Source of the DNA: a virus
IMG/VR virus record: IMGVR_UViG_3300030419_006277
Coordinates: 47,294-87,026 of that record
Length of the DNA stretch: 39,733 nucleotides
Reading direction: 5' to 3' (one strand)
Made by a program: the position numbers and the translations under genes. Below are positions 1-39,733 of the stretch, in pieces. Numbering within the stretch: position 1 is the stretch's first letter; each line of letters starts with the position of its first letter. A model generated the notes under the pieces. It was not told the DNA's origin and searched no databases. It saw nothing but the letters and a program-made list of their open reading frames with translations.

Positions 1-2
1 CT

Positions 3-200
3 GATCTGGACTTTTGGTATGCCCCTAGTAATTATCATTATTGCGAGGAAAGGCTTGGTAAACTTAAAAGATGGATGCAGCAGGGTACTTACTCTTTTGA
101 ATTCTCATCCTCGGACTTAGTTAAAAATTATTTAGACAATGGAAAATCCTGCGGCCAAGAATTTCGTACAAGAATATGTCAGCAACATGCGATGGGATAA
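3..200 (+). CDS. partial CDS, C-terminal end of an unknown protein
   Basis: An open frame enters from the left edge and ends with TAA at 198-200, giving 65 residues without a start. The composition is rich in Tyr, Trp, Cys and charged residues (it begins DLDFWYAPSNYHYCEERLG), which looks like real coding sequence. Its 3' end overlaps the start of the next plus-strand gene by about 60 bases in another frame, a larger overlap than usual here. Family not recognised. Confidence 0.5.
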   Translation, partial: DLDFWYAPSNYHYCEERLGKLKRWMQQGTYSFEFSSSDLVKNYLDNGKSCGQEFRTRICQQHAMG

Positions 201-360
201 TGAGATAACTGGTGAAAGCAAGAATGCCAAGCTTGATAGGGAGATGCAGGAGCGTTATAAGCATCACTGGCCTGCTGGGGGCGATAAAGCTATGTACGGA
301 ACAGTAGATGACACTCTTGCTGGCAAGATTAACGACGGTCGTTTTCCTCCGATTGTGTAG
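139..360 (+). CDS. hypothetical protein, 73 aa
   Basis: Small charged protein (MENPAAKNFVQEYVSNMRW...) with an ATG start and TAG stop. It is hydrophilic, with no signal peptide or membrane segment. It ends 6 bases before the convergent prolyl-hydroxylase gene. No family is recognised. It could be a small virion protein or an early protein; the sequence does not say. Confidence 0.55.
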   Translation: MENPAAKNFVQEYVSNMRWDNEITGESKNAKLDREMQERYKHHWPAGGDKAMYGTVDDTLAGKINDGRFPPIV

Positions 361-366
361 TGAAGA

Positions 367-1170
367 TTAGATTAGACTCCAACTTCTCCACCACTTGGTT
401 ATTACATACTTATTATTTTGCACTGGTGGCAATGCTTCATGCATTGTTTTATAGTTTGGGACTCCGTTACGATATAAGTTATTCCAGGCTAACAACATAC
501 CTTCTTTCGGTTTTACTTTTAACTTAAGGTGTTTGAAATAGGTTTCACCACCTTCCTCTACGTCGTTTAAGTAGATCATACTTGTCCAAGTTCTTTGTCC
601 CATCCATTCGCAATAAGTTTTACATTCTTTAATTGCTAAAGGTGGGAAAAAATCATAATGTTCTTTGTAAAATTCTCCAGGTAAATACTTTTGCGCTTGC
701 ATAACTTCTCCGAGAAATGGGCGCAAGTCCAGTATGTCTGCAAGTTTTCTGTCTACATCTAAGTAAAAAGGATTGTCAAAATAGTGCAAGTCAGCGGTTG
801 AGCTGGTTCGATAATCTGAGACATGGCACGTATCATTAGTATCTGAAACTGTAGATTTTCTTAGATTCTTATCTATAATCTCTCGTAATTTTTCACATTC
901 TTCTTTAGTTAGAAAATTATCATATGAGTAAAGCTGAGTAAAAGGATAATATATTCTTTTCGCATCAGGATTTTTTGTTATTGCATTGTTATAAAACTCT
1001 TTATATTTGATTCTTTTTGGCGAAGGTTTAAAAGCGCATAATTCTATTAATTGATTAATATCACTATCTTCAAGTTTATAAAGTTCTTTGAATGTTCTAA
1101 TTGTTTGTGTTTTACTTACGCCGCCTACTGCGGCTCTCATGAATTCTAAAGCAACATTACTATCTATCAT
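367..1170 (-). CDS. prolyl 4-hydroxylase-like 2OG-Fe(II) oxygenase
   Basis: A 267-residue protein whose C-terminal two thirds match the P4H alpha-subunit catalytic fold. Visible iron ligands are H171 and D173 (EHYDFF) and the distal H244 (TMHEALP). K254 lies exactly ten residues after H244, the position of the 2-oxoglutarate-binding lysine in P4H enzymes. The conserved strand leading to 'MIYLND' and 'EGGETYF' at about 198-212 is also typical. The expected reaction is O2- and 2OG-dependent hydroxylation of a proline or another side chain; the substrate is unknown. The N-terminal ~75 residues are lysine-rich and not recognised. It is one of four 2OG oxygenases in the window and the only one on the minus strand, apart from the trio at 14069-15824. 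Confidence 0.88.
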   Translation of the reverse strand: MIDSNVALEFMRAAVGGVSKTQTIRTFKELYKLEDSDINQLIELCAFKPSPKRIKYKEFYNNAITKNPDAKRIYYPFTQLYSYDNFLTKEECEKLREIIDKNLRKSTVSDTNDTCHVSDYRTSSTADLHYFDNPFYLDVDRKLADILDLRPFLGEVMQAQKYLPGEFYKEHYDFFPPLAIKECKTYCEWMGQRTWTSMIYLNDVEEGGETYFKHLKLKVKPKEGMLLAWNNLYRNGVPNYKTMHEALPPVQNNKYVITKWWRSWSLI

Positions 1171-1221
1171 TTTTAGATAATATTTGGATTACAATGTAAT
1201 TGTTGGTAGTTATCCCTAAAA

Positions 1222-1395
1222 GTGGAATTTGTCGTCTTAAGCTTCATTGTACTCTTTGGAGGGAGCTATAGTGCAGGAACGATTCTATTAGGTCGCAACG
1301 CACGTCTAAACAAAGATTATGACACCAAGTCCAGGCAGTCACTTACAGCGTTACATTCGGGAAAGGTTGCCAGCGTTAGTACCTGGCGTTTTTGA
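1222..1395 (+). CDS. possible small membrane protein, GTG start
   Basis: A 57-residue frame starting at GTG has an N-terminal hydrophobic stretch (VEFVVLSFIVLFGGSYSAG) followed by a basic hydrophilic tail, the layout of a single-span membrane protein. It fills an otherwise empty gap, lies 5' of nblA and the lysozyme gene, and overlaps the next small frame by 77 bases. No Shine-Dalgarno sequence is evident. A holin- or spanin-like role is conceivable from the layout near a lysozyme, but only as a guess. Confidence 0.35.
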   Translation: MEFVVLSFIVLFGGSYSAGTILLGRNARLNKDYDTKSRQSLTALHSGKVASVSTWRF

Positions 1396-1486
1396 AGGTA
1401 TTAAGGATATCCCTTATTACGCTGTTGATCAGCGTGGGGAGCCTCTAAAAGAGCCAGATTCTTGTCCTTCTATTGATCGCTGTTAG
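1319..1486 (+). CDS. small hypothetical protein, 55 aa
   Basis: ATG-started frame encoding 55 residues (MTPSPGSHLQRYIRERLPAL...), hydrophilic and proline-containing, with no lipobox or membrane segment. It is out of frame with the preceding GTG frame and overlaps it by 77 bases. A short perfect hairpin (ATCGCT-GTT-AGCGAT, 1476-1490) sits across its stop codon. Family not recognised. It has ordinary amino-acid use and is at least as credible as the frame it overlaps. Confidence 0.45.
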   Translation: MTPSPGSHLQRYIRERLPALVPGVFEGIKDIPYYAVDQRGEPLKEPDSCPSIDRC

Positions 1487-1518
1487 CGATTTATTGATCT
1501 TCTGTGTATCGCTGGTAA

Positions 1519-1526
1519 TATAAATA
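1519..1526 (+). promoter_or_regulatory. TATAAATA late-promoter-like box upstream of nblA
   Basis: The octamer TATAAATA, the consensus of T4-type late promoters, lies 18 bases before the nblA start codon. This would give a transcript with a leader of only about 10 bases. AT-rich DNA produces such octamers by chance, and no sigma-gp55 homologue is visible in the window. Confidence 0.3.
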
Positions 1527-1543
1527 TATAGTTTTGGCTGTTT

Positions 1544-1759
1544 ATGGATGCAATAGAGCTTCCAGTTGATGTTGAATTTTCAATTCACGCAGCTTCTTTG
1601 GCGATTCAAAACCTTGATAGGACTGAGTTGGAAGAGGCTTTCATCGAAATCCTCCATCAAAAAGCCTTGGATCGTCAAATGTTTTATGGCGTCCTAAAAG
1701 ACCACGGCATAGACGCCGACATTAAATTCAACCTCTCCACTGTTGGGCAGATTTCTTAA
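1544..1759 (+). CDS. nblA: NblA-like phycobilisome degradation adaptor
   Basis: A 71-residue protein with the NblA pattern: ELPVDVEFSIHAASLAI, then a Leu/Arg turn (NLDRTELEEAFIEIL), then a second amphipathic helix HQKALDRQMFYGVLKD. Cyanobacterial NblA (about 55-65 residues) is a helix-hairpin dimer that binds phycobiliprotein and hands the phycobilisome to the Clp protease. The start, the conserved E-F and the I-L-H-Q stretch match my knowledge of the family. The phage copy would dismantle the host light-harvesting antenna during infection and release amino acids. It sits directly before a virion-like gene and the lysozyme gene, so it may be expressed late. A TATAAATA box precedes it. Confidence 0.78.
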   Translation: MDAIELPVDVEFSIHAASLAIQNLDRTELEEAFIEILHQKALDRQMFYGVLKDHGIDADIKFNLSTVGQIS

Positions 1760-1764
1760 ATACC

Positions 1765-2151
1765 ATGGCTACTCGCACTTTTTCCGGCACTTTAGATACT
1801 TTTGAAAAGGACTCTGCGGCAGCTGAGATTACTTATCTTGGTCAAACTGCTGGGGGCAACTCTTCCGATCAAATAAGAGCCTTCCGTGTAAATCCAGGTG
1901 GCACTGGCGACATTAAAGTCACAATTGATAGTTCTAATGCACTAGCGAATATCGAAATCTTTCAAGAGGATGCTTACGCAACTGGGAATCCTCCTACTGG
2001 TTATCAGAAGTATTACAACATTGCAAAAGCTGGTAGAGGTAAAGGAGCTGTTGGTGTAACAGTTACTGACGCAGCTAAGAACTATGTTGTATTAATGGGT
2101 TTAGACGGCTATTCTGAAGTGAATTACAACGGAAACGTAGTTGTCCCATAA
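1765..2151 (+). CDS. hypothetical beta-rich protein, possibly virion-associated
   Basis: A 128-residue protein rich in Gly, Thr, Val and Asn (MATRTFSGTLDTFEKDSAAA...) with alternating hydrophobic residues that suggest a beta-sandwich. It starts 5 bases after the nblA stop, and its last 11 bases overlap the TTG start of the lysozyme gene, so the three are probably co-transcribed. Family not recognised; a decoration or fibre-associated protein would fit the composition. Confidence 0.6.
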   Translation: MATRTFSGTLDTFEKDSAAAEITYLGQTAGGNSSDQIRAFRVNPGGTGDIKVTIDSSNALANIEIFQEDAYATGNPPTGYQKYYNIAKAGRGKGAVGVTVTDAAKNYVVLMGLDGYSEVNYNGNVVVP

Positions 2152-2890
2152 GAAGACTAATTCTCGAGAAGATAAGTTAAAATATCCATTTTTTACTGAT
2201 AAAGGTTTTGAATTAATTAAGAGAACGACTCTTCCTAGAACTGATATAGGAATGGGTCGTTATGCGTCTTATAAAGATTATGGTGATATGGCTTGGTATA
2301 TCGGTTATGGGAGTACCACCATTAATGGTAGGGCTTTGCTAGCAAGTGATAAAGCAACTAGAGAAGAGATAGAGAAAGAGTTTGAAAAGGATTTAAAGGA
2401 ATTTTCTAATCTTGTAAAAGAGTACGTTTTTGTCCCTCTTAATAATAATAGAAGAGCCGCTATTTTAAGTTTTGCTTACAGTATTGGTCTTTCTTCATTT
2501 AAGACTTGTCGTCTCTTGGAGTTGATAAATGAAAGAGCCTCAAAAAACAAGTTGATTAGAGAATGGAGTCCCTATATAAATCGTATATGGCAATCAGGTG
2601 GAGATTTAATGATTACTAAAAGACGTTTAGAACTTGATACTTATTTAGCAGCTAGTAAAGAGATTCCTACGCTAATTCCTCATCGTTGTCATGTTCAGGG
2701 TAAGAAATGCTTATTGAACTTGGTTGAGACTTATAATGGGGCTCCCAATCAGTTGAAAGCAATTGAATATCTTGAGAAAAAGTTAGCTGTTTTTGATCCG
2801 TCGGGTCAAGTTTTAAAACGTTTTTTTCGTTATTGGTCTCAGAAGCCCACTGGTCTAGGATCTTTGCCGCATCCGGTTCAAAATGAGTGA
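2141..2890 (+). CDS. divergent GH24-type lysozyme (endolysin)
   Basis: A 249-residue protein with a T4-lysozyme-like core: KGFELIKR near 21-28, WYIGYG at 52-57, an RRAAILSFAYSIG helix near 104-117 with FKTCRLLELIN following, and an RRLELDTYL region. It should cleave peptidoglycan for host lysis. It departs from the usual E-x8-D-x5-T spacing: the Glu-to-Asp distance is about twice normal and Tyr53 stands where the family has Thr. A C-terminal extension of about 70 residues follows the core. The only available start is TTG, since TAG lies just upstream, and it overlaps the previous gene. The last 224 bases overlap a gene on the opposite strand. Confidence 0.75.
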   Translation: MSHKKTNSREDKLKYPFFTDKGFELIKRTTLPRTDIGMGRYASYKDYGDMAWYIGYGSTTINGRALLASDKATREEIEKEFEKDLKEFSNLVKEYVFVPLNNNRRAAILSFAYSIGLSSFKTCRLLELINERASKNKLIREWSPYINRIWQSGGDLMITKRRLELDTYLAASKEIPTLIPHRCHVQGKKCLLNLVETYNGAPNQLKAIEYLEKKLAVFDPSGQVLKRFFRYWSQKPTGLGSLPHPVQNE

Positions 2891-2957
2891 GCATATCGAT
2901 TGCATCAATTAATTGAAGTTCAGGTGTATAGTTTTCTAGGAATTCATCGTAATTCAT
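2667..2957 (-). CDS. hypothetical acidic protein antisense to lysozyme 3' end
   Basis: A 96-residue acidic protein. Its start codon overlaps the stop of the upstream DUF1599-like gene in the ATGA arrangement (2954-2957), good evidence for translational coupling. The N-terminal half (YDEFLENYTPELQLIDAIDM) looks like a normal folded helical segment. The C-terminal half lies antisense to the lysozyme extension and is polar and low in complexity. Family not recognised. Confidence 0.55.
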   Translation of the reverse strand: MNYDEFLENYTPELQLIDAIDMLTHFEPDAAKILDQWASETNNEKNVLKLDPTDQKQLTFSQDIQLLSTDWEPHYKSQPSSISISYPEHDNDEELA

Positions 2958-3271
2958 TGAGAACCTTGTTTTAAACCAATTTTGAGAAGGATTAAATATC
3001 CAATCAAGTCCATTATGACATCTTCATCTTCTGCTAGTAGTCCTGCTCCCTTTTGAATTCTGTTGAGTTTATCGTCGATCCTTACAAGTAATTGTTCTAT
3101 TGCACTCGATTTACTAAAAATTCTAGTTGGTTGAAGAGCTGAGTTACCATACTTTTGATTTTTATAAAGAAGTAGTTCCTTAACATCTTCACATACCGTC
3201 TTTATAGCTTGTTGTGTTTCTGTCATGTTAGCTGCTAATACAATGGAAGTATGCAAACCCAGTTTAGACAT
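2954..3271 (-). CDS. DUF1599/Nmad1-like small protein
   Basis: A 105-residue protein with the pattern LYKNQKYGNSALQPTRIF, LLVRIDDKLNRIQ and DVIMDLIGYLILLKI. These are the three conserved segments of the DUF1599 family (nucleotide-modification-associated domain 1), an all-helical MazG-like fold common in phages. A role around nucleotides is suggested by the family name, not shown here. Met16 (codon at about 3226) is an equally good start and would remove the head overlap with the small plus-strand frame at 3251. It is the first gene of a minus-strand pair. Confidence 0.7.
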   Translation of the reverse strand: MSKLGLHTSIVLAANMTETQQAIKTVCEDVKELLLYKNQKYGNSALQPTRIFSKSSAIEQLLVRIDDKLNRIQKGAGLLAEDEDVIMDLIGYLILLKIGLKQGSQ

Positions 3272-3400
3272 AGTTACGAAGTTGACAATCGTTACAGGGG
3301 CCTTGGCCGGGCGGCTGATGCATCTAATGCTCAGAATTTTTTAAAAACTTATATTACACGGTTACAAGATTCAGGTTTTCCTCGACCAAAAATTACTTAA
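3251..3400 (+). CDS. small hypothetical protein, 49 aa
   Basis: This ATG frame fills the gap between two minus-strand genes almost exactly. It begins 21 bases inside the 5' end of the DUF1599 gene and its TAA overlaps the end of the Dam-like gene. The product is basic and hydrophilic (MQTQFRHSYEVDNRYRGLGR...), with aromatic and arginine-rich content that is unusual for a chance frame in AT-rich DNA. It is a lone plus-strand gene in a minus-strand block. It could also be the remnant of a longer gene. Confidence 0.4.
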   Translation: MQTQFRHSYEVDNRYRGLGRAADASNAQNFLKTYITRLQDSGFPRPKIT

Positions 3401-4026
3401 GAAATTACTCTACCAATATTAGAAAAGATCTCTTCAAATTTTTTCGTTTGTTCAAATCCGTATTGTAGAGAAGGTAAGTAGATAAAGAATCCCCAAGAAA
3501 TTGGTGATTTAAGAGTAAATAATTTTTCTCCATGGATAAGATTGGCTTTTTTTGTTGGGATACAAATCGGGTAATCCCACATCTCTGGACACAGCCTCAT
3601 CATTTCTGAATAAGTACTGAAGAATAAAGCTTCTGGGATATTTCTTAATTTCCATTCTCTTATGAGCCTGCGAAACCAGATTATGGAGGGGGCTTTTGAT
3701 GATGGACCAGCACGCGAGCTCCATCTCCAAGTTCCTCTTTCTTTATTAAACGAGCAGCGGCCATAAGTAGGTGGGAATAGATAGGTTTTCCCAGTCCATG
3801 GGGCTTCTATATTTAATCCATCGTCTTTTAAAGTGTATATTTTTTTCGCTCTTAAAAATTCAGCATTTGCATGATGAGTAGAGCATGGATCTAAGTCAAT
3901 ATCGCCTAATAAAGCGGATATATAAGGAATAAATTCACAAGGGGTAAGCCAATCATGACTTATGTGAGCTACTCGTCCTATTAAAAACTTGTAGTCTTCC
4001 CAGGTTAGTTTTTTCTTTTTTTTCAC
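3397..4026 (-). CDS. phage Dam-type N6-adenine methyltransferase-like, altered catalytic motif
   Basis: A 209-residue protein resembling the phage Dam family (PF05869). HDWLTPCEFIPYISALLGDI is followed by DLDPCS (44-49), NAEFLRAKKIYTLKDDGL and W..GKTYLFPPTYG (to residue 89). In active relatives the last segment is [ND]PPY; here it reads F-P-P-T-Y, with the Asn/Asp replaced by Phe and a Thr inserted before Tyr. The middle region (SSRAGPSSKAPSIIWFRRLI) and the later 'FFSTYSEMMRLCPEMW' also fit the family layout. It could be inactive, a DNA-binding remnant, or a subfamily using a different motif. Its start overlaps the stop of the upstream gene by 4 bases. Confidence 0.68.
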   Translation of the reverse strand: MKKKKKLTWEDYKFLIGRVAHISHDWLTPCEFIPYISALLGDIDLDPCSTHHANAEFLRAKKIYTLKDDGLNIEAPWTGKTYLFPPTYGRCSFNKERGTWRWSSRAGPSSKAPSIIWFRRLIREWKLRNIPEALFFSTYSEMMRLCPEMWDYPICIPTKKANLIHGEKLFTLKSPISWGFFIYLPSLQYGFEQTKKFEEIFSNIGRVIS

Positions 4027-4430
4027 ATCTGTGTGAAATTAGCTCCTTCACAATCAATTTTGTAGTGAACTAGTGACATTTTTTCTTTATCTTGAATGAT
4101 AAATAAGGCTTCTTTTTCTGGTTCTATTGCTTCTGATCTATTTATTGCATTTTTTAGTACATCCGCAACTCCACTCATATCTCGCTTATTAAAGTCATCA
4201 ACAGCTATTTTCAGTGCTTCTAAATTTAGATAGAACATACTTTTTTTCTCATCTATAGCATCTGGAACATAAACCATTGCTCCAGGTCCTTCATTTTTAT
4301 GGAATCCTTTGTAAAATTCGCACATATCTGCACATATGCGCTCAACTGTAAGTTTCATCAAAGTTGCTTCATCTTCTCCCGTGACACTCCTCATGAGTTG
4401 CTTTACAAGTCTGTCTCTCCTACTGGCCAT
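4023..4430 (-). CDS. hypothetical protein, 135 aa
   Basis: A soluble, mostly helical protein (MASRRDRLVKQLMRSVTGED...) with mixed charge and a basic N terminus. It ends in the ATGA overlap with the Dam-like gene, so the two are coupled. It contains two cysteine-bearing segments (ICADMCEFYKGF) but no recognisable zinc motif. No family assigned. Confidence 0.7.
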   Translation of the reverse strand: MASRRDRLVKQLMRSVTGEDEATLMKLTVERICADMCEFYKGFHKNEGPGAMVYVPDAIDEKKSMFYLNLEALKIAVDDFNKRDMSGVADVLKNAINRSEAIEPEKEALFIIQDKEKMSLVHYKIDCEGANFTQM

Positions 4431-4455
4431 AAAATTCTCCTGATACCTTAGCTTA

Positions 4456-5049
4456 TCAAGTTTTTTGCTTAATTACAGCCTCTTTTGGGATTTCTATCTT
4501 AATTAAGTTGCCTAGACCTGATTTTTTGAGTGTTTCTAGTAATTTTGGGAGTGGCCTATAAAGAACAACTGCTTTTTGCATATTCCCAATTTTCTTAATT
4601 AGTTTTCCATTTCCGTCTCGTAATTTAGTTAATTCTCCTTGTCTAATTAAATATTCTGCTACACATCGATAACGGCGCTTTTCAGCTAAATTGATTTCCG
4701 GATACCGGTCGCAGATAGTGCTTGTTTTCATGTCACTGAAAGTAAGTCGAATTTGATCTGCTAGTGATAATCCCAGCATGAGATCAGTGGTACTCGTTTC
4801 ATAACTACAAACAAGCTCCAAGTATCTTCGGAGGTCTGCAGTTTCAAAACTTCCAGAGGGTGGTATAAAGATCTCTGTTTGTGTAATTAACGATTGACAA
4901 AGAGTTTCTTTGTAGTTTTCTACCGTTACAGATTCAATGTCTAAATCTACAAAGCGGTAACTTTGATAAACATTAGCTTTATCTTCACTGGGTTCATAAT
5001 TGGTTTGTTGTAATAGGTCTAACCAATCCTCGTTAATGCTCTCTGTCAT
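4456..5049 (-). CDS. hypothetical protein with possible winged-helix segment
   Basis: A 197-residue protein. The C-terminal half (ERRYRCVAEYLIRQGELTKLRDGNGKLIKKIG, roughly 125-160) resembles a winged helix with a basic beta-wing, and the tail is lysine-rich. The N terminus is acidic. Its start overlaps the stop of the upstream gene by 4 bases. A DNA-binding role is inferred only from this pattern. Confidence 0.65.
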   Translation of the reverse strand: MTESINEDWLDLLQQTNYEPSEDKANVYQSYRFVDLDIESVTVENYKETLCQSLITQTEIFIPPSGSFETADLRRYLELVCSYETSTTDLMLGLSLADQIRLTFSDMKTSTICDRYPEINLAEKRRYRCVAEYLIRQGELTKLRDGNGKLIKKIGNMQKAVVLYRPLPKLLETLKKSGLGNLIKIEIPKEAVIKQKT

Positions 5050-5447
5050 TCGAGGACCTTATCTGAGGTGATCTTAGCTGAATTTTTATATTTGTCCCAT
5101 TGTATTTTGTGATCAATTAAAAGTACAAACTCGTAATACTCACGTATATCTGCCATGTGGTCTTTAATTGATACTACATGGTGCCATTGAGGACCGTGTA
5201 ATTCTTTCAATCGTTTTCTGCATTTTTCGATGGATCCTCCATAATTTTCTGCTTCCCATAGTGCTTTTGCGAACATTTGTTGTTGGTGAGTAAGTAGCGG
5301 TTTTAGTTCTTTAATGGACAAATTGGATATAAGGTCGCTAAACTCTGTTAGGAAAGGATATTCTTCACTATGCGCCGACCCATCACTTATGCTGAGTTGC
5401 TCCTCATTTTGGCGCTTCTCCCCGTTGGTGTCATTGGGGTTCAGCAT
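5046..5447 (-). CDS. hypothetical protein, 133 aa
   Basis: The first gene of the 4-gene minus-strand run ending at 3397. The N-terminal ~30 residues are polar and probably disordered. The rest is helical (LKPLLTHQQQMFAKALWEAE, then YGGSIEKCRKRLKELHGPQW) and looks like a helix-turn-helix arrangement. This recalls small terminase or replication-initiation proteins, but the match is too weak for a call. Confidence 0.65.
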   Translation of the reverse strand: MLNPNDTNGEKRQNEEQLSISDGSAHSEEYPFLTEFSDLISNLSIKELKPLLTHQQQMFAKALWEAENYGGSIEKCRKRLKELHGPQWHHVVSIKDHMADIREYYEFVLLIDHKIQWDKYKNSAKITSDKVLE

Positions 5448-5502
5448 TTACACGAGTTTGTGACAGATAGAATCAGTATAGAAGTTAAATTTAAATGAAG
5501 CT

Positions 5503-6072
5503 ATGGGTGGATCTAGACCCCCTGGACAAGTAGTAGTGATGCCAGAAAAGAAGCCTGCAGCGCAGACTTTTTTACAAATTACACCGCAATCAAGTTTTCA
5601 GGCTCTTGCGGATTCTCAGAAGCGTATAGAGGAGGAAACAAATAAGATCCAACAACAGCGTTATGACGAAGTAGGTACTCCTTCTGAAATAGGGGCACGT
5701 ATGGCTGGAAGAAGAGTACAAGAGGCAGCTTCATATTTAGCTTCTTTACCAACTGGGCAAGATAGACCTGTTGGATTCCAGAAAACTCCTAGACCTTTTG
5801 ATATCCAGTCTACTTCACAAGGGACAGCTACTGTTCCAACTACTCAGATAGCAGCAGCTCAACCAGGAATAACTACTCCTCCTGCCGTATCTTCTAAATT
5901 CCAACCAGCAGTTGATGCAGCTGCACTTCGGTTACAGAATGCCATGACTGCGTATACAAAAGCCAAGCAGAGAGCTGATACAGCTGGGCGTCCTCAAGGA
6001 ACTATTTCACCTACCCCAGAATGGGCGAAAATCGAAGATAAAGAATGGCAACCTAAACAGGTTAACGTTTAA
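5503..6072 (+). CDS. hypothetical Ala/Gln/Pro-rich protein, probably virion-associated
   Basis: A 189-residue low-complexity protein (MGGSRPPGQVVVMPEKKPAA...) with an Ala/Gln-rich helical section (FQALADSQKRIEEETNKIQQ) and a Thr/Pro/Ala-rich C terminus. The composition resembles the plus-strand late proteins at 8780 and 25581. It is an isolated plus-strand gene between two minus-strand blocks, and its stop overlaps the convergent gene at 6069 by 4 bases. Confidence 0.65.
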   Translation: MGGSRPPGQVVVMPEKKPAAQTFLQITPQSSFQALADSQKRIEEETNKIQQQRYDEVGTPSEIGARMAGRRVQEAASYLASLPTGQDRPVGFQKTPRPFDIQSTSQGTATVPTTQIAAAQPGITTPPAVSSKFQPAVDAAALRLQNAMTAYTKAKQRADTAGRPQGTISPTPEWAKIEDKEWQPKQVNV

Positions 6073-6749
6073 ACAGTAAGCAGAGAACCGAAGTCTAGAG
6101 TTTCATCTGCAGCAACAGTAATTGAGCCCCATTTTAGGGATTCATCAACTGTTTCATAGACATATCTCCAATCAAGTATAGAAACGTTAATTCCAATGGA
6201 GTAAGTTGTTTTTAAGTATCTAAAATCGTTTGTTATTAGAAAAATATAATCCCCTGGGTTGAGCGCTTTTGCAGGGTAATCTGGTTGTGCGAGTGTTCCA
6301 TCTTCATCTAAATAATCAATAGCACTTTCATCATATACATATCCTTGATCATTGATAGGTAGTTCTTCTCTTCTTTTATCTCTATCTATCCGATAAAATG
6401 AAAGTAATGTGTTTTTATTTGTTTTTTCTTCATAGGCAAATTGTGATTGTAATTGGGTGAATTGAATAAATCTTGGTTGAGTTAATTTTATTTTGAAGAA
6501 TGTTGTTACTTGACGAGTTAATCCACCATGCGTGTTATTTATAACTACTGTTCGAAATATACTATTAAAACTACCTAAATCGATAGGATCATTGAGATTA
6601 TCGCCGTGTCTTGCAGGTAATGGGTCGGAACCAAAGTAAGTTGTTGGGCCATATGCGGTAGGACCCGCACCACCAGTTGGGTATGACTCTACAGTTCCTA
6701 GATTATAAAATCCAAGATTATTCGGAATTGTTGTTAGAAACCTCGCCAT
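6069..6749 (-). CDS. hypothetical beta-sandwich protein (PPC-like)
   Basis: A 226-residue protein with NDPIDLGSFNS followed by a series of beta strands (TTFFKIKLTQPRFIQFTQL; GDYIFLITNDFRYLKTTYSI). This pattern recalls pre-peptidase C-terminal-type jelly-roll domains used in extracellular or virion attachment proteins. There is no signal peptide. Its 5' end overlaps the upstream gene by 32 bases. Structural function is an inference from fold-like patterning. Confidence 0.65.
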   Translation of the reverse strand: MARFLTTIPNNLGFYNLGTVESYPTGGAGPTAYGPTTYFGSDPLPARHGDNLNDPIDLGSFNSIFRTVVINNTHGGLTRQVTTFFKIKLTQPRFIQFTQLQSQFAYEEKTNKNTLLSFYRIDRDKRREELPINDQGYVYDESAIDYLDEDGTLAQPDYPAKALNPGDYIFLITNDFRYLKTTYSIGINVSILDWRYVYETVDESLKWGSITVAADETLDFGSLLTV

Positions 6750-7134
6750 ATTCTGCGGCTAGACCAGTATAGACGCCGTGCATAGGATGCTCGGGATTAT
6801 CTCTACCGGATTTCTTATATCGTTCATCCATTATTCTAACTCGCTCAGCCATAGCCTTAACTCCTTCTCGCCCCTGACTCTCTTCTGCAATTGTGGGGTA
6901 AGCTTTATAATCTAAAGCTTTTTCTAAAAAAGGCCTAACCATTTCTGCTTCTTCTTCTGTATTAAACCAAGCTGAGTAATGCATGCTTGCTCCTATGGAG
7001 ACTAAGGCTGCATATTGTTTTTCTTCTAGGTGATAGTTGCTAGGGATGACACTACTTTCCTTGAATACTACTTTGTTTCTTTTTGTAGTGTTCGAAGATG
7101 TTTCCGTGGTTGAGTCGGATTCTCTTAACTTCAT
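6718..7134 (-). CDS. hypothetical protein, 138 aa
   Basis: Charged soluble protein. The central part (LEEKQYAALVSIGASMHYSA, FNTEEEAEMVRPFLEKALDY) looks folded, while both ends are polar. The given ATG makes it overlap the end of the HNH-like gene by 83 bases. Met51 is the next methionine, so a shorter product is possible but would cut into the folded part. No family recognised. Confidence 0.6.
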   Translation of the reverse strand: MKLRESDSTTETSSNTTKRNKVVFKESSVIPSNYHLEEKQYAALVSIGASMHYSAWFNTEEEAEMVRPFLEKALDYKAYPTIAEESQGREGVKAMAERVRIMDERYKKSGRDNPEHPMHGVYTGLAAEYGEVSNNNSE

Positions 7135-8167
7135 TAGCCTGGTCGTTATTTTTTAGTTCTTTGATTGTAAGGTGAGTTGGGTTACAACAAAAGGGTTTAC
7201 AGGTTTTTTTATTAAAAATCCGGTATTTCCCGGTATATCCTCTGCTGAGCCAGAAGGCAATCCTAGCTGCTGACTGGGTTTTAGCGGAATGAAATGGAGA
7301 GGGGAAGTATGCTGTTGATTCAGTATTGTTCTTTCTAGTAGCTCCTTGCCAGACCCAGCAATCATCTTTTTCTCTTATATCGACTTGTTCCCAAAATCTC
7401 TTAACTTGCCAATACCAACGAAAATCAAAGTTAGTTACATCAATTTCGCATCTACCTTGTTTTATTTCTTCCATACAATCTAAGCATTCTCCCATTGCTC
7501 CGAAGTTACCTTTATGCTTGGTACCACCTTTTTGATGCCATGGGCATTCTAATTCGTTAGTCACGTGATAATTTAAATTAAACTTCTTTGCTTCAGTATT
7601 GTAGTTGGTTGTCAAATATTCACAGGTTGAGTCGACGCTTTTCCAAATATCTTGTGAATTTCTGTTATTAGATTCTTCTTCATACGTTTCATAATTACAT
7701 ATTCTTCGTACTACGTGGTAAGGAATTTTATGTATTTTTGATAGTTTTAAACTACTAATTCCGGATTGGTTTTCCTTTCTTAATTTAGTTATTAAAGTCG
7801 TATTAACACCATTATTACGTCTTTGAGAGTTCTCATAAGCGACGTCAGCCCTCGTGCCCCAGTAATAGTGAGATGGATTTAAACAATAATTTGAAGTGCA
7901 AACGGCTCTTCTTACGATGACGGATTCTGAATTTAGTGGTTTACAACCGGCAATTGCAAGTAATAGAGGTCTGGCATCACGCCCTCTGTAAAAGAGTCGA
8001 TTGGCTTTATTAGTCGTAAATCCTTGAAAAATAGCATGATTATTTTTTTTCAAGCACCAGCATTTGTCTTTTCCTAGTAGCTGCAATGATATTTGCATCG
8101 CTTTCGCAAAAATCACTTGGTCATAAGGGGTTAAATCCTCGTATAGGAATGTAGTTTCTTCCTGCAT
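7052..8167 (-). CDS. twin HNH-like zinc-module protein with central HTH
   Basis: A 371-residue protein with two copies of an HNH-type zinc fold. The first has C36-W-C38 and C90...C95-L-N-P-S-H100 followed by WGT. The second has C270-W-V-W-Q-G and C323...C327/C328-N-P-T-H332. Both keep the CxNPxH signature of HNH_3-type homing nucleases. Both lack the preceding catalytic His: Arg or Val precedes the first Cys group and Asn precedes the second. Between them residues 122-160 resemble a helix-turn-helix (SKIHKIPYHVVRRICNYE), and 208-240 add further Cys residues. It may be a degenerate homing nuclease or a sequence-specific binding protein. It transcribes away from the repeat region at 8168-8551. 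Confidence 0.7.
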   Translation of the reverse strand: MQEETTFLYEDLTPYDQVIFAKAMQISLQLLGKDKCWCLKKNNHAIFQGFTTNKANRLFYRGRDARPLLLAIAGCKPLNSESVIVRRAVCTSNYCLNPSHYYWGTRADVAYENSQRRNNGVNTTLITKLRKENQSGISSLKLSKIHKIPYHVVRRICNYETYEEESNNRNSQDIWKSVDSTCEYLTTNYNTEAKKFNLNYHVTNELECPWHQKGGTKHKGNFGAMGECLDCMEEIKQGRCEIDVTNFDFRWYWQVKRFWEQVDIREKDDCWVWQGATRKNNTESTAYFPSPFHSAKTQSAARIAFWLSRGYTGKYRIFNKKTCKPFCCNPTHLTIKELKNNDQANEVKRIRLNHGNIFEHYKKKQSSIQGK

Positions 8168-8551
8168 TTAGTAGGGTACAAATGTGTGTATCTTGACTGC
8201 CTAGTTATAGCAATGGAATTTGTTTGACAGTCAAATATTAAAATTTTTTACTCTTTTTATTTACTTCTAAGAAAGATGAGGTTAGGTACATGACTGTAAA
8301 ATTTCTATATATACTCTTATATACCTATCCACAACATACACATACCTAACTAAAACCTATTAATTTTTAACGGTTTTGTGTGTTCAATCAAATCCCTTGC
8401 GGTATCTAGGGTTTTTATAAAAAATTAGGCTTTTATCGATTTTCCCTACCTATTGTTACAGCTTAATAGAGTCTAAATTCGGTGAAAATGCTTTTTGGGT
8501 TAGGTAGGTGAATGTAAAAAACCCCTGTGAATGTACCTGACAGTTAACTGC
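8168..8551. other. gene-poor repeat region, candidate origin or control region
   Basis: There is no credible reading frame over about 380 bases. The region holds two copies of a compound element: GTTAGGTAnnTGAnTGTAAAA (8281-8301 and 8499-8519), each followed 22-32 bases later by CCTATCCACAAC (8324-8335 and 8551-8562). TATCCACA matches most of the bacterial DnaA box TTATNCACA. AT-rich runs lie at 8228-8262 and 8400-8450, and a TTTGAC-AG-TCAAA palindrome lies at 8222-8233. It separates a minus-strand regulator-like gene from the late plus-strand operon. Origin, operator or promoter functions are all possible. Confidence 0.45.
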
Positions 8552-8722
8552 CTATCCACAACGATGACTTGATACTTCTTCGAATAGCTCGGCGTAAATT
8601 TTTGCTTGATAGTCGTCATCAGCTATGCGGCATACTCCTCCGCCAGGGACACATACTCGGTAACTTTTTCTTCCGTGCTTATGCAATATTTCGATAGTTG
8701 TTCCGTGCGGGTAAGTTGTCAC
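8552..8722 (-). CDS. small hypothetical protein, 56 aa, GTG start
   Basis: A GTG-started frame of 56 residues (VTTYPHGTTIEILHKHGRKS...) with strand-like segments, a Gly-rich turn and an acidic helix (YQAKIYAELFEEV) before the stop. A TAA lies ten codons upstream in frame and no ATG is available, so GTG is the natural start. The last bases overlap the second TATCCACA element. Family not recognised. Confidence 0.55.
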   Translation of the reverse strand: MTTYPHGTTIEILHKHGRKSYRVCVPGGGVCRIADDDYQAKIYAELFEEVSSHRCG

Positions 8723-8779
8723 TTTATCTACCGTTTCCCGATGATAATATTATAAGAAATAGATACAAAAAATAAAGCT

Positions 8780-9685
8780 GTGGAATTTGTTCCAAGTCCT
8801 ATTCGTTTTGCTTCCGATATATTTAGTCGAATGAAAGCTGCTCCTACTCGTTGGGGAGGTCGTCTGCAAGGTTTAGGTCAGAACTTCGGATTTTTAAAGA
8901 ATACGGCTGCACCTGGGTTAAAAAATGTCAAACCTAGAGGAGTTGGTCTTGGAGGACCGATTGCGCTTTTGGATGCCGGAGTTAGGGTAGCTAGCGGTGA
9001 AAATCCTTATCTTGCAGGTGGACGTGCTTTATCTGGATGGGGAGGAGGAGTTTTAGGAGCAGGATTAACGGCACCTGTTCCAGTCCCAGGAGCTAGGATT
9101 GCTGGAGGTATTGGTGGATATGGAGCAGGAACAGCTTTATTTGATACTACTGTTGCAAGAGCTACTGATGATAGAGGTCTTTCAGGTTTATTCAGAGGTA
9201 AGGGATGGAATAGTCCATTTGCTCCATCTCCTGAAGCGGTGAGACTGGCAGGGGATACAGACATTACATCTGGTACAGATATGGCAAATGTCCCTGTTAC
9301 AGAAGGATCTGGTACAAAATTAATTCAAACAGAAAATGGCACAGTAATGAGAGTGCCTGTAGACCAGGATCTATCTGGGTCTACGACTATTCAAACAGAT
9401 CTAGAACCAATAGAAAATGAAATAAATTACGATATTATCCCTAAAGAAGAGAGTATTAGACAGGGTGAAACCGCAAAAGCTAAATGGTTATATGACACTC
9501 GTAATAGCCCAGCTGCAAGAGCTGGTGTCTTTAGTGATGATGAAAGATGGGCGCTTCAGCAGAAAGATAGAGATTTCCAGGAATCTAAGAGGACTGGGAC
9601 ACTTGATGAATTCGCTAAGAAGTATCCAAATTCTCAGACAGCTAAAAGAAGAAATTGGAATCCTCGGATGGGCAGACGTTCTTAG
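8780..9685 (+). CDS. glycine-zipper virion-like protein, GTG start
   Basis: A 301-residue protein, first gene of the long plus-strand operon. Residues about 55-130 are a run of Gly/Ala/Val-rich segments (GVRVASGENPYLAGGRALSG, GARIAGGIGGYGAGTALFD) with repeated GxxxG spacing, typical of membrane-inserting glycine-zipper helices. The C-terminal half is polar with Thr-rich and charged stretches. Such proteins in phages can be ejected with DNA or anchor in membranes, but that is inference. The start is GTG at 8780; the sequence MEFVPSPIRFASDIFSRMKA gives an amphipathic N-terminal helix. Confidence 0.68.
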   Translation: MEFVPSPIRFASDIFSRMKAAPTRWGGRLQGLGQNFGFLKNTAAPGLKNVKPRGVGLGGPIALLDAGVRVASGENPYLAGGRALSGWGGGVLGAGLTAPVPVPGARIAGGIGGYGAGTALFDTTVARATDDRGLSGLFRGKGWNSPFAPSPEAVRLAGDTDITSGTDMANVPVTEGSGTKLIQTENGTVMRVPVDQDLSGSTTIQTDLEPIENEINYDIIPKEESIRQGETAKAKWLYDTRNSPAARAGVFSDDERWALQQKDRDFQESKRTGTLDEFAKKYPNSQTAKRRNWNPRMGRRS

Positions 9686-9726
9686 GGAATATCTTTAATT
9701 TATAATTAGTGTAAGTAATCACTAGT

Positions 9727-9963
9727 TTGATGAATAACGCAGGATTTGATCCTTCAGGATTAACAATGGATGAAGGATTAGGTGATCCTCGTCGACAATC
9801 AAAATTACCAGGTGGCTATGCCACTCAAGGTCAATCAGTTAGTGCTCCATATGCGGAAGCAAATATGAAAGCTGCTGAAAAGACTAATCCAATGAATGCC
9901 GCATCTCAAGAACCAACTACTGGTGAAAGAGTTGATGACTTTCTCTCAAGAATAGGAGCTTAA
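9727..9963 (+). CDS. small hypothetical protein, 78 aa
   Basis: A polar, Met/Asn/Gly-rich protein (MMNNAGFDPSGLTMDEGLGD) without membrane segments. It follows the glycine-zipper gene by 41 bases, a gap containing TATAATT and GTGTAAGTAA, and precedes the next gene by 2 bases. It is probably a small virion or assembly protein by position only. Confidence 0.6.
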   Translation: MMNNAGFDPSGLTMDEGLGDPRRQSKLPGGYATQGQSVSAPYAEANMKAAEKTNPMNAASQEPTTGERVDDFLSRIGA

Positions 9964-9965
9964 TT

Positions 9966-10364
9966 ATGGCTGGGTATGGAAAGTTTTTAGGAGGTGGTTT
10001 TGCTTCTCTTGGAGACAAGATTGGTGAAAATGTTTCTAACTTTGACAAAGATTCTAGAGGATTTCTTAAGAAGAATCCTTGGGCTTTAGGTGCTGCTGGT
10101 TATGGATTGAAAGCCGCCGGGTTGTTGGATAATCCATCTGTAGGACTTAGTGCACTTTCTGAACCTTCAAAGGCATTCGGTGGACTTGCTGGTAATGCTA
10201 TTGGCGGACTTGTTGGTGCTGGTAAGGGAAAAGATTTTCTTAGTGGGTTTTTAGGAAGAAAGGGTCTTTTGGGAGGATCAGGTAGCGGAAGTGGCGGCGC
10301 TCCTGGTTTTATGTCAGGAGTAGCTGGAGGTTTGGGAGGATTAGCTGGAAGTTTGTTTAAATAA
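9966..10364 (+). CDS. glycine-zipper protein, 132 aa
   Basis: Strongly Gly/Ala/Leu/Ser-rich. Two hydrophobic zones, NPWALGAAGYGLKAAGLLD near 38-56 and GGLAGNAIGGLVGAGKG near 72-88, and a C-terminal GVAGGLGGLAGSLF carry GxxxG and GG repeats. It is the second glycine-zipper protein of the operon and resembles the one at 34112. Membrane insertion or packing inside the virion is the likely property. Its stop overlaps the start of the next gene (AATAATGG region). Confidence 0.68.
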   Translation: MAGYGKFLGGGFASLGDKIGENVSNFDKDSRGFLKKNPWALGAAGYGLKAAGLLDNPSVGLSALSEPSKAFGGLAGNAIGGLVGAGKGKDFLSGFLGRKGLLGGSGSGSGGAPGFMSGVAGGLGGLAGSLFK

Positions 10365-10570
10365 TGGGGGACACTGATTTTCCAGCAAGAATGGCTAACT
10401 GGGGAGAAGCTAAGGATAAAGCTACTCTTTGGAGGAGTGATTTCAGTGGGAAAGAATCCTTCAGTCAATCAGGAACGGGTATACCCACTTCAGGATATGA
10501 ACGTGATTATGAAGGAAGAGAAGGCACAGGTTTAGAGCCATATTTTAGAGAGAGGATTTTGTACGAGTAA
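10364..10570 (+). CDS. small hypothetical protein, 68 aa
   Basis: Hydrophilic protein (MGDTDFPARMANWGEAKDKA) with aromatic residues and no membrane segment. It begins at the TAATG junction with the preceding glycine-zipper gene, so translation is probably coupled. Its stop lies inside the AT-rich motif that precedes the tail-fibre gene. Unknown function. Confidence 0.6.
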   Translation: MGDTDFPARMANWGEAKDKATLWRSDFSGKESFSQSGTGIPTSGYERDYEGREGTGLEPYFRERILYE

Positions 10571-10583
10571 AATTGTAGATAAC
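10561..10583 (+). promoter_or_regulatory. AT-rich recurrent motif upstream of tail fibre gene
   Basis: GTACGAGTAAAATTGTAGA lies 43 bases before the fibre start. It aligns with motifs at 34072, 34440, 34907 and (minus strand) 36120, all about 35-45 bases before start codons. It is a candidate phage promoter; no known consensus is claimed. Confidence 0.35.
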
Positions 10584-10603
10584 TGGGCCATTTAAAAAAT
10601 TAG

Positions 10604-11425
10604 ATGTCACAAACTAAAGCTGAATTAATTCAGACTAAGAAACAGGGGGCCGTAAGTTTAGGGGATGCTGATTCTAGTCATTCAATAAAACTTAAAGCTC
10701 CGGCTACGGTAGCTGCTGATAGAACCTGGACTTTACCTGCGTTAGATCCTACAGCGAACCAGGTATTAGGTGCTGATGCTAGTACTCCTACAAATTTAGA
10801 ATGGAAAAATTCTGTTTTAGCTTCTACGGCTACAACAAAAGGAGACGTACTAGCTGCGACGGGATCAGCGGTTGTCACACGACTTGGAGTTGGCGCTAAT
10901 GATACTGTATTAACTGCAGACAGTAGTGAAGCTACCGGTTTAAAATGGGCTTCAGCAGGAGGAGGTGCTTTTACAAAGATTTATAGGAAAACCACTACTA
11001 CATCTACCGCCATGAACTCAGGTAATGATCCTGTGCAGGTTGGTGGGGCTTCGATGGAAATAACATTCACTCCGCCAGCTTCCACAACATCTTACTTAGC
11101 TCACTACTCAGGTCAGATTCATAGTGGTACTGATGACGGACAATGGGCTCCTCAATTTAGAATTTCTGATGACGATTTTAGCTCTCATACTTCTATTAAT
11201 TTCGTTCATAACACCTATGGTTTTGAGGATACAGAAAAACAAAGGAGGCAGGAAAATTGGTGGAGAGAATTTAAACCAGGCAGCACAAGTGAATGGAAGA
11301 TTAGAATATACGCAGAGGTTCATAGCTCTGAAGGTGTTGACATTACTTTTGCCGGATGGGGCGGTGTTAACGCATTAACGCTTTATGAATTAGTTGACAG
11401 TGCGAAATCCGGAGATTGGGGCTAA
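10604..11425 (+). CDS. tail fibre-like protein
   Basis: A 273-residue protein with the layout of cyanophage short tail fibres: N-terminal VSLGDADSSHSIKLKAPATV and ADRTWTLPALDPTANQVLGA segments, the repeat-like 'VLTADSSEATGLKWAS' at about 103-118, then a globular beta-rich C-terminal head with Trp/Tyr/Asn. The same TADSS...KWAS segment recurs in the fibre at 11862. It would act at the virion tip in host recognition. Its stop overlaps the ATG of the tail chaperone gene. Confidence 0.75.
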   Translation: MSQTKAELIQTKKQGAVSLGDADSSHSIKLKAPATVAADRTWTLPALDPTANQVLGADASTPTNLEWKNSVLASTATTKGDVLAATGSAVVTRLGVGANDTVLTADSSEATGLKWASAGGGAFTKIYRKTTTTSTAMNSGNDPVQVGGASMEITFTPPASTTSYLAHYSGQIHSGTDDGQWAPQFRISDDDFSSHTSINFVHNTYGFEDTEKQRRQENWWREFKPGSTSEWKIRIYAEVHSSEGVDITFAGWGGVNALTLYELVDSAKSGDWG

Positions 11426-11793
11426 TGAAATATTTTAAAATAGACGCTATCAAAAGTTTGAAGCCTGATGTAAAGGCTTTCTATGTAGAAGATGGTGGTA
11501 CTGGAGCTGTTACTTATACAGTTTCTGACGCATCAAATCCAACAGATTCACAAATAGCTGCTGAAATTACCAGATTAGATAATGCAGAACCTATGAGATT
11601 ATTACGAGTAGAACGTGATAAAAGATTAGCTGCATCTGACTGGAGAGCATCTAGTGATTTAACAATCTCGGATGCATGGAAAACTTATAGACAACAATTG
11701 AGAGATTTACCAGCAGGTGCTAACCCTAAATTAAATGCTGGGTATAGACTGGATAAAACTTCAGTAACATGGCCAGAGGAACCCAAGTCATGA
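11425..11793 (+). CDS. phage tail assembly chaperone-like protein
   Basis: A 122-residue protein whose C-terminal half reads LLRVERDKRLAASDW, then WKTYRQQLRDLPA, then VTWPEEP. This is the pattern of tail-assembly chaperone/XkdW-type proteins encoded next to tail fibres. The ATG at 11425 overlaps the stop of the fibre gene (TAATG) and is preferred over an in-frame TTG at 11416. It probably helps folding or trimerisation of the neighbouring fibre. Confidence 0.75.
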   Translation: MKYFKIDAIKSLKPDVKAFYVEDGGTGAVTYTVSDASNPTDSQIAAEITRLDNAEPMRLLRVERDKRLAASDWRASSDLTISDAWKTYRQQLRDLPAGANPKLNAGYRLDKTSVTWPEEPKS

Positions 11794-11861
11794 TTGGATG
11801 CTGAGTAGTAGAACAAAAATTAGGCGATTTAAACTAGTTAGATATAGTTCTTTGCAATTAG

Positions 11862-13667
11862 ATGCCATACTTAGGTAAACAACCTGTTAGGGGTCAGAAT
11901 CGTGAATTAGACGATATTTCTGGAAGTTTTAATGGAAGTAATGCAGCATTCACAATGCAAGTCTCAGGTAGTAATAGCTCGGCTGGAAGTGTAAATCAAC
12001 TTTTTATAAGTATTGGTGGGGTAATGCAGAATCCTGGGACGGATTTTACAGTTGCTGGTAGTACTCTTACTTTTACAACTCCTCCTCCTGATGGGGCGTC
12101 TTTCTGGGGTTTAATACAAGGTGATTCAGTTGATATTAATACACCCGCCAATCAAAGTGTTACGGAAGCAAAATTAGATGCGAATTCTCCGACTAATGAC
12201 TATGTTTTAACGGCTGATTCTTCTACTTCCGGGGGATTTAAGTGGGCTTCTGCTCCAAGTCTTGTGAAATTATCCGATCCAATAATTACTGGAGACACAG
12301 ATATAGCTGATGGTGGTTCTGTTACTCATACAATTACCAACTGGTCCGATGATATTACTTATGTAAGGGTTCCAACCAACTGTACATTAGGAACAATTAA
12401 TACATCAGGTGAATTTACAGTAACTGAAACAGCAGATCATCCTTCTTACACGATAAAAGCTACATCGACTTCTCTAGGTTTAGCCGATTCAACTGTAATA
12501 ACTAAAACATTAAAAACAAGATTATCTGCTCCTACTTTAAGTAGCCCTGCTGATAGTCCAACAAACACAAACGTTGCTTATACGATAACTTCAACCAACG
12601 CTAATGATAATAAACTCGTATTAAACATTGGATCTGCAAACTTTACTTATCAAAGTGTTTCAGTAGGCTCTGCCTCCAAGGTTGGAAACACAGTTGAATG
12701 CACAGGCTTTACAACTAATAATCCTGTAGTCACTGTCCAGTTCACCGCGGAAGCTACTTACTCTGTAACTGCAGTTGCTAAGGATACGACAGGAACTTGG
12801 GGTGATTCAGTAGCTAGTGCTGCTGACAGTATTACTATTGCTAATACTTATGATGCTGATTTTCTAGTTATTGCAGGAGGTGGAGGAGCTAACGGAGCTT
12901 TCCACGGAGGAGGTGGAGCAGGAGGATATAGAAATTCTTATGGCTCAGAAGCTTCTGGAGCAAACAGTACTACAGAAAGTAATGCAGCACTCGCTCCTGG
13001 CACTGTTTATACAATTACAGTAGGTGCTGGAGGTATTGGCAACCCCAATCAAATATATGGAGCAACGGCTGGATCAGATAGCTCTATATCTGGTACAGGC
13101 TTAACAACAATTACTTCAGTAGGCGGAGCAGCCTCTGATGGTGACGGAGGATGTGGAGGTGGAAAAAGTAGATACTCAGGAACTGGCGGATCTGGAACTG
13201 CTAACCAAGGTAAGGACGGAGGAGATCATGACGGTGGAACGGCTCAGGATAAAACAGGAGGAGGAGGGGGTGGTTCTTCTCAAGACGGCCACAATGCCAC
13301 CGCTATAGATAACGCAGGAAACGGAGGTAATGGCCTATCATCTTCTATAACTGGTTCTGCTGTTACTCGTGGAGGAGGCGGGGGCGGTGGAACGCGTGGA
13401 CAGGGAGCTGGATCAGGAGGATCAGGAGGAGGAGGTGCTGGAGCAAATAGTGGAAATGGAACAGCAGGGACTGCAAATACTGGAGGAGGAGGAGGTGGAG
13501 GTGCTTTGAGTGGTCAATACTATGCAGGAGGTGCAGGTGGATCTGGCGTTGTTATTATTAGGATGTTGGGTACTAATTATTCAGGAACAACTCAAAATGG
13601 GACTGTTACAACGGATGGGAACGATAAAGTTATTGTATTCAATCAGTCAGGTACATTAACAGGTTAA
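11862..13667 (+). CDS. large tail fibre/adhesin with glycine-rich domain
   Basis: A 601-residue protein. The N terminus (MPYLGKQPVRGQNRELDDIS) followed by FNGSNAAFTMQVSG and 'PPPDGASFWGLIQGD' is typical of cyanophage fibre attachment domains. Next come VLTADSSTSGGFKWAS, Ig-like Thr/Ser-rich strands (about 140-330), and DFLVIAGGGGANGAFHGGGG opening a polyglycine domain to about residue 570, ending VVIIRM. Glycine-rich domains of this kind form polyglycine-II sandwiches at fibre tips and bind receptors. A 68-base gap containing an AT-rich stretch precedes the gene. Confidence 0.82.
   Translation: MPYLGKQPVRGQNRELDDISGSFNGSNAAFTMQVSGSNSSAGSVNQLFISIGGVMQNPGTDFTVAGSTLTFTTPPPDGASFWGLIQGDSVDINTPANQSVTEAKLDANSPTNDYVLTADSSTSGGFKWASAPSLVKLSDPIITGDTDIADGGSVTHTITNWSDDITYVRVPTNCTLGTINTSGEFTVTETADHPSYTIKATSTSLGLADSTVITKTLKTRLSAPTLSSPADSPTNTNVAYTITSTNANDNKLVLNIGSANFTYQSVSVGSASKVGNTVECTGFTTNNPVVTVQFTAEATYSVTAVAKDTTGTWGDSVASAADSITIANTYDADFLVIAGGGGANGAFHGGGGAGGYRNSYGSEASGANSTTESNAALAPGTVYTITVGAGGIGNPNQIYGATAGSDSSISGTGLTTITSVGGAASDGDGGCGGGKSRYSGTGGSGTANQGKDGGDHDGGTAQDKTGGGGGGSSQDGHNATAIDNAGNGGNGLSSSITGSAVTRGGGGGGGTRGQGAGSGGSGGGGAGANSGNGTAGTANTGGGGGGGALSGQYYAGGAGGSGVVIIRMLGTNYSGTTQNGTVTTDGNDKVIVFNQSGTLTG
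12868..13566 (+). repeat. polyglycine low-complexity coding repeat
   Basis: Within the adhesin gene, GGA/GGT/GGC-rich runs encode clusters of four to seven glycines separated by Ala, Ser, Asn and Thr. The region is purine-rich on the plus strand and is a likely site for length change by slippage or recombination between phage strains. Confidence 0.8.
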
Positions 13668-13669
13668 TT

Positions 13670-14038
13670 ATGGCTCATTTCGCAAAAGTACAAAACGGAA
13701 AAGTATTAAGGGTCATAGTTGCTGACCAAGCTTTTGTTGATGCTTATGTGGATGGTGTACCAGGAAAATGGATACAAACTTCATATAACACAAGACATGG
13801 TAAACATTACGATCCAAAAACCGGAAAAGAGGATGACGGAACTCCCCTCAGATATAACTTTGCAAGCCTAGGCGGTCACTACGATAAAGATGCTGATGCT
13901 TTTTATGCGGAACAACCTTTCGCTTCCTGGACTTTAAATAAATCAACATTTGAATGGGAACCACCTACAGCTTTACCTACAGATGGCAAAGCTTATAGAT
14001 GGATTGAAGAGAGTAAGTCTTGGGTAGAGATACCTTAG
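13670..14038 (+). CDS. conserved cyanophage fibre-associated protein
   Basis: A 122-residue protein beginning MAHFAKVQNGKVLRVIVADQ and containing WIQTSYNTRHGKHYDP, FASLGGHYDKDADAFY and WEPPTALPTDGKAYRW. This pattern is familiar from small proteins encoded beside tail fibres in many T4-like cyanophages. The function is unknown; position two bases after the adhesin suggests a fibre component or chaperone. Confidence 0.72.
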   Translation: MAHFAKVQNGKVLRVIVADQAFVDAYVDGVPGKWIQTSYNTRHGKHYDPKTGKEDDGTPLRYNFASLGGHYDKDADAFYAEQPFASWTLNKSTFEWEPPTALPTDGKAYRWIEESKSWVEIP

Positions 14039-14068
14039 AGTACTAGCTCTCTCTGGTATTACTGGGTA

Positions 14069-14713
14069 ATGAAGGACGGGTTAACTTATGCCTTATTCCC
14101 TACTCCATTACATCACAACAATATTGGGTATGACTATGAGCTTAAACTTTCTGATTTATGCCCTTGTTATGATTCTACTATTGGGCCAGAATCCCATGAC
14201 AAGTGTAATGGTTTAATTACGAGAGATCAAAATTATCTACTTAAACAGGAGAATCTTCTTTTAAGGCAAAAATTAGAAGAAGTTATAGAGAAATATTTAC
14301 ATGAGCATTTAAAATTAAATTCTAAAATAGGTATAAGACATCAATGTAGCTGGGGGTTACTTCATAAAAGAGGTCACTATTCTCCAAAACATTACCATCG
14401 CAATTCTTGGCTATCTGGTATTTATTATTTTCAGGTGAATTCTGATAGTGGCGATTTCGAAGTTACGGCAAGACCACCTTATGGATGGACTTGTAATTCG
14501 ATAGCTCCTTTTGACGCTATCGATACGTATAATTCGTTAAATAGTCGAAGTACTACATTTAAACCAAAAAGAGGGGATGTATATTTGTTCCCTTCTCATT
14601 TAGAGCATCATAGTTATATAAACAATAGTGACATTGATCGCGTATGTGTGAGTTTCAACTATACTTTAACTGGTTCTTGGGGATCTATGGGTGATCGAAT
14701 CACTCTAAATTAA
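14069..14713 (+). CDS. 2OG-Fe(II) oxygenase-like protein, first of three
   Basis: A 214-residue protein with the pattern of the 2OG-FeII_Oxy_5 family: 'KHYHRNSWLSGIYYF' (HxH before the SG.YY strand), an aromatic/glycine core, 'KRGDVYLFPSHLEHHSY' carrying the distal His, and 'DRVCVSFNYT' with the Arg used for 2-oxoglutarate. It probably hydroxylates a side chain; the substrate is not evident. Its stop overlaps the start of the next oxygenase by one base. Position after the fibre genes suggests a fibre or host surface target, as inference. Confidence 0.75.
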   Translation: MKDGLTYALFPTPLHHNNIGYDYELKLSDLCPCYDSTIGPESHDKCNGLITRDQNYLLKQENLLLRQKLEEVIEKYLHEHLKLNSKIGIRHQCSWGLLHKRGHYSPKHYHRNSWLSGIYYFQVNSDSGDFEVTARPPYGWTCNSIAPFDAIDTYNSLNSRSTTFKPKRGDVYLFPSHLEHHSYINNSDIDRVCVSFNYTLTGSWGSMGDRITLN

Positions 14714-15342
14714 TGGAACTTTTACCTTTATTTGCCTCTAATGTATTCAAAGTATGTATAGAAGAGGATACCGATTCTCTTCTTAATGAAGAGTCTTTTA
14801 GTAATTCTGTTGAACAAGATAGACAGGAAGGTCTTTACAGTGTTGGGTGCTTAGACAAAGCAAATCAAAATATAAGAGTTTTAGACCGCCATCCTGAAGT
14901 AGCACGGGTATTGCTAGATAAATGGATGATTATTGCAAGAGAGGTTCTTAATTATAATTGTAAATTTGTTCTTACTACGTCTTGGATAACTAAAAATTAT
15001 AAAGGTATGAGTTCTCAGGAACATCATCATAAGAATAGTTTTTATTCTGGGATTTACTATTTTGATGATTATGATGAAAATGTAGGAAAGCTTATATTCA
15101 GCAGTCCTTTAGCAACCTTTCCAGATTTTTTAATAGAACCAACTGAATACCATATAAAGAACTGCCCGGCTTGGATACATATTCCAAAAGCAAAAGAACT
15201 GGTGCTTTTTCCTAGTTATCTGAATCATCAAGTACTACCTCATGGTAGTGATAAGCCAAGGAGATCTTTAGCTTTTAATATCGTTCCTACAGGAATTTAT
15301 GGGATAGGTGATTCTAAGTTGGATACTAAATGGCTCTCATGA
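14713..15342 (+). CDS. 2OG-Fe(II) oxygenase-like protein, second of three
   Basis: A 209-residue paralogue of the preceding gene. It has 'SSQEHHHKNSFYSGIYYFDD', 'ELVLFPSYLNHQVLPHG' and 'RRSLAFNIVPTG' in the same order and spacing. The N-terminal ~90 residues are helical and acidic. The HHH...SGIYY and FPS..NH motifs supply the putative iron ligands. Sequence between the two proteins is clearly divergent, so this is an old duplication or separate acquisition. Its stop overlaps the next start as ATGA. Confidence 0.75.
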   Translation: MELLPLFASNVFKVCIEEDTDSLLNEESFSNSVEQDRQEGLYSVGCLDKANQNIRVLDRHPEVARVLLDKWMIIAREVLNYNCKFVLTTSWITKNYKGMSSQEHHHKNSFYSGIYYFDDYDENVGKLIFSSPLATFPDFLIEPTEYHIKNCPAWIHIPKAKELVLFPSYLNHQVLPHGSDKPRRSLAFNIVPTGIYGIGDSKLDTKWLS

Positions 15343-15824
15343 AAATAATCCCTGACTTTTTACCTGAAGACTATTTTGCAAGCATAGAAAAGGATCTTGT
15401 ATGGAATCACCAATTTCCATACTATTTATTAGATAAATGCAATTCATCTCAAACAGATGATAGTCAGTGGATGATGAGTCATACAGGATATATAGAAGAT
15501 ACTGCTAGAACTGATCTATATACTGGAATGTTACGAGCTATACACATGCTTCCAGATTTTAGAACCTTAATTAGATTAAAAGCTAATTTTTATCCACAAA
15601 CTACTGAGATGGTTGAACATGCTCGTCATGTTGATTTCGATTTCTCTCATCATGGAGCAATTCTTTCTTTAAATACTTGCGATGGATTCACAAGATTAGA
15701 AGATGGTACAAAAGTAGAGAGTGTAAGAAATCGATTATTAATTTTTGATGGTTCGACTATGCATAATTCTTCTACTACTACCGATGCTAAAGGCAGGTTT
15801 AATATAAATATTAATTATTTATGA
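15339..15824 (+). CDS. 2OG-Fe(II) oxygenase, third of three
   Basis: A protein of about 161 residues from the ATG at 15339, in ATGA overlap with the preceding stop; an in-frame ATG three codons upstream is possible. H-V-D with flanking 'FDFSHHGAILSLNTCDGFTR', then 'RLLIFDGSTMHNSSTTTDAKGRFNINI', give the HxD...H...R triad order of a 2OG oxygenase with a distal His before the final strand. It is a different subfamily from the previous two, closer to plain 2OG-FeII oxygenases of T4-like cyanophages. It is the last gene of the late plus-strand run. Confidence 0.75.
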   Translation: MKIIPDFLPEDYFASIEKDLVWNHQFPYYLLDKCNSSQTDDSQWMMSHTGYIEDTARTDLYTGMLRAIHMLPDFRTLIRLKANFYPQTTEMVEHARHVDFDFSHHGAILSLNTCDGFTRLEDGTKVESVRNRLLIFDGSTMHNSSTTTDAKGRFNININYL

Positions 15825-15840
15825 ATCTTGTATACAGCAT

Positions 15841-15868
15841 AAAAACCCCACCGAACCACCAGTGGGGT
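15841..15868 (-). terminator. Rho-independent terminator of hli
   Basis: On the minus strand CCCCAC, a 10-base loop and GTGGGG are followed by TTTTTA. The hairpin lies 45 bases beyond the hli stop and just past the convergent oxygenase gene. Confidence 0.75.
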
Positions 15869-15912
15869 AATCATGCAGACTGACCACTCTCGATTTAGTG
15901 ACCAGAGTTATT

Positions 15913-16104
15913 TTAGAAGATTCCTGGGATAATTTGGCCAGTTGTTACATATGCTCCTAAAGCTGCAATAAAACCGATCATTGCCCAACGACCGTTAGCT
16001 TTTTCAGCGGCTTCGACGTATGAAGCTTCGCCTTCCATTACCGCAACTTGTGGCTCACGTGCGAAAACGTTTTGTCTTCCACCAGATTCGTTAGTAACAG
16101 TCAT
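15913..16104 (-). CDS. hli: high-light-inducible protein (Hli)
   Basis: A 63-residue protein with one chlorophyll-binding helix. The C-terminal half 'EKANGRWAMIGFIAALGAYV' carries the ExxNGRxAMxGF signature, followed by TTGQIIPGIF, the usual Hli ending. The N-terminal half is polar. It lies in the thylakoid membrane and helps protect or repair photosystem II during light stress. Cyanophages commonly carry such genes together with psbA. Here it lies far from psbA on the other strand, has its own terminator at 15841-15868, and an AT-rich leader with two ATAAATAC boxes. Confidence 0.95.
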   Translation of the reverse strand: MTVTNESGGRQNVFAREPQVAVMEGEASYVEAAEKANGRWAMIGFIAALGAYVTTGQIIPGIF

Positions 16105-16115
16105 TTCTTAAGTAA

Positions 16116-16168
16116 GTATTTATTCTTATATTTTACATGAAGTTTTATTAATTTTAGGTATTTATTAC
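16116..16168 (-). promoter_or_regulatory. two ATAAATAC boxes upstream of hli
   Basis: Read on the minus strand, GTAATAAATACC (16157-16168) and GAATAAATAC (16116-16125) lie within 65 bases of the hli start. Both contain ATAAATA, close to the T4-type late promoter TATAAATA. The leader is very AT-rich, so chance occurrence is plausible. Confidence 0.3.
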
Positions 16169-16186
16169 TATTTTGATTTCAAGATA

Positions 16187-16477
16187 TTATTCTTTGACTT
16201 CATAAAAAGTATATTTTAGGAAGAGTTCTTCTCCTTTTTTTATAGGATTTTTAGTTTTTATAAAATAAAAACCGTCATCAAAATATTTAAAGCAATTAGG
16301 GTCATCAGAGTGGTTTATAAATCCTCCTAAAGGAGTTCGATATATTACTTCCCCTATGAGTACATGAGACATTCCTAAGAAAGAGTCAGCAGGTATATCT
16401 TTTTTAGCAAAGATTCCTTGACCGGATATAGGACTATCCTGTACATGTAATTCTTTTGGTAGTGCTTGGTAACTCAT
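16187..16477 (-). CDS. minimal SET-domain protein lysine methyltransferase
   Basis: A 96-residue stand-alone SET domain. It contains SPISGQGIFAKKDI (the GxG cofactor loop), 'GGFINHSDDPNCFKY' with the NHS catalytic knot, and a C-terminal 'KKGEELFLKYTFYEV' with the conserved acidic residue and tyrosine. SET enzymes use S-adenosylmethionine to methylate lysines. Virus-encoded minimal SET proteins such as vSET of chloroviruses have a similar size. The target, host or phage, is unknown. Its start codon directly follows a terminator hairpin (16478-16514), so the ribosome-binding region lies inside that structure. Confidence 0.85.
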   Translation of the reverse strand: MSYQALPKELHVQDSPISGQGIFAKKDIPADSFLGMSHVLIGEVIYRTPLGGFINHSDDPNCFKYFDDGFYFIKTKNPIKKGEELFLKYTFYEVKE

Positions 16478-16514
16478 AAAAATACCCTACTAGAGAAGAC
16501 TAGCAGGGTATTTG
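16478..16514 (-). terminator. terminator hairpin of the outer-membrane gene
   Basis: AAATACCCTaCTAG and CTAGcAGGGTATTT form a near-perfect stem of about 13 pairs around AGAAGA. Read on the minus strand it ends in TTTTT immediately before the SET ATG at 16477. The symmetric A/T ends make it usable in both directions. Confidence 0.8.
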
Positions 16515-16534
16515 TTTACTTTTTAGCGTTTAAT

Positions 16535-16900
16535 TCAGAATGAATATTTAGCTCCGAGTTTGGTTCCCCAAGCATTGTCAGTGTCACCTTCAGCTGTAAG
16601 AACTGAGATTTCACCATAGATACCTAGATTTTCATTAAGTTCAACATTTCCACCAACTTTTCCAGATAGTTGAGTATCATTGTCAGTTCCGTCGACCGCC
16701 ACTATTGCAGGGCCTCCTTGGATGAAATAAGAAGCATTTTCTGAAATGTCACCTTCCCAACCTACATGAAGGTCGGTTGTGGCGTTTGTATAGTCTGAGC
16801 CGGTGTACGAAGAATTGATTTCTGTGTTGATGTACGGTCCAGCGAAAGCAGCAGGTGCAGCTAAAGAAGCAGCGGCTGCAATGAGGATAGGTTTAATCAT
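16535..16900 (-). CDS. small outer-membrane beta-barrel-like protein with signal peptide
   Basis: A 121-residue protein. MIKPILIAAAASLAAPAAFA is a Sec signal peptide with an AxA cleavage site near residue 20. The mature part consists of alternating-hydrophobicity strands (HVGWEGDISENASYFIQGGP; KVGGNVELNENLGIYGEISV) and ends in LGAKYSF, with a terminal Phe typical of outer-membrane barrels. The length suits a small barrel or half of one. Similar proteins occur in other cyanophages as far as I recall. It would place a phage-made protein in the host outer membrane, possibly for superinfection exclusion or permeability; both ideas are inference. Confidence 0.75.
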   Translation of the reverse strand: MIKPILIAAAASLAAPAAFAGPYINTEINSSYTGSDYTNATTDLHVGWEGDISENASYFIQGGPAIVAVDGTDNDTQLSGKVGGNVELNENLGIYGEISVLTAEGDTDNAWGTKLGAKYSF

Positions 16901-16977
16901 TTTTCTCTTTGATCAAAGAAAGGGTTGAGTCATTGTTACCCTAACATTGAAAAATCCAGGCACTGCAAGGGGTTTGA

Positions 16978-19557
16978 CTATGACACTTTATGTTCTGGCA
17001 GTATAGTTGGAGCAGATTCATGTTTTTGATCAGAGCTTCTTACTGCTAATCCTTTTATAAATGGGCGCCCTTGTTTACTAAAGTGTCGTATTTCTTTTAG
17101 CCCTAATTGGTTCTTACAGCAGTCGAGAAGTAAAGATATAAATCTTTTTTGACCAACTGGTTTTGATCCTGTGTCTTCACAGTAAGAGCAATAACTTGCA
17201 TAGAGATGATAATTGCTATTGCAATATCTTTCTTTAGCATCTTTTGCTGCTGGGATTTTTTTACCAACTGATGAAACTATTTCTGGCTGGTGTATAACTT
17301 CAGACTGGAGCCATTCAACTAAGTTGTTACTAGTTAATAGAATGTCGTTGCGAACTTTTTTAAGTGAGTGTACTTTTTCATAGGTATCTAGTAGATATTC
17401 GCGCATATCTTCTGTTTTCATCGCTAAAACCCAGTTAACTAACCCAGGTAGATAATTCTTCCATAACCCTTTTACGATTCCACTTTCTATTTTTATCATC
17501 TCTTTCGCTTCCGAATTTTTATCCCATAGTGGGCGATTAAACTCGACAGTTAAGCGTCGTCTAGTAAGACCAGAAGTGTTATCTGTTGTTTGGATCGGTT
17601 CATTGGCGCAGACCATAACCATGCCTGTATAAACAAATGGTTCTCCTACATTTTTATTTTTTTCTTCAAATCGAAGATTGTCTCCCCCTGTTAGTGCTTT
17701 AAATATCTGAGCTGATCCGCCATATCTTTCTGAGTCATTGATTAGTGTTAATCGTTTTCCTTTAATAGAAGCGACTTCAAATCTACTTTGCTCTAGTTGG
17801 TTAAGGGTGCTACTTGCATAGTTTCCGGGTCCTACAAGAGAACAGCAGAGATTGGCGAAGGTTGATTTACCTCTTCCACCAGGTCCAATTACTTCCAAGA
17901 AACGTTGCAGTTCATGCCCTTGTCCTATTAGACAAGCTTTTAGCCATGCTCTAAGTACCTGAACTCTTTCTACGTCATTGTATTGAGTTCGATTTAACCA
18001 GTTAATGATAGGCCCTGGATCGGCATTAGGGTCATAGTCAAAATCTAGCCCCCAGGTTAGATAGTGTTCTGGGTTGTGTTCTAAGAATTCACCTGTACTG
18101 ATTTCGAGAACTCCGTTACGGAAAGCTAGGCGATCGTCATCATCGTCCCAATAGGTATGAGTTATATACGCTTGGGTGAGATTAACTACATCAGTAAGTA
18201 GATGGGAGGTATAGCCACCTGGGGTTGGGATTCTTTCATGTGTGAATAGATCTTGTACAAAGTGTTTGTACTCGTTTTTATAGTCTTCTCGTCTCCAAGT
18301 TCCTTTGGTTCTTTGATAGAACATGAATGTGTCGTATTTGGGATCATATCTCCAACCACATTCAATGACCATTCCGGTTACGAATTCAGCTAGTTCAGAT
18401 GCTGGAGGGGTTTTAGGACGTCCTTTACTTCGAACTTTTTCGTTTACTCCCTCTTCTATTTCTTTCTCAGGTTTCCCAATAATCTTTTTAAGGGCACTGT
18501 GGATTGTCTGGTCTCTCATAATGTCTTCTCCGTTAAACATTGCTTTTGCTCTTTTTGCGAGCACTTCTGGATCTGATTCGACTACGAATCCCCCAAAGTC
18601 AACGAATCCGTCTTCTTTGGCTTTTGCTCGCAGGGTGTGTACACCTGCAGCACCTTCTGGAGCAGGCCCACCTGGTATACGTTCAAATGTTGACCATTTC
18701 TGTTCACAGGCACCTTCTTCGAAGTTGTCTGCTTGTGACGACCAATCGACCCATTCTTTTAGTAGGCAATCATCAACTTGATGAAGTGCCATACCAATAG
18801 TGAGCCATTCGTCATAGTCAATTGCTCTTTCTTGGTTTAAATGATCTAGATAGATTTTTGTTTCATTAATTATTTCTTCTTTTCGATATTCAGATTCGTC
18901 TTCGTAATTCAGATTTATTTGTTGAGTTAGGACTCCACTTGTTGCTGGTTTTCTATATTTATGAGTTGGGAAGGCTCTTGCTATTGCTTGATATAGCCAT
19001 TCAGGTAGTTCGGGAGGATTTTTTGCGAATTCGTAGCCGCCATGGGAGGTAGTGTAATAACCAGCAGTATCGGGATGGCTACCCATAAGGGCTCCCTGTC
19101 TTGAACGAAATAAGATTTCGAAAGATGGGATACCTATTTTTATTGTGGCTTTATCAGGTATTAGAGCCAACTTTGCAGTTGGTACTCTGTACAGCATTCT
19201 TTGCCGACCTGGTTTTCCAGATGAGATTGTTAGTGTTCTTGGAAAGATGGAGGAGAGTGGTCCACCAGCGAGTTCTTCTAGTGCTGGTACAGCATCTGGG
19301 CCATCGATATCTACCCAAACCAAACCACCTTCGTTTGACCACTGACCACTAATTAATCCGACTCCTGAGGCTCTTCCTTCTTCCAATTCTCTTTTAATTT
19401 GTTCAAGAGAATAAGGATGAGAGTTCCAACCTGCTACATAGGCTCTCTTATCCCTGAGGGGCGTTAATGCCCAATCAGGGGGTATGAGATTGAGATTGAT
19501 TTCTCCGGGCTCTAGCTTGCTGTTAGGCTCTTTAGGAGATGGCGTAGCAGTTGGCAC
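16978..19557 (-). CDS. primase-helicase (PrimPol-like N terminus, D5/SF3 helicase C terminus)
   Basis: An 859-residue replication protein. The N-terminal ~200 residues look like a prim-pol domain: WNSHPYSLEQIKRE, GLVWVDIDG with the DxD pair at 83-85, and GKPGRQRMLYRVP. A linker with a PriCT-like segment (DYDEWLTIGMALHQVDD, near 240-260) follows. The helicase has the D5 N-region (DDRLAFRNGVLEISTGEF), Walker A GPGGRGKST near residue 557-565, Walker B-like 'KRLTLINDSE', and 'TGLTRRRLTVEF' near 665 as sensor/arginine region. It should lay primers and unwind DNA at the fork with PolA and SSB. It is the last gene of the replication block; a 108-base gap separates it from the exonuclease gene. Confidence 0.88.
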   Translation of the reverse strand: MPTATPSPKEPNSKLEPGEINLNLIPPDWALTPLRDKRAYVAGWNSHPYSLEQIKRELEEGRASGVGLISGQWSNEGGLVWVDIDGPDAVPALEELAGGPLSSIFPRTLTISSGKPGRQRMLYRVPTAKLALIPDKATIKIGIPSFEILFRSRQGALMGSHPDTAGYYTTSHGGYEFAKNPPELPEWLYQAIARAFPTHKYRKPATSGVLTQQINLNYEDESEYRKEEIINETKIYLDHLNQERAIDYDEWLTIGMALHQVDDCLLKEWVDWSSQADNFEEGACEQKWSTFERIPGGPAPEGAAGVHTLRAKAKEDGFVDFGGFVVESDPEVLAKRAKAMFNGEDIMRDQTIHSALKKIIGKPEKEIEEGVNEKVRSKGRPKTPPASELAEFVTGMVIECGWRYDPKYDTFMFYQRTKGTWRREDYKNEYKHFVQDLFTHERIPTPGGYTSHLLTDVVNLTQAYITHTYWDDDDDRLAFRNGVLEISTGEFLEHNPEHYLTWGLDFDYDPNADPGPIINWLNRTQYNDVERVQVLRAWLKACLIGQGHELQRFLEVIGPGGRGKSTFANLCCSLVGPGNYASSTLNQLEQSRFEVASIKGKRLTLINDSERYGGSAQIFKALTGGDNLRFEEKNKNVGEPFVYTGMVMVCANEPIQTTDNTSGLTRRRLTVEFNRPLWDKNSEAKEMIKIESGIVKGLWKNYLPGLVNWVLAMKTEDMREYLLDTYEKVHSLKKVRNDILLTSNNLVEWLQSEVIHQPEIVSSVGKKIPAAKDAKERYCNSNYHLYASYCSYCEDTGSKPVGQKRFISLLLDCCKNQLGLKEIRHFSKQGRPFIKGLAVRSSDQKHESAPTILPEHKVS

Positions 19558-19665
19558 TTTGTCGTCTTTCGTATATTAGGTAATAACACCAGTAGTAGAG
19601 TAGCTTGTTTTCGCGCATGCGCTAGGGATGGTGTAATTCCAATTTATAGGGAATTTATTTGTTCT

Positions 19666-20490
19666 TCATTTTTCTTTTGCATCTCCGTTGACGGCATCCA
19701 TTTCGATTTCAGAGTTTTCTTTAGCGGGTAGAATCTCTTCGTAATATTTGGCAACAGTATCTAGCCACTTCTGTTTGTACTTTTCAATAGTTGCCGGCTG
19801 GATTGCAAATACTTGAACGCTTTCCCTTGTTGCGACAAACGTCATGCATATTTGCGGAACTACGTTAATGGTGTGTTCTAGTGCTAATGCGTAGGCTGCT
19901 AATTGTAGTTGACATTTTGAATATTTCATGAAGCCAGCTCTTCTTTTGCCATATTCTCCTTTCGGTGTTTCAGGCCCTGGCCATCTTGAATAGTACGGTC
20001 CATTACTGGTTTTTAAGTCTCCCAGTACTATTTTTCCTCGATACTCTGCCACTATGTCAGGAGCTCCGGCCCACCCCCATTTTTTATCCTTATTAATTCC
20101 TGGGTGCCAGACTCTGGATATTCCGTCACCTCCCATTGTCCATCCAAAGTCATCTGGATTTGCGGGGTTTTCTGCCCATAGGACATTCTCTAATTTTTCT
20201 AGATTTTCAGGCAATCCATTCCAAAATTCTGCTATTTCTGGATCATCAATTTGAGGGTCTTTATTGCTTCCGAGAAGATATTCCTCCATTAGAGAGTGTA
20301 CTTTTGTACCTCTAGCGGCTGCTGCTTCTCTTCCTCCAGGGTTCTTTTTAGCCCATCGTTCTAATGCTGCTTTGTTTCCTGATGTAGCAGAGAGAATTGT
20401 TGTAACTGACGGGAGCGCACCATAAGGAGTTTTATAATGTCTCGAGCCACCGATTGTGAGTCGAGTATCTCCTTCAGAGCGATAATCCAA
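19666..20490 (-). CDS. PD-(D/E)XK exonuclease (Cas4/RecB-like)
   Basis: A 274-residue nuclease. Visible core: 'REAAAARGTKVHSLMEEYL' (the RGT.vH motif of RecB-type nucleases), 'GWAGAPDIVAEYRGKIVLGD' giving the PD and D-L-K catalytic pair near 143-160, and 'KYSKCQLQLAAYALALE' with the Q-x-x-x-Y motif after it. Such enzymes resect DNA ends for recombination or degrade host DNA. The context between primase-helicase and early regulators supports a replication/recombination role. It is shorter than full RecB and has no iron-sulfur cysteines like those of Cas4. Confidence 0.85.
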   Translation of the reverse strand: MDYRSEGDTRLTIGGSRHYKTPYGALPSVTTILSATSGNKAALERWAKKNPGGREAAAARGTKVHSLMEEYLLGSNKDPQIDDPEIAEFWNGLPENLEKLENVLWAENPANPDDFGWTMGGDGISRVWHPGINKDKKWGWAGAPDIVAEYRGKIVLGDLKTSNGPYYSRWPGPETPKGEYGKRRAGFMKYSKCQLQLAAYALALEHTINVVPQICMTFVATRESVQVFAIQPATIEKYKQKWLDTVAKYYEEILPAKENSEIEMDAVNGDAKEK

Positions 20491-20542
20491 GAGACAAAAT
20501 TACAATTGAAAGGAGAATAACCCTCCTAAACCTTTCTTTTTC

Positions 20543-20851
20543 TTAGTCGTGTTCTACTTCTGGTGGCCGTTCTGTGAAGCAGTTGTCAATTTTGGCTGCG
20601 AATTGCATGTTTTGATATTGTCCAACGTGTGCTTGGATTCGAGAGTGGATAGTAAATGCTGTCTTTACTGCCTCTTCGGGATTAATCATTAATTTTGAAT
20701 TAGCCATTAGTCCGGCAGTTAGGATTGTTATTGCTAATTCTTGTGGGTTATTAGTGAAAGCTCTTAGAGATTTCCCATTATCAGTGAATGATGAGACTAG
20801 GAAATCGAGATGTTCCAGGTTTGGATTTTCTGGTGGAGCCGTGTCTGACAT
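20543..20851 (-). CDS. hypothetical protein, 102 aa
   Basis: A soluble, mostly helical early protein (LEHLDFLVSSFTDNGKSLRA, ELAITILTAGLMANSKLMIN). It starts 2 bases after the wHTH gene stop, so they share a transcript. A short hairpin AGGAG-7-CTCCT (20510-20526) follows its stop. Family not recognised. Confidence 0.65.
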   Translation of the reverse strand: MSDTAPPENPNLEHLDFLVSSFTDNGKSLRAFTNNPQELAITILTAGLMANSKLMINPEEAVKTAFTIHSRIQAHVGQYQNMQFAAKIDNCFTERPPEVEHD

Positions 20852-20853
20852 GA

Positions 20854-21108
20854 TTAATCTTCCAGATTATGGATGTGATAAAGAGAGATAGTATTTCTTT
20901 TTATGATAGGCACTAGTAAACCTTCGTCTTTTAGAGCATTGATACGCCTTTGGATGGTTCGGTGATTTCGGTCAAATTTTTTTACTACTTGAGTAATGGG
21001 TATAAGAACAAGATGATTCCCCTCGAATTCGGTGGATTCTTCAAGTAAGTAATCGTGAACATCCCTTGCGAGATCATCCATTAGATGGGTAGATACTGGT
21101 CTTTTCAC
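20854..21108 (-). CDS. winged-helix DNA-binding protein
   Basis: An 84-residue protein. The segment ITQVVKKFDRNHRTIQRRIN is a helix-turn-helix with a basic recognition helix, followed by ALKDEGLLVPIIKRNTISLY as the beta-wing. The rest is a helical N terminus. It probably regulates early transcription or acts as a replication accessory factor. Its start overlaps the previous gene's stop by 4 bases. Confidence 0.7.
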   Translation of the reverse strand: MKRPVSTHLMDDLARDVHDYLLEESTEFEGNHLVLIPITQVVKKFDRNHRTIQRRINALKDEGLLVPIIKRNTISLYHIHNLED

Positions 21109-21395
21109 TCTACGGACTTCTTATTTGGTACAGTCGATTCTAGGGGCGTCTCACTCTGTTTTTCTTTCTCTTTGTCTACGAGATATTGTTGATATTTAAT
21201 CACTCCATTTTTTGCTGTTTGTAAATCAAGGGTCCAGCATGGCTCCCATTCATGGGCTTTACTAGGGAACGAGTACAAGATGTTTCCTGTATTGCCATGT
21301 TTCAGGCTTTTGATTTCATATCCCGCGAACATTATGGATTCTCGGATCTCAGATGGTCCGCCTTTGTAAGTGATCTTTTTTGAACTCCTCATCAT
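21105..21395 (-). CDS. hypothetical protein, 96 aa
   Basis: A basic protein with a beta-rich middle (ILYSFPSKAHEWEPCWTLDL) and a helical tail rich in Lys/Gln/Glu. It is coupled to the wHTH gene through an ATGA overlap. There are no clear motifs. Confidence 0.6.
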   Translation of the reverse strand: MMRSSKKITYKGGPSEIRESIMFAGYEIKSLKHGNTGNILYSFPSKAHEWEPCWTLDLQTAKNGVIKYQQYLVDKEKEKQSETPLESTVPNKKSVE

Positions 21396-21443
21396 TAGAG
21401 GTGCGACAACTAGACCACATTATCTTGCCTAATCCAAGAGTTA

Positions 21444-21602
21444 TTACTTTGATGTTTCTCGATTTAAAGCGAATGTCGATTTTGGGGGTGCAATATCAAT
21501 TTCCAGTTTTTTAGACCGGTTTAGATCCCATTTGGAGCCATTTCCTTTGTTTTTTGCTGCCCTTTCAATGACATCATATAATTTTTTTCTTTTTTGATCC
21601 AT
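21444..21602 (-). CDS. small basic protein, 52 aa
   Basis: An ATG frame (MDQKRKKLYDVIERAAKNKG...) that is Lys/Arg-rich with an amphipathic N-terminal helix. It overlaps the end of the AbrB-like gene by 29 bases and fills the gap to the next gene. Its charge suggests nucleic-acid contact; nothing more can be said. Confidence 0.55.
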   Translation of the reverse strand: MDQKRKKLYDVIERAAKNKGNGSKWDLNRSKKLEIDIAPPKSTFALNRETSK

Positions 21603-21852
21603 TTTTGTTTTTAGTGATTTTAGTTAAAGTAAAAGTTCCGTCGTCTTGGTTTACCCAATCCACTTCATCGCCAACCTTCCAATTCAGTTTTTTAAGTAAA
21701 TCTTCTGGAAAGTCGAAGATACCTTCTCTATTAATACTAATCGACCAAGATTGGTTAAAGAAAAGTTTTTTACCATTTGCAATGGAGGCAATTAGGCGAG
21801 TATTGGAAAACGGTACGCAAGTCAGGGTAGCGGGTTCTTTTTTCTTCTTCAA
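21574..21852 (-). CDS. AbrB/MazE-like swapped-hairpin DNA-binding protein, TTG start
   Basis: A 92-residue protein. The segment ISINREGIFDFPEDLLKKLN followed by WKVGDEVDWVNQDDGTFTLT is the SpoVT/AbrB swapped-hairpin pattern (fP..ll..LgwK.GDev.w...dgtftl). The domain usually dimerises and binds DNA, as in transition regulators and antitoxins. The start is TTG; an AGGAG Shine-Dalgarno sequence lies about 12 bases upstream and no ATG is available. No toxin gene is next to it, so a regulator is more likely than an antitoxin. Confidence 0.7.
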   Translation of the reverse strand: MKKKKEPATLTCVPFSNTRLIASIANGKKLFFNQSWSISINREGIFDFPEDLLKKLNWKVGDEVDWVNQDDGTFTLTKITKNKNGSKKKKII

Positions 21853-21859
21853 TTTTTTG

Positions 21860-22462
21860 TTACACTCCTGTTTTGATTCTCTTTCTTAAGTTGTAAGTAA
21901 GTGAGACTCTTTGGACTAATTGCACGGCGGCAGGAGCTTTTCCTGAGTTTGACTCTAGTTCTTCTTTGATTTTTTCTTTATCTGGCATATCTTCTTCTTT
22001 TTTATTAACTAATTCATTATTTTTTAATCTTGTTATTTTTGTTTCTTTACGAAGTGTAAAGTTTTTCTTTTCTTCATCTGACCAATCTTGATAGTTATCA
22101 ATCAGTTTAGATTGAACTGGTCTAATTGTAGCTTGATACTTTTGTCCTGTTGGTTTAGAGCCTATCAATTTCTGTTCATATGCGACTTTAATAATATTAA
22201 TAATGCACTTACGCTTGCTTTCCCAGTGTTGTTTGTTTGCTTTAATTTCTTCTGTTTCTCGGTTTAGATTTTCTATATATTTATCACAATCTTTTATTAA
22301 TCTAATAATCGCATCGAATTTTGATTCTTTTCTAGATTTTAGGGATTTCCATATTTCTACTAACTCCTTTTTTTCCTCTTCATCTAACTCTTCTTCAGCT
22401 AGTAGTAATTCCATCTGATGACTGTGCTCAAGCAGCATCGCAAATGTAAGTGGATCCGGCAT
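21860..22462 (-). CDS. Gp157-like phage protein
   Basis: A 200-residue, highly charged coiled-coil protein. Its early part (EIWKSLKSRKESKFDAIIRL, KDCDKYIENLNRETEEIKAN) and the later 'KPTGQKYQATIRPVQSKL' match the layout of siphovirus Gp157 proteins: a helical dimerising region, then a short beta segment before the tail. The Gp157 family is typical of phage early regions and its exact function is unknown. It starts 2 bases after the small basic gene and is followed closely by the AbrB-like gene. Confidence 0.65.
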   Translation of the reverse strand: MPDPLTFAMLLEHSHQMELLLAEEELDEEEKKELVEIWKSLKSRKESKFDAIIRLIKDCDKYIENLNRETEEIKANKQHWESKRKCIINIIKVAYEQKLIGSKPTGQKYQATIRPVQSKLIDNYQDWSDEEKKNFTLRKETKITRLKNNELVNKKEEDMPDKEKIKEELESNSGKAPAAVQLVQRVSLTYNLRKRIKTGV

Positions 22463-22464
22463 TC

Positions 22465-22605
22465 CTATTTACCTTGACCTCGATAGGGTTTTTTCCCTTG
22501 AACGCTGAAAGATCCTCGTTTCCTTCTGCCGTTTCCAATAGATGTTTTTTTAGGAACAGACTCTTTTTGTAATTTTGTTTCTCCCCAAGCCGCTTTTTTG
22601 GGCAT
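22465..22605 (-). CDS. small very basic conserved phage protein, 46 aa
   Basis: MPKKAAWGETKLQKESVPKK is followed by TSIGNGRRKRGSFSVQGKKP and ends YRGQGK. The SIGxGxxxR...KxYRGQGK pattern occurs in many short phage proteins of unknown role. The start is ATG at 22605, 2 bases before the Gp157-like gene. High Lys/Arg content implies nucleic-acid binding. Confidence 0.72.
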   Translation of the reverse strand: MPKKAAWGETKLQKESVPKKTSIGNGRRKRGSFSVQGKKPYRGQGK

Positions 22606-22692
22606 TCTTTATAAGAAGTTGTAGCTCAATTTTATGCCGGGTACGGTTAATGTCAATAATATTGGTTAAAATGGAATATATGCCTTGTTTTT
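22606..22692. promoter_or_regulatory. divergent intergenic promoter region
   Basis: 87 bases between a minus-strand early operon start and the plus-strand NblA-like gene. It is AT-rich with TTAAAAT at about 22664-22670 facing the plus gene. Promoters for both directions must lie here or upstream; no clear -35/-10 pair was identified. Confidence 0.35.
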
Positions 22693-22941
22693 ATGGCAGC
22701 ATTTAAGGTTACAGAAGTATCTTTTGAGCCGATTGATTTTTCTCCAACCTTGGAGGATGAGTTCACTATGACAGCGGTTTCGAAAGAAATTGAGTCAGTA
22801 GATGATATTGATCAATTGAAGTTAGGTGCTTTGAATTTATTGAAAGTTGCAGTGCATCGTCAAGCGGTTATTCGTGGATTGTGTAAGCGCCTCGCCAAGA
22901 TCGAGACATATGGAGTTACTACAACTAAACATCAAGATTGA
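22693..22941 (+). CDS. NblA-like helical-hairpin protein, second copy
   Basis: An 82-residue protein. DEFTMTAVSKEIESVDD and QLKLGALNLLKVAVHRQAVIRGLCKR align with the gene at 1544: EF[ST][IM], a conserved Ala two residues on, S at the same place, then xxI, with one gap before the second helix L-x(8)-LL. NblA-type proteins are two-helix hairpins, and this would be a second, divergent member in the early region. Cyanobacterial relatives of this exact type are unclear to me; it may instead be an unrelated small helical protein. It stands alone on the plus strand and is coupled to a tiny gene by a TTGA overlap. Confidence 0.5.
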   Translation: MAAFKVTEVSFEPIDFSPTLEDEFTMTAVSKEIESVDDIDQLKLGALNLLKVAVHRQAVIRGLCKRLAKIETYGVTTTKHQD

Positions 22942-23075
22942 ATCCAATTAAACAACATAAAAAGTTATTAAAATTGGCGACTAAGGCTCAACAGTGTACG
23001 TCTCGAGAGAAAGCACAAAAGTTGATTACTAAAGCTGATAAAGCTCAAGCAAAGCTTTCGACTTCCTCTTCGTAA
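22938..23075 (+). CDS. tiny lysine-rich protein, 45 aa, TTG start
   Basis: The TTG start at 22938 overlaps the TGA stop of the NblA-like gene. The product (MNPIKQHKKLLKLATKAQQC..., initiator read as Met) is a Lys/Ala-rich amphipathic helix, followed by SREKAQKLITKADKAQAKLS. The regular heptad-like pattern supports coding. It ends 31 bases inside the convergent minus-strand gene. It may be a nucleic-acid-binding or antenna-related helper of its upstream partner. Confidence 0.5.
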   Translation: MNPIKQHKKLLKLATKAQQCTSREKAQKLITKADKAQAKLSTSSS

Positions 23076-23308
23076 AAAGTATTACCATCTTCACTAATCA
23101 TTAGCTTTACCCACTTATTTTTTGTTGTCTGGGCATAGCATTCGAGACATTTTTCCTGTCCTTTATTTGTAGTCCAAACTCGAACCCACCAACTTTCCAT
23201 AGGGTCCCAGATGTAACCTTTATTTCGGAGAGATTCTACTTCCTCTTCTGATAGATCTTCTTTTATAGGAGTGAAAAGGTGGTTGTCGTCAAAAAGATAG
23301 TCACTCAT
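23045..23308 (-). CDS. hypothetical acidic protein, 87 aa
   Basis: An acidic protein with aromatic residues (WDPMESWWVRVWTTNKGQEK) and an ExxE-rich tail. It contains two cysteines (CLECYAQT) that might bind metal. It overlaps the small membrane gene upstream by 8 bases. Function unknown. Confidence 0.6.
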   Translation of the reverse strand: MSDYLFDDNHLFTPIKEDLSEEEVESLRNKGYIWDPMESWWVRVWTTNKGQEKCLECYAQTTKNKWVKLMISEDGNTFYEEEVESFA

Positions 23309-23432
23309 CTTCTGTTACTAGTGATTTGAGAGCCAAACCAATTACTGTGACTACTACAGCCGCCATGCTCGCTCCTACTACAAAGAATAGGAGCTGAGAC
23401 ATGATTGCGTATAGGACTGGGTATTCAGTCAT
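23301..23432 (-). CDS. small single-span membrane protein, 43 aa
   Basis: MTEYPVLYAIMSQLLFFVVG continuing ASMAAVVVTVIGLALKSLV forms one long transmembrane helix, then a short acidic tail. It starts 6 bases after the preceding gene's stop at 23439 and ends within the next start. It is too short for a normal holin but of the size seen for phage membrane-active early proteins. Confidence 0.6.
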   Translation of the reverse strand: MTEYPVLYAIMSQLLFFVVGASMAAVVVTVIGLALKSLVTEDE

Positions 23433-23438
23433 TTGGAT

Positions 23439-24356
23439 TTACTTTAATCCGCCTACGAGTGCACCGCTTTCATCACGGTCGCCCAATGATTTATCAGCTG
23501 GTGGGAGAGTGCAGTTAGCTATATCAACACCAGGCTTAAGAGCGTGGTAGCCAATTTCTTTTTCGCACTGCTTGAAATAACCACTGGCATAGACCTGGGG
23601 TGGGCAACTCTCCCAGACATCCTCGAAATGCTCGATGTCTTCTTCTTTCTTAGGCCAGAAGTTGAGAATTGTTTTCTCAGTTGGCTCGTCCCAAGATTCA
23701 GGGAAAGCAATTGGTGATTTTTTATTTTCTCCATGCATCATGGATCCAAAAGTTGGAGTCCAAATGGTAGAGGCACACATTTTTTCACCAAAACCTTGAG
23801 CAGATTTTGATCCAGTCGCTTTTGCGTATACACCTTCTAATTGTTCGATGAAGGTTGAATACTTCATACAGAATTGTTTAGCTGCTCCCCCATGAATAGC
23901 TAGTACTAATGGCTTGCTATGGGTAGGGATTCCTTTTGCATCCACTAGGTAGAAGAGAATTAAACGTCTTCTTCTATATGGGACAGGTTCGTTAGGGTGT
24001 TGTTGTTCCCATTGTTCATAGAGATGATTGACTTCTCCATAGATGCCTTCGATAGCTCCTTTTTCTTTGGAGTTTTCTATGAAGCTGATGTCATCTTTGA
24101 ATGCTCCACGAAGAATAATCATGCGAGGAGTTGTTAAGAAGAGACCATCTTCTTTATCTCCTGTGTTGAACATGTGAGTTTTTAACTCAGCATCAGGAAA
24201 GTCTTCAGCTTTTCCATGCCAGCCGCAGCGAGCTAGATCAGCTTGTTTAATGAAAATACCTGGGGTACTTTTGTCATTAATGATGAGGGCCTTAGCCATC
24301 TCCCGCATTTGGCGCGGGTACTTTTCGGTGTCTTTGAATCGGTCGAGTACAGACAT
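23439..24356 (-). CDS. DUF5895-like protein (cyanobacterial/cyanophage)
   Basis: A 305-residue protein with segments such as 'GLFLTTPRMIILRG', 'PYRRRRLILFYLVDAKGIPT' and 'FGEKMCASTIWTPTFGSMMH'. The order and spacing resemble DUF5895 proteins found in cyanobacteria and their phages, of unknown function. It lies next to the SSB gene, so a role in DNA metabolism is possible. The recognition is from memory of the family, so moderate. Confidence 0.5.
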   Translation of the reverse strand: MSVLDRFKDTEKYPRQMREMAKALIINDKSTPGIFIKQADLARCGWHGKAEDFPDAELKTHMFNTGDKEDGLFLTTPRMIILRGAFKDDISFIENSKEKGAIEGIYGEVNHLYEQWEQQHPNEPVPYRRRRLILFYLVDAKGIPTHSKPLVLAIHGGAAKQFCMKYSTFIEQLEGVYAKATGSKSAQGFGEKMCASTIWTPTFGSMMHGENKKSPIAFPESWDEPTEKTILNFWPKKEEDIEHFEDVWESCPPQVYASGYFKQCEKEIGYHALKPGVDIANCTLPPADKSLGDRDESGALVGGLK

Positions 24357-24422
24357 TTCAGTTAGTTCAGTTGATTTTGAAAGTTTATAGAGTATGTCAG
24401 AAGATCTGACTTAATTAGGCTA

Positions 24423-25130
24423 TCAAAAAGGAATCCCATCGTCGACCTGCTTTTTGACAGCAGGAGGATTGGGTTTACTTATAGCTTGTTGATGTGGAGA
24501 TTCGTAGACTTCTGGCTCAGTCTTTTTTTCTTCTGGTTTATTCTTTCCGAAGAAGGAATACTGAGAAGACTTAACTCTTATTTTGTAACGAGAGTTAGTG
24601 GTCCCATCCTTTCCTTGCCAGGTTTCGTAACGAAGTGCTCCACCCATTGCAAAGGAACGACCTACAAAAAGCCACTTTCTCATTCTTTGAGCATCTTCAC
24701 CCCAGCTTTCAATTCGAAATCCAAGGCTGTCATCTTTAGTAAAGCCTATGGCTCGTTGCGCTGGAGCCTTACACATAATCCCAAAGTTGAAAACATCTTC
24801 GTTTCTTTGTTCTCCAATAAAACCAACTCCTCCTGCTAGAGATATGTGATTGAGGTTGGTGTTATCAGGAACAACTTGGATTGGCTGAGTAGGGACTACA
24901 TACATTTTGTAGTCTTTTCCTGGATAAAGTCTTCCAACCACTAAGACTGAGCGATTAGTTTCAATAGATCCTGGGGCACAGCTATCTCCAGCTGGATAAC
25001 TGGGTATTATGTAGAGAGGTGCTTCTACAGGTTTTCTTCCTGAACCTGGAACCATGAGTTGCATGGAACGGAAGCCAGAGTCAGTAGTGTGATCTCCTAT
25101 GTACTTACCGACGATGGTGATGGTGTTCAT
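24423..25130 (-). CDS. ssb: single-stranded DNA-binding protein
   Basis: A 235-residue protein with an apparent pair of OB-type folds (about 1-90 and 95-195): NTITIVGKYIGDHTTDSGFR opens the first, 'VFNFGIMCKAPAQRAIGFTK' and 'GRSFAMGGALRYETWQGKDG' form the second, which has the classical SSB strand order. The C terminus ends in VDDGIPF, the acidic tail that recruits polymerase and repair partners. SSB would coat DNA during replication by PolA and the D5 helicase. It is coupled to an upstream small gene by ATGA overlap. Confidence 0.82.
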   Translation of the reverse strand: MNTITIVGKYIGDHTTDSGFRSMQLMVPGSGRKPVEAPLYIIPSYPAGDSCAPGSIETNRSVLVVGRLYPGKDYKMYVVPTQPIQVVPDNTNLNHISLAGGVGFIGEQRNEDVFNFGIMCKAPAQRAIGFTKDDSLGFRIESWGEDAQRMRKWLFVGRSFAMGGALRYETWQGKDGTTNSRYKIRVKSSQYSFFGKNKPEEKKTEPEVYESPHQQAISKPNPPAVKKQVDDGIPF

Positions 25131-25297
25131 GGTGTGTCTTTGAGATTGGTTTCTAGACGCTTTTGCATAATTGAAAGGATAGCCTCTAAATTTTGCGTTG
25201 CGTGGTTTCTTAAGTCAATGAAGCCTTGTTGTAATTCTTGGAGTTCTTCATTGGACATTTCATGGAGTCCGGGATCTTTTCTTGTTTTAGATGCCAT
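25127..25297 (-). CDS. small helical protein, 56 aa
   Basis: MASKTRKDPGLHEMSNEELQ then ELQQGFIDLRNHATQNLEAI and LSIMQKRLET form amphipathic helices with a coiled-coil character. It starts the ssb operon, with its stop overlapping the SSB start (ATGA). Unknown function. Confidence 0.6.
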   Translation of the reverse strand: MASKTRKDPGLHEMSNEELQELQQGFIDLRNHATQNLEAILSIMQKRLETNLKDTP

Positions 25298-25368
25298 GTT
25301 ATAAGCTACGGCAGGAAGACTGTACTTGGACCATTTAAAATAAACAAGAGAAAAAACTATTAAGAGTT

Positions 25369-25578
25369 ATGGCGTCTAATGAGTCTAAAAGTAAAAGTTT
25401 CTTATCAAATTATGTTAAGTCTAAGAAAGATAATGATTCTTCTAGTCGCTCTGTAAGTTCCGACGAATTAAATACGTTTGGTATTAATCCATTGAGAGAA
25501 AGTGAGACCAATAAGAAGATTAGACAGATGTTAGATGAAGCCACAAATGCACAGACTCAAGTTCAGCTGGAAGGGTAG
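25369..25578 (+). CDS. small Ser/Lys-rich protein, 69 aa
   Basis: A polar protein (MASNESKSKSFLSNYVKSKK...) likely disordered, with a helical C-terminal part (ETNKKIRQMLDEATNAQTQV). It is 2 bases upstream of the 910-residue gene and presumably co-translated. Virion or chaperone role is inferred from position alone. Confidence 0.6.
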   Translation: MASNESKSKSFLSNYVKSKKDNDSSSRSVSSDELNTFGINPLRESETNKKIRQMLDEATNAQTQVQLEG

Positions 25579-25580
25579 TA

Positions 25581-28313
25581 ATGGTTTTAACTTTACCTGA
25601 TGCTCGAAAAGAAGGTGAAAGCGAAGAGGATTTTGCTACACGTTTACAGGAATTTGATCCTGCAGAGAAATTTTTAAATGAGTATACGCAACAGTCTACT
25701 GATCCTAGAGAGACAGATTTTAGTGTAGATGCTTATGCAGGGGATACGGGAAGAGGAGGATTTTTTAGTCCCGATGGTCAAGGGAGACCTAGTGATTCAC
25801 AATCCGTACATTGGACGAATCAAGGTTGGACTGAATCTGATCAAGTTGCTGCAGAGTATGGCGGAGCAAAAGGTAAATTAAAAAGAGAAGTTGAAGCTTT
25901 TGGAAAACAGTTTCCTATTCGAACTACGGATACTCCTGTTGACCGTCCTCAAGGGAGAGGTATGGGAGATAGATGGGAAGGACCTCTAAGTAGTGGTTGG
26001 AGACCTAGAACAGTTGAAGTTGGGAGAATTGCTTCTCGAGATGGACGTAACATTCTTGCTAGAGATCGTCCGGCTGTTAGGCCAACTGGTCAGAGTGATG
26101 TTGGTTCTTCAAGGGAGGACTTTACCCCAAGGGGCAGGAGTTTTATAGGTGGTTATTCACGTGGACAACGTACTGGATCTGGCGCTGCATCAGCGGCTTC
26201 TCCTTTTGCGAGTTCTGGTAGTGCGAATCCGAATACAGTTTCAGTTTTTCTGCAAAAACAGTTAACTAATTTACAAGGGTCTCCTAGCGATGCTGGTCAA
26301 CGGAATCCCAATTGGTGGGGCCAGGGAAGAAGCCCTGGTGAAAATACTAGACCTTGGGGCAATGTTAGACAGTCTTTTGGTATTAATGTAGACGAAAGTA
26401 CTTTACTTGGAGAGGACTATAGAAAGCAGCAGGTCTCTGATACTCAGTTTGCCAAAGGAAAGACTCCAAGTGGGCCACTTAAAGGATATAGAGCAACTCC
26501 TGGGTTTGGAACAGTTAAGACAGCCGCTGCGAATGTGAAGGATGTTCTTACAGGTAATCGGACAGTTGCAGATGTTTATAAAAATCCAAAAACTCTTGAG
26601 CAAGTCAATCCAGGTGGGTTTCAGAGTGGTCCAACACCAGCTGTTCGACAGTTTGTCGAAAGGGGGGCTGCTTTTGTACCCAAACTTAATGCTTATGCAA
26701 ATACAGCGGCTTTGTTGTATAAAGGTATGGATTCTGTAACTAGAGCTAGGACTGGTCAGTCATTAGCTGAAAGAATTTCAAATCCTGTTGCAACTCTTGA
26801 ACGGAATGCGGAGCAGTTTAAACAACAGGCAGATGTAAATAGAGCTAAAAGAGATGAACTGGTTGGAGGAGTAAGAGATTGGTTTGTAGATAAGATGGGT
26901 AATGTTAAAAAAGACGTACAGACTAGGAACTTAAGGCAAGCTGGTCTTGGTACTGATATACAAGGGAATATTGTTACTGAGAGCCAAAGAACAAAGGCAG
27001 CTGATGAGTTTATAGCTGGTATAGAGAATTGGGAACCTTTAACAGATCAAAGGACTTTTGAGAAGATCCCTGAAGTTCGCGGGGGGATAGTTGACGGTCA
27101 GCGGGATGAAGATTATCTAGTCGCTCCTGAAGCGGTAACTGAAACTACTACTCCAGCAGGTAGTGCATTTAATAAGGAGAATCTCCCCGGCTGGTTCCAA
27201 CATTCGTATACAGATGATGATGGAACTTTCATGGGATACAACTATTCAGGTGGATTTGGAGCATTAACACCAGGTCCTGGTAGTGGTGAGGATGGGACCC
27301 CCGAATCTGGATATGGTACTCCTGGTTATAACTGGGATACTAAAAGTGGTGGTACTTCTTGGACATTTACTGATTATGATACGTACTCATCTGCAAATAA
27401 ATCTCCTGTAGTATCTGACGTTGGAACGGTTAATGAGCTTGGTGAAGTAGTACCAAATCTAGGTGTTAAGGATGGGGATGACGTTTCTTTCATAGGTATG
27501 TTTGGTCTACAGGAAAAGGAGCAAGAAGGTCCACATAAATTTAGAACAAATCAAGGGACAAAAGATGCTCAGATGATTCAAATGGGATATGGTTCGGAGA
27601 CTCCAGAACAGTTTAAACAACGAACCGGTCATAGTATTTATGAGTATTTAAATTTACCTACAGAGAGTCAGTATGAATCTCAAGGAGATCAATCTTCTAC
27701 TGTCTCAGGTCAAGAAATAGCACAGGTTGCATCTGCTGATGACTTATCTGGTGTATTAGGTGCAACTAATCAACCTGCAACTGTTGATTTAAATAAGTCA
27801 ACTGAGCTTCCTCCACCTCCGACGCCAGATGACTTTTTAGAGGAATATATACCTCCTTCTCAACCTTATGATCAACAAGAACCAGTTGGTGATTATATAA
27901 AGAATGAAGAGACTGGGGAGGTTACACAGCTTTATGATGCACCTACTCCAGAAACTTTACCTTCAGATGTTGTAGATTTTTCATATAATCCAGATCGGTT
28001 AAGTCAAGTAGAACAGCAAGAAACGGCATTTAAGCTCGGGACTGCTGCTCCTAGTGGTCCAAGTAGTGATCCTGCTGTTATTGCATCTGATAGAGCTGTA
28101 AGTGCTGCTTATGCTGCTTGGAAGGCTGCTTCTAATGCACAACAGAATTATTTAGGAGGACGTACTGCTGGTACTGAAGAAGAGTATAACCAATACATGA
28201 AACTTGCCGCTGCTGAGTCCGCAGCTTCTAAGAGATTGGATGCTGCTTATAATCAACAAGCTAGAGCAATGGCTGCTTATACAGCTAGAAATACAGCGTA
28301 TGCCAGTACTTAA
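25581..28313 (+). CDS. large virion-like disordered protein, 910 aa
   Basis: A low-complexity, Gly/Ser/Gln/Pro-rich protein. The N terminus is polar; residues ~290-400 contain Gly/Ala segments and ~500-650 a Gly/Thr/Tyr-rich stretch. The last 80 residues are an Ala-rich amphipathic helix (VSAAYAAWKAASNAQQNYLG; LAAAESAASKRLDAAYNQQA). There is no catalytic motif. Its style matches the other plus-strand late proteins, and an internal or ejected virion role is likely by analogy. It is embedded, with one partner gene, in an early minus-strand block between ssb and polA, and its stop overlaps a minus-strand membrane-protein gene by 4 bases. Confidence 0.65.
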   Translation: MVLTLPDARKEGESEEDFATRLQEFDPAEKFLNEYTQQSTDPRETDFSVDAYAGDTGRGGFFSPDGQGRPSDSQSVHWTNQGWTESDQVAAEYGGAKGKLKREVEAFGKQFPIRTTDTPVDRPQGRGMGDRWEGPLSSGWRPRTVEVGRIASRDGRNILARDRPAVRPTGQSDVGSSREDFTPRGRSFIGGYSRGQRTGSGAASAASPFASSGSANPNTVSVFLQKQLTNLQGSPSDAGQRNPNWWGQGRSPGENTRPWGNVRQSFGINVDESTLLGEDYRKQQVSDTQFAKGKTPSGPLKGYRATPGFGTVKTAAANVKDVLTGNRTVADVYKNPKTLEQVNPGGFQSGPTPAVRQFVERGAAFVPKLNAYANTAALLYKGMDSVTRARTGQSLAERISNPVATLERNAEQFKQQADVNRAKRDELVGGVRDWFVDKMGNVKKDVQTRNLRQAGLGTDIQGNIVTESQRTKAADEFIAGIENWEPLTDQRTFEKIPEVRGGIVDGQRDEDYLVAPEAVTETTTPAGSAFNKENLPGWFQHSYTDDDGTFMGYNYSGGFGALTPGPGSGEDGTPESGYGTPGYNWDTKSGGTSWTFTDYDTYSSANKSPVVSDVGTVNELGEVVPNLGVKDGDDVSFIGMFGLQEKEQEGPHKFRTNQGTKDAQMIQMGYGSETPEQFKQRTGHSIYEYLNLPTESQYESQGDQSSTVSGQEIAQVASADDLSGVLGATNQPATVDLNKSTELPPPPTPDDFLEEYIPPSQPYDQQEPVGDYIKNEETGEVTQLYDAPTPETLPSDVVDFSYNPDRLSQVEQQETAFKLGTAAPSGPSSDPAVIASDRAVSAAYAAWKAASNAQQNYLGGRTAGTEEEYNQYMKLAAAESAASKRLDAAYNQQARAMAAYTARNTAYAST

Positions 28314-28630
28314 ATTCTAGGGATTCGATTTAACATTGGTGCCAAATCATTTTCTACGATTGTTTTAGTTTTTTCTGCAATATCGTCCAGAATATTTACA
28401 TCAATATCCATAAATGGAGGAATAATTCCTAAGATTCTTAACAGTCCGTCGACGAATAAAGCGAGGCACATAAATCCAAGAATAACGCTAATAATAGTTG
28501 CTTTAAAATTATGTTCCGCCATTGATGCTTTATCAATTGCTTTTGCTTCTTCTACTGCAGCAGCAATCATTGCATCAACTTCTTTCTTTGTATAAAAGTC
28601 TCCTAAAAATGGGATGTCATGTTTGTCCAT
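28310..28630 (-). CDS. single-span membrane protein, 106 aa
   Basis: Residues ~45-70 (ATIISVILGFMCLALFVDGL) form one transmembrane helix between two charged helical regions (KKEVDAMIAAAVEEAKAIDK before, 'DIAEKTKTIVENDLAPML' after). It could be holin-like, but the location in an early-type block and the single span leave this open. Confidence 0.6.
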   Translation of the reverse strand: MDKHDIPFLGDFYTKKEVDAMIAAAVEEAKAIDKASMAEHNFKATIISVILGFMCLALFVDGLLRILGIIPPFMDIDVNILDDIAEKTKTIVENDLAPMLNRIPRI

Positions 28631-28690
28631 AAAATTTTTGAGAGCTTTTACTCAGTGACTTTTTTACACCTTTTAGGTTAAAGTGTTGAA

Positions 28691-28843
28691 ATGAAAACAT
28701 TAGATCCAATCGAAACTTACTTCGAGTGCATTTCTCATTGCTATTTAGATGATGAGGAAGAGGCATGCCTTACTGTCTGCGTTGAAACTCTAAAAGACGC
28801 TCCCTCTCCAACAGGAACAGCCCTTCTCGAAGCTGATGATTAG
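28691..28843 (+). CDS. small acidic twin-CX3C protein, 50 aa
   Basis: The ATG frame gives MKTLDPIETYFECISHCYLD then DEEEACLTVCVETLKDAP. Two CxxxC pairs (C13/C17 and C26/C30) sit on adjacent amphipathic helices, a layout that allows two disulfides or a metal site in a helical hairpin. Small proteins with this pattern occur in other cyanophages to my knowledge. Its 3' end overlaps the convergent gene at 28770 by 74 bases. Confidence 0.6.
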   Translation: MKTLDPIETYFECISHCYLDDEEEACLTVCVETLKDAPSPTGTALLEADD

Positions 28844-28967
28844 ATTCAGATAGTTCTCTATAACCTGTGCCGACATAAATTTGTCCGGCGACCACTGAAA
28901 GTGCCATAATTGACCAGAAGACATAGTACCAACTGGCTTTAACTTGGTGCTGTTTCTTTTTTTTCAT
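28770..28967 (-). CDS. small membrane protein, 65 aa
   Basis: MKKKKQHQVKASWYYVFWSI then MALSVVAGQIYVGTGY is a basic N terminus plus one transmembrane helix; the rest is a charged coiled coil rich in Glu/Arg. The start codon overlaps the polA stop by one base (TAATG), which supports it as the downstream gene of the polA transcript. Confidence 0.65.
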   Translation of the reverse strand: MKKKKQHQVKASWYYVFWSIMALSVVAGQIYVGTGYRELSESNHQLREGLFLLERERLLEFQRRQ

Positions 28968-30796
28968 TAGTGAGTCTCCATCCAGTTCTTTCCTTCTTTA
29001 GCTTCTCCGGTTAAGGGACACTTTAAGTTGTAAAATTCACCGGCTTTTCGAAATGAATCGATAGCTAAACTTTTGTAAAGATCTTCAAATTGAGGTTTTA
29101 CAAGAGCTTGAATTTCATCATGAATGTGTGCTACGAAGGCAAAGTGACAAGCCCATCTTAGCCCATTCTCGTACAAATCCTTGTATAGGATGCATGTAGC
29201 TTTCTTAACTGCAATAGCACCTGTTGATTGGAGAAGTTGATTTAATGCGGAGTGTCTAGAACGTATCTGTAGATGTCTACCATCGATACCCGTTAGATAG
29301 CCACGACTTACTACTCGTTCATCAACTTTGTCTTTTAATTGTTTAATAGCAGGAAGATTTTTGTAAAAAGTATTAATAGTTTCGTAGCCTAATTCTTTTT
29401 GTTTATGTTCGTTTAGAGAGACGTCGAGGATAGAACCTAGTTTCTGGGCGCCCGCCCCATAAAGTACGGCATAGATCATAGTTTTTGCAAGCTCTCTCGT
29501 CTTTTTATTTATCTTTCCTTGGCCATCAAATATTCCAAATAATTTTGCATTATGAGTATGAATATCAAAGTCATCAGTGCTAACTAATTTTGAATATTCT
29601 CCTCCATCAAAGTAAGCTAATTGTGCACCTAGTGCCCGTAGTTCTAAACCACTGGCGTCAGCTCCTATTAATAGCCAACCATTATCTGCATAGAAAAGAG
29701 CGCGACATTCAGCTCCATATTTATGACCAACTCTAGGAATTTGTGCCATATTTGGACCTCGATGTGAGCATCGTCCACTGACACAGGCATTGGTTATGAC
29801 TGAACCGTGTATTCTTCCATCTTTATATTTTTGACTATGTTTTAACCAAGCTTCTTTTCCATCTACTATTTGACCTAATCTTTTATTAAGTAGTTGATAT
29901 TCTTCTAAAAGAGCAGCCTCTGGATACTTTTTACCCAGGATTTTAAGGACGTCGTCATCGACCTTAACGTTCCCTTTTTCCGTCTTGGAGAATCTAATCT
30001 CAGGGTAACGCTCCTGTAACCGACTGGCAGTTTGTTTACGCGAAGCGGGGTTAAACGTAGTGACTTTATCTTTAAGTGGTTTGCCAGTTTTGGCTGATAT
30101 TCTTTTTTCCGTAATAGGCGGGAAGACTTTTTGGAGTTCGTCATCAATTTCTGTACGCCTCGTTTTAAGAGTGTTGACAAGTGCATAAGCTTCTTTTTCA
30201 TTGAAAGGAAAACCGAAGCTTTCCTGTAGTGTCATGATAATCGCGAACTGGTGCTCTAGTTCATTGCAGCGTGGGTCTAGTTCTTGTGCTTGGAAGTACT
30301 TATAGAGTTCTAATGAAACTAGGGTGTCATTTTCACAGTATTTCTGCATCTCTTCTGACCATTCATCCCATTTACTCTCACCTTCTTCTGAGAGACTGGT
30401 CTTATTTACATTTAAACGGTCTCCCCAAGCTCCTAATGAGTGTCGACCTTTATATTTTGGGTTGATGTGAGAGAATTTTTGTTCATCGACTGGTTCTAAC
30501 TCTGGCCATAACACCCGGCTAAGAATGAGTGTGTCATAGAGTATGCACTTTTTTTTCTTTCTAAAATCTGGATAGACTTTTCTTATTGCGCGAAAGTCGA
30601 AGTTGATAATATTGTGGCCGATGATTAGATCTGCTTTGCTTAGGACGTAGAGTCCATTACAGATGGGTTCATACCCTTCTTTGTCTGCACAACTGATAGT
30701 CTCCCCCGTATCAACATCACGTAGGACAAGGCAGTGGACTTTATCTAATTCATGGACTAGACCATTGGTCTCACAGTCCAGCACGTAGCGGAGCAT
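28967..30796 (-). CDS. polA: family-A DNA polymerase
   Basis: A 609-residue replicative polymerase of T7/cyanophage type. The exonuclease domain shows ExoI VLDCETNG (D7, E9), ExoII 'IIGHNIINFDFRAI' and ExoIII 'YCENDTLVSLELYK'. The polymerase domain has motif A GADASGLELR near 379-388, motif B RELAKTMIYAVLYG near 432-445, and motif C HIHDE near 556-560. The residue equivalent to E. coli Phe762 is Tyr (K-T-M-I-Y), as in T7 polymerase. There is no 5'-3' nuclease domain. It is the anchor of the early block with primase-helicase and SSB. Confidence 0.95.
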   Translation of the reverse strand: MLRYVLDCETNGLVHELDKVHCLVLRDVDTGETISCADKEGYEPICNGLYVLSKADLIIGHNIINFDFRAIRKVYPDFRKKKKCILYDTLILSRVLWPELEPVDEQKFSHINPKYKGRHSLGAWGDRLNVNKTSLSEEGESKWDEWSEEMQKYCENDTLVSLELYKYFQAQELDPRCNELEHQFAIIMTLQESFGFPFNEKEAYALVNTLKTRRTEIDDELQKVFPPITEKRISAKTGKPLKDKVTTFNPASRKQTASRLQERYPEIRFSKTEKGNVKVDDDVLKILGKKYPEAALLEEYQLLNKRLGQIVDGKEAWLKHSQKYKDGRIHGSVITNACVSGRCSHRGPNMAQIPRVGHKYGAECRALFYADNGWLLIGADASGLELRALGAQLAYFDGGEYSKLVSTDDFDIHTHNAKLFGIFDGQGKINKKTRELAKTMIYAVLYGAGAQKLGSILDVSLNEHKQKELGYETINTFYKNLPAIKQLKDKVDERVVSRGYLTGIDGRHLQIRSRHSALNQLLQSTGAIAVKKATCILYKDLYENGLRWACHFAFVAHIHDEIQALVKPQFEDLYKSLAIDSFRKAGEFYNLKCPLTGEAKEGKNWMETH

Positions 30797-30799
30797 TTA

Positions 30800-31033
30800 T
30801 TACCACCGGTTTTTATAAAGCTTTGCGATGTTCACTATATCAAGATCTTCGACTAATTTCTTTTCTTTAAGACGGTCGTAAACGCTTTTTATTGAGGTTA
30901 AATCTGGAAGACACAGAGCTCGATTTAAATTGTGAGTATTTCCAACGTCTATTAACTCGACACCTGTTGGATTTCTTTTGAGGCAGAGGACTTTTGAATT
31001 ATCAGGAGTACATAACGCATATCCGCTTTGCAT
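30800..31033 (-). CDS. hypothetical protein, 77 aa
   Basis: A small beta/alpha protein (YALCTPDNSKVLCLKRNPTG, then DLTSIKSVYDRLKEKKLVED). It ends 3 bases before polA, so it is likely co-transcribed. Function unknown. Confidence 0.6.
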   Translation of the reverse strand: MQSGYALCTPDNSKVLCLKRNPTGVELIDVGNTHNLNRALCLPDLTSIKSVYDRLKEKKLVEDLDIVNIAKLYKNRW

Positions 31034-31036
31034 GAC

Positions 31037-31321
31037 TCAATCCTCTATTGCTTTCTTATCGGGGATAGCTCTCATTAGAAAAATATCTAATGCGATGTGT
31101 ACAAGAAGAGGAACCATTTTGAATGCTGGCTCAGGTAGTCCTCCAAAGAGAGCGTTTAATTTATCGCTAAGATCAGTTCGATGGAGTTCTTCGAACTCAA
31201 CAGATAACATATTCGCTACATTTAGGAAGAAGTCCGTTGGCTCCTCATCAGGGCTTTTAAGTTGATCAACTATTTCCCATAGTTGTGGGTCTGATTGAAT
31301 CAGCTTTAATAATTCTTCCAC
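31037..31321 (-). CDS. hypothetical helical protein, 94 aa, GTG start
   Basis: An all-helical protein (MEELLKLIQSDPQLWEIVDQ, later 'FKMVPLLVHIALDIFLM'). The start is GTG with TAG immediately upstream in frame. Only 7 bases separate it from the plus-strand gene at 31329, so the two divergent start sites share almost no leader. It is the first gene of the polA transcript unit. Confidence 0.6.
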   Translation of the reverse strand: MEELLKLIQSDPQLWEIVDQLKSPDEEPTDFFLNVANMLSVEFEELHRTDLSDKLNALFGGLPEPAFKMVPLLVHIALDIFLMRAIPDKKAIED

Positions 31322-31328
31322 TATTTAA

Positions 31329-31928
31329 ATGACTTATCGAGTACGCCGCAAGTTTACAAGCTCTACATTTACTGTCGATGGTCAATTATGTAAAATTTTT
31401 ATGGAACCTTTCTCAAAATTTGGGGATGGTTACTACTTTTGGAATGTTGGTTTTGGTATTGGTAAGTCAAGTAGGCAATTAAATGATTGGTATTGGAAAA
31501 GAAAGAATAAGAGAGCACGCTCTATTCGTAATCAGATGGTAGGGCGTTCTGGTTTAAAAGCTATACGTAGAGGATTTCAGGAAGTTTTACGGATGAGGTG
31601 GTTAATTGAGCCAGGAGACGCGATTATTTTGGATTGCACATCAGGAGATCCCGATAGACAATTCCACGCTTGGAGCCGCTGGCATCGGTATCATCCAGAG
31701 TGGGTTATTGATTTCGAAAAGAAAGAGTTTTATTGGTATAGACCTCCTTATTTTGATGATCCAATAAGAAAGGAATTTAATATCACACCTTTGGTACCTG
31801 AAGACCCCTTAGAGAATACTGCGAAGGAAAAGTACTTTGATTGTTTCAGAGTGACCCCAAAGCTTGAGACAACAGAGCTCTCTATGGAGCAGATTGCTAG
31901 TCTATTGTCTCCTGTTTTGGTGAATTGA
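31329..31928 (+). CDS. hypothetical aromatic-rich protein, 199 aa
   Basis: Rich in Trp, Tyr, Phe and Arg (DGYYFWNVGFGIGKSSRQLN; WSRWHRYHPEWVIDFEKKEF). The C-terminal third is acidic and proline-containing. The basic aromatic core might bind nucleic acid or carbohydrate. Not recognised. It is followed directly by a GTG-started gene. Confidence 0.6.
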   Translation: MTYRVRRKFTSSTFTVDGQLCKIFMEPFSKFGDGYYFWNVGFGIGKSSRQLNDWYWKRKNKRARSIRNQMVGRSGLKAIRRGFQEVLRMRWLIEPGDAIILDCTSGDPDRQFHAWSRWHRYHPEWVIDFEKKEFYWYRPPYFDDPIRKEFNITPLVPEDPLENTAKEKYFDCFRVTPKLETTELSMEQIASLLSPVLVN

Positions 31929-32132
31929 GTGCTTGATCCTTATCGTTCAATAGATTTATATCCTGGTAAATGCGGAGTTACTTCAATAATTCATGGGTAC
32001 TTATTTAAATTTAAACCTTGGTATTACGATGGTAAGACTGTGTGGTGGGGGAAGGAATATGAGTTAAGAAGTGATGCCGAAGATGCTTCATTTAAGTTAA
32101 AAAATTCTATAGATACAGGGGTATTAGTATAA
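31929..32132 (+). CDS. hypothetical protein, 67 aa, GTG start
   Basis: The GTG start directly follows the stop of the preceding gene with no spacer. The product has strands and aromatic residues (KFKPWYYDGKTVWWGKEYEL) much like its neighbour. It ends just before the structured RNA region; its stop overlaps a TATAAAT box. Confidence 0.55.
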   Translation: MLDPYRSIDLYPGKCGVTSIIHGYLFKFKPWYYDGKTVWWGKEYELRSDAEDASFKLKNSIDTGVLV

Positions 32133-32164
32133 ATCCTGGGTCAAAGAAGAACAGTCGCAGGCCC

Positions 32165-32247
32165 CTGAGGGAGGGATAGTTTTTACTGTTTCCTATCCCT
32201 GGCGAACGAGAGCCTTGCCGAGGGACAGCGGTGAGGCTACCCCTCAG
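32165..32247 (+). ncRNA. candidate structured RNA, three-way junction
   Basis: Outer stem CTGAGGG (32165-32171) pairs exactly with CCCTCAG (32241-32247). Hairpin 1 is AGGGATAG (32172-32179) with CTATCCCT (32193-32200), 8 perfect pairs. Hairpin 2 is AGCCTTGCCG (32211-32220) with CGGTGAGGCT (32229-32238), ten pairs including two wobbles, loop AGGGACAG. Ten unpaired bases (GGCGAACGAG) lie between the hairpins. There is no reading frame across it. A TATAAAT box (32128-32134) sits before it, and the small DUF4278-like gene with its own promoter follows. It could be a stand-alone RNA, a leader riboswitch, or a processing element. It does not carry the glutamine-riboswitch or hammerhead cores that I checked by eye. 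Confidence 0.5.
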
Positions 32248-32303
32248 ATTTTATTGTAATAGAACTTAATATTTTTTTAACAATTAATGTAACATGACAA
32301 ACG

Positions 32304-32332
32304 GTAACAACGACTACAAAATAGGTTATAAT
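32304..32332 (+). promoter_or_regulatory. sigma-70-type promoter for DUF4278-like gene
   Basis: GTAACA (32304-32309), 17 bases, then TATAAT (32327-32332). The -10 is perfect and the -35 matches four of six. It would start RNA near 32339, just upstream of an AAGAGGAAA Shine-Dalgarno region before the ATG at 32363. Confidence 0.6.
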
Positions 32333-32362
32333 TTATTTAAGTCACACAAGAGGAAACTCACC

Positions 32363-32515
32363 ATGAAGCGTTTAACTTACAGAGGCACTGCCTACCAGAA
32401 ATCCGAGACCGTTAGTAAAGAAGGTCAGGATTTGAAACGTGTTCGGGATGATGCGCCTCATACCTACCGTGGTATTCGTTACCACTATGAAGCTAAGAAA
32501 AAGCAGGTTGCTTGA
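32363..32515 (+). CDS. DUF4278-like small protein, 50 aa
   Basis: MKRLTYRGTAYQKSETVSKE... ends with TYRGIRYHYEAKKKQVA. The two YRG motifs are the signature of the cyanobacterial DUF4278 family (LTYRG.sY ... YRG...R). The ATG at 32363 is preferred over one at 32294 because a sigma-70-type promoter (TATAAT at 32327-32332) and a Shine-Dalgarno sequence lie between them. A terminator follows at 32538-32563. It is transcribed as a single-gene unit. Confidence 0.72.
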   Translation: MKRLTYRGTAYQKSETVSKEGQDLKRVRDDAPHTYRGIRYHYEAKKKQVA

Positions 32516-32537
32516 TTAAGGTTTCATAATTGAATAA

Positions 32538-32563
32538 GGGCTCCTCCATGAGAGGGGCTTTTT
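32538..32563 (+). terminator. Rho-independent terminator
   Basis: GCTCCTC, a CATGA loop and GAGGGGC followed by TTTTT. It ends the DUF4278-like transcript; the convergent minus-strand gene at 32562 ends here too. Confidence 0.8.
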
Positions 32564-32720
32564 ATTTGGTTTTAAATTCTTCTATCTGTTCTTTCTGTTC
32601 TCGTTCTTTTTCTAAGATTCGTAGCACTAGAGCATCACGTTGATGGATGTTCTCAGGACGCGATAAGTATTTGTCTTTATAAATAGCGGTTATCGCTTCC
32701 TGTTTGTCTTCGCATGTCAT
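32562..32720 (-). CDS. small charged helical protein, 52 aa
   Basis: MTCEDKQEAITAIYKDKYLS then RPENIHQRDALVLRILEKER and EQKEQIEEFKTK are amphipathic, strongly charged helices. It is convergent to the DUF4278-like gene and shares the terminator region. It starts inside the region upstream of psbA. Function unknown. Confidence 0.5.
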   Translation of the reverse strand: MTCEDKQEAITAIYKDKYLSRPENIHQRDALVLRILEKEREQKEQIEEFKTK

Positions 32721-32797
32721 AGACCTTGCGTGAGTAAAGTTTGTACGAGGACTGGCTAATACTATTTAATGGGGAGTAATAGTCAATTAGTTTCATT

Positions 32798-32827
32798 TTG
32801 TTAAGGCAGTCCATGTAGACTTATGCT
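32798..32827 (+). promoter_or_regulatory. putative psbA promoter
   Basis: TTGTTA (32798-32803), 18 bases, TATGCT (32822-32827), about 44 bases before the psbA start. It has a reasonable -35 but a weak -10. The leader also contains CCATTTAACAAATTTAATGG. Confidence 0.4.
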
Positions 32828-32870
32828 AAGCCATTTAACAAATTTAATGGTTTCTTAATTACCGATCATT

Positions 32871-33962
32871 ATGGGCACAGCCATCCAACGGAGGGACGTA
32901 GAAGTCTCTCCAGTACCGGGTTGGCCGCAGTTCTGTGACTGGGTAACATCAACTGACAACCGCCTCTATGTGGGGTGGTTTGGCGTGTTAATGATTCCTT
33001 GTCTTTTGACGGCGACAACCTGTTTTATTATTGCTTTTATTGCTGCTCCACCCGTTGACATAGATGGGATCCGTGAACCAGTAGCAGGATCTATTCTCTA
33101 TGGAAACAACATCATCTCAGGAGCAATTGTACCGAGCTCGAACGCAATCGGAATGCATTTTTACCCAATATGGGAAGCTGCAACGATTGATGAGTGGCTC
33201 TACAACGGAGGACCCTATCAGCTTATCGTCTTCCACTTCCTCATTGGTATCTCTGCTTACATGGGACGCCAATGGGAACTTAGCTATCGACTAGGGATGC
33301 GTCCCTGGATTTGTGTTGCTTATTCCGCACCAGTATCAGCCGCGTTTGCGGTATTCCTTATTTATCCGTTCGGACAAGGAAGTCTCTCTGACGGTATGCC
33401 GTTGGGGATCTCAGGGACGTTCAACTTTATGTTTGTCTTTCAGGCGGAACATAATATCCTCATGCATCCTTTCCATATGTTGGGAGTTGCGGGGATGTTT
33501 GGAGGTTCTCTCTTCTCTGCTATGCATGGTTCCTTGGTTACATCTTCCCTTATCAGGGAGACAACTGAAAATGAATCGCAAAACTACGGATATAAATTTG
33601 GACAAGAGGAAGAAACTTATAACATCGTTGCAGCCCACGGCTACTTTGGACGTTTAATCTTCCAGTACGCCAGTTTCAACAACAGCCGGTCTCTTCACTT
33701 CTTCCTTGCAGTCTTCCCTGTGGTTTGTATTTGGTTCACTTCCATGGGTATTTGCACAATGGCGTTTAACTTGAATGGTTTTAATTTTAACCAGTCAATT
33801 ATTGACGCTCAGGGCAAAGTTGTTCCGACCTGGGGGGATGTCCTGAACAGGGCTAACCTTGGAATGGAAGTTATGCATGAGCGTAATGCTCACAACTTCC
33901 CGCTAGACTTGGCTGCTGCTGAATCGACTCCTGTTGCTTTAATTGCTCCGGCAATTGGTTGA
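32871..33962 (+). CDS. psbA: photosystem II D1 protein
   Basis: A 363-residue D1 with all five transmembrane helices. Functional residues are present: YPFG (Tyr Z region), SDGMPLG with the Mn-binding Asp, VFQAEHN with E189/H190, HGYFGR and [11 protein letters not shown] near the QB/iron His, and C-terminal [15 protein letters not shown] with the Mn ligands, followed by a cleavable tail. The segment [10 protein letters not shown] has Gln at the position of the D1:1/D1:2 difference. The N terminus ([20 protein letters not shown]) is about four residues longer than usual. Phage D1 replaces light-damaged host D1 in the thylakoid. It forms its own unit: promoter near 32798, terminator at 34032. 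Confidence 0.98.
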
Positions 33963-34031
33963 CGTTTTAGATTTAGTTCGGCTACGTTAAATCAGGTGCA
34001 TGGTTTTTCATGTGCGTGTGTGCAAAACATT

Positions 34032-34064
34032 AGACCTGGGGGTGGTGCCTCAGGTCTTTTTTTT
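34032..34064 (+). terminator. psbA terminator
   Basis: AGACCTG and CAGGTCT stem with a G-rich loop, followed by at least eight T. It lies 70 bases after the psbA stop. Confidence 0.9.
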
Positions 34065-34071
34065 ATACTTA

Positions 34072-34094
34072 GTACAAGTAAAATTAAAGAAAAG
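34072..34094 (+). promoter_or_regulatory. recurrent AT-rich motif, copy 2
   Basis: GTACAAGTAAAATTAAAGA lies 40 bases before the glycine-zipper gene at 34112 and directly after the psbA terminator, so a new transcript must start here. This is the best copy of the motif. Confidence 0.45.
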
Positions 34095-34111
34095 TATTGT
34101 TAGATAGATAG

Positions 34112-34435
34112 ATGTTGTGGGCTTTACCATCAGTAATAGGTGCAGGAGCAGGTGCTATAGGAGGATGGAAAAAAGGTGGTCTACCTGGTGCTATAGGAGG
34201 TGCAGTTGTTGGAGCGATTCCTTGGAGTAAATGGAAAGCAGCAGGGATGGGACTTGGTTTTCTTAAAGATTGGGTTACTCGTGATAAAAGTAATAGAAAT
34301 AATATCGCTGAGGCTGCAAGTTATTCTCCGGAACCTAAAGCTTCTCAGTTTGCACAGAATTATGCTTCTAACTTAGTAGATCAAGATTGGGAAAGTGGAC
34401 CTTTTAGTGATTACAGGCCAAGTCTTACTGCTTAG
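34112..34435 (+). CDS. glycine-zipper virion-like protein, 107 aa
   Basis: The N-terminal half is a glycine-zipper membrane segment: SVIGAGAGAIGGWKKGGLPG then AIGGAVVGAIPWSKWKAAGM, with repeated GxxxG. The C-terminal half is polar (AEAASYSPEPKASQFAQNYA). It resembles the proteins at 8780 and 9966 in composition. It could be ejected into or anchored in the host membrane. It opens a four-gene plus-strand run after the psbA terminator. Confidence 0.65.
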   Translation: MLWALPSVIGAGAGAIGGWKKGGLPGAIGGAVVGAIPWSKWKAAGMGLGFLKDWVTRDKSNRNNIAEAASYSPEPKASQFAQNYASNLVDQDWESGPFSDYRPSLTA

Positions 34436-34439
34436 TTCA

Positions 34440-34462
34440 GTGTAAGTAAAATTAAAAGATAT
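34440..34462 (+). promoter_or_regulatory. recurrent AT-rich motif, copy 3
   Basis: GTGTAAGTAAAATTAAAAGA lies 37 bases before the ATG at 34477, matching the copy at 34072 over most of its length. Confidence 0.4.
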
Positions 34463-34476
34463 AGCGTTAATTAAAG

Positions 34477-34902
34477 ATGAATCTTGTAGATAATAATCGT
34501 GGGTCATTTCGGACAACTCCACCATTTAACCCCGATCCTTATCCTGGAGTTTTTACTACAACTCCCCCATTTAATCCAAGAGGGAATGAACGTCCTCATT
34601 TTCAGACTATGGAGATCAATACAGATAAGCATGGACTACCTAATCCAGACGGCACTTGGGGTAGAAATCAGACATTACCTTGGGATGGAACTCCAGGGGA
34701 AATGCAGCCTTTAGGAGCAAGAATAGGTAATTTTTTAAATAATTACGAAGTCGCTGGATCTTATGGACAGCAGAAGGATATGCCAGATTATGTTTATGAG
34801 TCGTTACGTAGGCAGATGGGACCTGGATATGGATTTGGGGATTACAAACCTGAAGACATGAGAAATGTAATTAATTGGAATGCAGGTAGGTTAAGGATCT
34901 AA
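34477..34902 (+). CDS. hypothetical proline/glycine-rich protein, 141 aa
   Basis: Contains a duplicated TTPPFNP segment near the N terminus (FRTTPPFNPDPYPGVFTTTP) and is rich in Gly, Asn, Pro and Arg with aromatic residues. It is probably disordered with a short helical C terminus. It is similar in style to the next gene and likely virion-associated. No family is recognised. Confidence 0.6.
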   Translation: MNLVDNNRGSFRTTPPFNPDPYPGVFTTTPPFNPRGNERPHFQTMEINTDKHGLPNPDGTWGRNQTLPWDGTPGEMQPLGARIGNFLNNYEVAGSYGQQKDMPDYVYESLRRQMGPGYGFGDYKPEDMRNVINWNAGRLRI

Positions 34903-34906
34903 TTAG

Positions 34907-34929
34907 GAAAGGTAGAATTAAAGAAATAT
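34907..34929 (+). promoter_or_regulatory. recurrent AT-rich motif, copy 4
   Basis: GAAAGGTAGAATTAAAGAAA lies 45 bases before the ATG at 34952. It keeps the ATTAAAGAAA core with two changes in the first half. Confidence 0.35.
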
Positions 34930-34951
34930 TGTTTAATTTGCGTTATAACTG

Positions 34952-35440
34952 ATGACTTTAATGCATCCTCAGCATCCCAGGAAGACAGGTAAACCATGGC
35001 CTCGGGAAATTATTGATCCTGGCTTAATTGCTACTGATTCTTGGCCCCAGAATCTTCCTATAGGAAGGACTAATCAAGCACCTCGTCCAGAAGGATTTCA
35101 GAGAGCTGTCACTGGTTTAGCAGACTATATAACAGGAAATAAGTGGGACTTTGATCAGCGTGGGAGAGGTGCTGAGCAAGGAGTTAGAGAAGGTGGTGGA
35201 ATTCTCGATAGGATTGGCAACTTTTTAGGAGGTCTGGGAGTTAATCAAGATTATGAGGATGGTGTTATGAGAGATTCGTCTGGTGGGCGTTTATATCCAA
35301 ACCCTTATGGAGAAGGAAATGTTCATGAGAATTTATATAATGATGAGCGTTGGCATCAGGATCAGATGAGGAGACTGCGTCCTCAACAGGGCGGTGATCT
35401 AGATATGGTGATACCCAACAAAATAAAGTGGTCTGAATAA
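34952..35440 (+). CDS. hypothetical Gly/Arg/Asn-rich protein, 162 aa
   Basis: Polar, with Arg/Gly segments and an amphipathic helix (GILDRIGNFLGGLGVNQDYE near 95-110). That segment resembles the 'RIGNFLNNYEVAG' region of the previous gene, suggesting a shared short module. Late plus-strand style. No catalytic motif. Confidence 0.6.
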   Translation: MTLMHPQHPRKTGKPWPREIIDPGLIATDSWPQNLPIGRTNQAPRPEGFQRAVTGLADYITGNKWDFDQRGRGAEQGVREGGGILDRIGNFLGGLGVNQDYEDGVMRDSSGGRLYPNPYGEGNVHENLYNDERWHQDQMRRLRPQQGGDLDMVIPNKIKWSE

Positions 35441-35465
35441 TATGCCGCTTATTAGGTGAATAGTT

Positions 35466-35663
35466 ATGGCAGACAAGTGGATTAAAGATGCAATCAAGCG
35501 ACCTGGAGCCTTCACTAAGAAGGCCGAGAGTCGCGGTATGGATGCTCAGGAATTCGCTGCCAAAGTAAGAAAGAATCCAGATGAATATGACACTCGTACT
35601 CGTCGTCAAGCGAACTTAGCTGTGACTCTTAGCAAGATGCATAAGAGTAAGAAGAAGGATTAG
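35466..35663 (+). CDS. conserved small basic phage protein, 65 aa
   Basis: MADKWIKDAIKRPGAFTKKA begins with the WIkdAIkkPGal pattern found in small phage proteins, followed by a helical Lys/Arg-rich tail (RRQANLAVTLSKMHKSKKKD). It is probably a DNA-binding or head-associated protein. Its stop overlaps the convergent hsp20 gene by 4 bases. Confidence 0.7.
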   Translation: MADKWIKDAIKRPGAFTKKAESRGMDAQEFAAKVRKNPDEYDTRTRRQANLAVTLSKMHKSKKKD

Positions 35664-36085
35664 TCATCAAGCTTAACTGTTACTTCTGTGTGAGTATGAG
35701 CTTTGCCAGCTATGACTTCTAGTACTCCATCTTTATAAGAAGCTTTTACATCGTCTCTGTTTAATCCGTTTTGGAAGTGAAGAGTCCGACTCCAGGTTCC
35801 ATAGCGAAATTCACTGAGAAGATTATCTTTTGTATTTTTAGGTTCGGAGCGTTCAGCTGAGATACTGAGGGTCCGATCTGTTGCTTTGACTTGGATTGAG
35901 TCTTTGTCGACTCCTGGTAGCTCTAGTTTGATAATGTAACTATCTTTTTCTTCGAATATTTCTCCTGCTGGAGTTCTGACTGAGTTGTAGAGTTGTTGTT
36001 CGAGTTTGTCGAATAGATCAAGAGATGCTGGGTAGCGGTTTTGCAGTGGGAAGGTCAACATGTTTTTTAGTCCTCCAAATTCCAT
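35660..36085 (-). CDS. small heat-shock protein (Hsp20/alpha-crystallin)
   Basis: A 141-residue protein. The crystallin domain spans about 45-135: YIIKLELPGVDKDSIQVKAT, RTLSISAERSEP, 'FRYGTWSRTLHF', and the signature YKDGVLEVIAGK. The C-terminal VTVKL resembles an IxI anchor. Hsp20 proteins hold unfolding proteins; in cyanophages they are common and may aid capsid or fibre assembly. The upstream region carries the AT-rich motif shared with late genes. Confidence 0.93.
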   Translation of the reverse strand: MEFGGLKNMLTFPLQNRYPASLDLFDKLEQQLYNSVRTPAGEIFEEKDSYIIKLELPGVDKDSIQVKATDRTLSISAERSEPKNTKDNLLSEFRYGTWSRTLHFQNGLNRDDVKASYKDGVLEVIAGKAHTHTEVTVKLDD

Positions 36086-36098
36086 AGTTCTACTTTGC

Positions 36099-36120
36099 CT
36101 TATTTTCTTTAATTTTAGAA
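36099..36120 (-). promoter_or_regulatory. recurrent AT-rich motif upstream of hsp20
   Basis: Read on the minus strand, TTCTAAAATTAAAGAAAATA lies about 15-35 bases before the hsp20 start. It shares TAAAATTAAAGA with the plus-strand copies at 34072, 34440 and 34907. Confidence 0.4.
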
Positions 36121-36148
36121 CTAGGAAAACCGTATGATTAAGTGCGGT

Positions 36149-36313
36149 TTACTGTTCAATCATAATTGAATCGATTGAATGTGGGTGTTCATGTAGATAT
36201 TGAACATCTTCTGTTGCAACTTTGTATGCTTCGTATGAGTTATCTGCATACGTACAGATATCTTTATGTTCTCTAGTTTGTTCGTGATAACCGACTGTGT
36301 AATGCTTCGTCAT
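36149..36313 (-). CDS. small acidic protein, 54 aa
   Basis: MTKHYTVGYHEQTREHKDIC... is a hydrophilic His/Glu/Tyr-rich protein with one cysteine. It ends 63 bases before the hsp20 start. A TATAAATA octamer lies 52 bases upstream of its start. Likely a real small cyanophage gene; function unknown. Confidence 0.55.
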   Translation of the reverse strand: MTKHYTVGYHEQTREHKDICTYADNSYEAYKVATEDVQYLHEHPHSIDSIMIEQ

Positions 36314-36375
36314 TACTCTGTAGCAATTTTATTTACTCTAGGAATGGGAAGCTATATTGAATATTATTTATAGTC

Positions 36376-36510
36376 TTATCTATATATAAGAACCTGGCGG
36401 CGATCTTCTGTTGATTGCCACTTACCATGTCTTGTTTGCTGTCTTCTGATTTCTTCGCAGTGTTCACATTTGCAATAGTATTTTTCTTCTTGTGGTTCTT
36501 TATTCTTCAT
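36376..36510 (-). CDS. small putative zinc-binding protein, 44 aa
   Basis: MKNKEPQEEKYYCKCEHCEE then IRRQQTRHGKWQSTEDRRQV. The C-K-C-E-H-C cluster plus a later His could chelate zinc, but a fourth Cys is absent. The tail is basic. Its start overlaps the preceding membrane gene by 11 bases. Confidence 0.5.
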   Translation of the reverse strand: MKNKEPQEEKYYCKCEHCEEIRRQQTRHGKWQSTEDRRQVLIYR

Positions 36511-36598
36511 CAGTTTCTAAAAAGATTTGTAGAAGGATTACTATTATTAAATTTATAGTTATTGTCCAAGTTATTACATAGTTAAAGTCAGCAGTCAT
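36500..36598 (-). CDS. very small membrane protein, 32 aa
   Basis: MTADFNYVITWTITINLIIV is followed by ILLQIFLETDEE, a single hydrophobic helix with an acidic tail. It overlaps the upstream gene's stop by 11 bases and the downstream gene's start by 11 bases. The overlaps on both sides argue for a real gene despite its size. Confidence 0.45.
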   Translation of the reverse strand: MTADFNYVITWTITINLIIVILLQIFLETDEE

Positions 36599-36785
36599 AA
36601 ACAACGATGTCCTTTCTGTATTCGTTTAGACCTCTGGAGAGGCATTCAATGGTGAACTCTCCTGTACTCATGTTTATAGGTACTATTTTTTCATCTTTTA
36701 ATTGTTCTAGTACTGAGAGTATTTCTAATCGTTCTTGAGTTTTATTAGTCATGGGGAATAGATCGGGGGTAATGACTACTTCCAT
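36588..36785 (-). CDS. hypothetical protein, 65 aa
   Basis: MEVVITPDLFPMTNKTQERL continues with ILSVLEQLKDEKIVPINMST. It has helical and strand segments in a small soluble fold and ends with a cysteine (YDC). It lies 5 bases after the stop of the gene at 36791. No family recognised. Confidence 0.6.
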   Translation of the reverse strand: MEVVITPDLFPMTNKTQERLEILSVLEQLKDEKIVPINMSTGEFTIECLSRGLNEYRKDIVVYDC

Positions 36786-36790
36786 AGTTT

Positions 36791-37264
36791 TTACTTATCC
36801 CATATATCTGTTAGTCTAAAATTCTCTTCGTTTAATTTGCTTCTTCTTTCTTCTTGTGTTAGGGGAGTAAAATTTTTCGTTCGTTCTCTTACTTCTTCTA
36901 TTTCTCTATTTTCTTTACCTCTTCTTATTTGTTCATCAATCCATGAATCTCTTTCTCCTTTTTTTCGTTCATTCAATCTCATTACATCAAAGAAATTACC
37001 TCCTTTACCTTCTCTAGGGTCACTTTCTACGCCTCTTTGTTTATCAATCCATGCTCTTGTATCTGCATCCCTATATGGCTTAAGACCAGCAGTCATGATA
37101 TTCATTATCCCAAAGAGTCCACCGCTTTTCCCTGGGAATGCTTGACCTGCCATTCGAGTACTCTTTACTCCTCTTTGTTTGTTTACCCAGTCTTCTCTTT
37201 CTCTGTCCTTTTCAGACAGTTGACCAGAGTTTGTTTGCTCAATAGCTCTTCTATGTGCACCCAT
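36791..37264 (-). CDS. charged protein with three W-[IV]-[DN]-x-Q-R repeats
   Basis: A 157-residue protein with three repeats: REDWVNKQRGVKSTR near 25-40, TRAWIDKQRGVESDP near 68-84, and RDSWIDEQIRRGKENRE near 102-118. Each is followed by Gly- or Arg-rich linkers. The rest is charged (Glu/Arg/Lys). The repeats suggest three binding sites for the same ligand, perhaps nucleic acid or a phage protein. It starts a minus-strand run of small genes. Confidence 0.65.
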   Translation of the reverse strand: MGAHRRAIEQTNSGQLSEKDREREDWVNKQRGVKSTRMAGQAFPGKSGGLFGIMNIMTAGLKPYRDADTRAWIDKQRGVESDPREGKGGNFFDVMRLNERKKGERDSWIDEQIRRGKENREIEEVRERTKNFTPLTQEERRSKLNEENFRLTDIWDK

Positions 37265-37290
37265 CGTTATTAATAGTCAATCTTTTTATT

Positions 37291-37554
37291 CTACTGCTCC
37301 CGATTATTCTCATAGAATAAAAAGTTTTTAACAGATTTGTCAGTTGCTGTAGCCATTCTTGTGATGGCTTCTAATTTTTTTTCTGCAGCTAAGGCTCGAG
37401 CACTCCAATAAGTTAATTGTTGATTTTTACCACCCAATTCTGTCTCTAAAGCCATTTGGAATATGGAGGATGGGCTGATTTGTTCTTTTTTACCAGACTC
37501 TTGCCAACGGGTGTAAAGTCGTTCAGGTACGGAGACGCTTATGACCTGTGCCAT
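37291..37554 (-). CDS. ribbon-helix-helix-like protein
   Basis: An 87-residue protein. ISVSVPERLYTRWQESGKKE followed by QISPSSIFQMALETEL is the beta strand plus two helices of MetJ/Arc-type RHH DNA-binding domains. The C-terminal half is a helical coiled segment. It is probably a regulator of this small-gene operon or of host genes. Confidence 0.6.
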   Translation of the reverse strand: MAQVISVSVPERLYTRWQESGKKEQISPSSIFQMALETELGGKNQQLTYWSARALAAEKKLEAITRMATATDKSVKNFLFYENNREQ

Positions 37555-37598
37555 TCGGTTTTTGTTGTGTGACTTATTTAAGATAGCACGTTATTTAA

Positions 37599-37805
37599 TT
37601 AAGTCTTATACCTTAGACCTTCTCTTGTAATGGTCATTGATTCACTGGCGATTTCTGGTATTGGTTCACTTACTGTGAGTTTTGTTAGTGCCCTTAAGTC
37701 ATTTGCAAATTTCTCTGCTTCATCGATTGTTTTAAATCGAGGTGCATGGCAACCAACGTCGGGGTGGTCGACGAAGACAATATAAGCAGTGACTGGAAAT
37801 CCCAT
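37599..37805 (-). CDS. hypothetical protein, 68 aa
   Basis: MGFPVTAYIVFVDHPDVGCH then FKTIDEAEKFANDLRALTKL gives a beta-alpha pattern like small RNA- or ligand-binding folds. No family recognised. It stands 44 bases before the RHH gene. Confidence 0.6.
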   Translation of the reverse strand: MGFPVTAYIVFVDHPDVGCHAPRFKTIDEAEKFANDLRALTKLTVSEPIPEIASESMTITREGLRYKT

Positions 37806-37868
37806 AGATGAGTACTTGTACCGATTAACGGTAGCAGGTTCTTATTTTGACGCAAGGGTTTTTACGAT

Positions 37869-38075
37869 CTACTTGAAGTACTTGTTTAAGACTTCTAATT
37901 GATCATGCCAATGAGCTATTTTATCCAATTCTTCTTGGATAGCTTGTGTTACGTCGGGATGTTCTCCTATACCCACTGAGTTAAGTAGGTAGACTTCTAC
38001 GTTTGCTTTATGCATTTCAATCTCACCTTGAGCGTGAGCACGTAGGGCTTTTAAGAGTACATCTCTCATAGTCAT
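37869..38075 (-). CDS. conserved cyanophage protein, 68 aa
   Basis: MTMRDVLLKALRAHAQGEIE then KANVEVYLLNSVGIGEHPDV and 'LDKIAHWHDQLEVLNKYF'. I recognise this LxahAqG...NVEVyL.n.vGIGEH pattern from many T4-like cyanophages, where it is annotated as unknown. All-helical, soluble. Its start overlaps the upstream gene's stop by ATGA. Confidence 0.75.
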   Translation of the reverse strand: MTMRDVLLKALRAHAQGEIEMHKANVEVYLLNSVGIGEHPDVTQAIQEELDKIAHWHDQLEVLNKYFK

Positions 38076-38248
38076 GCAAGTAGGAACGGGCCTGACTTGT
38101 AATATACTCCTGGGTTATCTTTAACGGTTTGATCTGCTTCTTCGTGATCAGTTACTTTTACAACTTCACTGCAGCTTGTACCAGAACTCTTGGTGAGTAC
38201 AGCCCAGGCAAGTTTCTTTGCAGGTTTGGTTCCATTCATGCTCATCAT
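38072..38248 (-). CDS. small hypothetical protein, 58 aa
   Basis: MMSMNGTKPAKKLAWAVLTK then SSGTSCSEVVKVTDHEEADQ, ending KSGPFLLA. A beta-rich small protein with a Lys-rich N terminus. It is coupled to the following conserved gene by an ATGA overlap. Three in-frame ATG codons make the exact start uncertain. Confidence 0.55.
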   Translation of the reverse strand: MMSMNGTKPAKKLAWAVLTKSSGTSCSEVVKVTDHEEADQTVKDNPGVYYKSGPFLLA

Positions 38249-38272
38249 GGCATTTATTCTTTATTCGCGTAC

Positions 38273-38430
38273 TTAATTATGGGGGGAATAAACTTTCCCA
38301 GTACAAGGTGATGTCCAATAGAAAACCACTGCTATGACTGGGGTAAGAAATCCAACCTTAGCAGTGGCAATGGGTTTGTCTAGTGCAAAATCTTTAGATT
38401 TGCTGATATGTTTTAGTAGCCTCGTAGTAC
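38273..38430 (-). other. membrane-like reading frame without a standard start
   Basis: On the minus strand an open frame reads ISKSKDFALDKPIATAKVGF then LTPVIAVVFYWTSPCTGKVY and ends SPHN. It has the composition of a small membrane protein but contains no ATG, and no GTG or TTG before the hydrophobic part. It may begin at a rare ATC/ATA codon, be fused by frameshift to the gene at 38413, or be a decayed gene. The first part overlaps the end of that gene. Confidence 0.3.
38326..38367. repeat. 9-base inverted repeat
   Basis: CCACTGCTA at 38326-38334 and TAGCAGTGG at 38359-38367, 24 bases apart. It could fold as a stem with further internal pairing. It lies inside the startless frame; possible roles are attenuator or operator. 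Confidence 0.5.
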
Positions 38431-38592
38431 GTCGTAATCAGAGGCATAGTCGGTTACATCAGTAAGTTGCTTGTTAATAGCTAAAGCTAGAAGATCTTCA
38501 GTGTTTCCACCTCCTCCGTATTTAGCTTGAATGAGTTGTCTTCTTACTTCAACTTCGTTGTCTGCTGTTGGTAAGTAAGTTTGCTTACGCAT
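38413..38592 (-). CDS. small hypothetical protein, 59 aa
   Basis: MRKQTYLPTADNEVEVRRQL then IQAKYGGGGNTEDLLALAIN and KQLTDVTDYASDYDVLRGY. A helical acidic protein with a Gly-rich turn and a Tyr-rich end. It starts 24 bases after the stop of the gene at 38617. Function unknown. Confidence 0.55.
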   Translation of the reverse strand: MRKQTYLPTADNEVEVRRQLIQAKYGGGGNTEDLLALAINKQLTDVTDYASDYDVLRGY

Positions 38593-38616
38593 GGTGTTGA
38601 GTGCAAGTGGATATGA

Positions 38617-38895
38617 TCAGGTGATATCAAATGAAGCTGCTTCATACTCAGGAGAGTTTTCTTTAGCTTGAGGCTCTGGTTCAAATTGAGCCTTGATACC
38701 TTTGAATAGCTCGATTGCTTGATCGAGATTCAGTTCCTGTTCACCATGAATATTAGCAATAAATAAAGGATCTTCTTGCAAGTCTTCAACAGTTTTTAAC
38801 ACTGTATTTAGTTTCTTAACAACTTCTCTGTGATGGGACTCCACAGTTACTTTCTTTTTCATGTCAGCGATCATAAAAGTGTACAGGTTCGCCAT
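38617..38895 (-). CDS. hypothetical helical protein, 92 aa
   Basis: MANLYTFMIADMKKKVTVES then VVKKLNTVLKTVEDLQEDPL. Charged helices, Glu/Lys-rich, with a disordered acidic C terminus. A good AAGGAGAGG Shine-Dalgarno sequence lies before the ATG on the minus strand. Not recognised. Confidence 0.65.
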   Translation of the reverse strand: MANLYTFMIADMKKKVTVESHHREVVKKLNTVLKTVEDLQEDPLFIANIHGEQELNLDQAIELFKGIKAQFEPEPQAKENSPEYEAASFDIT

Positions 38896-38916
38896 TGCAC
38901 TGTACCTCTCCTTATT

Positions 38917-39153
38917 TTAGAAAGGCTGTCTTGCCCCACCTAGGTAACTTCCACCGACCGTTGGCTTTGTTTGCTGTAAGAATCCTCCAGTCATCGCCTC
39001 TTTTGCAGGGCTATCAAATTCTGGCATTTCCATAATGTTTTCATCAGACGTTTCTTGACTCTCAAGACCATCCGATCCGATACCTGACAAGATATCTCCA
39101 GCCATTCTTCCTGAAGCTTCACCGCCTCCTTCTTTTCCTCTGGAACTGCCCAT
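38917..39153 (-). CDS. small Gly/Ser-rich protein, 78 aa
   Basis: MGSSRGKEGGGEASGRMAGD then ILSGIGSDGLESQETSDENI. Low-complexity, Gly/Ser/Glu-rich, likely disordered. It resembles the plus-strand virion-like small proteins in composition although it lies on the minus strand. Its leader contains TTAATTAAAG directly before the ATG. Confidence 0.55.
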   Translation of the reverse strand: MGSSRGKEGGGEASGRMAGDILSGIGSDGLESQETSDENIMEMPEFDSPAKEAMTGGFLQQTKPTVGGSYLGGARQPF

Positions 39154-39225
39154 CTTTAATTAAGTACTGTATCTTTTATTCTATCTCTTCTTCTTATACA
39201 TATATAGTCTTCGGTGGTAGTGGTG

Positions 39226-39570
39226 CTAACTGGATATTTTCTCTTTTATCTTTTTGAATGTAGTTTTTGTCCAATCAAAAGCTTTTAATACGTATGGGAT
39301 ACAGAAATCAATTAGCTTTTTAATATCTTTTGCTAAGTCTTTTAGTTCTTTTTTAACTAATTTCCATCTAGCTTTTATATCAGCCCAATATGCTGATGGG
39401 GGTATTAGTTCTGGTTCTGTTTCTTTTGTTGGTTCAGTCACGGTTTTAATGATTGGTTGGGCTTGTACCCTAGGTCTTGAGACTACTGCTACTTTACTTA
39501 GGAATTCATCTGCTTTTTTTCTTGGGCTTTTAATTGTTCTAGTAGCCGTAACCATCATCGTTGTGATCAT
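39226..39570 (-). CDS. hypothetical basic helical protein, 114 aa
   Basis: MITTMMVTATRTIKSPRKKA starts a basic disordered region with Pro/Glu stretches. The C-terminal half is amphipathic and Lys-rich (KARWKLVKKELKDLAKDIKK; FDWTKTTFKKIKEKISS), membrane- or nucleic-acid-binding in style. Several Met codons near the start leave the exact start open. It overlaps the small membrane gene upstream by 32 bases. Confidence 0.5.
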   Translation of the reverse strand: MITTMMVTATRTIKSPRKKADEFLSKVAVVSRPRVQAQPIIKTVTEPTKETEPELIPPSAYWADIKARWKLVKKELKDLAKDIKKLIDFCIPYVLKAFDWTKTTFKKIKEKISS

Positions 39571-39649
39571 CTGCGCCTAATATTAATACCCAAAGCCATA
39601 TAAGGCCAAGAATTAACATAATTGTTTCAAATACTGGTATTGGAATCAT
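39539..39649 (-). CDS. very small membrane protein, 36 aa
   Basis: MIPIPVFETIMLILGLIWLW then VLILGADDHNDDGYGY, a single transmembrane helix with an Asp-rich tail. It overlaps the flanking genes on both sides, as other tiny genes of this run do. Confidence 0.45.
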   Translation of the reverse strand: MIPIPVFETIMLILGLIWLWVLILGADDHNDDGYGY

Positions 39650-39731
39650 CGACAATCTTTACTTTATAGATGGTGGTTTTGGCTGCTTTCTTGGCAAATG
39701 AAAGATCGATTCTTTTCTTTAGCCAATAGAG
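39627..39731 (-). CDS. partial CDS, C-terminal end
   Basis: A minus-strand frame open to the right edge, ending at TGA (39627-39629). It encodes 34 residues including KKRIDLSFAKKAAKTTIYKV, basic and strand-like. Its end overlaps the start of the tiny membrane gene by 23 bases. The start lies outside the window. Confidence 0.45.
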   Translation of the reverse strand, partial: LYWLKKRIDLSFAKKAAKTTIYKVKIVDDSNTSI

Positions 39732-39733
39732 AA

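Follow-up and report, generated by a model that had tools for sequence, protein, structure and literature searches.

A strongly diverged NblA-like protein from the lysozyme unit of an S-EIV1-like cyanophage and its possible NblA-like partner

The NblA protein of cyanobacteria is small, folds as a helix-loop-helix and dimerizes. It binds phycobilisomes via its C-terminus as well as ClpC and in this way hands the antenna over to Clp proteolysis (PMC7966870, PMC7760959). An essential NblA1/NblA2 heterodimer of Synechocystis is named in the title of a paper by Baier (2014; cited in PMC7966870). NblA is also known from phages, including freshwater phages, cyanopodoviruses, S-TIM5, S-SCSM1 and an uncultured marine lineage, and for some of the marine phage proteins only remote homology reveals the relationship (PMC9602691). 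Expression of NblA proteins from phage lineages other than the one described here led to antenna degradation or phycobilin loss in laboratory cyanobacteria (PMC9602691, PMC5780444). Because phage NblA is already established (PaV-LD, Ma-LMM01 and marine podoviruses; Nadel 2019, 2025), the basic claim that a phage carries such a protein is not new. Work by Nadel in 2025 (Nature 648:434) is said to show that viral NblA alters the photosynthesis of oceanic cyanobacteria.

An ocean survey in which photosynthesis genes were screened lists the S-EIV1 group with only hli and ptoX (PMC5332604), and no report of NblA in this group was found in the literature searched. Here we describe two small proteins of an S-EIV1-like virus, referred to as F1 and F3. 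We consider it likely that F1 is a phage-encoded and strongly diverged proteolysis adaptor of the NblA type, which has its own promoter, functions as a dimer, brings ClpC/ClpP to the antenna and is one of two such proteins, the other being F3. The divergent F1 and F3 subfamilies and their pairing appear to be unreported in the literature searched.

The source phage and the F1 locus

The window, which is the whole stretch of 39,733 nucleotides that was analysed, comprises the final 39.7 kb of a virus record with a length of 87,026 bases (IMG/VR record IMGVR_UViG_3300030419_006277). The virus has an isolated relative in S-EIV1, whose host is a Synechococcus and with which it shares about 60-66% identity in the terminase and up to 70% in other structural genes. 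Judged by these likenesses and by those of the DNA polymerase and primase, i.e., by core genes shared with S-EIV1, the source virus is an S-EIV1-like cyanophage of the wider group. No integrase match was found in the whole 87-kb record. The following genes were among those identified in the window:

14713-15342, plus strand: 2OG-Fe(II) oxygenase
15913-16104, minus strand: Hli, high-light-inducible protein (phrog_178, E=2.3e-27)
16535-16900, minus strand: cyanophage outer-membrane-protein-like beta barrel (PF24653, 1e-46)
16978-19557, minus strand: primase-polymerase/D5 helicase, with an S-EIV1 homologue (34% identity in the primase)
28967-30796, minus strand: DNA polymerase A, a single ORF (PF00476; 40% identical to its S-EIV1 counterpart over 620 aa)
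32871-33962, plus strand: psbA (D1; phrog_182, E=8e-197)
35660-36085, minus strand: HSP20 small heat-shock protein (PF00011, 4e-17)

The closest psbA genes are found in phages of both Prochlorococcus and Synechococcus, and the most identical one comes from a phage whose host is given as Prochlorococcus. Prochlorococcus is not known to have true phycobilisomes, and in a host of that kind F1 would act on residual phycoerythrin or other pigment proteins, in which case its relation to NblA would be real and its role at the antenna minor. We regard this as very unlikely, given that the isolated relative S-EIV1 infects a Synechococcus, and favor an F1 that acts on the antenna as an NblA-type adaptor. 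F1 and its surroundings are organized as follows:

1475-1491, plus strand: weak terminator-like hairpin, directly 5' of the F1 promoter
1494-1521, plus strand: putative sigma-70-type promoter of F1, with TTGATC, a 16-nt spacer and an extended -10 element TG-G-TAATAT (1513-1521)
1544-1759, plus strand: F1, NblA-like protein of 71 aa
1765-2151, plus strand: conserved 128-aa protein of unknown function between F1 and lysozyme, starting 5 nt past the F1 stop codon
2141-2890, plus strand: phage lysozyme, the last gene of the conserved trio (PF00959, E=3.4e-16)

Translation of F1 yields MDAIELPVDVEFSIHAASLAIQNLDRTELEEAFIEILHQKALDRQMFYGVLKDHGIDADIKFNLSTVGQIS*, 71 aa, in agreement with the 71-residue ORF and the sequence fragments given in the initial annotation. 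Relatives of F1 are encoded in at least 141 viral stretches of IMG/VR (226 with the alignment as query), and 38 columns are invariant across 29 variants of the family. Among 65 distinct nucleotide sequences, the median pS is 0.74 versus a median pN of 0.12, and the median dN/dS over the 403 unsaturated pairs is 0.11; synonymous sites are close to saturation, whereas the protein sequence is conserved. F1 is under purifying selection, and these results confirm that it is a genuine gene and no chance ORF. The order of F1, the ORF of the type found at 1765 and lysozyme is kept at 12 of 13 loci, the thirteenth being cut by the end of its contig. The protein encoded at 1765-2151 has no notable match in Pfam or PHROG. 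F1 has a 2OG-Fe(II) oxygenase gene as its neighbor in most of the loci checked; in the window, this gene lies at 367-1170 on the minus strand. One match in a genome collection is an NblA-like gene on contig QQUU01000116.1, which is binned in a Bacteroidetes MAG; a cellular origin was rejected, as this contig is most likely a mis-binned phage contig and was therefore left out of account.

The F1 start codon is preceded in 70 distinct upstream sequences by TTCAGCGCTGKTARKATA and, 16-17 nt further upstream, by a TTG hexamer, with the consensus TTG(N3)-16/17-TG(K)TARKAT for the whole block. A matrix built from the 70 sequences scores 18.0 at 1494-1521, compared with -2.6 for the next best site of the window and a maximum of 6.8 in shuffled windows. 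A generic consensus promoter scan did not include the F1 promoter among its listed sites. The block upstream of F1 is probably a promoter. The possibility that it is a phage-wide signal was rejected, since the window has one strong site and the rest of the record is at background. The scan that returned the hairpin at 1475-1491 found seven terminator-like sites, where 4.2 were expected, so the hairpin is suggestive at most.

Relationship of F1 to NblA

Searches of the PDB with F1 lead to NblA. Among 177,635 PDB sequences, phmmer with F1 alone placed NblA in the top two positions (3cs5, E=0.0018; 1ojh, 0.07), and a broad F1 profile in which more divergent members were included placed the same two structures first and second with E values of 7e-6 and 0.0059, respectively. 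Two other small ORFs of the window gave no NblA match in the same PDB search. The NCBIfam model for NblA, NF045916, is the best of 18,950 models for F1 (E=6.6e-5, 23 bits) and matches all 21 F1 family members tested, with a best value of 5.7e-6. The alignment of F1 with the NblA alignment by hhalign reached 96.6% with a score of 50.3, while 100 column-permuted decoys scored 20.6 at most (0/100 as good) and the reversed control 13.9. A divergent relative of F1 (L293) links the two families further, with 0.009 (16.9 bits) for PF04485 and 7.6e-4 for 3cs5 in the PDB. In tblastn searches of annotated phages, neither F1 nor a cyanobacterial NblA as query returned a useful match, and therefore remote homology methods are needed for F1.

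F1 and NblA share about 20% identity in an alignment that is nearly ungapped over about 48-55 residues. In the hhalign alignment, K53 of Anabaena NblA corresponds to the invariant K52 of F1, and L51 to an aliphatic residue at position 50 (V/I/M). These two Anabaena residues are reported to be important phycobiliprotein-contact positions (Bienert 2006). Both are represented in F1, with L51 replaced by other aliphatic residues. F1 also has the small size of NblA (71 aa, compared with about 60 aa), and its homology to NblA has the statistical support described above. The AlphaFold model of F1 is of low confidence (pLDDT 63.5) and contains a short helix (8-22) and a long helix (26-53). Foldseek searches of the PDB with the models of F1 and F3 returned no significant match, and no NblA structure was among the matches of F1; we give these results little weight, as Foldseek performs poorly on helical hairpins of this shortness and on models of low confidence.

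Several results set F1 apart from the curated families. The PF04485 search that the initial annotation had proposed as a check gave no match to F1 even at E<=10 (the gathering score is 25 bits), and the 23 bits obtained with NF045916 are far under the curated cut-off of 100 bits for this equivalog. Thus, of the statement that the protein fits the NblA pattern closely, the likeness to NblA is borne out by the PDB, NCBIfam and hhalign results and by L293, whereas the closeness is overstated in view of PF04485, the NF045916 cut-off and the low confidence of the model, which has no Foldseek match. Based on the sequence comparisons, F1 is with high probability a distant homolog of NblA. As it fails the cut-offs of both PF04485 and NF045916, we do not file it as a member of either and suggest that it is best called NblA-like.

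A chance likeness is an alternative to homology. F1 would then be an unrelated small helical protein of the virion or of lysis, as might be suspected from the unit that it shares with lysozyme, from its lack of a confident structure and from its lack of a Pfam match. We find this very unlikely, since NblA comes first in both the PDB and the NCBIfam searches, the decoys fail and NblA is reached from three separate families of small proteins in this group of phages, including the two described below. Homology between F1 and NblA is accordingly the reading that we follow.

F3 and other NblA-like genes of the phage group

A PF04485 search of the relatives returned a gene equivalent to 22693-22941 of the window. 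This second gene, F3, had gone unremarked in the initial annotation. Its surroundings are as follows:

22583-22692, plus strand: conserved block TGTCAATAA...GTTAGACT upstream of F3, present in most F3 loci
22693-22941, plus strand: F3, second NblA-like protein, 82 aa, inside replication genes of the minus strand
22938-23075, plus strand: lysine-rich ORF of 45 aa that starts with TTG and shares 4 nt with the end of F3

A profile of the F3 family (11 relatives) has NblA as its top two PDB matches (2q8v, 5.1e-4; 2qdo, 0.0039). PF04485 matches seven of the 11 members weakly, with a best value of 0.0041 and all below the cut-off, while support from NCBIfam is nearly absent (one of 11 members, E=0.1). 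The hhalign comparison of F3 with NblA reached 82%, and none of 100 decoys was as good. The window copy of F3 alone has no NblA match, PF04485 included, so that the statistical support for homology of F3 to NblA comes via the family profile and not from this copy by itself. F3 is modeled with helices at 20-35 and 39-72 (pLDDT 74.5), and the positions aligned with L51 and K53 of NblA are L63 and K/R65. No direct similarity between F1 and F3 was detected by hhalign. Of 15 F3 loci, 10 have a similar lysine-rich ORF behind F3, at a distance of -4 to +4 nt, and the conserved block upstream is possibly the promoter of F3.

The two genes occur together. F3 is found in 20 of the 21 F1-bearing contigs longer than 40 kb, and the sole F1 contig without it ends about 12 kb past F1, where the usual spacing between F1 and F3 is roughly 20 kb. 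In comparison, psbA is found in just six of these 21 contigs; all absences among them are soft, because the contigs may be fragments. On these counts, psbA was rejected as a conserved partner of F1, and the combination of D1, Hli and NblA, by which the initial annotation explained a joint remodeling of light use, does not hold as a lineage trait. What characterizes the lineage is the pair of NblA-like genes rather than D1. We tentatively suggest, as a possibility that we would not yet rely on, that S-EIV1-like cyanophages have a core pair of dissimilar NblA-like proteins, which is more constant than psbA, one member being expressed from the unit with lysozyme and its counterpart from among the replication genes, and that the two dismantle the antenna jointly, either as a heterodimer like NblA1/NblA2 of Synechocystis or by each acting on a different part of the antenna.

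S-EIV1 itself encodes proteins of this kind. AHV82245.1 (73902-74222), referred to as F2, is annotated as hypothetical and lies directly after lysozyme. F2 is matched weakly by PF04485 (0.014), the top PDB match of its family profile is NblA (1ojh, 0.0019) and the F1 family profile finds it with E=1e-4. Like F1, F2 is NblA-like, belongs to the same phage group and is located beside lysozyme; unlike F1, it follows rather than precedes lysozyme, has an acidic tail and has no lysine where NblA has K53. A second S-EIV1 gene, at 27768-27986, is F3-like (34% identity) and is likewise annotated as hypothetical. With F2 and this F3-like gene in S-EIV1, NblA-like proteins look like a general feature of the S-EIV1 group.

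The start of one contig, G007 (L263 1-148), repeats about 2.7 kb before its end (L264 9239-9386; 148 bp, 98.6%). The two copies diverge, one continuing into S-EIV1 synteny and the other into the F1 cassette, and represent either strain variants or an assembly chimera. Because the copies continue differently, G007 is no more than a candidate for a phage that carries F1 and F2 together.

Proposed function and comparison with known systems

We propose that F1 has a promoter of its own and is transcribed together with the genes for the conserved protein of unknown function and lysozyme. During infection, F1 would form an NblA-like dimer of helical hairpins in which the end of the long helix may bind phycobiliproteins, and by binding ClpC it may recruit the ClpC/ClpP protease of the host to the antenna, whose predicted breakdown would release amino acids and lower light capture. 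F1 would be one of the two NblA-like proteins of the lineage, with F3 as the other, and the two may heterodimerize. That F1 is expressed late is a guess, suggested by the unit shared with lysozyme.

Counting against F1 as an NblA is its conserved C-terminal tail, DHGIDADIxFNxST, which is absent from NblA. The tail, the histidines conserved specifically in F1, the high divergence from NblA, the scores under the curated cut-offs and the fact that a single phage has two dissimilar NblA-like proteins could all mean that the NblA fold has been put to a new use. In that case, F1 (or F3) would either serve as an adaptor for another protein of the host or act as a decoy, binding ClpC or the host's NblA and thereby protecting the antenna. 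We think this unlikely, because the positions aligned with L51 and K53 are kept in F1 (V/I/M50 and K52) as well as in F3 (L63 and K/R65), and because expressed phage NblA proteins promoted antenna loss in laboratory cyanobacteria (PMC9602691). An antenna-degrading adaptor remains our preferred reading of F1. Should F1 and F3 function as NblA, then antennae are dismantled by one more widespread lineage of phages, which uses two proteins to do so and provides a compact system for asking why cells would need two different NblA partners. For surveys, searches with the Pfam model miss proteins of the F1 type and see those of the F3 type only under the cut-off.

Two NblA proteins per cell are likewise found in Synechocystis (NblA1/NblA2); unlike that pair, F1 and F3 show no similarity to each other by hhalign, and their binding is conjectural. 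Like cyanobacterial NblA (PF04485/NF045916; 3cs5, 1ojh, 2q8v and 2qdo), F1 is small, has a short and then a long helix in its model, and has a conserved F12, an aliphatic residue at 50 and K52 that align with F13, L51 and K53 of NblA, respectively. It differs from the cyanobacterial proteins in an identity of about 20%, scores under both cut-offs, the tail DHGIDADIxFN and its location in a phage lysis unit. The NblA proteins of freshwater cyanophages (PaV-LD ORF022L and Ma-LMM01) are, as F1, phage-borne NblA homologs, and score 45 and 52 bits, respectively, with PF04485, which is above its cut-off, whereas F1 does not reach it. The lineage of Nadel 2019 is said to have an integrase and a split DNA polymerase; the 87-kb record is without an integrase match and its polymerase is unsplit. 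While NblA of S-RIP2 belongs to phrog_27006, F1 is in no known PHROG. The NblA proteins of marine cyanophages (cyanopodoviruses, e.g., S-RIP2; S-TIM5; S-SCSM1) are also diverged and are carried by phages of picocyanobacteria; these phages represent lineages different from that of the F1 phage.
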